Source: Motilibacter peucedani
GTDB taxonomy: Bacteria > Actinomycetota > Actinomycetes > Motilibacterales > Motilibacteraceae
Direction of reading: 5' to 3'
DNA: 64,000 nucleotides
Assembly: GCF_003634695.1 (NCBI RefSeq)
Contig: NZ_RBWV01000010.1
Coordinates: forward strand, 124,001-188,000
The notes under the pieces were generated by a model. The model worked only from the letters and a program-made list of their open reading frames with translations, ran no database searches and was not told the origin of the DNA. The translations under genes were made by a program, and so were the position numbers. Positions within the stretch are counted from its first letter, which is position 1. Every line of letters starts with the position of its first letter. Positions 1 through 64,000 of this stretch are shown piece after piece.

Positions 1-1002
1 CTCGGCGCTGCGTTCCTCGCCCTGCTGGTCGTCCCGCCGCCGCTGGGCGCGTCGGTGTCGGGCCCGGGCCGCGAGCCCTCGGCGGTCGGTTACGGCGGAG
101 GCGTCGTGTCGACCGACGACGAGGCCACGCGCACGGCCCAGGCCGTGCTCGCCGACGGCGGAGGCTCGGTCGACGCCGCCCTCGCGGCCGCGGCCGTCCT
201 CGCGGTGCGCTCGCCCGCGGCCGGCGGACTGGGGGGCGGGTCTGCCGTGCTGCACGTCGACGGGGCGGACGGCAGCATCCGCATGGTCGACGGGTGCTCG
301 CCCGCCGGCGCCTACGCGGCCTGGGCGCTCGCGGCGCGCACGTGGGGGTCCCTGCCGCTCGAGACGCTGCTCGCCGACGCGCGCACCCTGGCTCACGGCG
401 CGCTCGGCCGCACCGTGCGCGACCTCCAGGCCGGTCGACCCACGGCCCTCGCGGCGGCGGAGCCGGCGCGGCCGGTCGTGCGCACGCTGACCGCGCGAGC
501 GGAGGGAGCGTTCCGCGTCGCCGGCGGCGTGGTCGGGACCCGCGGGCACGTGGCGGCCGACGCGTACGTCTCGGTGCTCGTCGCCGACCGTCGCGGCGAC
601 GTCACCGCCGTCGTCAGCTCGATGGGTCGGCGGGGGGGCAGCGGCGAGGCGCTCGGCGGCAGCGGGCTCGTGCTCGGCTCGGCGCTGCCCGGCGCGTGCG
701 GCGACGCGCTCCCGAGCGTCGTCCTGCGCTCGGCGGCTGCACCGCAGCCGGCGAGCGTCGAGCTCGCCGTCGCGGCCACCACGGGTCGCAAGCCGGTGCC
801 GGGAGGCGTCGACGCGCTCGCCGGGCAGCGTGAGGTGCTGCGCGACCGCGTCCTGCGCGGTGCTCCCCTGGACGCGGTACTGCGCGCCCAGCCGGCTGCC
901 GTGCTCGCGGTGGAGCTCGACCCCGACGGCCAGGTGCACGCGGCTGCCGACGGCCGGCGCGGCGGCAGCGCCGCGGTGGTGCACGGCTCGGGGACGCCCT
1001 GA
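1..1002 (+). CDS. Gamma-glutamyltransferase-like secreted protein, 5' end outside window
   Basis: The open frame is already running at base 1, so the start lies upstream. The first ~18 codons read as a hydrophobic stretch (LGAAFLALLVVPPPLGASV) that looks like the end of a signal peptide, suggesting export. The following part (GGVVSTDDEATRTAQ, then GGGSVDAALAAAAVL and GGLGGGS) matches the start of the gamma-glutamyltranspeptidase fold, where a GG-N/S-VDAA block and a GGGG loop are typical. The visible protein is only ~333 residues against ~550 for a normal Ggt. At the place where the nucleophile motif T-T-H-x-S-V is expected I read A-D-A-Y-V-S-V, so the catalytic Thr seems to be absent. Either it is a degenerate paralogue or it uses the fold for something else. 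It ends 22 nt before dapF. Confidence 0.55.
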   Translation, partial: LGAAFLALLVVPPPLGASVSGPGREPSAVGYGGGVVSTDDEATRTAQAVLADGGGSVDAALAAAAVLAVRSPAAGGLGGGSAVLHVDGADGSIRMVDGCSPAGAYAAWALAARTWGSLPLETLLADARTLAHGALGRTVRDLQAGRPTALAAAEPARPVVRTLTARAEGAFRVAGGVVGTRGHVAADAYVSVLVADRRGDVTAVVSSMGRRGGSGEALGGSGLVLGSALPGACGDALPSVVLRSAAAPQPASVELAVAATTGRKPVPGGVDALAGQREVLRDRVLRGAPLDAVLRAQPAAVLAVELDPDGQVHAAADGRRGGSAAVVHGSGTP

Positions 1003-1024
1003 CCCGTCGGGCAGACTGGGTCCC

Positions 1025-1861
1025 ATGCGCGTCGTCAAGGGCCATGGCACCAGGAACGACTTCGTGCTGGTCCCTGACCGGGACGGGTCCCTCGAGATCG
1101 CCCCGGAGCTGGTCGTCGCGCTGTGCGACCGTCGTGCCGGCGTCGGCGCCGACGGCCTGGTCCGCGTCGTCCCCACCGACCTGGCGCCCGAGGTGGCAGA
1201 CCAGGCGGGCGAGGCCGAGTGGTTCATGGACTACCGCAACGCCGACGGCAGTGTCGCCGAGATGTGCGGCAACGGCGTACGCGTCTTCGCCCGCTTCCTC
1301 GCCCAGCACGGGTGGGTCGACCCCAGCCGCCCGCTGTCGGTGGCGACGCGGGGCGGGGTGCGCAGCGTACGGTTCGAGCCCGACGGCCGGGTCACCGTCA
1401 GCATGGGCAGCGCCGAGCTCCTGCCCGACCCGGTGCAGGTGTCGACGCCGACCGGCTCGTGGTCGGGGACGGGCCTGCACCTGCCCAACCCGCACGCCGT
1501 CGTCCTCGTCGACGACCCGCAGGACGCCGGTGAGCTGGCGCAGCCGCCGGTCGTGACGCCCGCCGAGAGCTTCCCGCACGGGGTCAACGTCGAGTTCGTC
1601 GCCGTTCGCGGGCCGGCGCACGTCGCCATGCGGGTGCACGAGCGCGGGGTCGGTGAGACGGCGTCGTGCGGTACGGGTGTGGCCGCCGCCGCGGTCGTCG
1701 CCGCCCGCGCCGCGGGGCCGGGAGCGCCCGACCGCTGGACGGTCGACGTGCCCGGCGGCCGGCTCTCGGTCCTGCTGCGGGCCGACGGCGAGGTGGAGCT
1801 GACCGGTCCGGCGGTGCTGGTCGCCGAGCTGGACGTGGACGTGGTGGCGCTCGGGCGCTGA
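1025..1861 (+). CDS. dapF: Diaminopimelate epimerase DapF
   Basis: Converts LL-2,6-diaminopimelate to the meso form for peptidoglycan and lysine synthesis, in the cytosol. The start is the ATG at 1025, giving 278 residues, the usual DapF length; the longer open frame upstream overlaps the preceding gene and has no family similarity. Both catalytic cysteines are present: C81 in EMCGNGVR and C215 in ETASCGTGV. The N-terminal block KGHGTRNDFV, the GADG loop and the NPHAVV segment are also family signatures. It lies just before hflX, an order common in actinobacteria, but a ~100-bp gap separates them, so hflX may have its own promoter. Confidence 0.95.
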   Translation: MRVVKGHGTRNDFVLVPDRDGSLEIAPELVVALCDRRAGVGADGLVRVVPTDLAPEVADQAGEAEWFMDYRNADGSVAEMCGNGVRVFARFLAQHGWVDPSRPLSVATRGGVRSVRFEPDGRVTVSMGSAELLPDPVQVSTPTGSWSGTGLHLPNPHAVVLVDDPQDAGELAQPPVVTPAESFPHGVNVEFVAVRGPAHVAMRVHERGVGETASCGTGVAAAAVVAARAAGPGAPDRWTVDVPGGRLSVLLRADGEVELTGPAVLVAELDVDVVALGR

Positions 1862-1963
1862 CCCCGACGAGCCTGGGGCGGGCGGTATTCGCATGACGAT
1901 GTCGGTGCCGCGTGCGACCCTGGCGGGGAAGCATCCCCTGCACTGGAGCGTTGACACCGTCGT

Positions 1964-3454
1964 ATGACGAACCCAGCAGTGGCCTCCGAGGCCGACATCG
2001 ACACCCGCTACGCCGCAGCCCTCGACGAGGACGCCGCCCCGGGTGCTCCCTACGAGACCGACGACCAGCTCGACGGCTACGACGGCGACCAGCTGGACCT
2101 CTCCGACCGCCAGGCCCTGCGCCGAGTCGTCGGGCTCAGCACCGAGCTCGAGGACGTCACCGAGGTCGAGTACCGCCAGCTCCGCCTGGAGCGGGTCGTG
2201 CTCGTCGGCGTGTGGACCGAGGGCACGGTGCAGGACGCCGAGACCAGCATGGCCGAGCTGGCCGCGCTGGCCGAGACGGCCGGCTCCGAGGTGCTCGACG
2301 CGCTGATGCAGCGCCGCGACAAGCCGGACGCCGCCACGTTCATCGGCTCGGGCAAGGCCAACGAGCTGCGCGAGGTGGTCATCGCGACCGGAGCCGACAC
2401 CGTCGTGGTCGACGGCGAGCTGACCCCCGGCCAGCTCATCGCGCTCGAGAAGGCGGTCAAGGTCAAGGTCATCGACCGCACCGCCCTGATCCTCGACATC
2501 TTCGCCCAGCACGCGAAGAGCCGTGAGGGCAAGGCGCAGGTCTCGCTGGCGCAGATGCAGTACATGCTGCCGCGGCTGCGAGGCTGGGGCGAGTCGATGT
2601 CGCGCCAGGCCGGTGGCCGCGTCGCCGGCGGTGGCGGCATCGGCACCCGTGGTCCCGGTGAGACCAAGATCGAGACCGACCGCCGGCGCATCCGCGGCGC
2701 CATGGCCAAGCTGCGCCGCGAGATCAAGGAGATGGGCACCGCCCGCGACACGCAGCGCTCGCAGCGCCGCTACAAGGGCGTGCCCGCCGTCGCGATCGCC
2801 GGCTACACCAACGCCGGCAAGTCGAGCCTGCTCAACCGGCTCACGGGCGCCGGGGTCCTGGTGGAGAACGCGCTGTTCGCCACGCTCGACCCGACCGTCC
2901 GCAAGGCCGAGGCGAGCGACGGGCGGCCCTACACGATCGCCGACACCGTCGGGTTCGTGCGCCACCTGCCCCACCAGCTGGTCGAGGCGTTCCGCTCGAC
3001 GCTCGAGGAGGTCAAGGACGCCGACCTCGTGCTCCACGTGGTCGACGGCTCGCACCCCCACCCCGAGCTGCAGCTGAGCACGGTCCGCCAGGTGCTCTGC
3101 GAGGTCGGCGCCAAGGACGTCCGCGAGATCGTCGTGGTCAACAAGGCCGACGCGGCCGACCCGGCCGTGCTCGACCGCCTGGTCCGCAACGAGCCGAGCG
3201 CGGTCGTCGTCTCGGCCCGCACCGGCGAGGGGCTCGACGAGCTGCGCTCGGCCCTCGAGGCCGCGCTGCCGCACCCCGACGTCGAGGTCGAGGTCGTCGT
3301 GCCCTACGACCGGGGCGGCCTCGTCGCCCGCGTCCACTCGGCCGGCGAGGTGCTGGTGGAGGAGCACCTCGGTGAAGGCACCCGGCTCGTCGCCCGGGTC
3401 GGCGCTGCGCTGGCCCACGAGCTCAACGCCTACGCGGTCGTGCCGACGGCCTGA
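1964..3454 (+). CDS. hflX: GTPase HflX
   Basis: Ribosome-associated GTPase that splits or rescues stalled 70S particles under stress. The protein has 496 residues. It has the HflX N-terminal domain, then a Gly-rich connector (GGRVAGGGGIGTRGPGETKIE) before a G domain: G1 GYTNAGKSS, G3 DTVGF, G4 NKAD. The Asp/Glu-rich first ~60 residues are an N-terminal extension typical of actinobacterial HflX. The ATG at 1964 is the first in frame. A strong hairpin follows the stop. Confidence 0.93.
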   Translation: MTNPAVASEADIDTRYAAALDEDAAPGAPYETDDQLDGYDGDQLDLSDRQALRRVVGLSTELEDVTEVEYRQLRLERVVLVGVWTEGTVQDAETSMAELAALAETAGSEVLDALMQRRDKPDAATFIGSGKANELREVVIATGADTVVVDGELTPGQLIALEKAVKVKVIDRTALILDIFAQHAKSREGKAQVSLAQMQYMLPRLRGWGESMSRQAGGRVAGGGGIGTRGPGETKIETDRRRIRGAMAKLRREIKEMGTARDTQRSQRRYKGVPAVAIAGYTNAGKSSLLNRLTGAGVLVENALFATLDPTVRKAEASDGRPYTIADTVGFVRHLPHQLVEAFRSTLEEVKDADLVLHVVDGSHPHPELQLSTVRQVLCEVGAKDVREIVVVNKADAADPAVLDRLVRNEPSAVVVSARTGEGLDELRSALEAALPHPDVEVEVVVPYDRGGLVARVHSAGEVLVEEHLGEGTRLVARVGAALAHELNAYAVVPTA

Positions 3455-3470
3455 CCCTCCGAGGCGCCCG

Positions 3471-3506
3471 ACGCGCGCTCCACGACTGCAGTCGTGGGGC
3501 GCGCGT
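3471..3506. terminator. Near-perfect 18-bp-arm hairpin after hflX
   Basis: Two 18-base arms meet with no loop bases and differ at one position, so a very stable hairpin can form 16 nt after the hflX stop. There is no run of T after it, as is usual in high-GC actinobacteria. The most likely role is termination of hflX transcripts. Confidence 0.7.
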
Positions 3507-3576
3507 CCGTGCGTGCGGGACGAGAAAAGGTGGTGCGGCGGTCCCCACGGCGTCGGATGTGTGTGACGCTTGGAGC

Positions 3577-3807
3577 ATGACAACCCGTCGCACCACCACC
3601 CGGCGCGTCCTCGCCGGAAGCCCGTTCAACCAGCCGGAGCAGCCCGCCGCCCCGGTGGAGACCTACGAGGTCGACGACCGCGTCTGCCACGACCGGCACG
3701 GCCTCGGGCGGGTCGTCGCTGTCGAGCCGGGCAACATCGTGCTCGTCGACTTCAACAACACGATGCAGCGCGTCGCGGCCGACAGCCCGAAGTTCAGCAA
3801 GCTCTAG
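3577..3807 (+). CDS. Small KOW/CarD-like protein of unknown function
   Basis: Encodes 76 residues starting at the ATG at 3577; an in-frame ATG at 3559 would add six residues. The first ~30 residues are basic and Thr/Arg-rich. The rest (YEVDDRVCHDRHGLGRVVAVE, then IVLVDF) resembles the small beta-barrel of KOW/Tudor or the RNA-polymerase-interacting N-terminus of CarD, where a V-x-D-R-V-x-H-x-x-H/Y-G-x-G pattern is typical. It stands alone between two hairpins downstream of hflX. Function is not established; a nucleic-acid or polymerase-binding role is inference. Confidence 0.75.
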   Translation: MTTRRTTTRRVLAGSPFNQPEQPAAPVETYEVDDRVCHDRHGLGRVVAVEPGNIVLVDFNNTMQRVAADSPKFSKL

Positions 3808-3815
3808 CCCGCCCC

Positions 3816-3849
3816 GGCGCGGCCGCCTCGACGGGGGAGCGGCCGCGCC
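3816..3849. terminator. Hairpin between convergent genes
   Basis: Perfect 11-base arms (GGCGCGGCCGC and its complement) with a 12-base loop lie between the stops of the small CarD-like gene and the minus-strand SDR gene. It probably serves both directions. Confidence 0.65.
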
Positions 3850-3865
3850 CGGTCGGCGCCTGGCG

Positions 3866-4618
3866 TCAGTAGGTCGCCCGGCCGCCGGACAGGTCGAACG
3901 TGAACCCCGTGGTGAAGCTGCACGCCGGTGACGCCATCCAGGCCAGCAGCTCTGCTGCCTCCTGCATCGTCCCGAAGCGGCCCATCGGGATCTTGGCCGC
4001 CATGTAGGCGAGCGTCTCGGCCGGCTGGTCGTCCAGGAACGGCGTCTGGATGACGGCGGGAGCCAGCGCGTTGACCGTGATCCCGTCCAGCGCGTACTCC
4101 TTGCCCTGCGCCTTCACCATCCCGATGAGCCCCGCCTTGGTCGTGGAGTAGCCGATCATGCCGGGATTGCCCTCCTTGCCCGCGATCGAGGCGACGTGGG
4201 CGATGCGGCCGTAGCCGTGCGGCAGCATGTGCCGGACCGCCTCCTGCGACACGACGTACGCGCCGCGCAGGTTCACCGCGTAGGTGCGGTCGAGCTCGGC
4301 GACGTCGACCTCGTGGCTGCGCCGCCCCTGCGGCCCGGTGATGCCGGCGGTGTTGACGACGGCGTGCAGCTGGCCCCGCTCGGCGGCGGCTCGGGCGAAG
4401 GCGTCGACGACCGTCGCCGGCTCGGTGACGTCGGCGATGAGGGCGCTGGCCGAGCCGCCCGCGTCGCGGGCCTGGGCCACGGTGTCCGCGACCTGCTCCA
4501 GCCGGTCGACGCACACGACGTGGGCGCCGCGCTCGGCGAGCAGCAGCGCGGTGGCCCGACCGATGCCCGACCCGGCGCCGACCACGACAGCGGTCTGCCC
4601 CTCGACGCTGGTGGTCAC
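3866..4618 (-). CDS. SDR-family oxidoreductase
   Basis: NAD(P)-dependent short-chain dehydrogenase of 250 residues. The start is the GTG at 4618, preceded by AAGGAG at a 7-nt spacing; the open frame extends ~100 codons further upstream but that part has no SDR similarity. Visible motifs are the Rossmann GAGSGIGRA near the N-terminus, the structural NTAG element, and the catalytic Ser with YSTTK. The C-terminal segment (F-T-T-G-F-T-F-D-L-S-G-G) resembles FabG-like and sugar/steroid dehydrogenases. Substrate cannot be told. It is divergent from the helicase gene and transcribed alone. Confidence 0.85.
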   Translation of the reverse strand: MTTSVEGQTAVVVGAGSGIGRATALLLAERGAHVVCVDRLEQVADTVAQARDAGGSASALIADVTEPATVVDAFARAAAERGQLHAVVNTAGITGPQGRRSHEVDVAELDRTYAVNLRGAYVVSQEAVRHMLPHGYGRIAHVASIAGKEGNPGMIGYSTTKAGLIGMVKAQGKEYALDGITVNALAPAVIQTPFLDDQPAETLAYMAAKIPMGRFGTMQEAAELLAWMASPACSFTTGFTFDLSGGRATY

Positions 4619-4742
4619 GGGCGGCTCCTTCGGCGGTGACGGTGCCGCGGAAGGTGCCACACCTGCTCGGAGGCGGTCAAGGCCCGGTGCGCTGTGGACG
4701 ACGGGCTCGGGCCGGCCGGCGCAGCGTCTAGGCTCGTACGTC

Positions 4743-6776
4743 GTGGCTGAGGCATCGTCGACGCGTCCTGCCGCCGGGGTCCGCGAGACCCTCGCGGCGG
4801 CCGTCGCTGCGCTCGGCGGGGCCGAGCGCCCGGGCCAGGTCCGCATGGCCGAGGCGGTCGCCGACGCGATGGAGACCGGCGAGCACCTGCTCGTGCAGGC
4901 AGGCACCGGCACCGGCAAGTCCCTGGCCTACCTCGTCCCTTCGCTCCTGCACGCCTCGGCGGGGGAGGGCCCGGTCGTCGTGGCCACGGCCACGATCGCG
5001 CTGCAAGCGCAGATCGTCGACCGCGACCTGCCCCGCCTGGTCGACGCGGTCGCGCCGGTGCTGGGCCGCACCCCGAGCTACGCCATCCTCAAGGGCCGCA
5101 GCAACTACGCGTGCAAGGCCAGGATCGCGGGCGCGGTGCCCGACGACGACCCGCAGGCGCTGTTCTCCGCTCCGTCGACACCGCTGGGGCGCGAGGTCAC
5201 CCGGGCGCGGGAGTGGGCCGAGCAGACCGACAGCGGCGACCGCGACGAGCTGGTGCCCTCGGTGTCGCCGCGCGCCTGGCGACAGATCAGCGTGTCGGCC
5301 CGCGAGTGCGTCGGCGCCCAGAAGTGCTCCTTCGGAGAGGAGTGCTTCGCCGAGCGGGCGCGGGGGCGTGCCGCCCAGGCAGACGTCGTCGTCACCAACC
5401 ACGCCCTGCTCGCCATCGACGCGATGGAGAGCTTCGAGGTGCTTCCCCAGCACGACGTGTGCGTGATCGACGAGGCCCACGAGCTGGTCGACCGCGTCAC
5501 CGGAGTGGCGACCGACGAGCTCACCGCAGGCATGGTCGAGCGCGCGGCACAGCGTGCGGGCCGGCTGGTCGACGACGGCGTGGACGACCTGATGGACGCC
5601 GCGCGCGAGCTCGGTGACGCGCTCGACGCGTGCCCGCCCGGGCGCTTCGGGGCCTCGCTGCCCGAGCAGCTGGCCGACGCCCTGGTGCTGGTGCGCGACG
5701 CGGCGCGCAGCTGCTCCTCGGGGCTGGCCAAGGCGAAGGACGCCGACGACGGCGCGCGCCGCATGGCCCGGGCGCTGGTCGACACGGCGTTCGAGGTGTC
5801 CGAGCGGGTGCTCGGCGGCAGCGCGCACGACGTCTGCTGGGTGACGGTGACCGAGCGGGGGCCCATGCCCGGGCGCAGCCTGCACGTCGCCCCTCTGTCG
5901 GTCGCCGGGCTGCTGCGCGAGCGGCTATTCGCCGAGAAGACCGTCATCTGCACGTCCGCGACGCTCGAGCTCGGCGGCTCGTTCGACCTCGTGGCCCGCG
6001 GCCTGGGGCTCGGTGCCCGGAGCACCGATGGCGAGCAGGTGCCCGGTACGTCGTGGTCGGGCCTCGACGTCGGCACCCCCTTCGACGCGGCGCGCCAGGG
6101 GATCCTCTACACCGCTGCGCACCTGCCGCCGCCTGGGCGCGACGCCATGCCGCCCGAGGTGCTCGCCGAGCTCGGCGACCTCGTGCGGGCCGCGGGAGGG
6201 CGCACGCTCGGGCTCTTCTCCTCGATGCGCGCCGCGCGGGAGGCCGCCGAGGTGCTGCGCGAGCAGCTCGACCTGCCGATCCTGCTCCAGGGCGACGAGT
6301 CGACCCCCGAGCTGGTGCGGATGTTCGCGGGTGACGCGGCGACCTGCCTGTTCGGGACGATGTCGCTCTGGCAGGGCGTCGACGTGCCGGGCTCTGCCCT
6401 GCAGCTCGTGGTCATCGACCGCATACCCTTCCCGCGGCCCGACGACCCGCTGATGGCGGCCCGCAAGGACGCGGCCGGCCCGGCGGGCTTCCGCACGGTC
6501 TACGCGGCGCACGCGGCGCTGCGCCTGGCGCAGGGCGCGGGACGCCTGCTGCGGCGCGTCGACGACCGCGGCGTCGTGGCGGTGCTCGACCCGCGGTTGG
6601 CCACCGCTGCGTACTCCCCGTTCCTGCGGGCGTCGCTGCCTCCGTTCTGGACGACGCGCAGCAAGGACGCCGCGCTGGCAGCGCTGCGTCGCATCGACGA
6701 GGCCGCCCCGCCGCCGCTGCCCGTACGCCTCCCGCCGCCGCGTGCGGGAGCCGCCTCAGCAGCCGCTCCGGCATGA
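4743..6776 (+). CDS. XPD/DinG-type superfamily 2 DNA helicase with Fe-S cluster motif
   Basis: ATP-dependent 5'-3' DNA helicase of the DinG/YoaA/XPD group, 677 residues from the GTG at 4743. Walker A is AGTGTGKS (residues 53-60) and the DEAH box is VIDEAHEL near residue 241. Between them four cysteines (YACKAR, then ECVGAQKCSFGEECF) match the [4Fe-4S] cluster seen in XPD-like enzymes. The C-terminal helicase part includes a Q-G-V-D-V-P-G and Q-G-x-G-R-L-L-R segment. Its stop overlaps the ligase start by 4 nt (ATGA), so the two are translationally coupled. A role in unwinding repair intermediates is inferred. Confidence 0.9.
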   Translation: MAEASSTRPAAGVRETLAAAVAALGGAERPGQVRMAEAVADAMETGEHLLVQAGTGTGKSLAYLVPSLLHASAGEGPVVVATATIALQAQIVDRDLPRLVDAVAPVLGRTPSYAILKGRSNYACKARIAGAVPDDDPQALFSAPSTPLGREVTRAREWAEQTDSGDRDELVPSVSPRAWRQISVSARECVGAQKCSFGEECFAERARGRAAQADVVVTNHALLAIDAMESFEVLPQHDVCVIDEAHELVDRVTGVATDELTAGMVERAAQRAGRLVDDGVDDLMDAARELGDALDACPPGRFGASLPEQLADALVLVRDAARSCSSGLAKAKDADDGARRMARALVDTAFEVSERVLGGSAHDVCWVTVTERGPMPGRSLHVAPLSVAGLLRERLFAEKTVICTSATLELGGSFDLVARGLGLGARSTDGEQVPGTSWSGLDVGTPFDAARQGILYTAAHLPPPGRDAMPPEVLAELGDLVRAAGGRTLGLFSSMRAAREAAEVLREQLDLPILLQGDESTPELVRMFAGDAATCLFGTMSLWQGVDVPGSALQLVVIDRIPFPRPDDPLMAARKDAAGPAGFRTVYAAHAALRLAQGAGRLLRRVDDRGVVAVLDPRLATAAYSPFLRASLPPFWTTRSKDAALAALRRIDEAAPPPLPVRLPPPRAGAASAAAPA

Positions 6777-7747
6777 CGCCTGAGCGCATCCGGCCGATGC
6801 TCGCCTCGCCGGGACGGCTGCCGAGCCCCGCTGACGACGCGCAGTGGGGCTACGAGATGAAGTGGGACGGCGTACGCGCCATCGTCTACGCCGGTGCCGG
6901 CCGCCTCTCGGTGCTCTCGCGCAACGACCTCGAGGTCTCGGGCGCCTACCCGGAGCTCGCCGGCCTCGCGTCGCTGCCCGATCAGGTCGTCCTCGACGGC
7001 GAGATCGTGGGCTTCGACGCGGCGGGCACGGTGTCCTTCGCCGCGCTGCAGCAGCGGATGCACGTACGCGGTGCCGCCGCCGTCCGCGCCGCGGCGGCCA
7101 AGGTGCCGGTGTCGCTGCTCGTCTTCGACCTGCTCGTACGCGGTGGCGAGTCGCTGCTCGACCTGCCCTACGCCGAGCGCCGCCGGCGCCTCGAGGACCT
7201 CGAGCTGCGCAGCGGCCACTGGGACGTGCCGCCGGCGCTCGACGGGCTCACGGGGGAGCAGGCGCTCGAGATCTCGCGGGCGCAGGAGCTCGAGGGCGTG
7301 ATGGCCAAGCGGCTGAGCTCGGTCTACGAGCCGGGGCGGCGGTCGGCGGACTGGGTCAAGGTCAAGAACTTCGCCACCCAGGAGGTCGTCATCGGCGGGT
7401 GGAAAGCTGGGTCCGGGCGTCGCACGGGCATGATCGGCTCGCTGCTGCTGGGCGTGCACGACGCCGACGGCCGCCTGCTCTACGTCGGCAACGTGGGCAC
7501 CGGGTTCACCGGAGCCGTGCTCGACCAGCTTCTCTCGGTGCTGCGACCCCTCGTGGTGGCGCGGCCAGCCTTCGGCGAGCAGCTGCCGACCGCCGCGGTG
7601 CGCGACGTCACGTGGGTGCGGCCCGAGCTCGTCGGCGAGGTCGAGTTCGGCAACTGGACGCCGGACCATCGGCTGCGCCACCCGTCGTGGCGAGGGCTGC
7701 GGCCGGACAAGGCGCCCGCGCAGGTACGCGTCGAGGCGCAGGGCTGA
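6773..7747 (+). CDS. ATP-dependent DNA ligase (LigC/LigD ligase-domain type)
   Basis: Joins DNA nicks using ATP. The catalytic lysine motif is EMKWDGVR (Lys30), followed by a DGEI motif and V-M-A-K-R and WVKVKN motifs, which are the standard nucleotidyltransferase motifs III-V. The C-terminal OB-fold ends the protein. At 324 residues it matches stand-alone LigC enzymes rather than full LigD with polymerase and nuclease domains. No Ku gene lies near. It overlaps the helicase gene by 4 nt, which suggests the two act on the same repair intermediate. Confidence 0.9.
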   Translation: MTPERIRPMLASPGRLPSPADDAQWGYEMKWDGVRAIVYAGAGRLSVLSRNDLEVSGAYPELAGLASLPDQVVLDGEIVGFDAAGTVSFAALQQRMHVRGAAAVRAAAAKVPVSLLVFDLLVRGGESLLDLPYAERRRRLEDLELRSGHWDVPPALDGLTGEQALEISRAQELEGVMAKRLSSVYEPGRRSADWVKVKNFATQEVVIGGWKAGSGRRTGMIGSLLLGVHDADGRLLYVGNVGTGFTGAVLDQLLSVLRPLVVARPAFGEQLPTAAVRDVTWVRPELVGEVEFGNWTPDHRLRHPSWRGLRPDKAPAQVRVEAQG

Positions 7748-7865
7748 CCCGCCGCTCACCGTCATGCGCGTTCCGTGAGCCGCTTGCGCCGGACGGGTCC
7801 GAGTTCGTCACACCTTGTGGAAAACCGGAGTCGCGGTCCGCGAGGACTTCCTAGAGTCGACGCCC

Positions 7866-8459
7866 ATGTGCATCGAACGGACGGTACGCCGTGGCGCCCT
7901 CGCGCTGATGGTCCTCGCGCTCGTGGGTGGGCTGAGCGGCTGTGGAGGGGGCAGTACGGCTGGAGCCGGTGCGTCAACCGGTCCGGCTACTGCGGTGGCG
8001 TCAGCTCCGGTCGCGCCTAGTGCTACGCCGACGCCGACTCCGACGGTTGCGCCCGCGGGCGAGAAGAACACTGTGGCTTCTGCTGAGCGCGCCGTTCGTC
8101 ACTACATCGCGGTCGTGAACAATGCGTACAAGACGGGCGACATCGACGAAGTCCGCGCATTAAGCGCCTCTTCTTGCAAGACGTGCGCTCGCTACATCAG
8201 CAGCATCCGCGCGATCTACGCCGCAGAGGAGACTGTGCTGCGCGGAACCACCACGATCAAAAAGGTCATTGCCAGTGGTGAGACGGCGCCGGGTGTCCGG
8301 CAGGTCGTTGTCGACTACTCGGCGAGCGGGCTCGTACTGCGGAAGCCCGATGGCAGTGTCAAGATTGTGGAGCCTGCGTCGCAGGGGGACGTCAACCGAT
8401 ACGACCTCATCTTTCGCGACGGTGCCTGGCAAGTATTGCGCGTGGTGATCCTCAAGTGA
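7866..8459 (+). CDS. DUF6318-type lipoprotein
   Basis: Exported lipoprotein of 197 residues. The lipobox is GGLSGC near residue 26, followed by a low-complexity Ser/Thr/Pro/Ala linker (TPTPTPT) and a folded domain with the pattern A-x-R-x-Y-I-x-x-x-N-x-A-Y-K-T-G-D and a C-x-x-C pair (SSCKTCARYI). This arrangement is that of the actinobacterial DUF6318 family, function unknown. Codon use is less GC-biased than in its neighbours. Its stop overlaps the GTG of the next gene by 4 nt. Confidence 0.75.
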   Translation: MCIERTVRRGALALMVLALVGGLSGCGGGSTAGAGASTGPATAVASAPVAPSATPTPTPTVAPAGEKNTVASAERAVRHYIAVVNNAYKTGDIDEVRALSASSCKTCARYISSIRAIYAAEETVLRGTTTIKKVIASGETAPGVRQVVVDYSASGLVLRKPDGSVKIVEPASQGDVNRYDLIFRDGAWQVLRVVILK

Positions 8460-9322
8460 GGCATGCAGGCGAACGTGCCGGTATCGCTCTGCCGCTGCTG
8501 CTTGCGTTCACCGCTTCATGCTTGCCGCTGGGCAATGCTTCCGCCGACGAACCGGATGTCTCAGTCTGTCAGCGCTGTCAGGACCCTAGTTTCGAGGTAT
8601 CGAACGGCGGAAGCACGGATACGGACTCAGGTGCTGATGCCAATCCCGCGTCTATGCCGCGCTACTACAACCGCGTTGCATTCACGCAGGCGTGCGGCGG
8701 CAACACGCCGGGCGGCACGGACGCCGGATGCGCCAACTCGACCGGCTCCTGCACCGCCCCGCAGCTGATGATGTACCGCTGGCTGCAGCAGGTGGACCGC
8801 CTGAACCCGGCGCTCGAGAACCCCTGGATCATCGGCGGCGAGGAGTGCAGGACACCAGGAGACAAACCTCGGGCGAGCCTGACCGACATCTACTCCGCCT
8901 TCCGCCGCCTGCCCGTCGCACGAGGTGTGCTGCACGCGCAGCCAGCGGGTCGCACGCTCGTCGGCCTGGACACCGTCTTCTACACCGAGGCCGTGCCGCG
9001 CAGCTTCCCGGACGTCGACCTCGTCGTCGAGCGCATCGACTTCGTCGCGACGCCGGTGCAGTTCGTGTGGCACTTCGGCGACGGCACGAGCAGCACCAGC
9101 TCGGACCCGGGCGCCGCGTACCCGCACCAGACCGTCACCCACGCCTACCGCGCCGCCGGCGTGACCCACGAGCCCTCGGTGACCGTGGTGTGGGCGGGCA
9201 AGTTCAAGCGGCAGGACGAGAGCACGTGGCACGAGGTGCCCGACCGCGTGGAGGCGGCAGGTACACCGGTGTCACTCGCGGTCGCGTCAGCGCGTAGCGT
9301 CCTGGTGGAGGACCCGGACTGA
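8456..9322 (+). CDS. Secreted PKD-domain protein
   Basis: Encodes 288 residues from the GTG at 8456, which overlaps the upstream lipoprotein stop (GTGA). A signal peptide ([20 protein letters not shown]) is followed by a Cys-containing region ([21 protein letters not shown]) and, from about residue 200, a PKD-like Ig fold with the diagnostic W-H-F-G-D-G and T-H-A-Y motifs. It is likely cell-surface or secreted; PKD domains usually mediate protein or glycan contact. With the lipoprotein it forms a two-gene unit of unknown role. Confidence 0.75.
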
Positions 9323-9354
9323 GCCGGTCGTCCACATTCGGCGTACTCGCCCTG

Positions 9355-9503
9355 TTCAAGGGGCCCGATCACTGCTACTGTCGGCAGCGGTCGCAAAGGA
9401 TCGTGCGTGTCTGCTATACGGCGCTCGCAAAAGATCAAGCGGGCACGTAGGACTCAGCAGAGGTGGGTCCCCCGTGGCGGCCAGAGCCAGGAAGGCTTGG
9501 GTT
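9355..9503 (+). promoter_or_regulatory. Long leader of the cold-shock gene with repeated element
   Basis: About 180 nt separate the previous stop from the csp start. It holds a possible -10 (TACTGT, 9376-9381) with only a weak TTCAAG -35 15 nt upstream, and a second TATACG (9415-9420). A near-identical 12-mer occurs twice, TCGCAAAGGATC at 9391 and TCGCAAAAGATC at 9425. A long structured 5' leader is usual for cold-inducible csp mRNAs. The ribosome-binding site AGGAAGG (9488-9494) decides the ATG at 9504. Confidence 0.45.
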
Positions 9504-9704
9504 ATGGCTCAGGGTACTGTCAAGTGGTTCCGTGACGACAAGGGTTACGGCTTTATCGAGCAGGACGGCGGCCCCGACCTGTTCGTGCACTTCCGTGCGA
9601 TCCAGGGCAACGGGTTCAAGACCCTCGCCGAGGGTCAGCGCGTGGAGTTCGACGTCGAGCAGGGCCAGAAGGGCCCGCAGGCGGTCAACGTCACCGTCGT
9701 CTGA
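9504..9704 (+). CDS. Cold-shock protein (CspA family)
   Basis: Single cold-shock domain of 66 residues that binds single-stranded RNA/DNA. RNP-1 is K-G-Y-G-F-I and RNP-2 is L-F-V-H-F. The start MAQGTVKWF is chosen from family alignment and the AGGAAGG site ahead; an in-frame upstream ATG/GTG would add a non-conserved tail. A strong terminator follows. Confidence 0.95.
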
Positions 9705-9722
9705 GGATCTCCCCAGACTTGG

Positions 9723-9755
9723 AACGCCCCGCCGGTCACTGACCGGCGGGGCGTT
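9723..9755. terminator. Strong hairpin between csp and lexA
   Basis: Perfect arms AACGCCCCGCCGGTCA / TGACCGGCGGGGCGTT around a 1-nt centre lie 18 nt after the csp stop and before the convergent lexA stop. It is a textbook bidirectional terminator. Confidence 0.85.
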
Positions 9756-9819
9756 CGTGCGTCTGCGTGCGGGAGCGCATGCCGGCTCGCCGTGAGGGAG
9801 CCGGCCCGCACCTGCCCTG

Positions 9820-10521
9820 CTAGACCTTGCGCAGCACCGCCACGATCCGTCCCAGGATCGTCGCTTCGTCGCCCAGGATGGGCTCGTAGGCCTCGTTGTG
9901 CGGCATAAGCCAGACGTGCCCGTCGCGCCGCTGGTAGGTCTTGACCGTCGCCTCGCCGTCGATCATGGCGGCCACGATCTCGCCCTGGTCGGCCACGGGC
10001 TGCTGGCGCACCACCACCCAGTCGCCGTCGCAGATCGCCGCGTCGACCATCGAGTCGCCGCGCACCTCGAGCAGGAACAGCTGCCCGTCGCCGACCAGGC
10101 GCCGGGGGAGCGGGAACACGTCCTCGATCGCCTGCTCGGCCAGGATCGGCCCGCCGGCCGCGATGCGGCCCACGAGTGGGACGTAGCTCGGCGCCGGCCG
10201 CTCGTCGTCCTCGGCCGTGGGGTCGTAGGTCTCCTCGGGCGCCTCCGGCGGCAGGACCTCGATGGCCCGCGGGCGGTTCGGGTCGCGCCGGAGGTAGCCC
10301 TTCTTCTCCAGGACGCCCAGCTGGTGGGCGACGCTGCTCGGGCTGGTGAGGCCGACGGACTCCCCGATCTCGCGCACGCTGGGGGGGTAGCCGCGCCGCT
10401 CGACAGCGTCCCGGATCACCTCGAGCACCTTGCGCTGCCGGGGGGTCAGCCCCGACGCGTCCGCAGGGCCGTCAGGGATCTCGCGCACGCCCACTGGGCC
10501 TCCTCGGCTGGTCGCGACCAC
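9820..10521 (-). CDS. lexA: SOS repressor LexA
   Basis: Represses DNA-damage genes until RecA triggers self-cleavage. The protein has 233 residues from a GTG. A winged-helix DNA-binding domain occupies about residues 24-90 ([12 protein letters not shown], then S-V-R-E-I-G). The cleavage site is Ala122-Gly123 in RIAAGGPI and the catalytic dyad is Ser157 (GDSM) and Lys194 (ATVKTY). A candidate SOS box 52 nt upstream indicates autoregulation. It diverges from the LysM protein gene. Confidence 0.96.
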
Positions 10522-10572
10522 GCCGGCACGCGTGATCCACGGGCTCGACGCTAGCGGTCCACGGCCATCTGT

Positions 10573-10588
10573 TCAAACACCTGTTCGA
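10573..10588. promoter_or_regulatory. Candidate SOS box (LexA operator) of lexA
   Basis: TCAAACACCTGTTCGA differs from the actinobacterial SOS consensus TCGAAC-N4-GTTCGA at one arm position. It lies 52 nt before the lexA start. Confidence 0.75.
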
Positions 10589-10638
10589 CCGGCGTGTTGC
10601 TTTGTCGGTGGGAGGTGGTAGAACGTACGTGTGTTCGA

Positions 10639-10654
10639 TCGAACGTCTGTACGA
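10639..10654. promoter_or_regulatory. Candidate SOS box of the LysM gene
   Basis: TCGAACGTCTGTACGA fits TCGAAC-N4-GTTCGA with a single mismatch. It lies 108 nt before the LysM gene start and 51 nt from the lexA-proximal box, so each divergent promoter could have its own operator. Confidence 0.7.
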
Positions 10655-10762
10655 GCCGCCGGTCCCCGGCACGAGGCGCCTCCGCACCCTGTCGCCGCGC
10701 TCCCGCTCGGCCAGTCGCCCATGCGCTCGAGCACGACGGACCGCACCCACCTGGAGGCCCCC

Positions 10763-11125
10763 ATGAGCAGCGCCACCCTCGAGCGACACCTGACCCTCGT
10801 GCGCCAGCCGAGCGCGCCTCCGGCTCGTCGGGCCAGCCGCGTGCGCCTGACGCGCCGCGGGCGCGTGCTCGTCCTCCTCGTCTGCGCGCTGGCGGCCCTC
10901 CTCGCGCTCGGCTGGGGCGCGCAGGGCGTCCGGGCCTCGATCTCCTCCGACGGGCCGGCGACGGCCTACGTCTCCGTGGAGCCGGGTGACACGCTCTGGG
11001 GCATCGCGGAGCGCGTCGCCCCCTCCGACGACCCGCGCGACGTGGTGGCCCGCATCGAGGACCTCAACGACCTGCCGAGCGCCGTCGTGCGAGCGGGACA
11101 GCTCCTGGTGGTCCCCGCCGCTTGA
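10763..11125 (+). CDS. SOS-associated membrane protein with C-terminal LysM domain
   Basis: Encodes 120 residues from the ATG at 10763, which has GGAGG ahead; an ATG at 10721 without a clear site is the alternative. The layout is a basic cytosolic N-terminus, one membrane segment (VLVLLVCALAALLALGW, about residues 34-50) and an extracytoplasmic LysM domain (Y-V-S-V-E-P-G-D-T-L-W-G-I-A ... A-G-Q-L-L-V-V-P). A LysM protein divergent from lexA is the position of mycobacterial Rv2719c and Bacillus YneA, cell-wall-linked division inhibitors of the SOS response. That function is inferred by position and domain. Confidence 0.8.
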   Translation: MSSATLERHLTLVRQPSAPPARRASRVRLTRRGRVLVLLVCALAALLALGWGAQGVRASISSDGPATAYVSVEPGDTLWGIAERVAPSDDPRDVVARIEDLNDLPSAVVRAGQLLVVPAA

Positions 11126-11458
11126 GGTGGGACCGCGGGGGCCCGCCCAGCAGCCCTGTCGTCGAGCGCCCCCAGCGCTGGTCGGCAGGGCTGTCGCGCA
11201 CCGGCTGCCGGGAGGGCTCCAGCGGCGACACGCCCGGACGTTCGCCGGCGACACGCCGCGCGACCTGCGGCGACGGCTGCCGGGGCTGCCCCTCCTTGAC
11301 ACCCCTGGAACGACGGGGCTTATGGTTCCCCTACATCTAGTACTTACAGCCGTGTAGTTCTCCACATGTGGTCCCCAGGATGTCCAGAGGTTGTCCCCAG
11401 CCTTCTGCACAGCCGGGCCGGAGGACGTCCCGGCGTCCCGCCCACGGAGGTCGTCGAC
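11126..11458 (+). promoter_or_regulatory. Promoter region of nrdR-nrdJ
   Basis: This 333-nt gap has no gene. It contains a good -35 TTGACA (11296-11301) and a TANNNT-type -10 TATGGT (11321-11326), spacer 19. Candidate NrdR boxes follow. The ribosome site ACGGAGG (11444-11450) selects the GTG at 11459. The first ~150 nt show no recognisable element. Confidence 0.6.
11328..11374. promoter_or_regulatory. Two candidate NrdR boxes
   Basis: The first box is centred on CTACATCTAG (11331-11340) and the second on the palindrome CCACATGTGG (11362-11371). Their centres are 31 bp apart, three helical turns, which is the usual spacing of paired NrdR boxes. The first immediately follows the -10, fitting repression of nrdR and nrdJ by NrdR. 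Confidence 0.55.
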
Positions 11459-11941
11459 GTGCACTGCCCGTTCTGCCGGCACCCCGACTCGCGGGTCGTC
11501 GACAGCCGCACGCTCGACGACGGCACCGGCGTCCGGAGGCGGCGCCAGTGCCCCGAGTGCGGGCGTCGCTTCACCACCATGGAGAGCGCCAGCGTCTCGG
11601 TCGTGAAGCGGTCGGGCGTCACCGAGCCCTTCAGCCGCACCAAGGTGCTCTCGGGCGTCCGCAAGGCCTGCCAGGGCCGACCGGTCACCGAGGACCAGCT
11701 CGCCCTTCTCGCCCAGCGGGTGGAGGAGACGGTGCGGGCGTCGGGCTGCGCCGAGATCGAGGCCCACGAGGTCGGGCTCGCGGTCCTCGAGCCGCTCCGG
11801 GAGCTCGACGAGGTCGCCTACCTGCGCTTCGCGAGCGTCTACCGGGCGTTCGAGTCCCTCGACGACTTCGAGGCCGCGATCGCGCTCCTGCGCGCCGAGC
11901 ACGAGGCGCTGGGCGTCGAGCCCGCGGCGTCGAGCGGCTAG
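11459..11941 (+). CDS. nrdR: Transcriptional repressor NrdR
   Basis: Nucleotide-sensing repressor of ribonucleotide reductase genes. The 160 residues begin at the GTG at 11459 (VHCPFC), set by family alignment and the ACGGAGG site. A zinc ribbon is formed by C3, C6, C31 and C34, and an ATP-cone follows from about residue 49 ([15 protein letters not shown]). The acidic tail is normal. The gene precedes nrdJ by 170 nt, its expected target. Confidence 0.95.
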
Positions 11942-12111
11942 CGCACCTGTCCCCGCCGCCACGAGCGGCACCACGGCAGCCGCCGCCTCGGCGGCACAGC
12001 AGCACCCCGGGCCGGCCCGACCGGCCCGACGAGCTCGTGCAGAGCCCCCGACGTGGAAGCCCACGTCGTCAGTGGGCGTTGGTAGTAGTGGAGTCCTAGG
12101 AGGGACAACTC

Positions 12112-14949
12112 GTGACTGAGACGTCGAGCGAGCGCAAGCCGGTCGTCAAGCGGCAGCGCCGGGCCGGGGCGGGGCTGACGATGGAGCGCATCTACACCAC
12201 GCCTGGCGTGCACCCCTACGACGAGGTGGTGTGGGAACGGCGCGACGTCGTCCAGACCAACTGGAAGACCGGCGAGACGATCTTCGACCAGAAGGGCGTC
12301 GAGTTCCCCGACTCCTGGTCGGTCAACGCCTCGACGATCGTCACGACGAAGTACTTCCGCGGCGCCGTCGGCACCCCGGCGCGCGAGTGGAGCCTCAAGC
12401 AGCTCATCGACCGGGTCGTCCTCACCTACGCCAAGGCTGGCAAGGACTTCGGCTACTTCGCCACCGACGAGGACGCCGAGGTCTTCGAGCACGAGCTCAC
12501 CTGGGCCCTGCTGCACCAGGTGTTCTCCTTCAACTCCCCGGTGTGGTTCAACGTCGGCACGCCCTCGCCCCAGCAGGTGTCGGCCTGCTTCATCCTGTCG
12601 GTCGACGACTCGATGGACTCGATCCTGAACTGGTACCGCGAGGAGGGCCTGATCTTCAAGGGCGGCTCCGGCGCGGGGCTCAACCTCTCGCGCATCCGCT
12701 CCAGCAAGGAGCTGCTCTCCTCCGGCGGCACCGCCTCCGGCCCCGTCTCCTTCATGCGCGGCGCCGACGCCAGCGCCGGCACCATCAAGTCGGGCGGCGC
12801 CACGCGCCGCGCGGCCAAGATGGTCGTCCTCGACGTCGACCACCCCGACGTGCGCGAGTTCGTGCAGACGAAGGCCAAGGAGGAGAACAAGATCCGGGCC
12901 CTGCGAGACGCGGGCTTCGACATGGACCTCGGCGGCGCCGACATCACCTCCGTGCAGTACCAGAACGCCAACAACTCGATCCGCGTCAACGACGAGTTCA
13001 TGCGCGCTGTGGAGGGTGCGACCAGCTTCGGGCTGCGCGCGCGCACCGACGGCAGCGTCATCGAGACGGTCGACGCCCGCGAGCTGTGGCGCGAGATCGC
13101 GCAGGCCGCCTGGGAGTGCGCCGACCCCGGCATCCAGTACGACGACACCATCAACGACTGGCACACAAACCCGGAGACCGGGCGCATCACCGCCTCGAAC
13201 CCGTGCTCCGAGTACATGTCGCTCGACAACTCCTCGTGCAACCTCGCCTCGCTCAACCTCATGAAGTTCCTCAACGACGACAACACCTTCGACGCGGTCA
13301 CGTTCAAGAAGGTCGTCGAGCTCGTCATCACCGCGATGGACATCTCCATCTGCTTCGCCGACTTCCCGACCGAGGCGATCGGCGACACGACCCGCAAGTA
13401 CCGCCAGCTCGGCATCGGCTACGCCAACCTCGGCTCGCTGCTCATGGCCTCCGGCCACGGCTACGACTCCCCGGGCGGGCACTCTCTGGCCGCCACCATC
13501 ACCTCGCTGATGACGGGCACCGCCTACAAGCGCTCGGCCGAGCTCGCCGGCATCGTCGGGGCCTACGAGGGCTACGCCCGCAACGCCGACGCCCACAAGC
13601 GGGTCATGCGCAAGCACGCCGCTGCCAACGACTCCATCCGCACCCTCGACGCGGTCGACCGCGACGTGCACTCGGTCGCGACCGCGGTGTGGCAGGAGTG
13701 CCTCGCGGTCGGCGAGCGCAACGGGTGGCGCAACGCGCAGGCCTCGGTCCTCGCGCCCACCGGCACCATCGGCTTCATGATGGACTGCGACACCACCGGC
13801 ATCGAGCCCGACTTCTCGCTCGTCAAGTTCAAGAAGCTCGTCGGCGGCGGCTCGATGCAGATCGTCAACCAGACGGTGCCGCGCGCCCTCGGCAAGCTCG
13901 GCTACACGCAGGAGACCATCGAGGCGGTCGTCGAGTACATCGCCGAGCACGGCCACGTCGTCGACGCCCCCGGGCTCAAGCGCGAGCACTACGAGATCTT
14001 CGACTGCGCCATCGGCGAGCGGGCCATCGCGCCCATGGGCCACGTGCGCATGATGGCGGCCGTCCAGCCGTTCCTGTCGGGCGCCATCTCGAAGACCGTC
14101 AACATGCCCGAGACCGCCACGGTCGAGGAGATCGAGGACGTCTACTTCCAGGGCTGGAAGATGGGCCTCAAGGCGCTCGCGATCTACCGCGACAACTGCA
14201 AGGTCGGCCAGCCGCTCTCCGACGGGAAGGCCAAGGCGAAGGCCGCTCCGGTCGAGGCCGCGCCCGCGCCGGTCATCGAGTACCGCCCGACCCGCAAGCG
14301 CCTGCCGAAGTCGCGCCCGTCCATGACGACCTCGTTCCGGGTCGCCGGCGCCGAGGGCTACATGACGGCCGGCTCCTACCCCGACGACGGCCTCGGCGAG
14401 GTGTTCCTCAAGCTGGGCAAGCAGGGCTCGACCCTGGCCGGCGTGATGGACGCCTTCTCGATCGCGGTGTCGATCGGCCTGCAGTACGGCGTACCTCTCG
14501 AGACCTTCGTCGAGAAGTTCACCAACCTGCGCTTCGAGCCGGCGGGGCTCACCGACGACCCCGACGTGCGGATGTCGCAGTCGATCATGGACTACATCTT
14601 CCGCCGCCTGGCCCTCGACTACCTGCCGTTCGAGACCCGGGCCGAGCTCGGCATCTACACCGCCGAGGAGCGGGCCCGCCAGCTCGAGACCGGCTCCTAC
14701 GAGGCGGCGTCCTCGGCCGACGACCTCGAGGACGAGCTCGAGACCTACGCCCAGTCCGCTCCGGTCACGCCGGCCCCCAAGGCCGTCCAGCCGGCTCCGG
14801 TGCAGGTGCACTCGAGCGCCGAGCTGATGGAGGCGCAGTTCGGCCGCACCGCCGACGCTCCGCTCTGCATGAGCTGCGGCACCAAGATGCGCCCCGCCGG
14901 CTCCTGCTACGTGTGCGAGGGCTGCGGCAGCACCAGCGGCTGCAGCTGA
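12112..14949 (+). CDS. nrdJ: Adenosylcobalamin-dependent (class II) ribonucleoside-diphosphate reductase
   Basis: Makes deoxyribonucleotides using a B12 radical, so it works with or without oxygen. The protein has 945 residues from a GTG with TAGGAGG just upstream. Active-site blocks visible are NPCSEYMSLDNSSCNLASLN and A-P-T-G-T-I-G-F-M. The C-terminal tail carries a zinc-ribbon-like cluster (CMSCGTK ... CYVCEGCGSTSGC), typical of actinobacterial NrdJ and containing the redox cysteines that reload the active site. A Pro/Ala linker precedes the tail. No B12 riboswitch is apparent in the 170-nt gap from nrdR. Confidence 0.96.
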   Translation: MTETSSERKPVVKRQRRAGAGLTMERIYTTPGVHPYDEVVWERRDVVQTNWKTGETIFDQKGVEFPDSWSVNASTIVTTKYFRGAVGTPAREWSLKQLIDRVVLTYAKAGKDFGYFATDEDAEVFEHELTWALLHQVFSFNSPVWFNVGTPSPQQVSACFILSVDDSMDSILNWYREEGLIFKGGSGAGLNLSRIRSSKELLSSGGTASGPVSFMRGADASAGTIKSGGATRRAAKMVVLDVDHPDVREFVQTKAKEENKIRALRDAGFDMDLGGADITSVQYQNANNSIRVNDEFMRAVEGATSFGLRARTDGSVIETVDARELWREIAQAAWECADPGIQYDDTINDWHTNPETGRITASNPCSEYMSLDNSSCNLASLNLMKFLNDDNTFDAVTFKKVVELVITAMDISICFADFPTEAIGDTTRKYRQLGIGYANLGSLLMASGHGYDSPGGHSLAATITSLMTGTAYKRSAELAGIVGAYEGYARNADAHKRVMRKHAAANDSIRTLDAVDRDVHSVATAVWQECLAVGERNGWRNAQASVLAPTGTIGFMMDCDTTGIEPDFSLVKFKKLVGGGSMQIVNQTVPRALGKLGYTQETIEAVVEYIAEHGHVVDAPGLKREHYEIFDCAIGERAIAPMGHVRMMAAVQPFLSGAISKTVNMPETATVEEIEDVYFQGWKMGLKALAIYRDNCKVGQPLSDGKAKAKAAPVEAAPAPVIEYRPTRKRLPKSRPSMTTSFRVAGAEGYMTAGSYPDDGLGEVFLKLGKQGSTLAGVMDAFSIAVSIGLQYGVPLETFVEKFTNLRFEPAGLTDDPDVRMSQSIMDYIFRRLALDYLPFETRAELGIYTAEERARQLETGSYEAASSADDLEDELETYAQSAPVTPAPKAVQPAPVQVHSSAELMEAQFGRTADAPLCMSCGTKMRPAGSCYVCEGCGSTSGCS

Positions 14950-14997
14950 CCTCTGCCCCGGGGCGGCACCGCCGTCCCGGGGACCCGCTCTGCATGC

Positions 14998-15033
14998 ACG
15001 AGGGGCTGGACCCGACCGGGTCCAGCCCCTCGT
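14998..15033. terminator. Terminator after nrdJ
   Basis: Perfect 16-base arms (ACGAGGGGCTGGACCC and complement) with a GACC loop lie 48 nt beyond the nrdJ stop and before a convergent gene. Confidence 0.85.
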
Positions 15034-15056
15034 CCGTGCACCGAGCCGGAGCCGGC

Positions 15057-15437
15057 TCAGGTCGTGTCGGTGCGCTCCTTCGAGCAGTAGACGGCGCCGC
15101 CGCCGCTCAGGCTCTGGGTGCACAGCTGCCAGTGGATCGTGCGGTTCTCGGGCAGGTCGAGGTCGCAGGTCTTGGTGGTGCCTGCGCCCTTCGAGTTCGT
15201 GCAGGTGTGCGTCGCCCCGCCGGTGTAGTTCCAGTAGACGATCGCCGATGCGCCGTCGCCCTCGTCGTCGCTGACCTTGAAGATCTCGTCGTAGCTCGTG
15301 AACGACGCGTGCGCGCGGCGGTCGGGCCAGATCGTGTAGAGCGTGTTGCTGCTGTCGGCGGCCGCAGGGCCCGCGACGCCCACGCTGATCAGCGCGGTCG
15401 CGCCGATGCACAGGGCCGCTCGATAGACGTGGCGCAT
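15057..15437 (-). CDS. Small secreted Cys-containing protein, unknown
   Basis: Encodes 126 residues from the ATG at 15437, with GAAGGGTGG upstream; an in-frame ATG seven codons earlier is the alternative. The signal peptide runs to about residue 28 (ALISVGVAGPAAADS). The mature part is ~98 residues, rich in Thr, Ser and Asp, with four cysteines (THTCTNS, KTCDLD, WQLCTQ, VYCSKE) that could form two disulfides. I do not recognise the family. Confidence 0.7.
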   Translation of the reverse strand: MRHVYRAALCIGATALISVGVAGPAAADSSNTLYTIWPDRRAHASFTSYDEIFKVSDDEGDGASAIVYWNYTGGATHTCTNSKGAGTTKTCDLDLPENRTIHWQLCTQSLSGGGAVYCSKERTDTT

Positions 15438-15557
15438 GGTCCACCCTTCTGTCTGCACTGACGTGGAGCCGGAAGTGCGCCACTATGCCCGACTCTGTCC
15501 GGCAGAGGCAACCGACCGCCGCCCTGCTGGACGAGCGAGCGGGACCAGCGACCGCGC

Positions 15558-16961
15558 CTACCGGAACGTCGAGTGCGCGTCCTGACCGGTCGCCGAGCGG
15601 TAGGCGTCGAAGCCCGTGAAGGTCGCCTGCTGCCACCCGAACCGCGCGCTGGTCCGGTCGGCGCCCAGGGTGCTGAAGGTGTTGAAGTCGCTGGTGTTGT
15701 CGTGGCTGTCGGAGTTCGCGACGGTGCCGTAGACGACGGCGTCGGAGTTCGCCGCCGAGACGGTGTTGTGCGCGAAGGTGTTCTGGTAGGCGTGGTACTG
15801 CACCAGCACCTCAGGCGATCCGTCGTCCAGACGGTTGTTGCCGCGCAGGACGTTGTAGGTGAACGTGTTGTCGTGCGAGGCGCCGGTCTCGGTGTCGCCA
15901 CAGGCCTCGGCACCGTTGCAGTAGCCGCCGGTCGTGATGCCGACGTAGGCACTGCCCGTCACCAGGTTGCGCGACACGTCGACGTGGTCGGCGACCCCGC
16001 GCGGGTTCTCCGCCGCCACCTCGATGCCGATGTCACTGTCGGTCACCTTGTTGCCGCGGATGGAGATGTGCGCGCCGCCGTCGACGTAGATGCCGTCGGC
16101 GCAGTTGCACCACGAGCCGTCCTCCCAGTAGGCGGCGTTGCCGCGGGAGCGGATGCGGCTGATGACGTTGGCCGCGATGACGCCGTTGCGCGCGCGATTG
16201 CGCTCGGAGTAGCGGTAGGCGCCCGACAGCGTCGGCTCGAACCCGATCGCGTCGATGCCGATGTTGTCGTTGTCGTGGATGTCGTTGCCGACGACCGACC
16301 AGCCGTCCACGTTGCCGTTCACGACCACCGACTCGCTGGCGCCCAGGTGCAGGTTGTCCACGGTGTTGCCACCGATCGTCAGACCGGTGATCGAGGCCTG
16401 CGCGTCGTCGCCGTAGGCCGCGATGCCGTGCGCGCCGAAGTCGAAGCTGCCCAGCTCGTCGGCGTCGTTGCCGAGGTCGTGCACGTGGTTGGCCAGGACG
16501 CTGACGCGGCTGTCGTGCCGGTGCACGTAGATGCCGACGGGCGTCACGCCGAGCTTCGTGCTCCGGTACGCGGTGACGTCGAGCCGCGTGATGGTGACCT
16601 TCGTGCTGTTCCGGACCTCGAGCAGCCCGCTGATGCCCGCGGCAGGCTCGAGCCCTGCTCCCGAGAGCACCGGGTGCTCGAGCCGGTAGGGCGCGAGGGT
16701 CAGACCGCGTACGCCGTCCATCCGCACGCGCTGGCGGTAGACGCCGCCGCGCAGCGCGACCGTGCCGCCGGTGCGCAGCCGGTCGACCGCGGTCTGGATC
16801 GTACGCAGGGGGGCCGACGGCGTACCAGGGTTCGTGTCGGCGCCGGTGGGGGAGACGACCAACGTCCGCGGAGCCGCCGCGGAGGCCGGAGCCGCAGCGA
16901 CCATGCCCGTGACCGCCAGGACACCCGCACCCAGGACTGCTGTGACCGACCGGATCGTCAT
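15558..16961 (-). CDS. Secreted right-handed parallel beta-helix protein
   Basis: Encodes 467 residues with a signal peptide ending near APASAAA. The body has the repeating N-x-I/V and G-I-x-V pattern of pectate-lyase-like beta-helices (for example GIYVDGGAHISIRGN, then IGIEVAAEN and VGITTGG), which usually act on polysaccharides. It begins with the P-T-G-A-D-T-N-P-G-T-x-x-A-P-L-R-T-I-Q-x-A signature of such proteins. Catalytic residues cannot be assigned. The ATG at 16961 is chosen over a GTG three codons upstream because an AGGTGG site fits it. The short intergenic region on its 5' side is shared with a divergent DUF3140 gene. Confidence 0.85.
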   Translation of the reverse strand: MTIRSVTAVLGAGVLAVTGMVAAAPASAAAPRTLVVSPTGADTNPGTPSAPLRTIQTAVDRLRTGGTVALRGGVYRQRVRMDGVRGLTLAPYRLEHPVLSGAGLEPAAGISGLLEVRNSTKVTITRLDVTAYRSTKLGVTPVGIYVHRHDSRVSVLANHVHDLGNDADELGSFDFGAHGIAAYGDDAQASITGLTIGGNTVDNLHLGASESVVVNGNVDGWSVVGNDIHDNDNIGIDAIGFEPTLSGAYRYSERNRARNGVIAANVISRIRSRGNAAYWEDGSWCNCADGIYVDGGAHISIRGNKVTDSDIGIEVAAENPRGVADHVDVSRNLVTGSAYVGITTGGYCNGAEACGDTETGASHDNTFTYNVLRGNNRLDDGSPEVLVQYHAYQNTFAHNTVSAANSDAVVYGTVANSDSHDNTSDFNTFSTLGADRTSARFGWQQATFTGFDAYRSATGQDAHSTFR

Positions 16962-17037
16962 GCCTTCCACCTCTCATTCGGTGGCGGCATGGTGGCACCG
17001 GGTTCCGGAGGCCGACAAGAAATGCACAGGAGTGCGC

Positions 17038-17400
17038 ATGGCGAACGACGACGCCGACACGGTGGTGGAGGAGTTCCACGACGCGGTCAACATGACCGCG
17101 GGCGAGCTCGAGCACTGGCTGGGGACCGAGGAGTCGAAGGAGGTCGGCGCCACCTCCGGCGGCGAGCGCAAGTCCGGGTCAGGCGGCGAGGAGTCCGTCG
17201 GCCACGAGTCGGGCCGGCGCATCGTGGCTCTGCTCGGGACGAAGAAGGCCGACTACACCGACGACGACCTCGCGCACATGCGCAAGGTGACCGGCTACGT
17301 GCACCGGCACCTCGCGCAGAAGCCGCACGCCGAGGACGTCGAGCACTCGCGGTGGCGCGCGAGCCTGATGAACTGGGGCCACGACCCGCTCAAGGGCTGA
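17038..17400 (+). CDS. DUF3140 family protein
   Basis: A soluble, charged protein of 120 residues. The sequence V-x-E-F-x-x-A-V-N-M-T-x-x-E-L-E-x-W-L near the start, and the E-S-x-G-R-R-I-V-x-L-L motif with a C-terminal R-x-S-L-M-N-W-G-H-D-P pattern, match the actinobacterial DUF3140 family. CAGGAG lies 6 nt before the ATG. Function unknown; a DNA-binding role has been suggested for relatives but nothing here shows it. Confidence 0.85.
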   Translation: MANDDADTVVEEFHDAVNMTAGELEHWLGTEESKEVGATSGGERKSGSGGEESVGHESGRRIVALLGTKKADYTDDDLAHMRKVTGYVHRHLAQKPHAEDVEHSRWRASLMNWGHDPLKG

Positions 17401-17405
17401 CGCGA

Positions 17406-17442
17406 CGAGGCGGGCCGCTCCTTCGGGGAGCGACCCGCCTCG
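17406..17442. terminator. Hairpin between DUF3140 gene and M36 peptidase gene
   Basis: Arms CGAGGCGGGCCGCTCC and GGAGCGACCCGCCTCG differ at one G-U-compatible position and flank a 5-nt loop, just after the DUF3140 stop and between convergent genes. Confidence 0.8.
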
Positions 17443-17482
17443 CTGGTGCGGGAGCCGGCCGGATCACGGCGCGGCGCCCGGG

Positions 17483-20400
17483 TCAGGACCTGCGGGTGAG
17501 CTTCAGCGTGACGACCGTCTTCTTGGCGTTGCCCGCCTTGTCACGGGCGACCACGGTCGAGACCATCGGCAGCGTCTTGACCTTGCGGACGGCCTTCTTG
17601 CCGGCGGCCGTCAGCTTGACGGTCATGACGACCCGGCCCTTGCGGGTCAGCGTCGCCTTGCCGGTGCCGATGACGACGGCCTTGCGGCCGAGCCCCAGCG
17701 ACTTCGCCGTCTTCGCCGAGATCGTCACGGTGTCGGTGACGCGGCAGGCCTCGTTGCAGCTGACCGTGGTCTTGAGACCCTTGGCGAGCAGCGTCTTCAA
17801 GGTCTGCTTGGCGACCAGCAGCTGCACGGCCTTCGGGGGGACCCGGTCCGTGACGACCGTGCCGCCACCACCGTGGGGTGTCGGGACCGGCGTCGGCGTC
17901 GGGACGGGCGCCGGCACGGGGGTCGGCGTCGGGACCGGAGCGGGCGGCGGGACGGGCGCCGGCGTACCTCCGCTGGTGCCGGGGTCAGGTGCCGTGCCCG
18001 TGCCGGCCGGCACGCCGTGGACGTAGACCTCCCCGACGCCGGTGAAGTCGGTGCCGTCGCCGTCGGCCGCCTGGCTCGAGAGCATCGTGAAGCGCACGAA
18101 CCGTACGCCTGCGGTGCCGCCCGTCGGCGCGACCGGCACGACCGAGGTGTTGCCGGAGAGCGCGCCGCTCGCGGCGGGCGTCCAGCTCGAGCCGTCGGTC
18201 GAGGTGGCGATGGCGAACTGCCCGACCGAGGCGCCCGGTGTGGCGCCGCAGGGGGCCTTCGGGTCGATCGCGAAGCCGCTCACGTCGACCGCGCCGGGGA
18301 GGGCGACGACGATCGACTTGGCGCCCTGCGGTCCGTAGGTGCTGGTCGAGCTGGTGGAGAGCCACCCGACCTTCGCGTCGAGGTCGAACGCGCCCTGCGG
18401 CTCGGCGCCCGAGCACAGGCGGGTGAGGTCCGGTGCGTCGACCGCGACGAGAGCGGCGCCGCCGCTCAGGGCGGCCCAGTCGCGGGTCAGGGCGACGGTG
18501 GGCGCGCCGCCCCCGACGCTGGCGGTCGTGGCGGCCGGCTCGTAGCCGGGACCGGACACGGCCAGGGTGTAGCTGCCGGCCGGGACGCCGCCGATGGCGT
18601 AGTTGCCGGCGCCGTCGGTCGTGGCCTGCAGGTGGGTGTGGCCGGCGATGCTCACCGTCGCACCGGCGACGGGACCGCCGGAGGCGCCGACAACCGAGCC
18701 GGTGATAGCACCGGTCGTGGTGGGCGGCAGGTCGGTCGCGGCCACGGGGTGCGTGTCGGAGGCACCGCTGGTCGATGCGGACCATCCCATGCCACGGTTG
18801 GCGAAGACGCTCCAGATGGTCGGCACGTGGGCACCACCGAAGCGCACTTGGTCGGCGAGGAGGATCGCGTCGCGCTCGTCGAGGAACGACGGGTCGGTCG
18901 GCGAGAGCTCCATGGCACGGGTGACGAGGTCCTCGGTCACCTTGTAGTCCTGCGGACCGATGGCCTGGCGCAGCTGCCACAGGGTCTCGGCCCAGATCTC
19001 GCCGTCGGCGTGGACCTCGGGCCCGCTGGTCACGTGGCCGTAGTCGGCGTAGGTGTAGCCGCCGTAGTGCGGCGTGCCGCCACCGGTGCAGGTGCTGTGG
19101 TCGCTGCTGTCACCGGGCAGGCAGTCCAGCGGCTGGGTGCGGATGGCGTGCGCCGACCCGCCCGAGACGCCCTGCGCGAGCCACACGTCGGCGTTGCCCG
19201 GCTGGTTGGGAGCGCTGTCGGCGTCCCAGCAGTCCGTGCGCGACGGGTGCAGCTCCGTGCAGTCCTTGATGATGTAGTCCATGGCATACCAGTCAGACCA
19301 TGCCTCGCCCATCGCATTGGCCTGGCCGCCGTAGAGCGCGGGGATGCCGTTGGGGTCGAGCACGAGCCGGTGGGACAGGCCGTGGGTGTACTCGTGGTAG
19401 ATGATCGACGCGTCGTCGCCGCCGTTGCTGTCGACGAAGTCGCTGCCGGTGAAGAGGTACATCTGCATCCGCGGCGGAGTGCCGTCGGGGCCGGTGCCCA
19501 TGTTGGCGTTGTTCTGGTGGTTGGAGTCAGGCAGCCCACCGCCGGTGTTGGCGCCGTCGAAGACCTGCGCCTGCACTGCGTCGCCGCCGTCGGCCTGGAA
19601 GTTGCCGGCTGCCGCGGTGAAGCCGATGGGCGCCTCGGCGAGGTGGTCGTGGAACTGGTTGATGTACCAGAACACCTGCGTGGCGTTCTGCTTCAGGTTG
19701 GTCTGCCAGGAGTTCGGCGTCCACGACTGCCACGAGCAGGGGCTCGCGGACGCGCAGCTGCCGACCGGCTGGAAGGGAAAGCTGAAGTCGCCCGAGCCGT
19801 TGGCGTGGATCTCGTCCGAGGCGTCGGCTGCGTTGTCGTCGTTCGGGTCCTGGTAGGTGTGGGCGTTGTTGCCGTTGAGCGTGTTCGTGCCCGGCGCGAT
19901 CCAGCCGCGGCCGACGAAGTCCTCGGTCGCCGGCTGGTGGCCGTCCGGGCCGCTGAGCCCGCCGTGGTTGAGCGGGAAGTCGGCGCTGAAGTAGTCGGGC
20001 AGGTAGTACCAGTGGCTGCCCTTGCCCGCCGAGACGACCGTGTTGGTCTTGGAGAGCACCGCGCCGGTCTGCGCGTCGACGACCGACTGGTAGACGTGGG
20101 TCGAGTCGACCTCGGCGACGGTGCGCCACGACAGGCGCAGGCCCGAGCCGGTGTCGAACCACGTGAGCCCTGCGGAGTCGAGGGTCTTGTCACCGAACCG
20201 GGTCGTACGCTGCGGCCCCGCCAGCGTCGGCGCGTGCTCCGTGACGGTGCGGTTCGAGCCGCCGTCGCGCAGCGCGCGGTTGACCGCCTGCGCCGCGCTC
20301 AGGCGCGGGGTGTCGGAGGTGTAGCTGGTGGAGGTACGCGGTGACCCGACCACGTTGACGACCTGGCCGCTCTTGCTGACGTTGACGGTGACGCCGCCGC

Positions 20401-20866
20401 CGAAGACGGGCAGGCCTTCGACGCGCGGGGCGAACGAGAGGTGGTGCGTGCCGTCGACGTCGACGTAGTCGCGGGTCTGCGCGAGACCCTCGACCGTCGC
20501 CTTGTCGGTGCCGAAGAGCGCGGTGTGGGCGCGCAGGTAGCCGCGCGCGACCGAGTCGGCCGGTGCGCTGGAGGGGTCGGTGAGGAAGCCGTCGAGCCGC
20601 GCCACGAGCCGTGGTGCGCCGCTCTTGGGATCGATGGACACGACCCCCTGCGGGCCGAGCTCGCTGCGCAGCGCGGCCGCGGCGCTGGCCACACCGGCCA
20701 GCGGTGCAGCGGCAGTGCCGGTGTTGGCCGCGGCGGCCGGAGGGATGCTGGAGGTCTTGGGTGAGGCGTTCGCGGGTGGTGTCGTGGTCGTCACCGCGGA
20801 GGCCTCCGCCGGCAGGGCGAGCGCGGCTACCGCCGCGACCACGCCCGCACTGAGGATGCGCTTCAC
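17483..20866 (-). CDS. Secreted M36 (fungalysin-like) metallopeptidase, multidomain
   Basis: Encodes 1127 residues from the GTG at 20866. A signal peptide is followed by a fungalysin/thermolysin propeptide region. The catalytic domain has the zinc motif HEYTH (coded at 19382-19396) and the downstream third-ligand segment G-E-A-W-S-D-W. After it come a carboxypeptidase-regulatory-like domain (AITGSVVGASGGPVAGATV), a discoidin-like region, a Pro-rich linker of P-V-P-T-P-T-P units, and a basic beta-rich C-terminal domain ending KTVVTLKLTRRS. It is likely an extracellular protease active on proteins; the tail may anchor it to the envelope. Confidence 0.9.
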   Translation of the reverse strand: MKRILSAGVVAAVAALALPAEASAVTTTTPPANASPKTSSIPPAAAANTGTAAAPLAGVASAAAALRSELGPQGVVSIDPKSGAPRLVARLDGFLTDPSSAPADSVARGYLRAHTALFGTDKATVEGLAQTRDYVDVDGTHHLSFAPRVEGLPVFGGGVTVNVSKSGQVVNVVGSPRTSTSYTSDTPRLSAAQAVNRALRDGGSNRTVTEHAPTLAGPQRTTRFGDKTLDSAGLTWFDTGSGLRLSWRTVAEVDSTHVYQSVVDAQTGAVLSKTNTVVSAGKGSHWYYLPDYFSADFPLNHGGLSGPDGHQPATEDFVGRGWIAPGTNTLNGNNAHTYQDPNDDNAADASDEIHANGSGDFSFPFQPVGSCASASPCSWQSWTPNSWQTNLKQNATQVFWYINQFHDHLAEAPIGFTAAAGNFQADGGDAVQAQVFDGANTGGGLPDSNHQNNANMGTGPDGTPPRMQMYLFTGSDFVDSNGGDDASIIYHEYTHGLSHRLVLDPNGIPALYGGQANAMGEAWSDWYAMDYIIKDCTELHPSRTDCWDADSAPNQPGNADVWLAQGVSGGSAHAIRTQPLDCLPGDSSDHSTCTGGGTPHYGGYTYADYGHVTSGPEVHADGEIWAETLWQLRQAIGPQDYKVTEDLVTRAMELSPTDPSFLDERDAILLADQVRFGGAHVPTIWSVFANRGMGWSASTSGASDTHPVAATDLPPTTTGAITGSVVGASGGPVAGATVSIAGHTHLQATTDGAGNYAIGGVPAGSYTLAVSGPGYEPAATTASVGGGAPTVALTRDWAALSGGAALVAVDAPDLTRLCSGAEPQGAFDLDAKVGWLSTSSTSTYGPQGAKSIVVALPGAVDVSGFAIDPKAPCGATPGASVGQFAIATSTDGSSWTPAASGALSGNTSVVPVAPTGGTAGVRFVRFTMLSSQAADGDGTDFTGVGEVYVHGVPAGTGTAPDPGTSGGTPAPVPPPAPVPTPTPVPAPVPTPTPVPTPHGGGGTVVTDRVPPKAVQLLVAKQTLKTLLAKGLKTTVSCNEACRVTDTVTISAKTAKSLGLGRKAVVIGTGKATLTRKGRVVMTVKLTAAGKKAVRKVKTLPMVSTVVARDKAGNAKKTVVTLKLTRRS
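17874..17962. repeat. Low-complexity tandem coding repeat
   Basis: Repeated GGCGTCGGGACCGG-type units encode the Pro/Val/Thr linker of the M36 peptidase. It is a protein linker repeat and not a CRISPR or regulatory repeat. Confidence 0.8.
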
Positions 20867-21046
20867 TGTCCCTGCTCTCTTGTCGTCGGATCGTGCTGTC
20901 GGCCTCCTAGGTGAGGTCTTGCGGTGAAGATTGATACGTCGAGTTCGCCGTGTCACCACCCGGACGCGAACAGGCCAGGTAGCACCACCTCAACGCCTCG
21001 GGGGACTCGTGCTGACCACACCCCGGATCGCCCGAGTTGCGGCGCT

Positions 21047-22948
21047 TCAGGCGTTCTGGGCGCTCGCGAGGCGTTCGCGCAGTCCGGTGGCGCGGGCCGC
21101 CGGACGGTCGACGGCCTCGGCCACTGCAGCGGCGGAGCCGATGACGCGTACGCCGCTGGTCGCCCTCGTGACCGCGGTGTAGAGCGTCTCGCGCGTCGCC
21201 AGCGGCGATCCCGCGGCGGGCAGCACGATGCTGACGCGGTCGAACTGGCTGCCCTGGCTGCGGTGCACGGTCATCGCGTGCAGCGGTCGGGCTGACCCGA
21301 GGCGGGCGAGCGGGACGGTGACCGGCTCGCCGCCGCGCCCGAACACCGCGACGAGCCCGCTCGGTGTGGAGACGACCGCACCGGTGTCGCCGTTGTAGAG
21401 CCCGACCTCGTAGTCGTTCTCCGTCACCAGCAGGGGTTCTCCGGCGCGGTGACCGACGGCGTAGAGGTCGCGGCCCGAGGCCTCGGCGACCCAGCGAGCG
21501 GCCAGGGAGCTCCAGTGCTGCACGCCGCGCGGGCCGGTGCGGTGGGCGCACAGCACCCGGTGCCGCTCGAGGGCGTCGAGAGCATCAGCGGCGCGTCCTT
21601 CCGCAGCGGCTCTCTCCAGGGCGAGTCCGGCCGTCACGACGTCGGACCGCAGGCCGCGCAGGTGGTCCTCGGTGAGCGGTGAGTCGTCGCCGACCTCCTC
21701 GAACACGACGTCACGATCGCGAGACCGCAGCACGCCGAGCGCCTTCTCGGCGTCCCCCCGTTGGACCGCCTCGGCCAGCTCGGCGATGGCGCCGCCCGAG
21801 GAGAACCGGCGGTTGGTGGCGAGCAGCGCGATGCCGTCGCGCAGGCGGGCGTGCGGGGTGTCGGGTGCTCCGGTCGCCTCGGCGGCGGTCGCGATCGCGG
21901 TCGCTGTCGCTGCCGGGGGCAGGACCTGCTCCAGCGCTGCGGCCATCCGGGCCGTGCGCGCCGGCTGGCGCGCGCCGTCGACCAGGTCGCCCAGCACCGC
22001 GCCGGCCTCGACGGAGGCCAGCTGGTCGGGGTCGCCGACGAGCACGAGCCGCGCCGAGGGGCGCAGCGCCTCCAGCAGGCGCGCCATCATCGTCAGCGGC
22101 ACCATCGAGGCCTCGTCGACGACGACCACGTCGGCCGGCAAGCGGTTCGACGCGTCGTGGCGGAAGCGGCTGCGCGCGTCCGGCCGCCAGCCCAGCAGGC
22201 GGTGCAGCGTGGTGGCCGCCAGGTCGCCGACGAGCGCCGCGTCGGACGGTGCCAAGGCGCGGGTCGACGAGCGGACCGCCTCCTCGAGCCGGGCGGCCGC
22301 CTTGCCGGTCGGGGCGGCGAGGGCCACCCGCAGGTGCGGGTGCTGCTCGCGCAGCAGCGCGAGCAGCCGCGAGACCGTGGTGGTCTTGCCGGTGCCGGGA
22401 CCGCCGGCGAGGACGCTGACGCGCGAGAGGGCGCACACGGCTGCCGCCGTGCGCTGGTCGGCGTCGCCGGGGTCCGGGAAGAGCCGCAGCAGGCTCGCCG
22501 AGAGGCGCGCGGGGTCGAGGTCGACCGGCAGCCGGGCCGTGCGCGCCAGCAGCTCGTCGGCGACCTGCTCCTCCTGCTCCCAGTAGCGCGTCAGCCACAT
22601 CCGCGAGCCGCGCAGCTGGACCGGCCCGCCGACCAGCGGGCTCGCCGCGCACCGCTGCGCCCAGTCGGTCGGCCACGTCAGCGGGGCGGTCGGCGCCGCC
22701 TCGTCGACGTCGGCGTCGGGACTGGTCGTCTGCTCGGCGGTGTCGAGGTCGAGGACCACGGACCCGTGGCGGGTGGAGCGCACCGTCAGGGCCACTGCCA
22801 GCAGCACCTGCTCGTCGGGCTCGCCGCCGAGGGCGCCGAGCCGTCGGGCGACGTGGACGTCAGCAGCCGAGAGCACGCCGGCCCGGTTGAAGTCCGCCAG
22901 CACACCGGTCGCGCGCAGGGCCAGCGTGGCGGCGTAGGCGTCGTTCAC
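21047..22948 (-). CDS. recD: Exodeoxyribonuclease V alpha subunit RecD
   Basis: The 5'-3' helicase subunit of RecBCD, 633 residues. The GTG at 22948 overlaps the recB stop by 4 nt (GTGA). Walker A is GGPGTGKTTT, Walker B V-V-V-D-E-A-S-M, and motif III is VLVGDPDQLAS; the C-terminal V-H-R-S-Q-G-S-Q-F segment is the SF1 motif V. It is last in the recC-recB-recD unit and makes the enzyme a dual-motor nuclease for double-strand-break repair. Confidence 0.94.
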   Translation of the reverse strand: MNDAYAATLALRATGVLADFNRAGVLSAADVHVARRLGALGGEPDEQVLLAVALTVRSTRHGSVVLDLDTAEQTTSPDADVDEAAPTAPLTWPTDWAQRCAASPLVGGPVQLRGSRMWLTRYWEQEEQVADELLARTARLPVDLDPARLSASLLRLFPDPGDADQRTAAAVCALSRVSVLAGGPGTGKTTTVSRLLALLREQHPHLRVALAAPTGKAAARLEEAVRSSTRALAPSDAALVGDLAATTLHRLLGWRPDARSRFRHDASNRLPADVVVVDEASMVPLTMMARLLEALRPSARLVLVGDPDQLASVEAGAVLGDLVDGARQPARTARMAAALEQVLPPAATATAIATAAEATGAPDTPHARLRDGIALLATNRRFSSGGAIAELAEAVQRGDAEKALGVLRSRDRDVVFEEVGDDSPLTEDHLRGLRSDVVTAGLALERAAAEGRAADALDALERHRVLCAHRTGPRGVQHWSSLAARWVAEASGRDLYAVGHRAGEPLLVTENDYEVGLYNGDTGAVVSTPSGLVAVFGRGGEPVTVPLARLGSARPLHAMTVHRSQGSQFDRVSIVLPAAGSPLATRETLYTAVTRATSGVRVIGSAAAVAEAVDRPAARATGLRERLASAQNA

Positions 22949-25900
22949 CGGGCACCCGCCAGCAGCTCGGAGGTCGCCACGACCAGCGACGCCGGTGCCT
23001 GCCACGCGAACACCCCGGGCGCGCTGCCGTCGGCCGCGGTCACGCCGGGTCCGCTCATGCCGCGCAGGAACAGGTAGAGCGCACCGCCCAGGTGGCGAGC
23101 GGGGTCGTAGTCCGCCACCCGCCAGCGGAGGTAGCGGTGCAGGGCGACCTCGTAGAGCAGTGCCTGCAACGGGTAGTGCGCCTCCACCATGGCGTCGTGC
23201 ATCGCCTCCGTGCGGTAGTGCCAGGCCGTCAGCGGCTCATCTCGGCTGCCGAGGCGGTTGGTCTTGTAGTCGACGACGACGTAGCGACGGCTCTGCGCCG
23301 GCCCTACGCGCAGCACGGCGTCGATGCTGCCGGTGAGGTAGCCGCGCAGGGGAGCGGGCTCCAGCCGCGCCAGCGCGTCGGCGTAGTCGGCCAGCGGGTC
23401 GCCGGCGCAGTGCTGCCGCCACAGCGGCACCAGGTCGGCCAGCACGACGCGCGCCGGTGCGGGGGAGTCGCCGCCGCTCAGCGGCAGCTCGAAGTCGAGC
23501 TCCGGCAGCCGGTCTCCCAGCGCCAGCCGGCTCAGGGCCAGCCCGTCGGCGAGCGGCCCGAGCGGGGTGTCGAGCGCCTGCTGCAGCGCCCGGACGAGCG
23601 CGGGCACGTCTGTCCCCGGCCCCAGGCGCGCCGCCTGCGTGCGCACGGTCTCGTCCACCGACGCGCTGCTGGAGGGGTCGGCGTGCTCGAGCACCGCGTG
23701 GACGAGGGTCCCGAACCCGGTGCCGCCCTGCAGCTCGTCCCACGACGAGCGGACGTCGCGCAGGTGGGCGTCGGCCACCGCCGGCGAGGAGGGTGGCACG
23801 GCGGGCTGGTCGAGGTCGCGCTCGTCCTCGGTCTGCGGCGTCTCGGGCTCGCTGCCGAGCCGCTGCTCGTGGGCCGCGGCCGTCAGGGCGCTGTAGGAGG
23901 TGCGGCGCCACCCGTCGTCGAGCCGGCGCTCGAAGAGGGCGAGCTCCAGCGGCGGAGGGGGTGCCTCGGGCGGTGTCCACCGGGCCGGCGGTCGCGGCGC
24001 GACCGTCGCGACGCCGAGCCCGCCGCCGCTGGCCGCCGCGCGGGAGCCGAAGGCCTCGACGGCTGCGGCGTCGGAGGGCACGGCGACCTCGAGGGGCGCG
24101 ACCTCGGCACCGCTGTGCATCAGCAGGCGGTGCAGCGGCGAGCTCGACGTGTTGGCGGTCGCGGCCCACCACAGCACCAGCTCGCCCTGCGCGCGCGTGA
24201 GCGCGACGTAGGCCAGTCGCAGCTCGTCGTCGACCTCTTCCCGCCGGTGGGCCGCGACGTGCGCCGCCCAGTCGGGGGACCCTGGGCCGCCGACGTCGCG
24301 CAGGCGCTCGCCGCCCTCGTGGAAGACCACGCTGGCCGGGTCCTCGGGCGACCACTGGCTCCAGGCGAACGGCACCATGACCACCGGGAACTCGAGCCCC
24401 TTGCTCGTGTGCACGGTGAGCACCTGCACCGCTGCCGCGTCGGACTCGAGCCGGCGGCTGCGCTCACGAGCCTCCTCCGAGCCGGCCTCGGTGATGCGTC
24501 GTCGCAGCCACGGGAGCAGCGCCGCCAGGCCGAGGTGGGCGTCGAGGGACGCCTCGTGCAGGGCCTCGCCGACGTGGCGCAGGTCGGTCAGCAGGCGCTC
24601 GCCGTCGGGCTGCTCGAGCAGGCGCGGCTGGAGGTCCTGGGCGAGCGACACCGCCTCGAGGAGCGCTGCGACGCCGCGCTCGGCCAGCACCGATCCCCAC
24701 GCGCGCAGGCGCAGGGCGAGGGCGTCGGTCTCCGCGGCGCGCGGGCCGTCGAGGTCGGCGGCCGAGAGGCCGACGAAGCAGCCGAGGGCGAAGCGGCGTA
24801 CGCGTGTGGCGCGGTGCGGCTGCTCCATCGCCTCGAGCAGCAGCTGCCACTCCGCGGCCGCGCGAGTGCCGAACACGCTGCTGCGGCTGGAGACGACGAC
24901 GGGTACGCCGGCCTCCCTCAGTGCGGCCTCGACCTGCCGGGCCTCCCGGGTGAGGCGGGTGAGCACGGCGATGTCGCCCGGGCGCAGGGCCCGCTCCGGC
25001 CCGCCGTCGCGGGGCGCCACCCTCGCGGTGCCCAGCTGCTCGACGACCTCGGCGGCCAGGTCTGCGGCCACGAGCCGGCGGGCGTCGTCCGTGCCGAGGA
25101 GGCCCTTGCCCGTCAGCGGGCGACCGTCGCGGGGCACGACCCGCAGCTGGACCGGCGGCCGGAGCTGTCCGGCCGGCTCGTCGGGCACCGAGACCAGGCG
25201 TCCGGGGTGCTCGGGGAGCACGGGCAGCACCCGGATGCGCTCGTCGCCGAGCGCGGCGCCGGAGAAGACCGCGGAGAGCCCGTCGAGGAGCAGGGCGTCG
25301 CTGCGCCAGTTGGTGGGCAGCGTGCTGACCGACCGGGCCGACTCCACGGCCTGGAGGTAGGCGTGCACGTCCGCGCCGCGGAACCGGTAGATCGCCTGCT
25401 TCGGGTCGCCGATGAGCACGAGCGTGCGGGCGTCGTGGAAGGCGGCGGAGAGGATCGACCACTGCACGGGGTCGGTGTCCTGGAACTCGTCCACCAGCAC
25501 GACGGAGTAGCGCGCCCGCAGCCGTGCCACGGCGTCGGGCCCGGAGGCGGGGTCCGTGAGGGTCGCCCGCAGCCGCAGCAGCATGTCGTCGTAGTCGAGC
25601 AGCTGGCGCCGGCGCTTGCGGACGTCGACCTCCTGGCGCACGGCGGCCGCGATGCGTGCCCGGGTGCCCGGCAGGCCGCCGACGCGCGGGTCGGGGAGCA
25701 GGCGCGTGGCCGGGTCCTCCACGACCGCGGCGGCCAGCTCGCCGAACTCCTCGCGGCTGAGCTCGGGCGCCGGGGCGCCGGGTGGTCCCCACTTGCGCAG
25801 GAACAGGTCGTCGGCCACCTCGGCGACGAGGTCGCCGCGCCGCTCGAGCAGCTCGGCGCCGGTGTCGTGGTCGCTGGCCGTGCCGAGGGCCGCCAGCACC

Positions 25901-26334
25901 TGGTGGGAGAAGCCGTGGGTCGTGGTGACGGTCGCCGAGTCGAAGCCGGCCAGCGCGTCGCTGAGCCGGGCAGCCCGCCGCGCCAGCTCGTCGGGTGCAG
26001 CGTCGAGGAGGTGCTCGAGCACCGCGTCGGCGCCCTCGACCGGCTTGCCGGCGACGGCCGCGGCGAGGCCGTCGCGCGTGCTGACCAGTCGCTCGCGCAC
26101 GCGCTCACGCAGCTCGCGGGTCGCCTCGCGGCTGAAGCTCACCACGAGCAGCTCGTCCATGGTCGCCCGGCCCTCGGCGAGGTAGCGCGCGACCAGCGCG
26201 GCGATGGTGAACGTCTTGCCCGTGCCGGCGCTGGCCTCGAGGACCGTCGTGCCGGTCGGGAGCTCGCCGAGCAGGTCGAAGCCGTGGGGGACCGTCCGGC
26301 TGCCTGCGGCGGGGGTGGTGCTCGGCGCGCTCAC
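22945..26334 (-). CDS. recB: Exodeoxyribonuclease V beta subunit RecB
   Basis: 3'-5' helicase and nuclease subunit of RecBCD, 1129 residues. The start is the GTG at 26334, overlapping the recC stop (GTGA); the frame stays open far upstream through recC but that part is antiparallel shadow. Walker A is EASAGTGKTFT near residue 35, Walker B is VVLVDEFQDTD, and a TSKGLEFPVV motif marks the second half. The C-terminal nuclease carries VVVDYKTNRLG, the catalytic D-Y-K. At 1129 residues it is of normal length. Confidence 0.95.
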   Translation of the reverse strand: MSAPSTTPAAGSRTVPHGFDLLGELPTGTTVLEASAGTGKTFTIAALVARYLAEGRATMDELLVVSFSREATRELRERVRERLVSTRDGLAAAVAGKPVEGADAVLEHLLDAAPDELARRAARLSDALAGFDSATVTTTHGFSHQVLAALGTASDHDTGAELLERRGDLVAEVADDLFLRKWGPPGAPAPELSREEFGELAAAVVEDPATRLLPDPRVGGLPGTRARIAAAVRQEVDVRKRRRQLLDYDDMLLRLRATLTDPASGPDAVARLRARYSVVLVDEFQDTDPVQWSILSAAFHDARTLVLIGDPKQAIYRFRGADVHAYLQAVESARSVSTLPTNWRSDALLLDGLSAVFSGAALGDERIRVLPVLPEHPGRLVSVPDEPAGQLRPPVQLRVVPRDGRPLTGKGLLGTDDARRLVAADLAAEVVEQLGTARVAPRDGGPERALRPGDIAVLTRLTREARQVEAALREAGVPVVVSSRSSVFGTRAAAEWQLLLEAMEQPHRATRVRRFALGCFVGLSAADLDGPRAAETDALALRLRAWGSVLAERGVAALLEAVSLAQDLQPRLLEQPDGERLLTDLRHVGEALHEASLDAHLGLAALLPWLRRRITEAGSEEARERSRRLESDAAAVQVLTVHTSKGLEFPVVMVPFAWSQWSPEDPASVVFHEGGERLRDVGGPGSPDWAAHVAAHRREEVDDELRLAYVALTRAQGELVLWWAATANTSSSPLHRLLMHSGAEVAPLEVAVPSDAAAVEAFGSRAAASGGGLGVATVAPRPPARWTPPEAPPPPLELALFERRLDDGWRRTSYSALTAAAHEQRLGSEPETPQTEDERDLDQPAVPPSSPAVADAHLRDVRSSWDELQGGTGFGTLVHAVLEHADPSSSASVDETVRTQAARLGPGTDVPALVRALQQALDTPLGPLADGLALSRLALGDRLPELDFELPLSGGDSPAPARVVLADLVPLWRQHCAGDPLADYADALARLEPAPLRGYLTGSIDAVLRVGPAQSRRYVVVDYKTNRLGSRDEPLTAWHYRTEAMHDAMVEAHYPLQALLYEVALHRYLRWRVADYDPARHLGGALYLFLRGMSGPGVTAADGSAPGVFAWQAPASLVVATSELLAGAR

Positions 26335-29300
26335 GGTCGGACCCTCGTCTCCTCGTCGAGCAGCGGGGTCCAGAGCCGGCGGGCCAGCTCGCCGAAGGCG
26401 CCCGCCTCCCCGCTCGTGGTCCGCCACGGGTGCCACGGCTGCGCTCCGACGACGGCCGCCACGGGCGCGCCGGCGCCGTAGACGAGGACGTGCTCGGCGT
26501 CGGACTGCTCGCCGGGGAAGCGGCTGTCGCGCCACTTCTGCTCGGCCGTCGCCAGTGCTGCCTCGGGGCGCATGCCGCGGTGGCGCTTCTCGGCGTAGGC
26601 GGCGGCGGTCTTCAGCGGCAGCGGCAGGGGGGTCCGCAGGCCGTCGCGGTGGAGGGCGACGAGGTCGAGCAGGGCGCTCCGGGCGTCGTCGTAGCCGAGG
26701 GGACCGAGCACGCTGCGCGCGGCGCCGGAGGCGGCCCGGCCCACCGCCACCGCCCGCCAGCCGGCGGCCGGCGCGGAGGCGGTGAGCGCGAGCAGCTGCA
26801 CCCACGCGCGCAGCCGGTGGCGAGGACCCAGCCGCGAGTAGGTCAGCGAGAGCAGCACCTCGGCGCGCACCCCGGGCACGGTCCCGGTGAGCCGCGTCCC
26901 GTCGCCGAGCGGCACGTCGACGTCGATGCTGCCCGGGGGAGTCTCCCGCTCGAGCACCGACGCGGCGACCACGGCCTCGACCTCGCGCCCGATCGAGGTG
27001 GCCAGCACCTCGCCGAGGCGCCCGGGCGGCAGGACGCCGCGGCGCAGCTCCAGCTGCTTGCACCGTGCGGGCTCCAGCCCCGACACCCGGTCGCGCAGCA
27101 TCCGCTCGCCGACCGCCCAGGCCTCGAGGGCGTCGAGCTCGACCGGCAGCTCGTCGGCCGGCTCCTCCTCCTCGCGCGTGACGGCCACCTCGAGGCGCTG
27201 GCGCAGGAAGCCGCGCGCCGGGTGCTCGAGCAGGCGCAGCAGGTCGGCCAGCTCGACGTCGGCGGGCGGTCGGGGCGGCAGCGGGGAGGCCAGGAACGGT
27301 GCGGTGGCCGTGCGCGGGCGCAGCGCCGCCTGCGCGCCGGCCCGTGCCAGCGGGTCGAAGCTGAACGGCCCGGGGCGGTGCAGCGCCCCAGGCAGGAAGT
27401 TGCGCTCGTCGAAGGGCTGCAGGGGGTGGACGGTGGTGACGACGTCGCGGGCACGCCGGCCGTCGAGCCCGACGGCCGTGCGGTCGAGCGCGTCGAGCAG
27501 CTCGCCCAGCGGAACGGCGGGCGGCACGGGGGCGCCGGTGCGCTCGTCGGCGCCGGCGTAGGTCACGACCAGGTGCTCGCCGGCGGCGCACAGCGCGTCG
27601 AGGAGCAGCTGCCGGTCCTCGCTGCGCGGGTCGCGCTCGCCCACCCACGGGTCGCGCGCCAGGACGTCGTCGCCGTCGCGCACGGTCTGGCGGGGGAAGA
27701 CGCCGTCGTCGAGCCCGAGCAGGCAGACGACGCGGTGGGGCACCGAGCGCATCGGCACCAGCGTGCAGACGGTCATCGTGCCGGTGCGGAAGCTGGCGCG
27801 CGTGGGCCGCCCGGCCAGCGTCCGCTGCAGGGCGGCGCGGACGTCGGCCAGTCCGACCAGGGAGGTCGCCCCGGCGGCGTCCTGCGCGATGTCGGCCAGC
27901 TCGCCGTGGAGCGCGAGCTCCTGCCACGCCGCGTCCGGCGCGGGGGCCGCGAGTCCCAGGACCGCCGACTCGAGCCCGGCCATCCACTCCGCGACCGGGT
28001 GGGAGCCGGTGAGCAGCTCGAGCGCGGCCTCCAGCCTGTCGAGCAGCTCGGCGAACCGGCCGGCGAGGTCGATGTCGGCGCTGTCCACGTCGTCGAGGGG
28101 GGTGAGGCCGCCCAGCTCGCTGCCCCCGGAGGTGCCTCCGCCAGTAGTCGTGCCCCAGCCCGTGGAGTCCTGCACCGCCGCACCCAGCAGCAGCCGGTCG
28201 AGACCGACCCGCCAGGTGCCCTGGTCGAGCCCGCCCAGCGCCCAGGCGCCGCGGTGCTCGGAGTCGATGCCCCAGCGCACGCCTGCTGCGGCCGTCCAGG
28301 CGCGCAGCCGCTCGACCTCGTCGTCGTCGAAGCCGAAGCGGCGGCGCACCGCGTCGCTGCCGGCGAGGTCGAGGACCTGCGTGGCGGTCACCCGGGCGCC
28401 CCCCAGCTCGAGGAGCTGGCCGAGCACGGAGAACAGCGGGTTGGTCTGTCGGAGGGCGCGGTCGGCCAGCCGGACGCGCAGCCGCGCCGCCGGGTGCGCC
28501 GCGTCGTCCTCGGCGCCGAGCGAGAAGGCCGCGGCGATGAGCGGGGCGAAGGTCTCGATGTCGGGGCACATGACGAGCACGTCGCGCGGCTCGAGGGTCG
28601 GGTCGTCGGCGAGCAGCCCGAGCACGACCTCGCGCAGCACCTCGACCTGGCGCGTGCGGCCGTGGCAGGCGTGAACCTGGACGCTGCGGTCGTCTGCGGC
28701 GAGGACGGCGGGCTCCTCGGGCACGGTGTCGGTCGCCAGGTCGTGCACGAGCCGGCCGAGCAGCGAGTGCGGCGGCGGTGCGACGGCGTGGAGCTCGTCG
28801 CGGGCGCCCGGCGAGGCCCGCCGCAGCAGCTGCTGCAGCTCGAGCAGGTCGCGCGAGAGCGAGGCCAGCAGCGGGTTGCGCAACGAGGCACGCGCCCGGT
28901 CGTCGGCGCGCCGGACGGGCGGGTCGCCCGCGGCCCCGGCGGCCCAGAGCGCCGGCGACGCGTGGTGCAGCCACAGGTGGACGTCGCGGTGGCGCGCGAG
29001 GGCGTCCAGGACGGCGAGCCGCGCGGGGCTGAGCCGGCTCGCGCCGTAGAGGGAGACGCGGGCGGGCAGGTCGCTGAGCGACGGGTCGGCCACCAGCCTC
29101 GCGCAGGCGTCGTCGAGCAGCTCGGCGGGCGACGGGACGGCCAGGTGGGCGCGCAGCCGGCGCCAGAGCTCGGGCTGCCAGTGCAGGTCGGCGTCGAGGG
29201 CGAGCCCGTCACCCCGCTCGTCCCGGCCCTGCGCCCAGGCGCGCAGCATCTGGGGCCGGGACTGGGCGTAGTCGTCGAACAGCCGCGCCAGGCGCTGCAC

Positions 29301-29702
29301 CACCACCACCCGCCTGCCGCGGTCGGTGCTGCCGGAGCCGAGGTGCTGCGCGAGCGTGCGGCACCACGGCTCGCCGGAGCAGGCGTCGACGACGTCGAGC
29401 AGCGCCCACGCCGAGCGCCGCGGCGACCACCGCTCGACGGCCTCGACGTGCTCGGCCGAGGCGGCCTGCAGCACCTCGTCGAGCAGGCGCGCGGGGGAGG
29501 GGAACAGCACGTTGGCGCACACGCCGTCGCCGCCCGGCGCGCCGAGGACGTGCGACAGCCGCTGCGCCAGCCACCGCTCGACGCCCTTGGCCGGCACGGC
29601 GACGACCTCGCTGGCGAAGGGGTCCTCGAGCGGCGCGGCTAGGACCTCGGCGAGGGCGCCCGCGAGCGCGGTGCCTCCGGCGGCACGGTGGACGACGAGC
29701 AC
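26331..29702 (-). CDS. recC: Exodeoxyribonuclease V gamma subunit RecC
   Basis: Chi-recognition and pin subunit of RecBCD, 1123 residues from the GTG at 29702 (VLVVHRAAGG), which matches the start of actinobacterial RecC and has CAGGGGG about 8 nt ahead; a GTG sixteen codons upstream is less likely. The segment KGVERWLAQRLSHVLG is a RecC signature, and the inactive helicase-like fold lacks a Walker A. It is first in the recCBD unit, divergent from the VOC gene. Confidence 0.93.
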   Translation of the reverse strand: MLVVHRAAGGTALAGALAEVLAAPLEDPFASEVVAVPAKGVERWLAQRLSHVLGAPGGDGVCANVLFPSPARLLDEVLQAASAEHVEAVERWSPRRSAWALLDVVDACSGEPWCRTLAQHLGSGSTDRGRRVVVVQRLARLFDDYAQSRPQMLRAWAQGRDERGDGLALDADLHWQPELWRRLRAHLAVPSPAELLDDACARLVADPSLSDLPARVSLYGASRLSPARLAVLDALARHRDVHLWLHHASPALWAAGAAGDPPVRRADDRARASLRNPLLASLSRDLLELQQLLRRASPGARDELHAVAPPPHSLLGRLVHDLATDTVPEEPAVLAADDRSVQVHACHGRTRQVEVLREVVLGLLADDPTLEPRDVLVMCPDIETFAPLIAAAFSLGAEDDAAHPAARLRVRLADRALRQTNPLFSVLGQLLELGGARVTATQVLDLAGSDAVRRRFGFDDDEVERLRAWTAAAGVRWGIDSEHRGAWALGGLDQGTWRVGLDRLLLGAAVQDSTGWGTTTGGGTSGGSELGGLTPLDDVDSADIDLAGRFAELLDRLEAALELLTGSHPVAEWMAGLESAVLGLAAPAPDAAWQELALHGELADIAQDAAGATSLVGLADVRAALQRTLAGRPTRASFRTGTMTVCTLVPMRSVPHRVVCLLGLDDGVFPRQTVRDGDDVLARDPWVGERDPRSEDRQLLLDALCAAGEHLVVTYAGADERTGAPVPPAVPLGELLDALDRTAVGLDGRRARDVVTTVHPLQPFDERNFLPGALHRPGPFSFDPLARAGAQAALRPRTATAPFLASPLPPRPPADVELADLLRLLEHPARGFLRQRLEVAVTREEEEPADELPVELDALEAWAVGERMLRDRVSGLEPARCKQLELRRGVLPPGRLGEVLATSIGREVEAVVAASVLERETPPGSIDVDVPLGDGTRLTGTVPGVRAEVLLSLTYSRLGPRHRLRAWVQLLALTASAPAAGWRAVAVGRAASGAARSVLGPLGYDDARSALLDLVALHRDGLRTPLPLPLKTAAAYAEKRHRGMRPEAALATAEQKWRDSRFPGEQSDAEHVLVYGAGAPVAAVVGAQPWHPWRTTSGEAGAFGELARRLWTPLLDEETRVRP

Positions 29703-29824
29703 GCTGCGGACCCCCTGGTCTGGACTGCGCCGCACAGTACTTCGCGCCACCGACAGCGTCGTCCGGGCCGCGGCCCGGCTGTGGACGGGCGACCTCGTCA
29801 GTGATCCGGTCTAGCGTCCGGACC

Positions 29825-30259
29825 ATGACGTACTCCTTCCAGCTCACCGTCGACTCCACCGCGCCCCACGACCTCGCCGACTGGTGGGCCGAGACCCTCG
29901 GGTGGGAGGTCGAGCCGAGCGACGAGCAGTTCATCGAGCGGATGGTCGGCGCAGGGCACGCCTCCGCCGAGGACACGACCCGGCACCGCGGCGTGCTGGT
30001 GTGGCGCGCGGGCGCGGCGCTCCGGCACCCCGAGGGGCTGCCCGGGGCGCCGCGTGTCCTCTTCCAGCTGGTGCCCGAGGACAAGGTGGTCAAGAACCGG
30101 CTCCACCTCGACCTGCGCACCGGCGAGGACGACGTCGAGGCCGTGGTCGGAGGGCTGGTCGCGCGCGGCGCCACCCGCCTCCACGACGGCCGCCAGGGCC
30201 CGAGCGTCTGGGTGACCATGCAGGACCCGCAGGGCAACGAGTTCTGCGTCTCCCGCTGA
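29825..30259 (+). CDS. VOC-superfamily (glyoxalase/bleomycin-resistance-like) protein
   Basis: Encodes 144 residues with two beta-alpha-beta-beta-beta modules. The pattern F-Q-L-T-V-D-S-x-x-P-H-x-L-A-x-W-W-A-x-x-L-G-W at the start and V-T-M-Q-D-P-Q-G-N-E-F-C-V at the end are typical of the glyoxalase-like domain found in many actinobacterial proteins. A DPEGNEFC-type end usually carries the metal-binding Glu. Substrate unknown. It stands alone, divergent from recC. Confidence 0.85.
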   Translation: MTYSFQLTVDSTAPHDLADWWAETLGWEVEPSDEQFIERMVGAGHASAEDTTRHRGVLVWRAGAALRHPEGLPGAPRVLFQLVPEDKVVKNRLHLDLRTGEDDVEAVVGGLVARGATRLHDGRQGPSVWVTMQDPQGNEFCVSR

Positions 30260-30387
30260 CCCCGGCGCCGGGCCGGTGGCCCGCGGCCGCCGGGTCGTTG
30301 GCCCGATCCTGGCGGTGCGGGCGGGCAGAAGTGGAGGGCTCCGCCGGTTGTCAGCAGCAGTCGGTCTCAACGAGAGGAACGTCCCCC

Positions 30388-31263
30388 ATGAAGGTCCTGC
30401 TCACCGGTGGCACAGGTCTGGTCGGTCGCGGCGTGCTGAAGGCGCTCGTGGCGCACGGCCACGAGGTCACCGCACTCGTACGCAGCGACGCCTCCGCCGC
30501 GACGGTCGCCCAGGCGGGCGCGACGCCCCTGCTCGGCGACATCACCGACGTCGCCTGGCTGACGGGCCAGCTCCGGCAGGTCGACGGCGCCGTCCACGCC
30601 GCGACGACCGGCGAGGGCGACGCGGTGGCGTTCGACCGCGGCGTGGCCTCGGCGGCCGCCGAGGCGTTCGCCGGCACCGGCAAGCCCTACGTCCACACCG
30701 GCGGCGCGTGGGTCTGGGGCCAGGGCGCCGACGTCCGCGAGGACCAGCCCTTCGACGCACCGCAGATCACCGCGTGGCGCGCCGACGTCGAGAAGGTCGC
30801 GCTGACCATCGACGGCGCGCGCGGCACCGTGGTCGCGCCCGGCATCGTCTACGGCTACGGCACCGGGATCCCGCAGGTGCTCGTGCAGGGCCCGGTCGTC
30901 GACGGCGCCCTGACGCTGGTCGGCGACGGCTCGCAGCACTGGACGACCGTGCACTCGGACGACCTCGGCGAGCTCTACGTCCGGGTGCTCGAGGACGGCG
31001 CCGCCGGCGACTACTACATCGGCGCCAGCGGCCAAAACCCGACGGTCCGCGAGCTCGGCGAGGCGGCCGCGCGCGGGCGCGGGCTGTCCGGCGCCGTGGT
31101 GGCGGAGCCGGTCGAGGCGAGCCGCGAGCGGCTCGGCGCCGCGTTCGCCGACGCCCTGCTCCTCGACCAGCAGACCTCGGCCGCCAAGTCGAAGGCGCTC
31201 GGCTGGACCCCCGCCGGCCCCTCGCTCGTCGACGAGCTCGCCTCGGGCTCCTACGCCTCCTAG
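30388..31263 (+). CDS. Atypical extended SDR (NAD-dependent epimerase/dehydratase family)
   Basis: A 291-residue Rossmann protein. It opens with V-L-L-T-G-G-T-G-L-V-G-R-G and has H-T-G-G-A-W-V-W-G in place of the usual catalytic Ser region. The canonical Tyr-x-x-x-Lys is not seen at the expected place, where ITAWRADVEKVA occurs, so it belongs to the atypical NmrA-like group and may lack classical dehydrogenase chemistry. The ribosome site GAGAGGAAC precedes the ATG. No partner gene suggests a pathway. Confidence 0.75.
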   Translation: MKVLLTGGTGLVGRGVLKALVAHGHEVTALVRSDASAATVAQAGATPLLGDITDVAWLTGQLRQVDGAVHAATTGEGDAVAFDRGVASAAAEAFAGTGKPYVHTGGAWVWGQGADVREDQPFDAPQITAWRADVEKVALTIDGARGTVVAPGIVYGYGTGIPQVLVQGPVVDGALTLVGDGSQHWTTVHSDDLGELYVRVLEDGAAGDYYIGASGQNPTVRELGEAAARGRGLSGAVVAEPVEASRERLGAAFADALLLDQQTSAAKSKALGWTPAGPSLVDELASGSYAS

Positions 31264-31309
31264 CGAGCGGCGCCTCCCGCGGTCGCGGGTGCGCCGGCGC
31301 GGCGCGCTC

Positions 31310-31334
31310 GGTTGACCCGCCGCCACCTGGGTAC
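31310..31334 (+). promoter_or_regulatory. Candidate stress-sigma (SigB/SigF-like) promoter
   Basis: GGTTG and GGGTAC are separated by 14 nt, 37 nt before the hemerythrin-domain gene. This resembles the GGTTT-N(14-16)-GGGTAT consensus of actinobacterial general-stress sigma factors. The spacing and one -35 base are off, so it is only a candidate. Confidence 0.4.
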
Positions 31335-31370
31335 CGGGCGCGGTGACACCCGCACCGCAGGAGGCAGCAC

Positions 31371-31949
31371 ATGACCGAGTCGACAGTCCAGCGCGACGTC
31401 ATCGACATCCTCACCGAGGACCACCGCGAGTTCCTGACCCTGGTCGCCGGCATCAAGGTCGCCCAGGACGGCGAGGAGAAGCGCGACCTCACCGACACGC
31501 TGATCGCCGAGCTGGTGCGCCACGCGGTCGCCGAGGAGATGTACGTCTACCCGGCGATGAAGAAGCACCTGCCCGACGGTGCCGAGGCCGTGGAGCACGA
31601 CACCAAGGAGCACAAGGAGCTCGAGGCCACGATGAAGAAGCTCGAGGGCGACGACTCGGGCAGCACCGAGTTCCTCGAGCACCTCGGCGAGCTGGAGGAG
31701 ATCCTGCGCGACCACGTCGACGACGAGGAGTCCGACCAGTTCCCGAAGCTGCGTGCGAACATCCCGGCCGCCGAGCTGGTCGAGATGGGCGAGAAGGTCG
31801 TCGCAGCCAAGGAGGCCGCGCCGACCCGGCCGCACCCGCTCGCGCCCAACAACGCGGTCTTCCACAAGCTCGTCGGCCCGGGCGTCGGGTTCGTCGACCG
31901 GCTGCGCGACAAGCTCACCGGCCGCAACCAGCACGAGGAGCAGCTCTAG
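31371..31949 (+). CDS. Hemerythrin HHE-domain protein
   Basis: Encodes 192 residues of four-helix di-iron domain. His/Glu ligands are visible in EDHREF, R-H-A-V-A-E-E, H-D-T-K-E-H-K-E-L-E and D-H-V-D-D-E-E-S, in the order expected of hemerythrins that bind O2 or act on nitric oxide or peroxide. The C-terminal ~50 residues (P-T-R-P-H-P-L-A-P) are the actinobacterial extension. AGGAGG lies just before the ATG. It ends one base from the convergent GrpB gene. Confidence 0.9.
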   Translation: MTESTVQRDVIDILTEDHREFLTLVAGIKVAQDGEEKRDLTDTLIAELVRHAVAEEMYVYPAMKKHLPDGAEAVEHDTKEHKELEATMKKLEGDDSGSTEFLEHLGELEEILRDHVDDEESDQFPKLRANIPAAELVEMGEKVVAAKEAAPTRPHPLAPNNAVFHKLVGPGVGFVDRLRDKLTGRNQHEEQL

Positions 31950-31950
31950 C

Positions 31951-32484
31951 TCACGCGCTCCCGTCGAGCACGGCACGCACGAACCCGGCCTTGCCCTCGG
32001 TGTATGCCTCGCGGTCGCTCGCGTGCCGTGCGGCGAGGTGCCGCTTGAGCGTGGCGTAGGCGTCGCGCAGGTCGGGGTCGGCGCGCAGCCGGTCGCGGAA
32101 CTCGACCTGCTCGTGCCAGCGCGGCGTGCCTGCGGTCATCACGTGCAGGTGCGCGGCGCGCCGGTCGTCGCGCACCAGCACGTAGAAGCGCCGCCAGGCT
32201 CGCTCGTCGAGCTCCGGCGGCACGTAGTTCCAGCCCTCCGGCGCCAGCACGTCCGCGAGCTCCTCCGCGCAGGCGAGGTCGCGGACCTGCGCCTGCACGT
32301 CGAGCACCGGCTTGGCGTCGAGCCCGGGCACCGACGTGGAGCCGACGTGCTCGACCGGCGCGGTGAGCCACGGGGCGAGCAGGACGTCGAGCCGCGTACG
32401 CAGCGCCTCCCCGAGCTGCGCCCACGCCGGGTCCGCCGGCACCACGTGCACGTCCTCGGTCGCCCACACGGGCCAGTCGCTCAT
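31951..32484 (-). CDS. GrpB family protein
   Basis: A nucleotidyltransferase-fold protein of 177 residues. The family signature is V-E-H-V-G-S-T-S-V-P-G-L-D-A-K-P-V-L-D-V, with later H-L-H-V and F-R-D-x-L-R segments. GrpB proteins are often linked to dephospho-CoA or aminoglycoside kinase-type nucleotidyltransferases, but function is not known. The ATG at 32484 gives the family start; the open frame upstream overlaps the GNAT gene and is spurious. Confidence 0.88.
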   Translation of the reverse strand: MSDWPVWATEDVHVVPADPAWAQLGEALRTRLDVLLAPWLTAPVEHVGSTSVPGLDAKPVLDVQAQVRDLACAEELADVLAPEGWNYVPPELDERAWRRFYVLVRDDRRAAHLHVMTAGTPRWHEQVEFRDRLRADPDLRDAYATLKRHLAARHASDREAYTEGKAGFVRAVLDGSA

Positions 32485-32523
32485 CCGCAGCACGATAGCC
32501 AGCGCGTCGCTAGCCTGACCGGC

Positions 32524-33090
32524 ATGCTGCGGGGTGAGCGGATGGTGCTGCGGGAGTTCCGTCGCGAAGACGTGGAGGCGCGGTTCGCCGAGCAGGGCAA
32601 CGACTGGGCCCTGCACGCGGTCGCCGACGACACCGCCTGGCGCCCGCGGACGCTGGAGCAGGCGCTCGCCCGCTACGACCGCGCGGGCAGCAGCGGCGAG
32701 CCCGACCCCGCCCACGTCTGGTTCACGATCTGCCGGGCGGGCGACCCCGAGCTGGCCTGGGTCGGCGACTCCGGGCTGTGGGGGCTCAACGAGCACCAGG
32801 GCACCGCCCACATCGGCATCGCCCTGAGCCGCAGCGCGCGCGGCGAGGGGCTGAGCACGGAGGTGCTGCGACTGCTGGGCTTCTACGCCTTCCGCATCCG
32901 CCACCTGCACCGGCTCTCGCTCGAGACACTGGGCAGCAACGTGCCGATGCAGCGGGCCGCGCTGGCCGCGGGCTTCGTGCACGAGGGCACCGACCGCGAG
33001 TCGGCCTACGTCCTGGGGGCCTGCGTCGACGAGCTGCGCTTCGGCCTGCTGGCCTCCGAGTGGCGGGAGCACGTACCCGCGGCCACGTAG
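32524..33090 (+). CDS. GNAT-family N-acetyltransferase
   Basis: Encodes 188 residues. The RimJ/RimL-type layout is visible: L-R-G-E-R-M-V-L-R-E-F at the start, the acetyl-CoA-binding S-R-S-A-R-G-E-G-L-S-T-E segment, and N-V-P-M-Q-R-A-A-L-A-A-G-F near the end. It probably acetylates a protein N-terminus or a small molecule. It is divergent from the GrpB gene and 54 nt from the next gene. Confidence 0.85.
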   Translation: MLRGERMVLREFRREDVEARFAEQGNDWALHAVADDTAWRPRTLEQALARYDRAGSSGEPDPAHVWFTICRAGDPELAWVGDSGLWGLNEHQGTAHIGIALSRSARGEGLSTEVLRLLGFYAFRIRHLHRLSLETLGSNVPMQRAALAAGFVHEGTDRESAYVLGACVDELRFGLLASEWREHVPAAT

Positions 33091-33144
33091 CCTGGGACGG
33101 TTCAGCAGCACACCGTCGAGCACGAGTCAGGGGCCCCGCACGTC

Positions 33145-34758
33145 ATGAGCAGCGCCACGCAGGACGTCGCCGCACCCGGCGTGGCAGCGCGCGAGGCTGC
33201 CCGCAGACGTACGTTCGCGGTCATCTCGCACCCCGACGCCGGCAAGTCGACGCTGACCGAGGCGCTGGCGCTGCACGCCGCCGTGATCTCGGAGGCCGGT
33301 GCCGTGCACGGCAAGGCCGGCCGGCGCGGCACGGTCAGCGACTGGATGGAGATGGAGCGCAACCGCGGCATCTCGATCACGTCGAGCGCGCTGCAGTTCT
33401 CCTACGGCGACGCGGTCGTCAACCTGCTCGACACCCCGGGCCACGCCGACTTCTCCGAGGACACCTACCGCGTGCTCGCCGCCGTCGACGCGGCGGTCAT
33501 GCTGCTCGACGCGGCCAAGGGCCTGGAGCCGCAGACGCTCAAGCTGTTCGAGGTCTGCCGCGCGGGCAAGGTGCCGATCATCACTGTCATCAACAAGTGG
33601 GACCGCCCGGGCCGCGAGCCGCTCGAGCTGCTCGACGAGATCGAGAAGACGATCGGGCTGCGCCCGACCCCGATCAACTGGCCGGTCGGCATCGCGGGCG
33701 ACTTCCGCGGGCTGCTCGACCGGCGCACGGGGGAGTACGTCCGCTTCACCCGTACCGCGGGCGGTGCGACCGCCGCGCCGCAGGAGGTGCTCAAGCCGGT
33801 CGAGGCGTTCGAGCGCGAGGGCGACGTGTGGGAGACCGCGCTCGAGGAGTCCGAGCTGCTCGAGGCCTCCGACAGCGACCACGACCAGGAGGGCTTCCTC
33901 GAGGAGCTCACGACGCCGGTGCTGTTCGCGTCTGCGGTGCAGAACTTCGGCGTACGCCAGCTGCTCGACGCGCTCGTCGAGGCGGCTCCCAGCCCGGCCC
34001 CGCGGCCCTCGGTCAGCGGTGAGCGCCGCCCGCTCGACGCGCCGTTCAGCGCGTTCGTCTTCAAGGTGCAGGCGGGCATGGACACCGCCCACCGCGACCG
34101 CGTCGCCTTCGCCCGCGTGTGCTCCGGCGTCTTCGAGCGCGGCATGGTGGTGACGCACGGCTCGACCGGCAAGCCGTTCCACACCAAGTACGCCCAGTCG
34201 ATGCTGGGACGGGAGCGCTCGACGCTCGACCTCGCCTACCCCGGTGACGTGATCGGCCTGGTCAACGCCAACGCGCTGCGCGTCGGCGACTCGCTCTACG
34301 TCGACGAGCCGGTCGAGTACCCCAGCATCCCGTCGTTCGCGCCCGAGCACTTCAGCGTGGTGCGGGCCAAGGACGTCGGGCGCTACAAGCAGTTCCGGCG
34401 CGGCATCGAGCAGCTCGACCACGAGGGCGTCGTGCAGGTGCTGCGCTCGGACCTGCGCGGCGACCAGGCGCCGGTGCTGGCGGCGGTGGGGCCGATGCAG
34501 TTCGAGGTGGCGGCCTACCGCATGGAGCACGAGTTCGGAGCGGCCGTCTCGCTCGAGCCGCTGGAGTACCAGCTCGCGATGCGCACCGACCCCGACGCGG
34601 CGCCGAAGCTGTCGCGGCTGCCGGGCGCCGAGCTGCTCACGCGCTCGGACGGCCAGGCGCTGGCGCTGTTCGTCAACCGCTGGCGGCTCTCGACCGTGGC
34701 TCGTGAGCACCCCGAGCTGACCCTCGAGCCGCTGGTCGGCGGGCGGGCCAACGGGTGA
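33145..34758 (+). CDS. prfC: Peptide chain release factor 3
   Basis: A GTPase that recycles RF1/RF2 after peptide release. The 537 residues have the translational GTPase motifs: G1 SHPDAGKST, G2 R-G-I-S-I-T-S, G3 DTPGHADFSEDTYR, G4 NKWDR. The D-W-M-E-M-E block before R-G-I-S-I and the C-terminal R-E-H-P-E-L-T-L tail identify RF3 rather than EF-G. Many actinobacteria have RF3, although it is absent from others. Confidence 0.95.
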   Translation: MSSATQDVAAPGVAAREAARRRTFAVISHPDAGKSTLTEALALHAAVISEAGAVHGKAGRRGTVSDWMEMERNRGISITSSALQFSYGDAVVNLLDTPGHADFSEDTYRVLAAVDAAVMLLDAAKGLEPQTLKLFEVCRAGKVPIITVINKWDRPGREPLELLDEIEKTIGLRPTPINWPVGIAGDFRGLLDRRTGEYVRFTRTAGGATAAPQEVLKPVEAFEREGDVWETALEESELLEASDSDHDQEGFLEELTTPVLFASAVQNFGVRQLLDALVEAAPSPAPRPSVSGERRPLDAPFSAFVFKVQAGMDTAHRDRVAFARVCSGVFERGMVVTHGSTGKPFHTKYAQSMLGRERSTLDLAYPGDVIGLVNANALRVGDSLYVDEPVEYPSIPSFAPEHFSVVRAKDVGRYKQFRRGIEQLDHEGVVQVLRSDLRGDQAPVLAAVGPMQFEVAAYRMEHEFGAAVSLEPLEYQLAMRTDPDAAPKLSRLPGAELLTRSDGQALALFVNRWRLSTVAREHPELTLEPLVGGRANG

Positions 34759-34764
34759 GCGTCC

Positions 34765-36108
34765 TCAGGGCCGAAACCGCTCGACCAGCGAGGTGGTCGG
34801 CAGGTCGTCGGTGCCTGCCGAGACCAGGTAGCCACCGGCTGCGTCGACAGTGATGCCGCGGCACCGCGAGGAGTTGCGTCGCCCGTCGGTCGCCGTGCCG
34901 TCGTGGTCCAGGCTGTAGCTCCGGTCGAGCGCGCCGGACGCTGTGAACCGGGTGACCGAGCAGTACTGCACGCCAGCGTCCACGGTGCTCAGGCCGGTGC
35001 CGGCGACGACGACGCGCCCGGAGGCGTCCAGGGCGAGCCCGCCGTCGGCGCTCCTGCGCCCGTCGGGCGCGCGGTAGAGCCCGTTCCACGCGGTCGCGAC
35101 GCCGTGGTCACCGAACGCTGCCCGCAGCCGACCCGTACCCGTCAGGTCGACGACGCGGACGGGTGCAGGCGGCGTCGCGGGCGTGGGGAAGGACGGGACG
35201 CCCGACAGGAACAGGTCACCCGAGGGTGAGAGCACGGCGCCGTAGGCATGGCCGAGCGGCAGTTCCGCGACGCCGCCAGGGCCGAACGAGGTGTCGAGGG
35301 CTCCCGAGGGCAGGAACTGCGCGACGAACGAGTGCATCGTCGCGTCGGAGTTGGACAGCACCACGACGATCCTGCCGTCGGGGCGGAGGAGCAGGTGGTT
35401 GATGTCGGCGGACCAGCCGTCGTAGCACCGCGGCAGGGGCGGAGTGCCGTCGACGCTGCAGAGCGGGCGGTTCGGCACGTCGATCCGGCTGCCCGGCCGG
35501 GTGTCGAGGGTGCCGTCCGGGGCGAAGCGCTGCAGCCAGTGCTGGTCGGCGAAGCGGTTGACCGCGACGAGCGCGCTGCCGTCGGGGTAGGTGACCAGGG
35601 CTGACGCCCCGCCGTTGTCGACGTACTCGCCGACGGGGTTGTAGCCGACACCGACGAAGGTCGGATCCGTGGAGCCGTTCGGCCGCAGCCGCACGAGCTC
35701 GAACCCGACGTTGTTGCCGGAGGTGCCCAGCACGACGAGCCGGCCGTCCGGCAGCTCGCTGACGCCGGCGGGGTAGAGCGCGTCCACCTCCGGCAGCCCA
35801 CCCCCCTCGCCCGGCGGCGGGACGAAGGAGCGGAGCGGCAGGGTGACGCTGCCGCTCGTGCCGAAGCTCGGGTCCGGGGCTCCGGCGAAGGTCAGCCGGG
35901 TGACGCGCATCGCGCCGTCGGGCAGGACGCGAGCGAGCACTGCCCGCCCGTGGCTGTCGACGAGCTGCACCGCGCCCAGGCCGAACAGCTTGCCGCCGTG
36001 GGCCCAGGCGGTGTCGAGCTCGTTGGTCGCGGCGCCGGCCGGCGCTGCGGTGGTGAGCCCGAGGATGGCTGCTGCAAGAGCGAGAAGAACGCGGTGCCGG
36101 ATGTTCAC
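34765..36108 (-). CDS. Secreted delta-60-repeat (beta-propeller-like) protein
   Basis: Encodes 447 residues from a GTG. The signal peptide ends near APAGAA. The body has several copies of the delta-60 unit, a pattern G-x-L-D-x-S-F-G-x-x-G-V (PDPSFGTSGSV, GALDTSFGPGGV) alternating with P-D-G-R-(I/L)-V-V-(L/A)-G (ELPDGRLVVLG, RPDGRIVVVL, A-S-G-R-V-V-V-A-G). It is thought to form a propeller and to be exported. Function unknown. It ends 7 nt from the convergent prfC stop. Confidence 0.8.
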   Translation of the reverse strand: MNIRHRVLLALAAAILGLTTAAPAGAATNELDTAWAHGGKLFGLGAVQLVDSHGRAVLARVLPDGAMRVTRLTFAGAPDPSFGTSGSVTLPLRSFVPPPGEGGGLPEVDALYPAGVSELPDGRLVVLGTSGNNVGFELVRLRPNGSTDPTFVGVGYNPVGEYVDNGGASALVTYPDGSALVAVNRFADQHWLQRFAPDGTLDTRPGSRIDVPNRPLCSVDGTPPLPRCYDGWSADINHLLLRPDGRIVVVLSNSDATMHSFVAQFLPSGALDTSFGPGGVAELPLGHAYGAVLSPSGDLFLSGVPSFPTPATPPAPVRVVDLTGTGRLRAAFGDHGVATAWNGLYRAPDGRRSADGGLALDASGRVVVAGTGLSTVDAGVQYCSVTRFTASGALDRSYSLDHDGTATDGRRNSSRCRGITVDAAGGYLVSAGTDDLPTTSLVERFRP

Positions 36109-36208
36109 GGCGGACCCCCAGGTCGACGGGCACGTCGCACAGGCGCTGCGCCGCCCGCGCGACCTCCGTAGCGGGAGGGTACGCCGGTGGCGCCGCGGTG
36201 ACCAGGCT

Positions 36209-36613
36209 CTAGCGGCTTGCCCTCCAGCGGGCCACGTGGGCCTCGACGTCCTGCACGCCTACGCGCAGGGGAGGCCCGACCTGCGGTCCGCGGACGGCGG
36301 CGCGGATGCGTACGTCGAGGTCCTCGACGAGCTCCCGGACCTTGCGCTCGGAGCGCTCGCGGGCCAGCCGCTCGGGCAGGTCCTCGACCTCCTTCGCGAG
36401 CGCGAGGGAGGGCGGCAGGATGCCGCCGACGGGCAGCTGCTCGCGGTGGACCTTCTCGGCGACCCACGCGAGCTCGTGGCGCGGCTGGCCGAGCCCCTCG
36501 ATCGGCTTGCCCGTGCCGGGGAGACCGTCGAAGCTGCCGCGCTCCTGCGCCTCGCGGATCTGGCGCTCGACCCACGTCTCGACGGGCACTCCGGGCGGCT
36601 TGCGCCCGGTCAC
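36209..36613 (-). CDS. DUF1992 family protein (DnaJ-homologue subfamily C28 domain)
   Basis: Encodes 134 residues with the DUF1992 signature V-E-x-Q-I-R-E-A-Q-E-R-G-x-F-D-x-L-P-G-x-G-K-P-I near the N-terminus. Its GTG start at 36613 overlaps the LacI-family gene stop by 4 nt, implying coupling. The family occurs in eukaryotes (DNAJC28) and bacteria; no function is established, and there is no J domain here. Confidence 0.8.
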   Translation of the reverse strand: MTGRKPPGVPVETWVERQIREAQERGSFDGLPGTGKPIEGLGQPRHELAWVAEKVHREQLPVGGILPPSLALAKEVEDLPERLARERSERKVRELVEDLDVRIRAAVRGPQVGPPLRVGVQDVEAHVARWRASR

Positions 36614-37647
36614 GGCGGCGGCTGAGTCGTCGAGTCGCGGACGACCAGGTTGGTCGCCAGCTCGATGTGGTGGGAGTCGACGGTCTCGCCCTCCATGAGC
36701 CGCTTGAGCGTCCGGACCGCGAGCCGGCCCACGTCCTGCAGCGGCGTGTGGACCGTCGTCAGCGCGGGCGTTGCCCACTCGGCCATGTAGGTGTCGTCGA
36801 ACCCGACGACGCTGAGGTCCTCGGGGACGCGCAGACCCCTGCTGTGCGCTGCCTGGATGACGCCCAGTGCGGTGACGTCGGTGACGGCGAACACCGCGGT
36901 CGGGCGCTCGGCCAGGTCGAGCAGGTGGCTCCCGGTGCGTACGCCCGCCTCGAAGCCGAACCCCGCGTCCACGGCGAGCTCCGGCGGGCACGGCAGCCCG
37001 GCCCGCTCCATGGCGGCGCGGTAGCCGTGCCGGCGGGCGAGGTTGACCGCAGCCTCGGAAGGGCCGCCGAGGTAGGCGATGCGCTGGTGGCCCAGGCCGA
37101 TGAGGTGCTCGGTCGCCGAGAGTCCGCCGGTCCAGTTGGTGACCCCGATGCTCGTGACCTCGGCCTCGGGCGTGTGCACCGGGTCGATGACGACGAGCGG
37201 CAGGTGAGCCTTCTGGAAGCTGCGGACCTGGCCCGGGTCGAGGTCGCTGGTGACGATGACGACCCCGTCGCGGCCGGCGCTGCTCAGGCGCTGGGCCCAG
37301 GTGCGGGTCCGGCTGCCGGGAGCCGACGGTCCGGAGAAGCGACCGACCACCACGTCGATGTCGAGCTCGCCGCCGGTGTCGGTCACGCCGCGGATCAGCT
37401 CGGTGGCGTAGGGGCTCATGAAGTCGTCGAAGACCAGCCCGATCGTGCGGCGCACGCCGGGCTTGCGGCGCTTGGGGGAGGCGACGTAGTCGTGCTGCTC
37501 CAGCATCCTCAGGACGTGGGCGCGGGTGTCCTCCGCGACGTCCTCGCGGCCGTTGAGCACCTTCGACACGGTTGCGAGCGACACGCCGGCCGCAGACGCG
37601 ACTCCGGCGAGCGTCGGTCTCTTGCGCGGCGCCCCCACCTCGCTCAC
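36610..37647 (-). CDS. LacI-family transcriptional regulator
   Basis: Encodes 345 residues. A helix-turn-helix of LacI type is at residues ~11-30 (TLAGVASAAGVSLATVSKVLNG), followed by the hinge (Y-V-A-S-P-K-R-R-K-P-G-V) and a periplasmic-binding-protein-like effector domain (T-I-G-L-V-F-D-D-F; V-V-V-I-D-P; G-F-D-D-T-Y). GTG start with GGAGG 5 nt ahead. It diverges from the GH5/ABC/sugar oxidation operon, so it is very likely its repressor, responding to a sugar. Confidence 0.93.
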   Translation of the reverse strand: MSEVGAPRKRPTLAGVASAAGVSLATVSKVLNGREDVAEDTRAHVLRMLEQHDYVASPKRRKPGVRRTIGLVFDDFMSPYATELIRGVTDTGGELDIDVVVGRFSGPSAPGSRTRTWAQRLSSAGRDGVVIVTSDLDPGQVRSFQKAHLPLVVIDPVHTPEAEVTSIGVTNWTGGLSATEHLIGLGHQRIAYLGGPSEAAVNLARRHGYRAAMERAGLPCPPELAVDAGFGFEAGVRTGSHLLDLAERPTAVFAVTDVTALGVIQAAHSRGLRVPEDLSVVGFDDTYMAEWATPALTTVHTPLQDVGRLAVRTLKRLMEGETVDSHHIELATNLVVRDSTTQPPP

Positions 37648-37826
37648 GGGTCCTCCTGCTCGGCGTACGGACGCTCATTGTCCCGCGTCGGTGTCCCTCG
37701 GCCGCCATGGTGACACGGTTTACGAGAAGTATCGATGACATCCGGCGGGCTGATGTCGATGCTTGCTCCGGCGAATCGCCTGTCCCACAGGCGCTGTTGA
37801 CGTCGAAATCGTTATGCAGACGAACC

Positions 37827-37856
37827 TTGACGAGGTGCAGCATCGGCGTCTAGCGT
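37827..37856 (+). promoter_or_regulatory. Candidate promoter of the sugar operon
   Basis: TTGACG (37827-37832) and TAGCGT (37851-37856) with an 18-nt spacer fit the actinobacterial primary-sigma pattern (TTGACN / TANNNT). It sits 63 nt before the GTG of the GH5 gene. Confidence 0.55.
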
Positions 37857-37869
37857 CCTGCACGCCGCT

Positions 37870-37888
37870 GAAACTCTTCGAAAGTTTC
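37870..37888. promoter_or_regulatory. Candidate LacI-family operator
   Basis: A perfect inverted repeat GAAACT-N7-AGTTTC lies 13 nt after the candidate -10 and 31 nt before the GH5 start. A site just after the transcription start is the usual roadblock position of LacI-family repressors. The divergent LacI gene fits it. Confidence 0.55.
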
Positions 37889-37918
37889 GACACACCGGAC
37901 TCCAACGAAGGAAGCCTT

Positions 37919-39277
37919 GTGAGCGAGAACGCCCTGACCCACGTGCGCACGAGAGGCACCTCGGTGCTCGACGTCCACGGCCAGCCGGTGCGCCTGCGCG
38001 GAGTGTGCGTGGGCGGCTGGCTCAACATGGAGAACTTCGTGACCGGCTACGGCGCGAACGAGTGGATGATGCGCGCGGAGGTGCGCAAGGTGCTCGGCGA
38101 CGAGCGCTACGAGCTCTTCTTCGAGCGGCTGCTCACCAGCTTCTTCGGCGAGGCGGACGCGGCGTTCCTCGCGGAGACCGGGCTGAACTGCGTACGCGTG
38201 CCGGTGAACTACCGCCACTTCGAGGACGACGCGCGTCCCTTCGTCATCAAGCAGGACGCCTTCCGCCACCTCGACCGGCTGGTCGACGCGTGCGCCGCGC
38301 ACGGGATCACGACGGTCGTCGACCTGCACGCGCTGCCGGGATCGCAGAACCAGCACTGGCACTCCGACAACGCGACCCACCGGGCGCTGTTCTGGGAGCA
38401 CCCGCACTTCCAGGACCGCGTCGTCGGCATCTGGGAGGCGATCGCCGAGCACTACAAGGACAACGTCTGGGTCGCGGGCTACAACCTGATGAACGAGCCG
38501 GCCGACGAGTCGCGCGCGGTGGTCGGGCCGTTCTACAAGCGGCTGGTGGCCGCGATCCGGGCCATCGACGACAAGCACGTCATCTTCCTCGACGGCAACA
38601 CCTACTCGACCGAGTTCGACATCTTCGACGAGCCGTTCGAGAACACGATCTACACCTGCCACGACTACGTCCCCAAGGGCCTCGGGCGCAGCAACGACTA
38701 CTCCAAGGCGGCCGCGGAGGAGAAGTTCCTGCAGCGCAGCGAGTACTCCCGCCGCACGGGCACCCCCATCTACGTCGGCGAGTTCGGCCCGATCTACACC
38801 GGTGACCCCGCTGTGGACGACGAGCGCTACCAGATCCTGCACGACCAGCTCGAGATCTACCGCGACCACGACGCCGGCTGGGCGTCGTGGATGTACAAGG
38901 ACATCGGCCGGCAGGGCCTCACCGCGGCCGCTCCCGACTCGCCCTACCGCCGGCTCGTGAGCGACTTCGTCGCGAAGAAGGACCGCCTCGGCTCCGACCA
39001 GTGGGGCAGCGACGGCTGGGGCCCGCGGGAGGTCACCCAACCCGTACAAGACCTCATGGACCGCGAGTTCCCGGACTTCGACCCCTACCCGTGGGGCCGC
39101 TTCGACTGGGTCCGCACCCTGCTCAACAACATCACGTTCGCCCAGCCGCTGGCGCTGGACTACGCCCGGCTCTTCCGCGGGCTCGACGACAGCGAGCTCG
39201 TCGCCCTGGCCGACTCCTTCGCCTTCGACGACTGCGTCGTGCGCGAGCGCCTGCGCGCGGAGCTCGCCAAGGGCTGA
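37919..39277 (+). CDS. Glycoside hydrolase family 5 (cellulase-fold) enzyme
   Basis: Encodes 452 residues; the GTG at 37919 has GAAGGAAG 5 nt ahead, and the open frame upstream has no GH5 homology. TIM-barrel motifs: N-C-V-R-V-P-V-N-Y near residue 90, the acid/base Glu in NLMNEPADE, the nucleophile Glu in YVGEFGPIY. No signal peptide is present, so it acts in the cytoplasm, most likely on an imported glycoside or short oligosaccharide. It is the first gene of the operon. Substrate not certain. Confidence 0.87.
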   Translation: MSENALTHVRTRGTSVLDVHGQPVRLRGVCVGGWLNMENFVTGYGANEWMMRAEVRKVLGDERYELFFERLLTSFFGEADAAFLAETGLNCVRVPVNYRHFEDDARPFVIKQDAFRHLDRLVDACAAHGITTVVDLHALPGSQNQHWHSDNATHRALFWEHPHFQDRVVGIWEAIAEHYKDNVWVAGYNLMNEPADESRAVVGPFYKRLVAAIRAIDDKHVIFLDGNTYSTEFDIFDEPFENTIYTCHDYVPKGLGRSNDYSKAAAEEKFLQRSEYSRRTGTPIYVGEFGPIYTGDPAVDDERYQILHDQLEIYRDHDAGWASWMYKDIGRQGLTAAAPDSPYRRLVSDFVAKKDRLGSDQWGSDGWGPREVTQPVQDLMDREFPDFDPYPWGRFDWVRTLLNNITFAQPLALDYARLFRGLDDSELVALADSFAFDDCVVRERLRAELAKG

Positions 39278-39329
39278 GCGCCCAGCTCCACCCCTGTAGG
39301 AACACCGACGTCTCCCACCAGAGGAAGCC

Positions 39330-40709
39330 ATGAACCTGTTCGCCACGTCGAAGCCCCGCGCCCTCGCGCTGGCCACCGCATGCCTCGTCGCCCTGCCCCT
39401 GGCCGCGTGCGGCGGCGGCTCGGGCTCCTCCGGGTCCTCCGGCGGCGGGTCCGCCACGAAGGGCACCGTGAGCTGGTGGGGGTGGACGCCCACCGACGCC
39501 GCCACGGCGAAGAACTACATCGCCGAGTTCAACAAGAAGTACCCCGACATCAAGGTCAACTTCAAACTCGTGTCGATCAAGGACTGGACCGCGGCCCTGC
39601 GGCCGGCCCTCGCGTCCTCGAGCGGCCCGGACGTCTTCGACATGCAGCCGGGCGCCTACGTCGCGCAGTTCAAGTCCTTCGCCGAGGACCTCACGCCCGT
39701 CGTCGAGAAGGCGCTGGGCGAGGACTGGCAGAGCAAGGTCGCCCCCATCGGCGTGAGCGGCCTGACCGCAGACGGCAAGCTGACCGCGCTGTCGGTGGGC
39801 TCGACCTTCGCCGGCACCCTCTGGATCAACAAGGGGCTGTTCGACAAGTACGGCGTCCAGCCGCCGACGACGCTCGCCGAGTGGGTCGCCGCGTGCAAGA
39901 CCTTCCAGGCCGCCAAGCAGGGCTGCTTCGTGCAGGGCGCGTCGCAGCAGGGCTTCGACCAGGACACCCTGCAGGCGATCGCGAACTCCGTGCAGCCGGG
40001 GCTGTGGACCAAGGCGTCCAAGGGCGAGGTGAAGTGGGACGACCCGGGCATCGTCAAGACCTGGGAGATCTGGAAGCAGCTCTTCGACCAGAAGATCATG
40101 CAGGAGGGCGCGATCGGCTACCAGCAGTACCCCGACGCCAACAACGACTTCCTCACCGGCAAGTACGCGATGGTGATGATGGGGACGTGGTACACCCAGT
40201 ACGCCACCGAGAAGGGCATGACCACGGCGCTGTCCTCGGCCGGCGTCTCGGGCGCCAAGCCCTTCCCGATCGTCCCCATCCGCTTCCCGGACGTCGCCGG
40301 CAGCGGCAACACCAGCGAGATGTTCGGCGACTCCGACTTCGGGCTCGCGGTGGCCAAGAAGTCCAAGAACAAGGCGGCGGCCGAGACCTTCGCGACCTGG
40401 CTGGCGACCTCGCCCGAGGGCCAGCAGGTCGTGGCCGACCAGCTCGACACGTTCCCCGCGCTGAAGTCGGCGCAGCCGAACTTCGACACGATCAAGCTGG
40501 TCGACCCGGCCGTCCAGACCACCCCGGTCCAGGACCTCGTGAAGAGCGTGGGCTCGGTGAGCGAGCCGCGGTTCGCCCTGCTCGGCGCCGACATCCAGGC
40601 CGCGATGCTGGCAGCGGCGACCTCGGTGGCCTCGGGCAAGGCGTCTCCTGAGGAGGCCGCGAAGACCATGCAGGCTGCGGCTGTCGCCGCGGGCCTCACG
40701 TTCAAGTGA
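39330..40709 (+). CDS. Sugar ABC transporter substrate-binding lipoprotein (CUT1 type)
   Basis: Encodes 459 residues. The lipobox LPLAAC puts the lipidated cysteine at residue 27, then a Gly/Ser linker. The extracellular binding protein family 1 fold is clear (T-V-S-W-W-G-W, G-L-W-I-N-K type hinge, M-M-M-G-T-W). It captures an extracellular sugar or oligosaccharide for the two permeases that follow. Confidence 0.92.
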   Translation: MNLFATSKPRALALATACLVALPLAACGGGSGSSGSSGGGSATKGTVSWWGWTPTDAATAKNYIAEFNKKYPDIKVNFKLVSIKDWTAALRPALASSSGPDVFDMQPGAYVAQFKSFAEDLTPVVEKALGEDWQSKVAPIGVSGLTADGKLTALSVGSTFAGTLWINKGLFDKYGVQPPTTLAEWVAACKTFQAAKQGCFVQGASQQGFDQDTLQAIANSVQPGLWTKASKGEVKWDDPGIVKTWEIWKQLFDQKIMQEGAIGYQQYPDANNDFLTGKYAMVMMGTWYTQYATEKGMTTALSSAGVSGAKPFPIVPIRFPDVAGSGNTSEMFGDSDFGLAVAKKSKNKAAAETFATWLATSPEGQQVVADQLDTFPALKSAQPNFDTIKLVDPAVQTTPVQDLVKSVGSVSEPRFALLGADIQAAMLAAATSVASGKASPEEAAKTMQAAAVAAGLTFK

Positions 40710-41692
40710 TGAGCCGCGCCGGAGCGACACGACTGGGACAGACCGGTACGCCTGGGGCCGACGCCCCGGCGACCGGCCGGCCCGGCGCGCCGGCGGGTGG
40801 AGCCGGCGGCCGCAGGAGCGGCCGCCGGCTCACGGCCTCGGGCTTCCTCTGGATCCTGCCGGCGCTGCTGCTGTGCGTGGGGCTGATCTACTACTGCATC
40901 GGCTACACCGCCTACATCTCGACGCTCAACTGGGACGGCATCAGCCCCGGTCCCGAGCATGTCGGCACCCGCAACTACGACCGGATCTTCCACGACCCGG
41001 TGTTCTGGGGCGCGATCCGGCACACGGTGCTCTTCTTCGCCGTGACCTTCGTCGTGCAGACGGCGATCGGCATGCTGTTCGCCGTCCTCCTGCACTCGAA
41101 GATCAAGTTCGCGGTGGTCTACAAGGTCATCGTGTTCATCCCGGTGGTGCTCGCGCCGGCGATCACGGCTCCGGTGTTCCGCCGGATGTTCGCCCCTGAC
41201 GGCCAGTTCAACTGGGTGCTGGGCCACATCGGACTGAGCTCGCTGGAGCAGCCGTGGATCGGGCAGACGAGCACCGCGCTGTGGGTCGTCATGGCCATCA
41301 CGGTGTGGCAGTGGACGGGGCTGACCTTCGTCCTCTACTTCGCCGCCATGAGCCAGATCGACCCCTCGGTGCTTGAGGCGGCGCGCATGGACGGCGCCGG
41401 CAACCTGCGCACGATTACCAGCATCATCTGGCCGAGCGTGCGCGGCACGACCCTGGCGCTGGCGATCCTGAGCGCCATCGGGGTCATGAAGACCTTCGAC
41501 GTGCCCTGGCTGGTGACCTCGGCGGGCCCGAACTACGCCACCGAGTTCCTCGGCACCTACATCTACCGGATCACGATCCCGCAGGCGCACGTCGGCTACG
41601 GCGCCGCGCTCTCGGTGATCCTGCTGGTCGTCGCGCTGGTGATGGCGGTCGTCCTGCAGCTGCGCGGACGCGAGAAGAGCGGGGTGCGCTGA
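40709..41692 (+). CDS. Sugar ABC transporter permease 1 (MalF-like)
   Basis: Encodes 327 residues with six predicted membrane segments and a Gly/Arg-rich N-terminal tail. The EAA loop (L-E-A-A-R-M-D-G-A-G-N-L-R-T-I-T-S-I-I-W-P) is the ATPase-coupling motif. The ATG at 40709 overlaps the binding-protein stop by 1 nt (TGATG); a GTG one codon earlier is possible. No ATPase gene lies in the operon, so a shared MsmK-type ATPase is probably used. Confidence 0.92.
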   Translation: MSRAGATRLGQTGTPGADAPATGRPGAPAGGAGGRRSGRRLTASGFLWILPALLLCVGLIYYCIGYTAYISTLNWDGISPGPEHVGTRNYDRIFHDPVFWGAIRHTVLFFAVTFVVQTAIGMLFAVLLHSKIKFAVVYKVIVFIPVVLAPAITAPVFRRMFAPDGQFNWVLGHIGLSSLEQPWIGQTSTALWVVMAITVWQWTGLTFVLYFAAMSQIDPSVLEAARMDGAGNLRTITSIIWPSVRGTTLALAILSAIGVMKTFDVPWLVTSAGPNYATEFLGTYIYRITIPQAHVGYGAALSVILLVVALVMAVVLQLRGREKSGVR

Positions 41693-42480
41693 TGTTCGAG
41701 GTCCGTACGCTGTGGCAGAAGGTCCTGCTCCAGGTCGTCGTCACGCTCATGGTGATCCCTTTCCTGTTCCCGCTGATCGTCATGGTCCAGGGCTCCCTGG
41801 CCGGCGACGGCTGGGGCAACTACCGGGCGGTGCTGCAGGTGCCCGGCCTGGCGAAGTTCTTCGTCAACACCGTCATCATCGCGGTCTCGGTGATCGTGCT
41901 GGTCTACGCGGTGACGATGCTGGCGGCCTTCGGCTTCGCCAAGCTGCGCATCCGCGGCCGCGAGCTGTGGTTCTGGCTGCTGCTCGCCTGCCTGACCCTG
42001 CCCGAGGTGGTGCTGCTGGCTCCGCTGTTCGCGACGGCCATGCGGCTGGGCATCTACGACACGTACTGGGCGGTCGTCCTACCCCTGGCCGCGCTGCAGG
42101 TGCCCTTCGCGGTGCTGCTGACCCGCAACTTCCTCAACGGCGTCCCCGACGAGCTGTTCGAGGCCGCCCGGGTCGATGGCGCCAGCTCGGTGCGCGCCTT
42201 CTGGCACCTCGTCATACCACTCACCCGCCCGATCGCCGCCGCGGTGCTCATCTTCACCCTCATCGGCGCGTGGAACGACTACCTCTTCCCGCTGGTGTTC
42301 CTGCAGAGCCAGGACCTCCAGACCATCACGCTCGTGCCGCAGTTCTTCGTCGGCGAGTTCAGCAACGACCAGACCAAGATCCTCGCCTCGGCCGTGCTGA
42401 CGGCCATCCCCGAGATCGTGGCCTACCTCTCGCTGCAGCGGCTCTTCGAGCGCGGCCTGTCCGCCGGCGCCATCAAATGA
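41692..42480 (+). CDS. Sugar ABC transporter permease 2 (MalG-like)
   Basis: Encodes 262 residues, six membrane segments, EAA loop F-E-A-A-R-V-D-G-A-S-S-V-R-A-F-W-H-L-V-I-P. Starts at a TGATG overlap with permease 1. Together with the binding protein it forms a CUT1 importer. Confidence 0.92.
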   Translation: MFEVRTLWQKVLLQVVVTLMVIPFLFPLIVMVQGSLAGDGWGNYRAVLQVPGLAKFFVNTVIIAVSVIVLVYAVTMLAAFGFAKLRIRGRELWFWLLLACLTLPEVVLLAPLFATAMRLGIYDTYWAVVLPLAALQVPFAVLLTRNFLNGVPDELFEAARVDGASSVRAFWHLVIPLTRPIAAAVLIFTLIGAWNDYLFPLVFLQSQDLQTITLVPQFFVGEFSNDQTKILASAVLTAIPEIVAYLSLQRLFERGLSAGAIK

Positions 42481-42502
42481 CCCCCTCACCTAGGAGCCCC
42501 CT

Positions 42503-42862
42503 GTGCCGCTCATCCAGGTCGACCTCGACCGCGACCTGTTCGACTCCTCGCACGAGGCGCTGAGCGAGGCCATCCACCAGGCCCAGCTCGACTCGCTCGG
42601 CGTGCCGGCCGACGACCTCTTCCAGGTCTTCAGGCCGCACGGCCCGGGCGAGCTGGTGTTCAGCCCGACCTACGGCGGCGTCGACCGCCAGCGCCTGGTC
42701 CTGATCCGCATCACGATGGTGCACATGTACCCCGTCTCGAAGAAGCGCGAGCTCTACGAGGCCCTCGTGCACCGGCTGGGCGAGGCCGGGGTGCGGGCAG
42801 AGGACCTGCTCGTCAGCGTCGTCGAGAACGGCTTCGAGGACTGGTACGCCGGCCGGCTCTGA
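42503..42862 (+). CDS. Tautomerase-family protein
   Basis: Encodes 119 residues. After removal of the initiator, Pro becomes residue 1 (M-P-L-I-Q-V), which is the catalytic N-terminal proline of the 4-oxalocrotonate tautomerase superfamily; the second beta-alpha-beta unit has L-V-S-V-V-E-N-G-F-E-D-W. GTG start with AGGAG at 42492. It may catalyse keto-enol isomerisation of a keto acid made by this operon; that is inference. Confidence 0.75.
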   Translation: MPLIQVDLDRDLFDSSHEALSEAIHQAQLDSLGVPADDLFQVFRPHGPGELVFSPTYGGVDRQRLVLIRITMVHMYPVSKKRELYEALVHRLGEAGVRAEDLLVSVVENGFEDWYAGRL

Positions 42863-42894
42863 CCCGCAACCACGCTCGAAGGGAACCCCACTCC

Positions 42895-43950
42895 ATGCTC
42901 ACCTACGACTCCGCAGGCCTGCGCGTCCTCTACCTCGGCGGCACCGGCACGATCAGCGCGTCCTGCGTACGCCTCTCCATCGAGACGGGCCTGTCCGTCT
43001 CGGTCCTCAACCGCGGCAACAACGCGGCGGCGCGCTCGCTGCCCGCAGACGTACGCCTGCTCACCGGCGACGTGACCGACGACGCCTCGCTCGAGGCCGC
43101 GCTCGGTGACGAGCAGTTCGACGCGGTCGTCAACTTCCTCTCCTACGACCGCGACGACGCCGAACGCATGGTGAAGCTGTTCACCGGACGGACCCGGCAG
43201 TACGTCCACATCAGCTCGGCCTCGGTCTACGGCAAGCCGGTGCTCCAGACGCCGGTCACGGAGTCGACGCCGACGCACAACCGCTTCCTGGAGTACGCGC
43301 GCGCCAAGATCCGCGCCGAGCAGGCGCTGCAGGACGCGTACGCATCGGCCGGCTTCCCGGTCACGATCGTCCGGCCGTCGCACACCTACGACGACGCCAA
43401 CCCGCCGCTGCCCGGCGGGTGGACCGTCGTGGACCGCATCGCGCGAGGAGCGGAGATCCCGGTGCACGGCGACGGCACGTCGCTCTGGACGCTGACGCAC
43501 GCGGAGGACTTCGCGGTCGGGCTCGTCGGGCTGCTGGGCAACCCGCGGGCGATCGGCGAGACGTTCCACATCACCGGTGACGACGTCTACACCTGGGACC
43601 AGATCTACACGCTGATCGGCGAGGGGCTCGGCGTGGAGCCGAAGCTCGTGCACGTCGCCTCCGAGCTCTTCCCGGTGGTCGCGCCCGACTGGTTCTGGTC
43701 CGACCTGCTGGTCGGCGACCTCGCCCACAGCGCGGTGTTCGACAACTCGAAGATCCGGCGCTTCGTGCCGGGCTTCGCGCCGAAGCTCACCTTCCACCGC
43801 GCAGTGCACCGGATGGCGCAGTGGCGCGCGGAGCACCCGGGCTCGACCGGGGCGGACGCCACGACCGACGCGGTGCTCGACCGGGTGGTCGAGGCCTACC
43901 ATGCCGGGCGGGAGGCGTTCGTGACGCGTGCACCGGGGTCGCAGGGATGA
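42895..43950 (+). CDS. NAD-dependent epimerase-like extended SDR
   Basis: Encodes 351 residues. It has the NAD site L-G-G-T-G-T-I-S, a catalytic Ser in H-I-S-S-A-S-V-Y-G and YARAK as the Tyr/Lys pair, so unlike the earlier atypical SDR it has an intact active site. A V-R-P-S-H-T-Y-D segment and the long C-terminal part resemble sugar epimerase/dehydratase enzymes. Likely acts on a sugar or nucleotide sugar. Its stop overlaps the next start by 4 nt (ATGA). Confidence 0.85.
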   Translation: MLTYDSAGLRVLYLGGTGTISASCVRLSIETGLSVSVLNRGNNAAARSLPADVRLLTGDVTDDASLEAALGDEQFDAVVNFLSYDRDDAERMVKLFTGRTRQYVHISSASVYGKPVLQTPVTESTPTHNRFLEYARAKIRAEQALQDAYASAGFPVTIVRPSHTYDDANPPLPGGWTVVDRIARGAEIPVHGDGTSLWTLTHAEDFAVGLVGLLGNPRAIGETFHITGDDVYTWDQIYTLIGEGLGVEPKLVHVASELFPVVAPDWFWSDLLVGDLAHSAVFDNSKIRRFVPGFAPKLTFHRAVHRMAQWRAEHPGSTGADATTDAVLDRVVEAYHAGREAFVTRAPGSQG

Positions 43951-44888
43951 GCATCGACGTGCTGGCGCCGCGTGCGCTGGGCCGCACCGGCTGGAAGGTC
44001 ACCGCGCTCTGCGTGGGCACCGGCGAGCTCGGCGACATGGCGGGCGTCTACGCGCCCGTGCCGGAGGAGCAGGCGATGGCCACCGCCCGGAGCGCTTTCG
44101 CCGGGCCGCTGAACTTCGTCGACACCTCCAACGGCTACGGCGTCTCCGAGCAGCGGCTCGGCTCGGTGCTGCGTGAGATCGGCGGGGTTCCGCCCGGCCT
44201 CCTGCTGGCCACGAAGGTGGACCCGGTGAAGGACGGGCCGTTCGACGGGCCGCGCACGCGGGAGTCGGTGCGCGAGTCGCTCGACCGGCTGGGTGTCGAC
44301 TTCCTGCCACTGCTGCACCTGCACGACCCGGAGCGCATCGGCTTCGAGGCGGCCATGGCGCCCGGCGGCCCGGTCGAGGTGATGAAGGAGCTCGTCGCCG
44401 AGGGCGTCGTGGGCTCGATCGGCGTCGCCGGAGGGCCGATCGACCTGCTGCGGCGCTTCGCGGCGACGGGGGCGTTCGACGTCGTGCTGACGCACAACCG
44501 CTGGACCCTGCTCGACCACTCGGCCGAGCCGCTGCTCGCGGAGGCCGCCGACTTCGGCGTCGCGGTGCTCAACGGCGCGCCCTTCGGTGGCGGGCTGCTG
44601 GCCAAGGGCCCCTCGGTCGTCCAGCGCTACTGCTACGCGCCAGCCCCGGCGGCGGTCCTCGAGGCGGCGGAGCGGATCGAGGCGGCGTGCGCCCGCCACG
44701 GCGTACCCCTCGCTGCAGCGGCGCTGCAGGACTCGCTGCGTGACGCGCGCATCACCTCCACGGTCGTGGGCGCGTCGCGGCCCGAGCGCATCGACGCGAC
44801 GATCGCACTCGCGTCGGTCGAGGTGCCCGACGCGCTGTGGGACGAGCTCGCCGGGCTCGAGCCGCCCGCCGAGGTGTGGCAACGGTGA
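43947..44888 (+). CDS. Aldo/keto reductase, sugar dehydrogenase type
   Basis: Encodes 313 residues, starting at an ATGA overlap. The catalytic Asp and Tyr are in F-V-D-T-S-N-G-Y-G and the Lys is in L-L-A-T-K-V-D. The M-x-x-x-G family start L-G-R-T-G-W-K-V-T-A-L-C-V-G-T resembles D-threo-aldose 1-dehydrogenase / L-fucose dehydrogenase relatives, which oxidise aldoses at C1. That fits the next steps of the operon. Confidence 0.85.
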   Translation: MSIDVLAPRALGRTGWKVTALCVGTGELGDMAGVYAPVPEEQAMATARSAFAGPLNFVDTSNGYGVSEQRLGSVLREIGGVPPGLLLATKVDPVKDGPFDGPRTRESVRESLDRLGVDFLPLLHLHDPERIGFEAAMAPGGPVEVMKELVAEGVVGSIGVAGGPIDLLRRFAATGAFDVVLTHNRWTLLDHSAEPLLAEAADFGVAVLNGAPFGGGLLAKGPSVVQRYCYAPAPAAVLEAAERIEAACARHGVPLAAAALQDSLRDARITSTVVGASRPERIDATIALASVEVPDALWDELAGLEPPAEVWQR

Positions 44889-46006
44889 GGGCGGCGGTCC
44901 TGCGCTCACCCGGCACCCCGGTCCAGGTCGAGGACGTCGAGCTGGCCGACCCGCACGAGGGCGAGCTCCGCGTACGCGTCGAGGCGGCCGGCGTCTGCCA
45001 CACCGAGCTGCACTACATGAGCGGTGACATCCCCTGCCCGCTGCCGGTCGTCCTCGGTCACGAGGGGGTCGGGGTGGTCGAGGAGTCGCGCGCGCCCGAC
45101 GTCTCGGTGGGCGACCGGGTCGTGTTCACGTGGCGGCCGAGGTGCGGGCAGTGCGAGTACTGCGTGACCGGCCGGCCGGTGATGTGCGTCTACGGCCGCG
45201 TCCAGGCACGCAGCGGCGGGCTCATGGACGCGACGTCGCGGCTCTCGACGCCCGCGGGGGAGCAGGTGCACCACTTCCTCGGGGTGTCGTGCTTCGCCGA
45301 GCACGTGGTGCTGTCGCGCCGCGCGGCGGTGGTGGTGCCTGAGGAGGTGCCTTCAGCGGTGGCGGCGATCGCCGGCTGCGCGGTCGTGACCGGGGTCGGG
45401 GCCGTGCTCAACGTGGCCTCGGCCGAGGGGTCCCTGGCAGGACGCTCGCTTCTCGTGGTCGGGGCGGGCGGCGTCGGCCTCTCGGCCGTCATAGGCGCGC
45501 ACCTGGTCGGGGCCGGGCCGGTCGTGGTCGTCGACGTGGCGGCCGACAAGCTGGCGCTCGCGTCGCGGCTCGGGGCGACGGCCACCGTCGACGCCTCGGG
45601 GCTCTCGCCCGCCGAGGTGGTCGAGGCGGTGCAGGAGGCGACCGGCGGTGGGGCGCACATGGCGGTGGAGGCCGTCGGCGCCCCCGCCACCCTGGCCCAG
45701 GCGTTCAGCGCCGTCCGGCCGGGCGGCACGGTGGTCGCGGTGGGCCTCTCCGCGGTCGGGGCGACCGTGCCCGTGCCGGTCAACGAGCTCGTGCAGCAGC
45801 AGAAGCGCCTGGTCGGCAGCCTCTACGGCTCGGCCAACCCGCCGGTCGACCTGCCGCGCCTGCTCGAGCTGTACGCCGCCGGCCGGCTCCCGCTCGACCT
45901 GCTGCTGGGTGCTTCCTACCCGCTCGAGCGCGTCGCGGAGGCCTACGACGCGCTCGCGTCGGGGGCGGTCGGGCGCGCGGTCGTCGTGCCGGGAGCGGCT
46001 GCGTGA
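44885..46006 (+). CDS. Zinc-dependent alcohol dehydrogenase (MDR family)
   Basis: Encodes 373 residues from a GTG overlapping the previous stop. It has the catalytic zinc site G-V-C-H-T-E and G-H-E-G-V-G, the structural zinc Cys cluster CGQCEYCVTGRPVMC, and the NAD fold G-A-G-G-V-G-L-S-A. It probably oxidises a sugar, polyol or aldehyde intermediate. Confidence 0.9.
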   Translation: MRAAVLRSPGTPVQVEDVELADPHEGELRVRVEAAGVCHTELHYMSGDIPCPLPVVLGHEGVGVVEESRAPDVSVGDRVVFTWRPRCGQCEYCVTGRPVMCVYGRVQARSGGLMDATSRLSTPAGEQVHHFLGVSCFAEHVVLSRRAAVVVPEEVPSAVAAIAGCAVVTGVGAVLNVASAEGSLAGRSLLVVGAGGVGLSAVIGAHLVGAGPVVVVDVAADKLALASRLGATATVDASGLSPAEVVEAVQEATGGGAHMAVEAVGAPATLAQAFSAVRPGGTVVAVGLSAVGATVPVPVNELVQQQKRLVGSLYGSANPPVDLPRLLELYAAGRLPLDLLLGASYPLERVAEAYDALASGAVGRAVVVPGAAA

Positions 46007-46752
46007 CGGCGTACGCGTCCTATCCCTCGCTGCGCGGGCGCAGCGTGCTGGTGAGCGGGGGAGCGACCGGGCTCGGAGCGGAGTTCGTGTCGCAGTTCGC
46101 GGCGCAGGGCGCGTCGGTGGCGTTCGTGGACGTGCAGGACGCCGCGGGGGAGGCGCTGGCGGCGGAGACCGGGGCCGTGTTCCGGCGCGTCGACGTGAGC
46201 GACCTGGAGGCGTACGCCGCTGCCATCGCTGACCTCGCGGCGGCCACCGGCCCGTTCACCGTGCTGGTCAACAACGCGGCCAACGACGCCCGGCACCGCT
46301 CGGCGGAGGTGACGCCGGCGTTCTGGGACGAGCGCATGCGGGTCAACCTCGACCACCACTTCTTCGCCACCCAGGCGGTCGTGCCGATGATGCGGGCGGC
46401 CGGCGGCGGGTCGGTGATCAACCTCGGCTCGATCAGCACCCACATCAAGCTGCGCGACCTCGTGGTCTACCGGACGGCGAAGGCGGCGATCGAGGGGCTG
46501 ACGCGCGCGCTCGCGCAGGAGCTGGGGCCGGACGGCATCCGGGTCAACTGCATCGTGCCCGGCTGGGTCATGACCGCGCGCCAGCTCGAGCACTGGGTGG
46601 ACGCCGAGGCGGAGGCCACGATCGAGCGCGAGCAGGCACTGAGCCGGAGGCTGGTTCCGGCCGACGTGGCGCGCATGGCACTGTGGTTGGCAGCAGACGA
46701 CAGCGCTGCCTGCACGGCGCAGAGCTGGGTCGTGGACGGAGGGTGGATGTGA
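46003..46752 (+). CDS. SDR sugar 1-dehydrogenase (XylB-like)
   Basis: Encodes 249 residues from a GTG overlapping the previous stop by 4 nt. Motifs: G-G-A-T-G-L-G cofactor loop, N-N-A-A-N-D-x-R-H, Ser in G-S-I-S and Y-R-T-A-K. The sequence Y-P-S-L-R-G-R-x-V-L-V-S-G-G at the start and W-D-E-R-x-x-V-N-L in the middle resemble Caulobacter XylB, the NAD-linked D-xylose 1-dehydrogenase. Product would be a sugar lactone. Confidence 0.85.
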   Translation: MTAYASYPSLRGRSVLVSGGATGLGAEFVSQFAAQGASVAFVDVQDAAGEALAAETGAVFRRVDVSDLEAYAAAIADLAAATGPFTVLVNNAANDARHRSAEVTPAFWDERMRVNLDHHFFATQAVVPMMRAAGGGSVINLGSISTHIKLRDLVVYRTAKAAIEGLTRALAQELGPDGIRVNCIVPGWVMTARQLEHWVDAEAEATIEREQALSRRLVPADVARMALWLAADDSAACTAQSWVVDGGWM

Positions 46753-48551
46753 GCATCGACGAGGGTGTCGTTGAGGGTCCCGCCGACGGGTCCGTCGACG
46801 CGGCTGTCGGCGGCGGCGACAAGGCCCGCGAGACGGGCCGGCGCAGCCAGGCCTGGTTCGGCGGCACCGGCCGTTCGGGCATGCTCTACCGATCCTGGGT
46901 GCGCAACCAGGGCTACGGCGCGGAGGTCTTCGACGGCCGCCCCGTGATCGGCATCGCCACGACCTGGTCGGAGCTCGCACCCTGCAACGCCCACCTCGAC
47001 AAGGTGGCCGAGGCGGTCAAGCGCGGCGTCTACATGGCCGGCGGCTTCCCGCTCATCTTCCCGGTCGTCTCGACCGGCGAGACGCTGATCCGGCCCACGG
47101 CGATGCTCTACCGGAACATGATCGCGATGACGGCCGAGGAGCTGATCCGCGGCAACCCGCTCGACGGCGTCGTGCTGCTCTCGGGCTGCGACAAGACCAC
47201 GCCAGGCCTGTTGATGGGTGCGGCCTCGGTCGACCTGCCCTCGATCATGGTGACCGGTGGCCCGATGCTCAACGGCAAGTTCCGCGGCCAGGACGTCGGC
47301 TCGGGCACCCACGTGTGGCGCTTCGAGACCGAGATGAAGGCCGGCCGCATGACGCCCGAGGAGGGCGCGATGGCCGAGGGCTGCATGGCCCGCTCGGCCG
47401 GCCACTGCATGACCATGGGCACGGCGTCGACCATGGCGTGCGTGGCCGAGGCGCTCGGGATGCAGCTGCCTGGCTCGGCGTCGTGGCCTGCCGTGGACAT
47501 GCGCCGCATGGAGGTGGCCCAGGCCGCCGGACAGCGCATCGTGGGCATGGTCGAGGAGGACCTCAAGCCCTCCGACGTGATGACCCGCGAGGCGTTCGAG
47601 AACGCGATCCGCGCGGTCGCCGCGATCGGCGGCTCGACCAACGCGATCATCCACCTGCTGGCGCTCGCCGGCCGGCTGGGCGTCCCGCTCACGCTCGACG
47701 AGTTCGACGGGCTCGCCCGGCCGGTGCCGACGCTGGTCGACCTCATGCCGTCGGGCCGGTTCCTCATGGAGGACTTCTGCTACGCGGGTGGCCTGCCGGC
47801 CGTGCTGCGCGAGCTCTCCGACGCGGGGCTGCTCAACCGCTCCGCGGTGACCGTCACGGGCCAGCCGATCGGCTCGCTAGTGGCCGACGCCGAGTGCTGG
47901 AACCGCGAGGTGATCCGGACCTTCGCCGAGCCGCTGCAGCCGGCCGGCACGGGCACGGCGATCCTGCACGGCAACCTCGCCCCGCAGGGGGCGGTGCTCA
48001 AGCAGTCGGCGGCCTCGCCCGAGCTGCTCACGCACACCGGCCGTGCCGTGGTCTTCGACTCGCCGGAGGAGTATCACCGGCTCGCCGACGACCCCGACAT
48101 CGACATCACCGCCGACGACGTGATCGTCGTGCGCGGCGCCGGTCCCCGCGGCTACCCGGGCATGCCGGAGGTCGCTAACGTGCCGCTGCCCAAGAAGCTC
48201 ATCGAGCAGGGCGTCACCGACATGGTCCGCATCAGCGACGGGCGCATGAGCGGCACCGGCTACGGCACGGTCGTACTGCACGTCGCCCCGGAGGCGGCGG
48301 TCGGCGGCCCGCTCGGCCTGCTGCGCACGGGCGACACGATCACCCTCGACGTGCCCAACCGGCGGCTCAGCGTCGACGTCTCCGACGAGGAGCTCGCCTC
48401 GCGCAAGCCGTCGTGGGAGCAGACCGTTGACACCGCGACCGGCGGCTGGCCGTGGCTCTACACCCAGCACGTGCTGCAGGCCGACGAGGGCGCCGACTTC
48501 GACTTCCTGCAGGGCTCGCGCGGGCGTGCGGTGCCCCGGGACTCGCATTGA
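46749..48551 (+). CDS. IlvD/Edd-family sugar-acid dehydratase
   Basis: Encodes 600 residues from a GTG overlapping the previous stop by 4 nt. The fold and iron-sulfur cysteines are visible: A-P-C-N near residue 76, S-G-C-D-K-T-T-P, and S-A-G-H-C-M-T-M-G-T-A-S-T. The D-G-R-M-S-G-T motif and G-P-M-L-N-G match pentonate dehydratases (L-arabonate / D-xylonate) more than dihydroxyacid dehydratase IlvD. It would convert an aldonic acid to 2-keto-3-deoxy acid. Confidence 0.9.
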   Translation: MSIDEGVVEGPADGSVDAAVGGGDKARETGRRSQAWFGGTGRSGMLYRSWVRNQGYGAEVFDGRPVIGIATTWSELAPCNAHLDKVAEAVKRGVYMAGGFPLIFPVVSTGETLIRPTAMLYRNMIAMTAEELIRGNPLDGVVLLSGCDKTTPGLLMGAASVDLPSIMVTGGPMLNGKFRGQDVGSGTHVWRFETEMKAGRMTPEEGAMAEGCMARSAGHCMTMGTASTMACVAEALGMQLPGSASWPAVDMRRMEVAQAAGQRIVGMVEEDLKPSDVMTREAFENAIRAVAAIGGSTNAIIHLLALAGRLGVPLTLDEFDGLARPVPTLVDLMPSGRFLMEDFCYAGGLPAVLRELSDAGLLNRSAVTVTGQPIGSLVADAECWNREVIRTFAEPLQPAGTGTAILHGNLAPQGAVLKQSAASPELLTHTGRAVVFDSPEEYHRLADDPDIDITADDVIVVRGAGPRGYPGMPEVANVPLPKKLIEQGVTDMVRISDGRMSGTGYGTVVLHVAPEAAVGGPLGLLRTGDTITLDVPNRRLSVDVSDEELASRKPSWEQTVDTATGGWPWLYTQHVLQADEGADFDFLQGSRGRAVPRDSH

Positions 48552-48562
48552 GGTCGCTGCTG

Positions 48563-48868
48563 GTGCGGTTCTCATTGGTGTCTGACGCGGCCGCAGCTGA
48601 GTTTGACGACCTGCTCTCCGCGGCGCTGCCCGGCGTCGAGGCCGACGAGCCGGGAACGCTGGTCTATCTGGTGCACCGCGTCGCCGACCCGCTCGAGCGG
48701 GTGGTGACCGCCGTCTATGCCGATGCCGCCGCGCACGAGACGCACAACGCGCGGCCGGGCATGGCCGCGCTGCTGGCACGGCTTCCGGAGCTCACGTCAT
48801 CCGTCCTCGTCGAGGAGCACAGCTCCGTGACCGGGTTCGCCCATCTGCCCGCCAAGGAGCTGGTCTGA
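48563..48868 (+). CDS. Antibiotic biosynthesis monooxygenase (ABM)-like small protein
   Basis: Encodes 101 residues from the GTG at 48563 (VRFSLV); a TTG at 48548 that overlaps the dehydratase stop (TTGA) is an alternative start. The ferredoxin-like ABM fold is suggested by E-x-D-E-P-G-T-L-V-Y-L-V-H-R-V and Y-A-D-A-A-A-H-E-T-H. Such proteins are small oxygenases, or simply bind small molecules. Its stop overlaps the next ATG (TGATG). Role in the pathway unclear. Confidence 0.65.
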   Translation: MRFSLVSDAAAAEFDDLLSAALPGVEADEPGTLVYLVHRVADPLERVVTAVYADAAAHETHNARPGMAALLARLPELTSSVLVEEHSSVTGFAHLPAKELV

Positions 48869-49683
48869 TGTCGCTCGTACGCCTGTCGTCCGGCTGGGCG
48901 GTGACGTCGGCCTCCGGCACGGTGGCCCTCGGGCACCCGCTGGGCGACCTGCTCGCGATGCCGCTCTCCGATGCGCGGTCCGTCGTCTCCTCGGTGTCCG
49001 GCTCAGGTGTCGAGGGTGTGCCCCTGCCGCCCGTCGACGAGCAGGAGGTGTGGGCCGCCGGCGTGACCTACGAGCGCTCCCGCGAGGGCCGGCGCGAGGA
49101 GTCCGGCGCCGCCGCGCTATACACGCAGGTCTACGACGCTGAGCGGCCCGAGCTGTTCTTCAAGTCGGTGCCTTCGCGGGTCGTGACCGATGGCCAGCCA
49201 GTGGGCATCCGCGCCGATTCTGGCTGGGACGTGCCCGAGCCCGAGCTCGGCCTGGTGGTCAACAGCAGCGGCGAGATCTTCGGCTACGTCGTCGGCAACG
49301 ACATGAGCAGCCGGTCGATCGAGGGCGAGAACCCGCTCTACCTGCCGCAGGCCAAGGTCTACACGCGCTCGTGCGCGCTGTCGGACCGCATCGTGCCGGT
49401 GTGGGAGGCGGGCGAGGGGCCGTTCGCGATGTCGGTGCGCATCTCGCGGGAGGCGTCGACGCTCTGGGAGTCGGCGGGGTCGACCTCGTCACTGCACCGT
49501 ACGCTGCCCGACCTGGTCGACTGGCTGTTCCGCGGGCTCGAGTTCCCGCGTGGGGTCGTGCTGCTGACGGGTACGGGCCTGGTGCCCGACCGCGACGTCA
49601 CCCTGGCCGCCGGGGACGTCATCGACATCGAGATCGAAGGCGTGGGGCGGCTGTCCAACCCGGTCGTCGTCGTCGGCCGCTAG
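48868..49683 (+). CDS. FAH-family 2-keto-3-deoxy sugar-acid dehydratase
   Basis: Encodes 271 residues of the fumarylacetoacetate hydrolase fold. The segment G-V-T-Y-E-R-S-R-E-G-R, the metal ligands in W-D-V-P-E-P-E-L-G, and V-G-N-D-M-S-S-R match the KdaD/XylX-type dehydratases that turn 2-keto-3-deoxy pentonate into 2-oxoglutarate semialdehyde. It lies directly downstream of the pentonate dehydratase, as the pathway requires. A pyruvate-releasing hydrolase role is the alternative. Confidence 0.8.
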   Translation: MSLVRLSSGWAVTSASGTVALGHPLGDLLAMPLSDARSVVSSVSGSGVEGVPLPPVDEQEVWAAGVTYERSREGRREESGAAALYTQVYDAERPELFFKSVPSRVVTDGQPVGIRADSGWDVPEPELGLVVNSSGEIFGYVVGNDMSSRSIEGENPLYLPQAKVYTRSCALSDRIVPVWEAGEGPFAMSVRISREASTLWESAGSTSSLHRTLPDLVDWLFRGLEFPRGVVLLTGTGLVPDRDVTLAAGDVIDIEIEGVGRLSNPVVVVGR

Positions 49684-49706
49684 TTGTTGTCCCTGAAGGA
49701 GAAGTC

Positions 49707-51089
49707 GTGACCGCAACACTCGAGAGCACCTCGCCGCAGGCACCGTCGGACGTCATCGCCACGGTGCCGGAGATGTCGGCCGACGACGTACGCGCCGCCT
49801 ACGCCCGCGCGAAGGAGGCCGCCCGCTCGTGGGCGACGGGCACGGCGACCTCGCGCTCGGTCGCGCTCGACACCTGCGCGACCGCGCTGGCGCGGGCGTC
49901 GGACGAGATGGCCGAGCTGGTGGTCCGCGAGGTCGGCAAGCCGCTGACCGAGGCGCGCGGAGAGGTAGCGCGTGGCATCGCCATCTTGCGTTACTACGCC
50001 CAGCTGGCGCTGCTCCCCGAGGGCGACGTCATCCCGTCCGCCGACGGTGTCTCGCTCCTGCACACCCGCCGCAAGCCGCACGGCGTGGCCGGGCTCATCA
50101 CGCCGTGGAACTTCCCCGTCGCAATCCCGTTGTGGAAGGCCGCGCCCGCGCTGGCGTTCGGCAACACGGTCCTGCTCAAGCCGGCCGAGGAGTCGCCGGC
50201 GTGCGCGCTGCGGCTCGCCGAGATCTTCTCCTCCGCCTTCCCTGAGGGCGTGTTCCAGGTCGTGACCGGCGGGGGAGAGGCGGGCGCGGCGGTCATCTCG
50301 GTCGCTGACGTCGTCTCGTTCACCGGGTCGACCGCTGTGGGAGCGTCCATCCGCAAGGCGGCGGCCGAGCGGGGCATCCCGGCGCAGTGCGAGATGGGCG
50401 GCCAGAACGCGTCGATCGTGCTGCCGGACGCGGACCTCGCCGTTGCTGCTCGCGTGATCGCCGGCGCCGCCATGGGCTACGCCGGGCAGAAGTGCACGGC
50501 CACCTCGCGGGTGATCGTCGTCGGCGGCCAGTCCGCGGCTGACGCGTTCGCCGAGCAGCTGGGCGCGGCTGTGGCTGCGCTGTCCTACGGCGACCCCGCT
50601 TCGGCCGACACGGTGGTCGGACCGGTCATCAACTCCGACGCGCGTTCTGCCGTGGTGTCGTCCGTCTCCGCGGCCGTCTCCGCCGGTGGCGTCGCCGTAA
50701 CGGGTGGCACGGCGGGTGACAGCGAAGGCTGGTACGTGTCGCCCGCCGTCGTCTCGCGCCTGGCCGCCGACGACCGCCTGCTGCGCGAGGAGGTCTTCGG
50801 CCCGGTGTGCGCAGTGGTGGCGGCGTCCGACGCAGACGACGCCGTACGCATCACGAACTCCGTGCCCTACGGCCTGGTGGCCGCGGTCTTCACCGACTCG
50901 CTCGGCTCGGCGCTGAAGCTCGTGCCCCAGCTCGAGGTCGGCATGGCGAAGGTGAACGCGCCCACCTCGGGCGTGGACTACTTCGCGCCCTTCGGGGGCG
51001 ACAAGGACTCGTCCTACGGGCCGCGCGAGCAGGGCACCGCGGCGCGGGACTTCTACACGAAGACGATGACGGTGACCTTCGCGCCCTGA
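49707..51089 (+). CDS. Aldehyde dehydrogenase (2-oxoglutarate semialdehyde dehydrogenase-like)
   Basis: Encodes 460 residues from a GTG preceded by AAGGAGAAG. Catalytic Cys is in G-Q-K-C-T-A-T-S and the general base Glu in C-E-M-G-G-Q-N; the F-T-G-S-T-A-V-G NAD loop and T-P-W-N-F-P-V-A-I-P motif are present. It is the last gene of the operon and would make 2-oxoglutarate from the semialdehyde. It ends 4 nt from the convergent VapC stop. Confidence 0.9.
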   Translation: MTATLESTSPQAPSDVIATVPEMSADDVRAAYARAKEAARSWATGTATSRSVALDTCATALARASDEMAELVVREVGKPLTEARGEVARGIAILRYYAQLALLPEGDVIPSADGVSLLHTRRKPHGVAGLITPWNFPVAIPLWKAAPALAFGNTVLLKPAEESPACALRLAEIFSSAFPEGVFQVVTGGGEAGAAVISVADVVSFTGSTAVGASIRKAAAERGIPAQCEMGGQNASIVLPDADLAVAARVIAGAAMGYAGQKCTATSRVIVVGGQSAADAFAEQLGAAVAALSYGDPASADTVVGPVINSDARSAVVSSVSAAVSAGGVAVTGGTAGDSEGWYVSPAVVSRLAADDRLLREEVFGPVCAVVAASDADDAVRITNSVPYGLVAAVFTDSLGSALKLVPQLEVGMAKVNAPTSGVDYFAPFGGDKDSSYGPREQGTAARDFYTKTMTVTFAP

Positions 51090-51093
51090 CGTT

Positions 51094-51498
51094 CTAGACC
51101 TCGATCACGTCAAGCAGCGACTCGAGACCGGAGAAGTCAGCACCGTTGCGGGTGACGAGGGGCAGTCCTTGCGCGACCGCCACTGACGCGATGAGAAGGT
51201 CGGCTGTTCGGCGTCTGGGCTGCCGACCGGAGGCGACGACGGCCGCGTAGACCCGGCCGTAGGCGCGTGCGGCTTCGAGATCAACGGGCAGCGGATCGAA
51301 CGCCGCTTCGGTCCGCTGCAGTCGGTCCTGCCTCCGGGCGCGCTCGTCGGGATCAGCAGTAGCGAAGGGGCCGGCCGCCAGTTCAGCGAGGGTCACCGCG
51401 CAGATCGCCACCTGAGCCGGAAGCAGCGCAGCAGGGATCCTCTGGAAGTCGATCACGACCGAGGTGTCGAGCAGAGCACGTGCGGGCAGCTCAGGCAC
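51094..51498 (-). CDS. PIN-domain toxin (VapC family)
   Basis: Encodes 134 residues from a GTG at 51498, overlapping the antitoxin gene by 8 nt. PIN acidic residues: D11 in L-L-D-T-S-V-V-I-D-F, E in T-L-A-E-L, D in R-T-A-D-L-L-I-A-S and D in G-A-D-F. It is expected to be a Mg-dependent ribonuclease held inactive by the upstream protein. Confidence 0.88.
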   Translation of the reverse strand: MPELPARALLDTSVVIDFQRIPAALLPAQVAICAVTLAELAAGPFATADPDERARRQDRLQRTEAAFDPLPVDLEAARAYGRVYAAVVASGRQPRRRTADLLIASVAVAQGLPLVTRNGADFSGLESLLDVIEV

Positions 51499-51745
51499 GA
51501 GGCGTCGCGTCCTGATCGGCGACCGCGTCCAGGTCGTCGCGCAGTCGCCGCCACTCCACCTCGGGAGCGTTGCGGAACACCTCGACGACGGCACTGGCAT
51601 CCACGAACGTGTGTCGCCTCAGCGGACGCAGTTCCCCCACGGGCTGACCATTGCTGGTGACGACGAAACTGTCTCCGGCGCCGAGCGCCCTCATGATGCG
51701 CGCGCTGTCGTTGCGGAGCTCGCGCTGGCTGATGGACTCGCTCAT
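51491..51745 (-). CDS. Phd/YefM-type antitoxin
   Basis: Encodes 84 residues from the ATG at 51745. The N-terminal S-I-S-Q-R-E-L-R-N-D-S-A-R-I-M-R-A-L and V-V-T-S-N-G-Q-P-V-G-E-L pattern is that of Phd/YefM antitoxins. The C-terminus binds the toxin. A perfect inverted repeat sits just ahead of it. The open frame continues upstream without support. Confidence 0.88.
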   Translation of the reverse strand: MSESISQRELRNDSARIMRALGAGDSFVVTSNGQPVGELRPLRRHTFVDASAVVEVFRNAPEVEWRRLRDDLDAVADQDATPRA

Positions 51746-51755
51746 GAAGACAACC

Positions 51756-51772
51756 GTAGCACGCAGTGCTAC
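51756..51772. promoter_or_regulatory. Candidate autoregulatory operator of the toxin-antitoxin pair
   Basis: Perfect 7-bp arms GTAGCAC / GTGCTAC around GCA lie 11 nt upstream of the antitoxin start, the usual place for an antitoxin-bound operator. Confidence 0.6.
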
Positions 51773-51965
51773 ACCCCGCAGGGCCTCTGCGTCTGCAGCT
51801 CGCGTTGTGCAGACGACACCAGCTGCACACACAGCGCGCCGACACCGCGCCGCCGGTCATGCCGGATAACCTCGAGCCGCGGCCCGACGGGCGCGCGTCG
51901 TCCCATACGGCGCGCACTGCATGCCCCCACCCGCACGAGTCACTTCGTGCTGCCTGGGGACATCG

Positions 51966-53876
51966 GTGCCGCTTCGTCTCTCCGCGGGTTCGCTCGCCGC
52001 TTCGACCGACTCCATCGCCGAGCGCTTGTTCGAGCAGATGCTGCATGAGACCGGACGACACACCTCGCCCGCGGAGTCCCGCTCGTGGAAGAGGAGCCTG
52101 CCGGTGCTGGCGGCAGATCTCGTCGAAGCTGGCTTGTCGGGTGTCGAGGTGCTTCTCGAGTATCAGCTTCCGCTGACGTCGCAGCGGGCGGACGTGGTCC
52201 TGGCCGGCGTCAACCCGCGCACCCGGCGCCCGTCCTACGTCGTGGTGGAGCTCAAGCAGTGGACCACGGCGCACGCGTGGGAGGGCGACAGCAACCTCGT
52301 CGAGGTGCCCGGCATGCCGGGCGGCCCCAAGCTCCACCCGGCGAGACAGGTCAAGAACTACTGCACCCACATCGTGGACTTCGCCCGGGCGCTGTCTGGC
52401 GACGAGGACGCGGTCGTAGGGGCGGCCTACCTCCACAACGCCACGCAGCGCGAGGCGATCAGCGACCTCTACGAGCTCGCTCCCGATGCCCACGGTCAGC
52501 TCTTCTCGGGTGCGGACCGAGGGGCCTGGTTGAACTTCTTGAGGTCGAGGCTGGACGGCGCGACACCGGGGGCGGAAGCAGCCGACCTGCTCCTGCACTC
52601 CAGCATCGCCCCCTCCCGCCAGCTGCTGACGGTCGCCGCCGAAGAGATCCAACAGCGCGAGATGTTCACGCTGCAGGGCAATCAGCAGCTCGCCGTCGAT
52701 CTCGTCCACCACGAGGTGGACAAGGCGCGACGAAGCGACTTCAAGTCCGTGGTGCTCATCACCGGTGGTCCCGGTAGCGGCAAGAGCGTCATCGCCCTGT
52801 CGTTGTTGGGGGACCTCGCCCGCCAGGGCAGGACCGTCATCCACGCGACGGGATCGCGTTCCTTCACCCAGACGCTGCGCAAGGTGGCGGGCGCGCGGGC
52901 GCCCCGCGTACAGCGCCTGTTCCGCTACTTCAACTCGTTCATGGACGCCGAGCCGAACGCTCTCGACGTCCTGATCCTCGACGAGGCGCACCGCATCCGG
53001 GAGACGTCCGTCAACCGCTATACCCGGGCGGCGCTGCGCACGGGCCGCCCGCAGATCGAAGAGCTGCTCGACGCCGCGCGTGTGCCGGTGTTCCTGCTCG
53101 ACCAGAACCAGGTGGTGCGGCCGGGCGAGATGGGAGCGGTCGAGACCATCGAGGCGGCGGCCGCCGCGCGGGGACTGCCGGTGCGGCGGGTGCCGCTCGA
53201 CGAGCAGTTCCGCTGCGGCGGAAGCCTGGCGTACGTCTTGTGGGTCGAGGCGCTCCTCGGCCTCCGACCGGCCGACGACCTCGCCTGGCCCGGCGATGAC
53301 CGCTTCCAGCTCGAGGTCGCCGACACCCCTCAGGAGCTGGAGGCCGCGATCCGCTCCGCGCAGGAGCAGGGCTTCAACGGCCGCCTGACGGCGGGCTACT
53401 GCTGGCCGTGGAGCAACCCGCGAGCGGACGACAGCCTCGTGAACGACGTGCAGGTCGGCGACTGGTCACGTCCGTGGAACAGCAAGGCTGACCGCTACCT
53501 CGGCGCAGTGCCTCCGGCCGCGCTCTGGGCCAGCGATCCCGGTGGGATCGACCAGGTGGGGTGCGTCTACACGGCGCAGGGGTTCGAGTACGACTGGAAC
53601 GGCGTCATACTCGGCCCGGACCTCGTGTGGCGCGACGGCCGCTTCGTCAGCAGGCGGGCGGAGAACAAAGACCCCGACTTCCGCAACCGCACGGCGGTCA
53701 GCGACGAGCGCTTCGACCAGCTCGTGCGCAACGTCTACAAGGTGCTGCTGACCCGCGGCATGATCGGCACGGTGATCTACTCGACCGACCGGGAGACGCG
53801 CGACGCGCTGCGAGCCCTGACCCGCTCGGTGGCGACTTCTTCGGCCGGCGGCACGCACGTCGCGAAGGTGCGGTAG
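51966..53876 (+). CDS. Nuclease-helicase fusion protein, DUF2075 type
   Basis: Encodes 636 residues from the GTG at 51966, chosen because TGGGGA lies 5 nt ahead and the protein then starts L-R-L-S-A as in relatives; an ATG at 51921 is less likely. The N-terminus reads as a PD-(D/E)XK-like fold (E65, D76, and E95-x-K97 in VVVELKQW). A P-loop helicase follows: Walker A G-G-P-G-S-G-K-S near residue 265, Walker B L-I-L-D-E-A-H-R-I, and a C-terminal DUF2075 part with Y-T-A-Q-G-F-E-Y-D. It may degrade or remodel DNA. Related genes often sit in defence or mobile regions. Confidence 0.8.
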   Translation: MPLRLSAGSLAASTDSIAERLFEQMLHETGRHTSPAESRSWKRSLPVLAADLVEAGLSGVEVLLEYQLPLTSQRADVVLAGVNPRTRRPSYVVVELKQWTTAHAWEGDSNLVEVPGMPGGPKLHPARQVKNYCTHIVDFARALSGDEDAVVGAAYLHNATQREAISDLYELAPDAHGQLFSGADRGAWLNFLRSRLDGATPGAEAADLLLHSSIAPSRQLLTVAAEEIQQREMFTLQGNQQLAVDLVHHEVDKARRSDFKSVVLITGGPGSGKSVIALSLLGDLARQGRTVIHATGSRSFTQTLRKVAGARAPRVQRLFRYFNSFMDAEPNALDVLILDEAHRIRETSVNRYTRAALRTGRPQIEELLDAARVPVFLLDQNQVVRPGEMGAVETIEAAAAARGLPVRRVPLDEQFRCGGSLAYVLWVEALLGLRPADDLAWPGDDRFQLEVADTPQELEAAIRSAQEQGFNGRLTAGYCWPWSNPRADDSLVNDVQVGDWSRPWNSKADRYLGAVPPAALWASDPGGIDQVGCVYTAQGFEYDWNGVILGPDLVWRDGRFVSRRAENKDPDFRNRTAVSDERFDQLVRNVYKVLLTRGMIGTVIYSTDRETRDALRALTRSVATSSAGGTHVAKVR

Positions 53877-53888
53877 CCGAAGACGCCC

Positions 53889-54737
53889 TCAGCCGGCGTA
53901 GGGCAGCGGCTCGAGCCCCTTGACGCCGACCTGCGCTCGGAACAGTGAACCCGCGACGGGCTCGGCGTCCTCGTCCATGCCCTCCCACGACGTGGTGATC
54001 CACAGCTCGTCGAGCCCGTCGCCGCCCAACGCGCACGAAGTCACCTGGCTGGCGCCCACCTCAACCGTCTCGTCGTGCCGGCCGGCGGAGTCGAAGTGCC
54101 ACACCGCGCCGCCCTGCCACAATGCGACCCAGAGCCCGCCCTCGCTGTCGACCGTCAGCCCGTCGGGCGCCCCGGCGTCGTCGGGGATGCGCGCGAACGG
54201 ACGACCGTTGGTCAGCCCGTCCTCGACCGACCAGTTGTAGGCGCGGACCTCACCGGTCGTGGTCTCGGCGTGGTAGGCCGTGAGGTGGTCGGGGGAGAAG
54301 GCGAAGCCGTTCGGGATGGTCACGCCGGTCAGGGCCACGTCGACCTTCCCGCCGGGCGACAGGCGGTAGACGCTGCCGGCGCCCGGCTCGAGCGAGTAGG
54401 ACATCGAGCCGCAGTAGAAGCTGCCGGCGGGGTCGCAGCCGCCCTCGTTCATCCGGATGCCGGTGTCGCTCCACAGCTCGGGGAGGGTGTGCCGCGTACC
54501 GTCCGGGTCCTCGAGCATGAAGCCGCGCTTCACGGCAGCCACCATCCCGCCGCCGACCCGCGGGCGTACGCAGGCGGCGAGCTCACCCAAGTGCTCGCGC
54601 GTCACTGTGCCGGCTGCGGCGAGGCTCATCAGGTCGCCGGCGTGCATGTCGACGAAGCGCAGCCCGCCCCACGCGCTCGACCAGACGGCGCCCTCGCCGT
54701 GGTAGGTGACCCGGTCAGTGACCCGCTCAGCACGCAT
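53889..54737 (-). CDS. SMP-30/gluconolactonase-family protein, candidate pentonolactonase
   Basis: Encodes 282 residues of a six-bladed propeller. The signature E-G-A-V-W near the start, R-M-N-E-G-G-C-D-P-A-G and S-P-D-H-L-T-A-Y carry the metal-binding Glu, Asn and Asp typical of SMP-30/LRE lactonases such as XylC. It would hydrolyse a sugar lactone, the step missing in the large operon. It is cotranscribed with the aldo/keto reductase upstream (37-nt gap) and convergent with the DUF2075 gene. Confidence 0.85.
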   Translation of the reverse strand: MRAERVTDRVTYHGEGAVWSSAWGGLRFVDMHAGDLMSLAAAGTVTREHLGELAACVRPRVGGGMVAAVKRGFMLEDPDGTRHTLPELWSDTGIRMNEGGCDPAGSFYCGSMSYSLEPGAGSVYRLSPGGKVDVALTGVTIPNGFAFSPDHLTAYHAETTTGEVRAYNWSVEDGLTNGRPFARIPDDAGAPDGLTVDSEGGLWVALWQGGAVWHFDSAGRHDETVEVGASQVTSCALGGDGLDELWITTSWEGMDEDAEPVAGSLFRAQVGVKGLEPLPYAG

Positions 54738-54774
54738 GAGCCGACCCTAGCGGCGCGCGGGTCTCGCGACGGGC

Positions 54775-55782
54775 TCAGCCCGTCGTGCGCTCGGGGCTGT
54801 CGCCGTAGGTGTAGTCCGCCTGCGGGTAGCGTCCGCCGGCCGGCGTCCCGATCTCACCGAGCCGGCGCAGGTCGTCCTCGCTCAGCTCGACGGCCACGGC
54901 GCCCGCGTTCTCCTCGAGGTAGGAGCGTCGCTTGGTGCCGGGGATGGGCACGACGTCGTCGCCTTGGGCCAGCACCCACGCAAGGGCCAGCTGCCCGGCG
55001 GTGCAGCCCTTCTCGTCGGCGATGCGGCGGACCTCGTCGACGAGCCGGAGGTTGCGGTCGAAGTTCTCGCCCTGGAAGCGCGGGTTGTTCTTGCGGAAGT
55101 CGTCGGGCCCGAAGTCGTCGGGTGAGGTGATCGCGCCGGTGAGGAAGCCGCGGCCGAGCGGGCTGAAGGGCACGATGCCGATGCCCAGCCGGCGGGCGGT
55201 GCCGACCACGTCGTCCTCCAGGTCGCGCGTCCACAGTGACCACTCGCTCTGCAGCGCGGTGATGGGGTGCACGGCGGCGGCCCGCTCGAGGCTCGCCGAG
55301 CTGGCCTCCGAGAGGCCGAGGTGGCGTACCTTGCCGGCCTGCACCAGCTCGGCCATCGCACCGAGGGTGTCCTCGATCGGGACGGTGCGGTCGACGCGAT
55401 GCTGGTAGTAGAGGTCGATGGTCTCGACGCCCAGGCGTCGCAGGCTCGCGTCGCAGCTCGCCTTGACGTACTCCGGGCGGCCGTTCGTCTGCATGGCGCC
55501 CGACGCGTCGCGGCTCAGCGAGAACTTCGTCGCGAGGACGACCTCGTCGCGCCGGCTCTTGATCGCGCGACCGACGAGCTCCTCGTTGTGGCCGTCGCCG
55601 TAGACGTCGGCGGTGTCGAGGAAGAAGATGCCGAGCTCGAGCGCGCGGGCGATCGTCGCGAGCGACTCGGCCTCGTCAGCCGTGCCGTAGGACTGCGACA
55701 TGCCCATGCAGCCGAGCCCGAGCGTCGAGACGCGGAGCCCCTCCGGGCCGAGCGTGCGTGTGCCGAGGTCGTGCTCCGCCAT
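54775..55782 (-). CDS. Aldo/keto reductase
   Basis: Encodes 335 residues from the ATG at 55782, with AGGGAG 8 nt ahead; a GTG/ATG ten codons earlier is possible. Motifs: L-G-L-G-C-M-G-M-S near the start, catalytic Asp/Tyr in D-T-A-D-V-Y-G, Lys in V-L-A-T-K-F, and the C-terminal NADPH site (V-P-I-P-G-T-K-R). Broad AKR12/13-type reductase. Its neighbour is the lactonase, so a sugar or sugar-derived aldehyde is a possible substrate. Confidence 0.88.
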
Positions 55783-55853
55783 GAGGTGCTCCCTGCCGTC
55801 GTCGTCTCCCATGAGCCTGCCCGGGAAGCAGCGCCCGACACGTCAGCCTGACG

Positions 55854-56204
55854 TCATCGCTTGGGGGCCTTGGGTGGGAGGGCGGCCGCCTGTTCGTACG
55901 CCGCGAGGACCCACGCCTCGATCGCGTCGTCGTGCGCGAGCGGGCCGGGCACTCGGACGAAGCCGGTCATGGGCCGGCCGGCGCGCGGCTCGAACTGCCG
56001 CACCGCCTCGTGGGTCTCCATCAGCTCGCTCCTGCTGGCTTCCGCCAGCCTGAGCACGAGCGAGTCCTCGAACAGCGAGGCGAACATGTGCCCGCCGACC
56101 ACGCAGCACGGGTAGCCGAACATCTGCTTGCGCACGGCGCCGGGTACGAGTGTGGCGAGCTCCTCGAACCGCTCGACCAGCTCGGGTGGTGACTTGTCCA
56201 TCAT
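55854..56204 (-). CDS. TfoX/Sxy N-terminal-domain protein
   Basis: Encodes 116 residues. The TfoX N-terminal fold is visible in E-E-L-A-T-L-V-P-G-A-V-R-K-Q-M-F-G-Y-P-C and F-A-S-L-F-E-D-S-L-V-L-R-L. In other bacteria the domain occurs in competence regulators; in actinobacteria its role is unknown. GGAGG precedes the ATG. A broken second copy with an inversion lies at 59032-59188. Confidence 0.8.
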   Translation of the reverse strand: MMDKSPPELVERFEELATLVPGAVRKQMFGYPCCVVGGHMFASLFEDSLVLRLAEASRSELMETHEAVRQFEPRAGRPMTGFVRVPGPLAHDDAIEAWVLAAYEQAAALPPKAPKR

Positions 56205-56226
56205 CCGCCTCCTGCGGCACGGGTGG

Positions 56227-58098
56227 CTAGGACCTCGAGCGCAGCTTGAAGTGCGCCGTGCGGGCCGCCTTGGCCACGACCTTGTCGCCGGCGTGCTCGG
56301 CGAGCGCGGCCAGGACGTCGCCGGTCGCGGGGTGCGTCGAGCGCCACGCCGACTCGAGCAGCCGCACGCTCCCTGCGGGAGCGGCGACGAGGGAGGCCCA
56401 GTGCGGCAGTGACTGCGGTCCCCAGAGCTCGAGCACCGCGCTGAGCATCCGCATGAGGCCGTCGGCGTCGTCGACGCGAACCTCGCTCTCGGCGGCCAGG
56501 CCTGCGTCGACCCGCCACACCAGCGCATGCGGACGGAGCCGGGGATCGTCGAGAAGCGAAGCGACGGCGGGGGCGGCAGGCGTACCGATCCGGAGCAGGG
56601 CGCGGAAGGCGAGCGAGCGCTCGGCCTCTCCGGCGTCTCGCACGGCCTCGACCAACAGCGCGGCGGCATTGTCGTGGGCGCCCACCCACGCGTCGAGCTC
56701 TGCCAGCGACTCGTCGTCGGGGAGGTCAGCCGCGGCTCGGAGCAGCTCAGCGGCGGGGTGGCCGATCAACGAGCCGGCGACGCCGAAGCCCTGGCGGCGC
56801 GCCCGGTCCTGCAGGAACCAGGTGCCCAAACCGGTCAGCGTGGCGGTCGTCGTGGCAAGTCCGGTCGCGATCGGCTTGAGCCAGTAGGACTCGAGGTCGA
56901 GGTCATCGAACTCCGGCTCGATGACCAGCACGCCCATCTCCCCGAGACGCCGCAGGGCCAACAACGCCTCGTAGAGCGTGACGTCGAAGGGCTTGGAGAC
57001 TGGCCCAAGGTGTTCCACGACGGTGGTGAGGGGCGCCGTCCCGTGCTCGAGGTAGATGGTTGCCAGCATCGCGGGCACCGCTGCGTCGACCTGCGCAGCG
57101 TGCGAACCGCGGAGGTCATCGTCGTGCAGGCGCCACCGGTGGGCAGCCGGACCGATCTCGTCGAGGTAGGCGGTCACAAGCATCCGCCACGCGGCCAACG
57201 GGTCGTCGAGCGGCGCTGCGGGGGAGGCAGGCAGGAGCTTGCGCGCCCGGACCTCGACGAGCCCCAGCGCCGCGGCCAGCGCGAACGTCAGGTCGACCTC
57301 GGCCAGCTCCCTGGAGCTCTGGAAGCGGTAGGTGAACGAGCCCTGCTTCTCGGTGATGCGGTCGCTGGTCGCGAGCAGCGCGACGAGCGCCTCGCCGTCG
57401 GCCCGGCGCAGGTTGCCGGTGTCGGTGAGCGCCTTGCCGGCGCCTACCCAGTCGACGAAGGTGCGTAGGCGGCGGAGCCACACGTTGCCCGCGGCACTTG
57501 CGCGCAGCTCGGCCTCGGAGGGCACCGCGGCACCCGGCATCGGTCCGCCGCCCCACAGTGGAGGCTCGGGTGCGGTGCGGTCGAGGCCGAAGATGCGCCC
57601 GCGCTCCTCCCAGCTGCGGGCGTTGATGTTGTCGATGAAGGCTTGGAGCGCCGCTGAGTCCTGCACGTCGACGCCTTCGTCGTCGGCCTCGGCCATGAGC
57701 GACTTGGCCATACCCCAGCGGCTGCGGTCGGCCATCGCGGCCGTGAACTCGTGCAGGGAACGCTGGATGCCTGGGACGAGCCGGGGATCGAGCGAGCCGA
57801 CGATGCCGATCGCCTCGAGGTACTGCAGCAGTGCGGCGAAGCCGTCGAGGATGTCGCGCTCGTCGCCGGGCTCGATCGACACCTTGCGGGGGTAGATGTC
57901 GAGGAGGATCTGCTCGACGTCGTCGACTGACCACGTGGTGAGGTCGCCGCCCAGGTAGGTGAACTTCAGCTCGAGGATCGTCCGAGCGACCCAGCTGAAC
58001 TCGTCGCCCGCAGGTGTCTGCTCGAAGGCGTCGACGATGTCGTCGCAGGCGGCGTAGAACGCCTTCTCGTCGTCGGGACCGAAGCGCATCTGAGGCAC
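56227..58098 (-). CDS. Large hypothetical protein, unknown function
   Basis: Encodes 623 residues with no domain that I recognise. It is acidic and soluble, without signal peptide or membrane segments. The C-terminal third is Ala/Leu/Glu-rich and resembles HEAT- or ARM-like helical repeats (L-L-R-I-G-T-P-A-A-P-A-V-A-S-L-L-D-D). The middle contains a W-Y/L-rich region. It starts from a GTG at 58098 (ATG at 58089 is the alternative) and ends 22 nt before the tfoX-like gene. Confidence 0.75.
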   Translation of the reverse strand: MPQMRFGPDDEKAFYAACDDIVDAFEQTPAGDEFSWVARTILELKFTYLGGDLTTWSVDDVEQILLDIYPRKVSIEPGDERDILDGFAALLQYLEAIGIVGSLDPRLVPGIQRSLHEFTAAMADRSRWGMAKSLMAEADDEGVDVQDSAALQAFIDNINARSWEERGRIFGLDRTAPEPPLWGGGPMPGAAVPSEAELRASAAGNVWLRRLRTFVDWVGAGKALTDTGNLRRADGEALVALLATSDRITEKQGSFTYRFQSSRELAEVDLTFALAAALGLVEVRARKLLPASPAAPLDDPLAAWRMLVTAYLDEIGPAAHRWRLHDDDLRGSHAAQVDAAVPAMLATIYLEHGTAPLTTVVEHLGPVSKPFDVTLYEALLALRRLGEMGVLVIEPEFDDLDLESYWLKPIATGLATTTATLTGLGTWFLQDRARRQGFGVAGSLIGHPAAELLRAAADLPDDESLAELDAWVGAHDNAAALLVEAVRDAGEAERSLAFRALLRIGTPAAPAVASLLDDPRLRPHALVWRVDAGLAAESEVRVDDADGLMRMLSAVLELWGPQSLPHWASLVAAPAGSVRLLESAWRSTHPATGDVLAALAEHAGDKVVAKAARTAHFKLRSRS

Positions 58099-58360
58099 GC
58101 GGCGACCCTACTCGCGTGACGGCTGGCTCAGAAGGGTCGGCGCCACGGGCTGTGGACAACGGATCCGCTGCGTACGCATGGTTGGGCTTCAAGCTCGCGG
58201 CGTGCCCCTCTCCCACCGCCGATCGCTGCGAAGAGCGCGCAGTCGGCGACCTGATTGCAGTCGATGTTCACTGCCACGTCGGCGATCTCCGGACGGGGCT
58301 GTCCGGTCGACACGCCGGACCGTACGCCGGTCCGAGTCGCGCGACCGTGGACGCGCGGTG
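58099..58360. other. Gap with no gene recognised
   Basis: About 260 nt lie between the start of the large hypothetical gene and the stop of the scramblase-like gene. I see no gene, repeat or clear promoter in it. Confidence 0.6.
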
Positions 58361-58945
58361 TCAGGACCGTCTCGCCTCCATGGTGATCGCCAGCGCGAAC
58401 AGCAGCAGCCGATCGGCGTCGTCGTCCTGGACGGTCAGCTTGTACCAGTCGTCGAAGACCTTCGGCTTCTCCAGGGTGAACGCCTGGATTCCGTCGCGTT
58501 CGAAGTCGAAGTGGTACTTCACGAGGGCTCCGGCGATCTGGCCGCCAGCGCCGCCGAATCCGAGCAGCCGACGAACACGCGCCGCGCCGACGCTGCGTTC
58601 GGTGCCGATGAAGCGCCCGAGACCCGGCTGGTCGCACTGCCAGGTCGTGCGTTGCAGCGAACGCCTCACCAGGACGCCGAACGAGCCGAGCAGTCGCTCG
58701 TCACCGTCGAAGGCCTCGAAGCCGGTCAGCGCCGCGAGCCAGCCCTTGCTGCTCTCGCGGAGGCTCACCAGCTTCTCGATGCGCTGTTCGTCGCGGTAGA
58801 TCATGAGCTCGTCCGCGACTGTGAGTGCCTTGTCCCCGTACGCGAGCGGCTCGCCGGGTCGGCCTGTACCGTCGTCTGCCGCGATCCGGTACTTGCGTTT
58901 GAACCCGAGCGACACCTTGCGTACGTGGTAGGTCGTCCCCGTCAC
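58361..58945 (-). CDS. Hypothetical protein, scramblase/LURP-one-like fold
   Basis: Encodes 194 residues from a GTG. The pattern Y-H-V-R-K-V-S-L-G-F-K-R-K-Y-R-I, then I-Y-R-D-E-Q-R-I-E-K-L and G-S-F-G-V-L-V-R-R-S-L-Q-R-T-T-W, suggests the phospholipid scramblase / tubby-like barrel family, but the match is weak. No catalytic residues can be named. It precedes 262 nt without a gene. Confidence 0.55.
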   Translation of the reverse strand: MTGTTYHVRKVSLGFKRKYRIAADDGTGRPGEPLAYGDKALTVADELMIYRDEQRIEKLVSLRESSKGWLAALTGFEAFDGDERLLGSFGVLVRRSLQRTTWQCDQPGLGRFIGTERSVGAARVRRLLGFGGAGGQIAGALVKYHFDFERDGIQAFTLEKPKVFDDWYKLTVQDDDADRLLLFALAITMEARRS

Positions 58946-59031
58946 CAGCGCACCATAGCGCCGGAATGAAGTGTCGCTAGGGGCGGCGACCAGCCCGCCA
59001 CGCGAAGGCCGACCGACACGTCCGCCCAGCG

Positions 59032-59188
59032 TCAGCGATGCCTAGCAGGCTTCGGAGGGAGAGCGGGGGCCCGCTCGTACGCGCTGACCACCCACGCCTC
59101 GATGGCGTCGTCGTGCACGAGCGGCCCGGGCATCCGTACGAAGCCGGTCATCGGCCGGCGCGAGGCGGTCCGGCAGTTCGAGCCGCGC
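59032..59188 (-). pseudogene. Broken tfoX-like copy with a 27-bp inversion
   Basis: The minus strand of 59032-59160 encodes the C-terminal end of the TfoX-like protein at 55854; 30 of the first 36 aligned residues from RPMTGFVR are the same, and it keeps a stop codon. The next 27 nt (59162-59188), which should continue the gene upstream as EAVRQFEPR, are in the opposite orientation: they match 55983-56009 only after reverse complementing, with one mismatch. No further TfoX sequence follows. The remnant therefore has no start and cannot make protein. Confidence 0.8.
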
Positions 59189-59212
59189 AGAGCGGGACGG
59201 GCGGCACCTGGT

Positions 59213-60250
59213 TCAACTCGGGCGGTAGGAGAAGCGCTCCGGAGCGAGCCCCACCAGCGCCTCCAGCGCCGCCTCGGTGTTCGTTCCCCAGTTGCTGTGG
59301 AGGACCCAGGTCCGGCCGGCGTCGTGGATCGGCGACTCGACGAACCACCGCTTGCGGCTGTCGGGTGCCCGGTCGTGCGCGACCCGGAAGACTTCCCACA
59401 GCTCGTCGCCGGCGAGCTCGCCGTCAACTGCCCGGAAGCGGTCCTTGGGCAGTGCCGTGGCCAGAAGGTCGCCCGTGACGCCCGCGCCTGACAATGAATG
59501 CACGAGCGCGAGCACTGCCTTGCGCTTCGGAAGCGGGACCGTCTCGCCGTCGGGGCTGCTGATGACGTACTTCGTGTAGTCGGCGTTCGAGACTGACTGA
59601 TGCTCCCGCACCGCCGCCTCACGCTTCTTGAGCCGGATCGTGAGCTCCTCGGCCTCCGGCAGCGGGATGACCTGCTGCACGTCGAGCAGCAAACGGTCGG
59701 CGAGCCGGTAGGGCGACAGCCGCACGCACCGGATGTCCATGCCGTAGAGGTCGTTGAGCCAGAGAACCGTCGTCGTGATCTCCTGGCTGAAGTCGGCCGA
59801 GGCCAGGATGATGCGCACCTGCCGGCTGACGACCGGCTCGGCGTCGTCGGCGTCGAGCCACTCCAGCAGTCGCTCACGCGCGGTGGACCCGTCGGTGAGA
59901 CCTCGTTCGGTCCGGTAGCTGTCGAATGTCTCGACGAGGTCGTCGAAGGTCATGACCGACAACATGGCGGCGTAGCGGATGGCTTGGAGCTCCATGTGCC
60001 CGCCGTCCTCCGTGCGCTTGAGCTCGACAACCACGAGGGTCGCCGACCGGTCCACGCACAGCAGGTCGATGCGCCGCTTGGCGTCCTGGAAGCTGCCGAA
60101 CTCCTCGGCGACGACGAGCAGGTCCCGGTCGAGCACCCCGATGTTGTCGCGGACCGCGGCCTGGAGATGAGTGCGCTCCAGGATCTGCTCAGCGGCGAAC
60201 GTCGTCTTGCTGACCGCCTCGAGCTGACCGCTGGTCATGTCGAACAGCAT
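59213..60250 (-). CDS. PD-(D/E)XK nuclease-like protein (NucS/DUF91 type)
   Basis: Encodes 345 residues from the ATG at 60250, with GAAGGAG 9 nt ahead. The nuclease core is visible as D62 in R-R-I-D-L-L, then E76-x-K78 in V-V-V-E-L-K-R-T, followed by G-G-H-M-E-L-Q-A-I-R-Y-A-A, as in NucS/DUF91 endonucleases. The C-terminal half (V-P-L-P-K-R-K-A-V-L-A-L and W-V-L-H-S-N-W-G) is not assigned. NucS itself is a mismatch nuclease; this protein is a distant relative and may act in defence or repair. Confidence 0.75.
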   Translation of the reverse strand: MLFDMTSGQLEAVSKTTFAAEQILERTHLQAAVRDNIGVLDRDLLVVAEEFGSFQDAKRRIDLLCVDRSATLVVVELKRTEDGGHMELQAIRYAAMLSVMTFDDLVETFDSYRTERGLTDGSTARERLLEWLDADDAEPVVSRQVRIILASADFSQEITTTVLWLNDLYGMDIRCVRLSPYRLADRLLLDVQQVIPLPEAEELTIRLKKREAAVREHQSVSNADYTKYVISSPDGETVPLPKRKAVLALVHSLSGAGVTGDLLATALPKDRFRAVDGELAGDELWEVFRVAHDRAPDSRKRWFVESPIHDAGRTWVLHSNWGTNTEAALEALVGLAPERFSYRPS

Positions 60251-60317
60251 GAGACAGGTCTCCTTCGTCTTGCGTCAGCAGTCTTCGCAATGCCGGTGCC
60301 CTCTGTCGCGGCGCATG

Positions 60318-60343
60318 CTGAGACTGCATCATTGCAGGCTCAG
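60318..60343. repeat. Inverted repeat between divergent genes
   Basis: CTGAGACTGCA and TGCAGGCTCAG flank TCAT with one mismatch. It lies between the NucS-like gene and trkH/ktrB and could be an operator for either, or a hairpin of no function. Confidence 0.45.
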
Positions 60344-60388
60344 GGGGCCTCGCCGCCTAGAACGCCCGGTTCGTCCTAGGCTCGCCGG

Positions 60389-61771
60389 GTGCCCAACTCG
60401 GCCCGCCGCACCCAGCGCCGCCGGCCGAGCCCGCCCGCTCAGATCGTGATCCTGGTATTCGGTCTGGGGCTGGCCGTGGCGACGGTGCTGCTCCGGCTGC
60501 CGATCGCGGCGAAGGGTTCGCAGTCGGCAACGTGGCTGCAGTCGCTGTTCACGGCCGCGTCAGCGATCTTCGTCACGGGTCTGCAGGTCGACACGCCGGA
60601 CTGGACGCCGTTCGGCAACGCGGTGATCCTCGCCGGCATCCAGGTCGGCGGTTTCGGGATCATGACGCTGTCCTCGGTCCTGGCGCTGCTTGTGTCGCAC
60701 CGGCTGGGGCTGCGCAACCGGATCCTCGCGCAGACCGAGACGGCGGGCTTCGGGCTCGGCGACGTACGCCGGGTCGTCCTCGTCGTGCTCGTGACCTCGC
60801 TCGCGATCGAGACGGTCGGCGCGGTCGTGCTCTCGTTGAGGTTCGCGCTGGCCCACGACATGGGCATCGGGTCCGCGGTGTGGAACGGCGTGTTCACCTC
60901 GGTGTCGTCGTTCAACCAGGCCGGGCTCGTGCTCAGCAAGAACAGCCTGGTGCCCTACGTCGGCGACGCCTGGATCTGCCTGACGGTGTCGGTCGCGGCG
61001 ATCCTCGGCGGGTTCGGCTTCCCGGTGCTGCTGGAGATCGGCCGGGAGGGCCGCCGCGTCGGCTGGCACCCGCGCGAGATATTCGGCGGACGGCGTACGT
61101 GGACGCTGCACACCCGTATCACCGTCGCTGGCACGCTCCTCCTGCTGGTCGTCGGGTTCGTGACGCTGGCGGCGGCCGAGTGGAGCAACTCGAAGACGCT
61201 CGCGCCGCTGAGCTGGCCGCACAAGCTGCTCGCGGCGTTCTTCATGAGCGCGCAGTCGCGCTCGACCGGGTTCAACTCGGTCGACATCGGCGGCATGACG
61301 GACGAGGGGTGGCTGGCGACCGACGCGCTGATGTTCATCGGCGGGGGTAGCGCCTCGACGGCCGGCGGCATCAAGGTCACGACGTTCTTCGTGCTGCTCT
61401 TCGCGATCATCGCGGAGGCGCGCGGCGACGCGCACGTGCAGGTGTTCCGCCGCACGATCCCGGAGCAGACGCTGCGCATCGCGGTGTCGGTGGCGCTGCT
61501 CGGGGTGGCGTGGGTGTTCGCGGGTACGTTGCTCCTCCTCGCCCTGAGCAACCAGCCGCTCGACAAGGTGTTGTTCGAGTCGATCTCGGCCTTCAGCACG
61601 ACCGGTCTGAGCGCGGGCATCACGGCCGACCTGCCCAAGCCGGCGCAGGCGGTGCTCGTGCTGCTGATGTTCGTCGGACGGGTGGGTACGGTGACGACAG
61701 CGTCCGCGCTCGCTCTGCGTGAGCGGCGTCAGCTCTACCGCTACCCGGCGGAGCGGACGCTGATCGGCTGA
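60389..61771 (+). CDS. TrkH/KtrB-family potassium uptake channel subunit
   Basis: Encodes 460 residues from a GTG. Several hydrophobic segments and pore-loop pieces with T-G-L-x and S-T-G-F-N (for example A-I-F-V-T-G-L-Q-V, S-R-S-T-G-F-N-S and A-F-S-T-T-G-L-S) are the selectivity-filter regions of KtrB-type proteins. Membrane protein for K+ uptake, paired with the gating subunit just downstream. Confidence 0.92.
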   Translation: MPNSARRTQRRRPSPPAQIVILVFGLGLAVATVLLRLPIAAKGSQSATWLQSLFTAASAIFVTGLQVDTPDWTPFGNAVILAGIQVGGFGIMTLSSVLALLVSHRLGLRNRILAQTETAGFGLGDVRRVVLVVLVTSLAIETVGAVVLSLRFALAHDMGIGSAVWNGVFTSVSSFNQAGLVLSKNSLVPYVGDAWICLTVSVAAILGGFGFPVLLEIGREGRRVGWHPREIFGGRRTWTLHTRITVAGTLLLLVVGFVTLAAAEWSNSKTLAPLSWPHKLLAAFFMSAQSRSTGFNSVDIGGMTDEGWLATDALMFIGGGSASTAGGIKVTTFFVLLFAIIAEARGDAHVQVFRRTIPEQTLRIAVSVALLGVAWVFAGTLLLLALSNQPLDKVLFESISAFSTTGLSAGITADLPKPAQAVLVLLMFVGRVGTVTTASALALRERRQLYRYPAERTLIG

Positions 61772-61805
61772 GCTCGTTCGCTGACTCGTGTCGGAGGTTC
61801 TGACG

Positions 61806-62468
61806 GTGGGGCGCAACATAGTCGAGGGCGGGGTGCTCGTCGTCGGGCTCGGCCGCTTCGGCAGCACGCTCGCCAAGTCGCTCGAGCGGTCGGGTACGAG
61901 CGTGATCGCCGTCGATCCGCGCCAGGAGGTGGTGCAGGAGATGTCGAACTACTGCACCCACGTCGTGCAGGCTGACTGGACGAGCGAGGAGGCGCTGCGG
62001 CAGGTCGGGGCCGGTGACTGCGAGGTGGCCGTCGTGGCGATCGGCACCGACATCGAGGCGAGCATCTTGGCGACCTCGGTGCTGGTCGACATCGGCATCC
62101 CGCACATCTGGGCGAAGGCGGTCACCGAGCCGCATGGGCGGATCCTGAGCAGGGTGGGCGCGCACCACGTTGTCTATCCCGAGCAGGACGCGGGGAAGCG
62201 GGTTGCGCACCTGCTCACCGAGCGAATCCTCGACTTCATCGACCTCGGCGACGGGCACGCGATCGTCAAGATCAGTGCGCACAGGGGGCTGAGGGGGCGG
62301 TCGCTGGCCGAGTCGCACCTGCGGTCGAAGTACGGCGTCACCGTTGTGGCGATCAAGCGGCAGGACGGGAGGATTGATCCTGCTGCGGCGGACACTGTGG
62401 TGGGGGAGGGGGACCAGTTGATCGTCATGGGGGAGACGCGGGATACGGAGCGGTTTGCGGCGGAGTAG
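61806..62468 (+). CDS. TrkA/KtrA-family potassium channel gating subunit
   Basis: Encodes 220 residues. GGAGG at 61793-61797 with 8-nt spacing selects the GTG at 61806 over one six codons upstream. An RCK N domain with NAD/ATP-binding G-L-G-R-F-G and a C-terminal RCK-C domain (S-H-L-R-S-K-Y-G-V-T-V-V-A-I) are clear. It regulates the KtrB-like channel that precedes it by 34 nt. Confidence 0.92.
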   Translation: MGRNIVEGGVLVVGLGRFGSTLAKSLERSGTSVIAVDPRQEVVQEMSNYCTHVVQADWTSEEALRQVGAGDCEVAVVAIGTDIEASILATSVLVDIGIPHIWAKAVTEPHGRILSRVGAHHVVYPEQDAGKRVAHLLTERILDFIDLGDGHAIVKISAHRGLRGRSLAESHLRSKYGVTVVAIKRQDGRIDPAAADTVVGEGDQLIVMGETRDTERFAAE

Positions 62469-62677
62469 GAGGCGGGTCAACTGGGCGTGCGAGCGCGGCT
62501 ACCAAACACAGGAAATGTCGCACTTCGCTGCATCCTCGCTGCCGGGCAATTGTCCGACTCCCGAAGTGCCTGCGTTGGGTTGCGCCAGTGGCGAGGCATC
62601 CGGCCAACGGTTGCGACGTTCGCTTTCGTGCTCAAATTGTCGTCGTCGTATTATACTTCGCGCTCGCTGCTCGTTCC

Positions 62678-63178
62678 TTATTCTTGCGTCGCTGATGCTG
62701 GTCCCGAAGGTGGCCGCAGGAGAGCGCTCACACGGAGAGCGGCCGACGCCCCGCGATCGCGATTGATCTCGCATTCCCATAGCCGCAATACGCGGTAGCC
62801 CTGTGTCGAAGCCAGTACGCTTGCACGTGCGTCGCGCTCGCGGTTCCGGCTCATCTTCTCTTCCCACAGAGTCGCGTTCGGGCCTTTGAAAGGGGTCTTC
62901 CGCCCGTGCTGCGGGCACCCGTGCCAGAAGCACCCGTCAACGAAGATTGCGACGCGGCCCGCAATGAAGATCACGTCAGGCCGGCAGCCGGGTGCCAGCC
63001 GTCGCTGTAGCCGGAAGCGGAGGCCGAGAGCATGCAGAGCGCGGCGAAGAGCGAGTTCGGGTTTCGTGTCCTGGGCTCGTCTGCCCCGCAGGTGCTGACC
63101 CTTCGGCGTCGACAGCCAGCCAGGTGGTTGCACGGCCGCGCCGGGTTCGCCCGTGAAGGACTGCCGAGGGACGCTCAC
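62678..63178 (-). CDS. vsr: Very short patch repair endonuclease (Vsr)
   Basis: Encodes 166 residues from the GTG at 63178; the frame is open further upstream without homology. Vsr signatures: K-P-E-L-A-L-R-R-A-L-H-x-L-G-x-R-F-R, R-P-D-V-I-F (catalytic Asp68), and F-V-D-G-C-F-W-H-G-C. Vsr nicks at T:G mismatches produced by deamination of 5-methylcytosine. It is divergent from the cytosine methyltransferase gene it would accompany. Confidence 0.9.
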   Translation of the reverse strand: MSVPRQSFTGEPGAAVQPPGWLSTPKGQHLRGRRAQDTKPELALRRALHALGLRFRLQRRLAPGCRPDVIFIAGRVAIFVDGCFWHGCPQHGRKTPFKGPNATLWEEKMSRNRERDARASVLASTQGYRVLRLWECEINRDRGASAALRVSALLRPPSGPASATQE

Positions 63179-63341
63179 GGAATCTCGGCCGCACGGTTCG
63201 ACATCGCTCTCCCGCTCGTCAGGACCTCGACTGCGATCGTACCGGGGCTGGCTGGTCAGGCAGCCGCCGGCGCTGAGCAACTCCAGCTCTCGTGGGGCGT
63301 GGTGCCGCGGCCCAGTCGTCCGCACGGGCTAGGTTGGTCGG

Positions 63342-64000
63342 GTGTCAGCCAGACCGGGGACGTCGACAGACGCTCAGTGGACCTTCATCGACCTGTTCGC
63401 CGGGATCGGCGGCTTCCACGCGGCGTTGTCCGCCCTTGGCGGGGAGTGTGTTTGGGCCTCGGAGATCGACAACGCTGCGGCCTCGGTGTACTCGGTCAAT
63501 TGGGGCTTGCGGCCGGATGGAGATATCACCGCGTTCACTCAGCCAGCGGTGACCGAGCACGTGCCCGAGGGCTTCGAGGTCCTTGCCGCCGGCTTTCCAT
63601 GCCAGCCATTCAGCAAGAGCGGCAAGCAACACGGCTTCCGTGACACGACTCGCGGCACCTTGTTCTTTGACATCTGTCAGATCCTTGAGGCGCGCCGGCC
63701 GCAAGTCATACTTCTGGAAAACGTTCGAAACTTGGCGGGTCCACGTCAGCGAGAGACATGGCAAACCATCGTTCGTACGCTGCGGGATCTCGGCTATCGA
63801 GTCTCCGACACCCCGACAGTTTTCAGCCCCCACCTGCTGCCACCCGAACTGGGCGGCACGCCTCAAGTCCGCGAGCGGGTCTTCATCACCGGAACGTACG
63901 TCGGCCCAGAGCGAGCTTGGGCCGAAGCGGAATCCGACGCGCTAGTCCCGCTTCGTCCAGTGGCTGGACACGACCCACAACTATGGGACCTCTCGACGCT
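63342..64000 (+). CDS. DNA (cytosine-5-) methyltransferase, 3' end outside window
   Basis: The frame from the GTG at 63342 stays open to the end of the window, so the gene is truncated. Motif I is F-A-G-I-G-G-F-H, motif IV is G-F-P-C-Q-P-F-S with the catalytic Cys, motif VI is L-E-N-V-R-N, and motif VIII is P-Q-V-R-E-R-V-F-I. It methylates cytosine at C5 in a short DNA site. The divergent vsr gene beside it is typical of such a unit. Whether a restriction enzyme follows cannot be seen. GC content here is lower than the window's average. Confidence 0.92.
   Translation, partial: MSARPGTSTDAQWTFIDLFAGIGGFHAALSALGGECVWASEIDNAAASVYSVNWGLRPDGDITAFTQPAVTEHVPEGFEVLAAGFPCQPFSKSGKQHGFRDTTRGTLFFDICQILEARRPQVILLENVRNLAGPRQRETWQTIVRTLRDLGYRVSDTPTVFSPHLLPPELGGTPQVRERVFITGTYVGPERAWAEAESDALVPLRPVAGHDPQLWDLST

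Follow-up and report, generated by a model that had tools for sequence, protein, structure and literature searches.

How does a short piece of a gene come to lie backwards at almost its own place, beside the point where the rest of the gene breaks off? The locus that raises this question lies in a 64,000-nucleotide stretch of Motilibacter peucedani DNA, here called the window, in which the remnant of a second tfoX-like gene sits 3.2 kb from an intact copy. The original prediction described the remnant as a broken copy with a 27-bp segment cleanly inverted in place, possibly through hairpin-mediated template switching. We compared the two copies with each other, with the rest of the genome, and with homologous loci elsewhere to define what was lost, what was reversed, and which sequence of events best accounts for both.

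A truncated second copy of tfoX

The features of the two copies are as follows.

55854-56204, minus strand: intact tfoX-like gene with a TfoX_N domain, 116 aa, used as the reference for the ancestral order
55983-56010, minus strand: counterpart of the inverted segment in the intact copy, codons for EAVRQFEPR
58946-59031, minus strand: region 3' of the broken gene, which still aligns with its equivalent beside the intact copy, most clearly for about 25 bases past the stop
59032-59159, minus strand: what remains of the C-terminal part of the second tfoX-like gene, in its original orientation and with its stop
59160, no strand: junction base that fits neither part in the ungapped alignment
59161-59188, plus strand: inverted 28-bp segment, identical to the reverse complement of 55983-56010 at 27/28 positions
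59189-59212, no strand: unrelated sequence of 24 bp reaching to the next gene's stop, with the second junction at 59188/59189

The Pfam search identified TfoX_N (PF04993) in the intact copy at 42.1 bits against a cut-off of 30.1. Comparison of the window with itself aligned 55832-55989 to 59010-59166 at 77% DNA identity (E 7e-28), and 30/36 residues (83%) of the remnant matched the intact TfoX protein. The broken second copy thus proved to be as predicted, with its stop retained and its 5' half gone. It lacked codons 1-64 together with all sequence upstream of them, an absence of 194 bp within the gene by the numbering of the intact copy (from the ATG at 56204 to 56011). What is left encodes a 42-aa remnant with no Pfam match and no start codon. 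Neither protein nor Pfam searches of the genome recovered the missing half, and its relocation elsewhere was therefore rejected; the sequence beyond 59188 likewise did not match the tfoX 5' half convincingly. The second copy is a pseudogene relic, a case of ordinary pseudogene decay with an instructive scar.

The inverted segment and its junctions

A genome-wide pattern search (4.19 Mb, ≤3 mismatches) placed the 28-bp segment at only two positions, on opposite strands, and the same search with a backwards control pattern returned 0 matches. The 53 bases beside the break had a best ungapped score of 25 against the reversed gene, compared with a maximum of 16 among 2,959 random pieces of the window (mean 8.1, sd 1.3). 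The match therefore stood when alignment of the copies was weighed against chance, and a chance origin was rejected by both the pattern search and the random-piece control.

Ungapped direct homology stopped at 59159/55978, and inverted homology spanned 59161/56010 to 59188/55983. The predicted window of 27 bases with one mismatch (59162-59188) indeed matched the reverse complement at 26/27 positions and was right to within one base, but the segment is slightly larger than that, at 28 bp. The inverted piece lies ≤4 bp from its original position, which upholds inversion in place. The description of the inversion as clean did not survive. The left junction lacked a counterpart for 4 bp of the intact sequence (55979-55982) and had 1 bp (59160) extra, and the break coincides with a large deletion junction. 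Given the loss of the 5' half together with these 4 lost and 1 gained bases, the segment is a templated, reversed filler at a deletion junction, not an inversion within an otherwise preserved gene.

A CGCG palindrome at the left junction leaves 2-4 bp of ambiguity in its placement. The same CG/CGCG offers 2-4 bp of possible microhomology, which is within chance for the GC content here. On the other side, 59189-59212 was unrelated to tfoX, and the ancestral right flank of the segment has been lost. Short inverted repeats, suggested as something to look for at the break points, were absent from both copies at ≥8 bp, the threshold of the search. The segment can fold through a GCGGC/GCCGC stem, yet hairpin stability at the site was no better than that of shuffled sequence (z 0.46 and 1.02). 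The two halves of the proposed hairpin-mediated template switching thus part company: a template switch is the best mechanism, and the case for a hairpin is weak.

Ancestral orientation and timing

The segment equivalent to EAVRQFEPR stood directly before GRPM, in the same reading direction, in 42/42 homologous loci, these being the loci from other genomes that gave an alignment, none from a close relative. The motif AVRQFEPRAGRPMTG of the intact tfoX had the same order as in homologues. Collinearity across all 42 loci identifies the inverted arrangement, on comparative grounds, as the derived state and rules out the inverted order as ancestral, an outcome that the original prediction had left to be checked. 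The nearest TfoX proteins in other genomes were 43-45% identical. The four other genomes of the family yielded no syntenic locus, and the collections searched yielded no close relative that has it. Two of these four genomes kept trkH-trkA, and tfoX and the neighboring genes were absent from the stretches fetched.

Differences between the copies over the first 34 aligned codons fell at codon positions one, two, and three in the ratio 4/3/11. This third-position excess (11/18, p = 0.014) is as expected if the second tfoX was under selection and functional for part of its life, in a small sample whose pattern derives partly from the intact copy, presumably still under selection. The single mismatch in the 28 bp is also a synonymous third-position change, GTG/GTC (Val), and may predate the inversion. 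Together, the third-position excess and the synonymous change within the inverted segment suggest that most of the divergence predates the break. The segment matched at 27/28 positions compared with ~82% in the rest of the remnant, a hint of copying in trans from the intact gene, but the adjacent direct stretch at 59141-59159 was equally conserved (18/19). Copying in trans is not needed, and the position of the segment fits copying in cis.

A likely doubled unit of tfoX and trkH

The self-comparison returned only two strong paralogous DNA pairs in the window, tfoX (77%) and trkH (80.6%, 58210-58332 vs 60491-60613). The features belonging to the second pair and to its surroundings are these.

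58210-58332, plus strand: defunct piece of a second trkH that corresponds to intact-gene residues 35-75 and contains two indels and an in-frame TGA
59213-60250, minus strand: gene for a 345-aa protein, adjoining the tfoX remnant
60389-61771, plus strand: intact trkH (cation transport)

In both sets, tfoX on the minus strand lies to the left of trkH on the plus strand. Two paralog pairs of similar divergence and the same order suggest that the locus is a doubled tfoX...trkH unit and that loss was reciprocal, each gene having been lost from one unit: trkH died in the left copy and tfoX in the right. The spacers are unlike: tfoX and trkH are separated by a 623-aa gene in the left set and by the sporadic 345-aa gene in the right. 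The doubling may have come about through tandem duplication or through acquisition of a diverged copy; the arrangement was found in no other genome of the family. The edges of the trkH relic, which sits in the gap between two minus-strand genes, carried no reversed fillers of ≥10 bp.

The 345-aa gene occurred in 21/394 genomes of the class and in no other genome of the family. A homologue with 57-58% identity in one genome of another family aligned to ≤8 residues from the end. The C-terminus is essentially complete by this comparison, and truncation of the gene by the event that broke tfoX was rejected. Its GC content of 0.675 was only slightly low and its GC3 of 0.908 was near the values of its neighbors. 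Against the NucS C-terminal domain (PF01939) the protein scored 18.2 bits, a weak match below the threshold, and it possibly represents an uncharacterized nuclease-like family.

Other features of the window were recorded alongside. The 623-aa protein between the intact tfoX and the trkH fragment (56227-58098) had no Pfam match. A 194-aa protein (58361-58945) also had none and had one weak homologue in the family (27%); its GC content was slightly lower than that of the window (0.667 vs 0.721). A gene with a Vsr-type mismatch endonuclease domain (68.1 bits) lies at 62678-63325, and a 61-bp direct repeat pair, 77% identical and ~275 bp apart, lies at 41605-41665 and 41880-41939.

Proposed mechanism

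We consider decay of the duplicate by a single template-switch (MMBIR-like) event to be the best explanation of the locus, and on balance a probable one. A unit of tfoX (minus strand) and trkH (plus strand) would have been doubled in the lineage, either in tandem or because a diverged copy was acquired, and the second tfoX would have been kept under selection for some time before deletion of its first 64 codons and the upstream region destroyed it. Synthesis proceeding toward the tfoX 5' end would have switched to the opposite strand 28 nt ahead, at CG-rich microhomology, and copied those 28 nt backwards. A second switch would then have carried synthesis to a remote site, the sequence that now forms the 3' side of the 345-aa gene, leaving a remnant and a reversed filler with no function.

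That this was a single event, that it proceeded by template switching, and that it followed this order is what we infer. With the inverted piece ≤4 bp from its origin, two independent events would need a coincidence, and one copying event with two switches explains at once why the piece is reversed, why it lies where it does, and why the 5' half is missing. Inverted double template switches have been proposed for near-reciprocal inversions with small indels in starving E. coli, and the junctions of those inversions carry microhomology (PMC3161906). Microinversions of 17-33 nt in primates have been attributed to template switching or MMBIR (PMC8755829), and short in-place inversions are reported in rRNA loops, Actinobacteria included (PMC8794818).

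Three points count against this reading: the break points have no flanking inverted repeats of ≥8 bp, unlike the primate cases, where inverted repeats of 3 nt or more flanked every microinversion (PMC8755829); the genome encodes Ku; and the collections searched held no close relative that would preserve the sequence from before the event. The Ku homologue scored 171 bits, so end joining may have been available. In a narrower version that we regard as rather unlikely, one template-switch event during capture of the 345-aa gene between a doubled tfoX and trkH would have both deleted the tfoX start and joined the new DNA. If that version is correct, the locus preserves unusually well a natural trace of MMBIR-like repair in a high-GC bacterium that encodes Ku.

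Alternative explanations

Two separate events could also have produced the locus, with an in-place inversion of ~28-32 bp in a still intact second tfoX and a later, unrelated deletion of the 5' half ending at the edge of the segment. In-place microinversions of such size are documented in primates (PMC8755829), and trimming during the later deletion could explain the 4 missing bases. However, the edge of the deletion must then coincide with that of the inversion within ~4 bp, and the intact copy is without flanking inverted repeats of ≥8 bp. We rate this history as improbable.

Ku-dependent end joining stands only a shade lower. Here, two breaks would have freed a short piece, which was joined back in the opposite orientation while the remainder of the 5' half was lost, perhaps with insertion of foreign DNA carrying the 345-aa gene. 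The encoded Ku homologue speaks for this, the 1-bp gain and 4-bp loss at the junction fit, and the sporadic occurrence of the 345-aa gene within the class and its absence elsewhere in the family are as expected of acquired DNA. Against this, the GC content of that gene is only slightly low and its GC3 is close to that of its neighbors, which leaves a foreign insertion conjectural. The model also needs two breaks 28 bp apart as well as a third, and survival of a 28-bp fragment.

It is more doubtful still that the second copy was never a full gene, with a rearrangement having copied just the 3' part of the intact tfoX together with the reversed 28-bp piece. The failure to find a second 5' half anywhere in the genome is what this predicts, but the differences between the copies are concentrated at third positions, homology runs past the stop, and there is a matching trkH relic, all of which point to a longer, once functional doubled unit.

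An assembly artifact at the junction is very improbable, as both junctions are well within a 710-kb contig, one of 17 in an assembly rated 100% complete, and the flipped segment, one base off the sole other genomic copy, cannot be explained simply as a read from that copy put in the wrong place. Intragenic invertons occur in bacteria, but a programmed inversion by a site-specific recombinase is rejected as the least credible origin of all, since bounding inverted repeats of ≥8 bp are absent from both copies, the first half of the gene is missing, and a recombinase would have to loop a very short segment of 28 bp. Invertons in general are described in PMC11892184.

Comparison with known systems

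The scar is most likely a fresh instance of an already known type of DNA copying error. It resembles the template-switch mutations of bacteria, yeast, and primates (quasipalindrome, inter-strand, and MMBIR) in having a short reversed segment near its original position, possible microhomology, and small junction indels (PMC3161906, PMC8604942, PMC8755829, PMC8794818). It differs from them in that the second switch goes far and deletes the tfoX 5' half, and in having neither flanking inverted repeats of ≥8 bp nor a parent sequence.

With the 17-33-nt microinversions of primates it shares the size class and a near-exact reverse complement of the ancestral segment (PMC8755829). Those microinversions are complete and in place, with both flanks intact and inverted repeats beside them, whereas only one flank remains here.

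Among pseudogenized duplicates of bacteria the locus is typical in its intact and truncated copies 3 kb apart, its third-position excess, and its lack of a start, and it differs only by the reversed filler at the break and the reciprocal trkH relic alongside. One case leaves our knowledge of mutation unchanged. It is a readable example of the short templated inversions that may sit at bacterial pseudogene breakpoints, where ordinary alignment would treat them as unrelated sequence, and it invites a survey of pseudogene junctions for reversed fillers in genomes that encode Ku and in genomes that do not.
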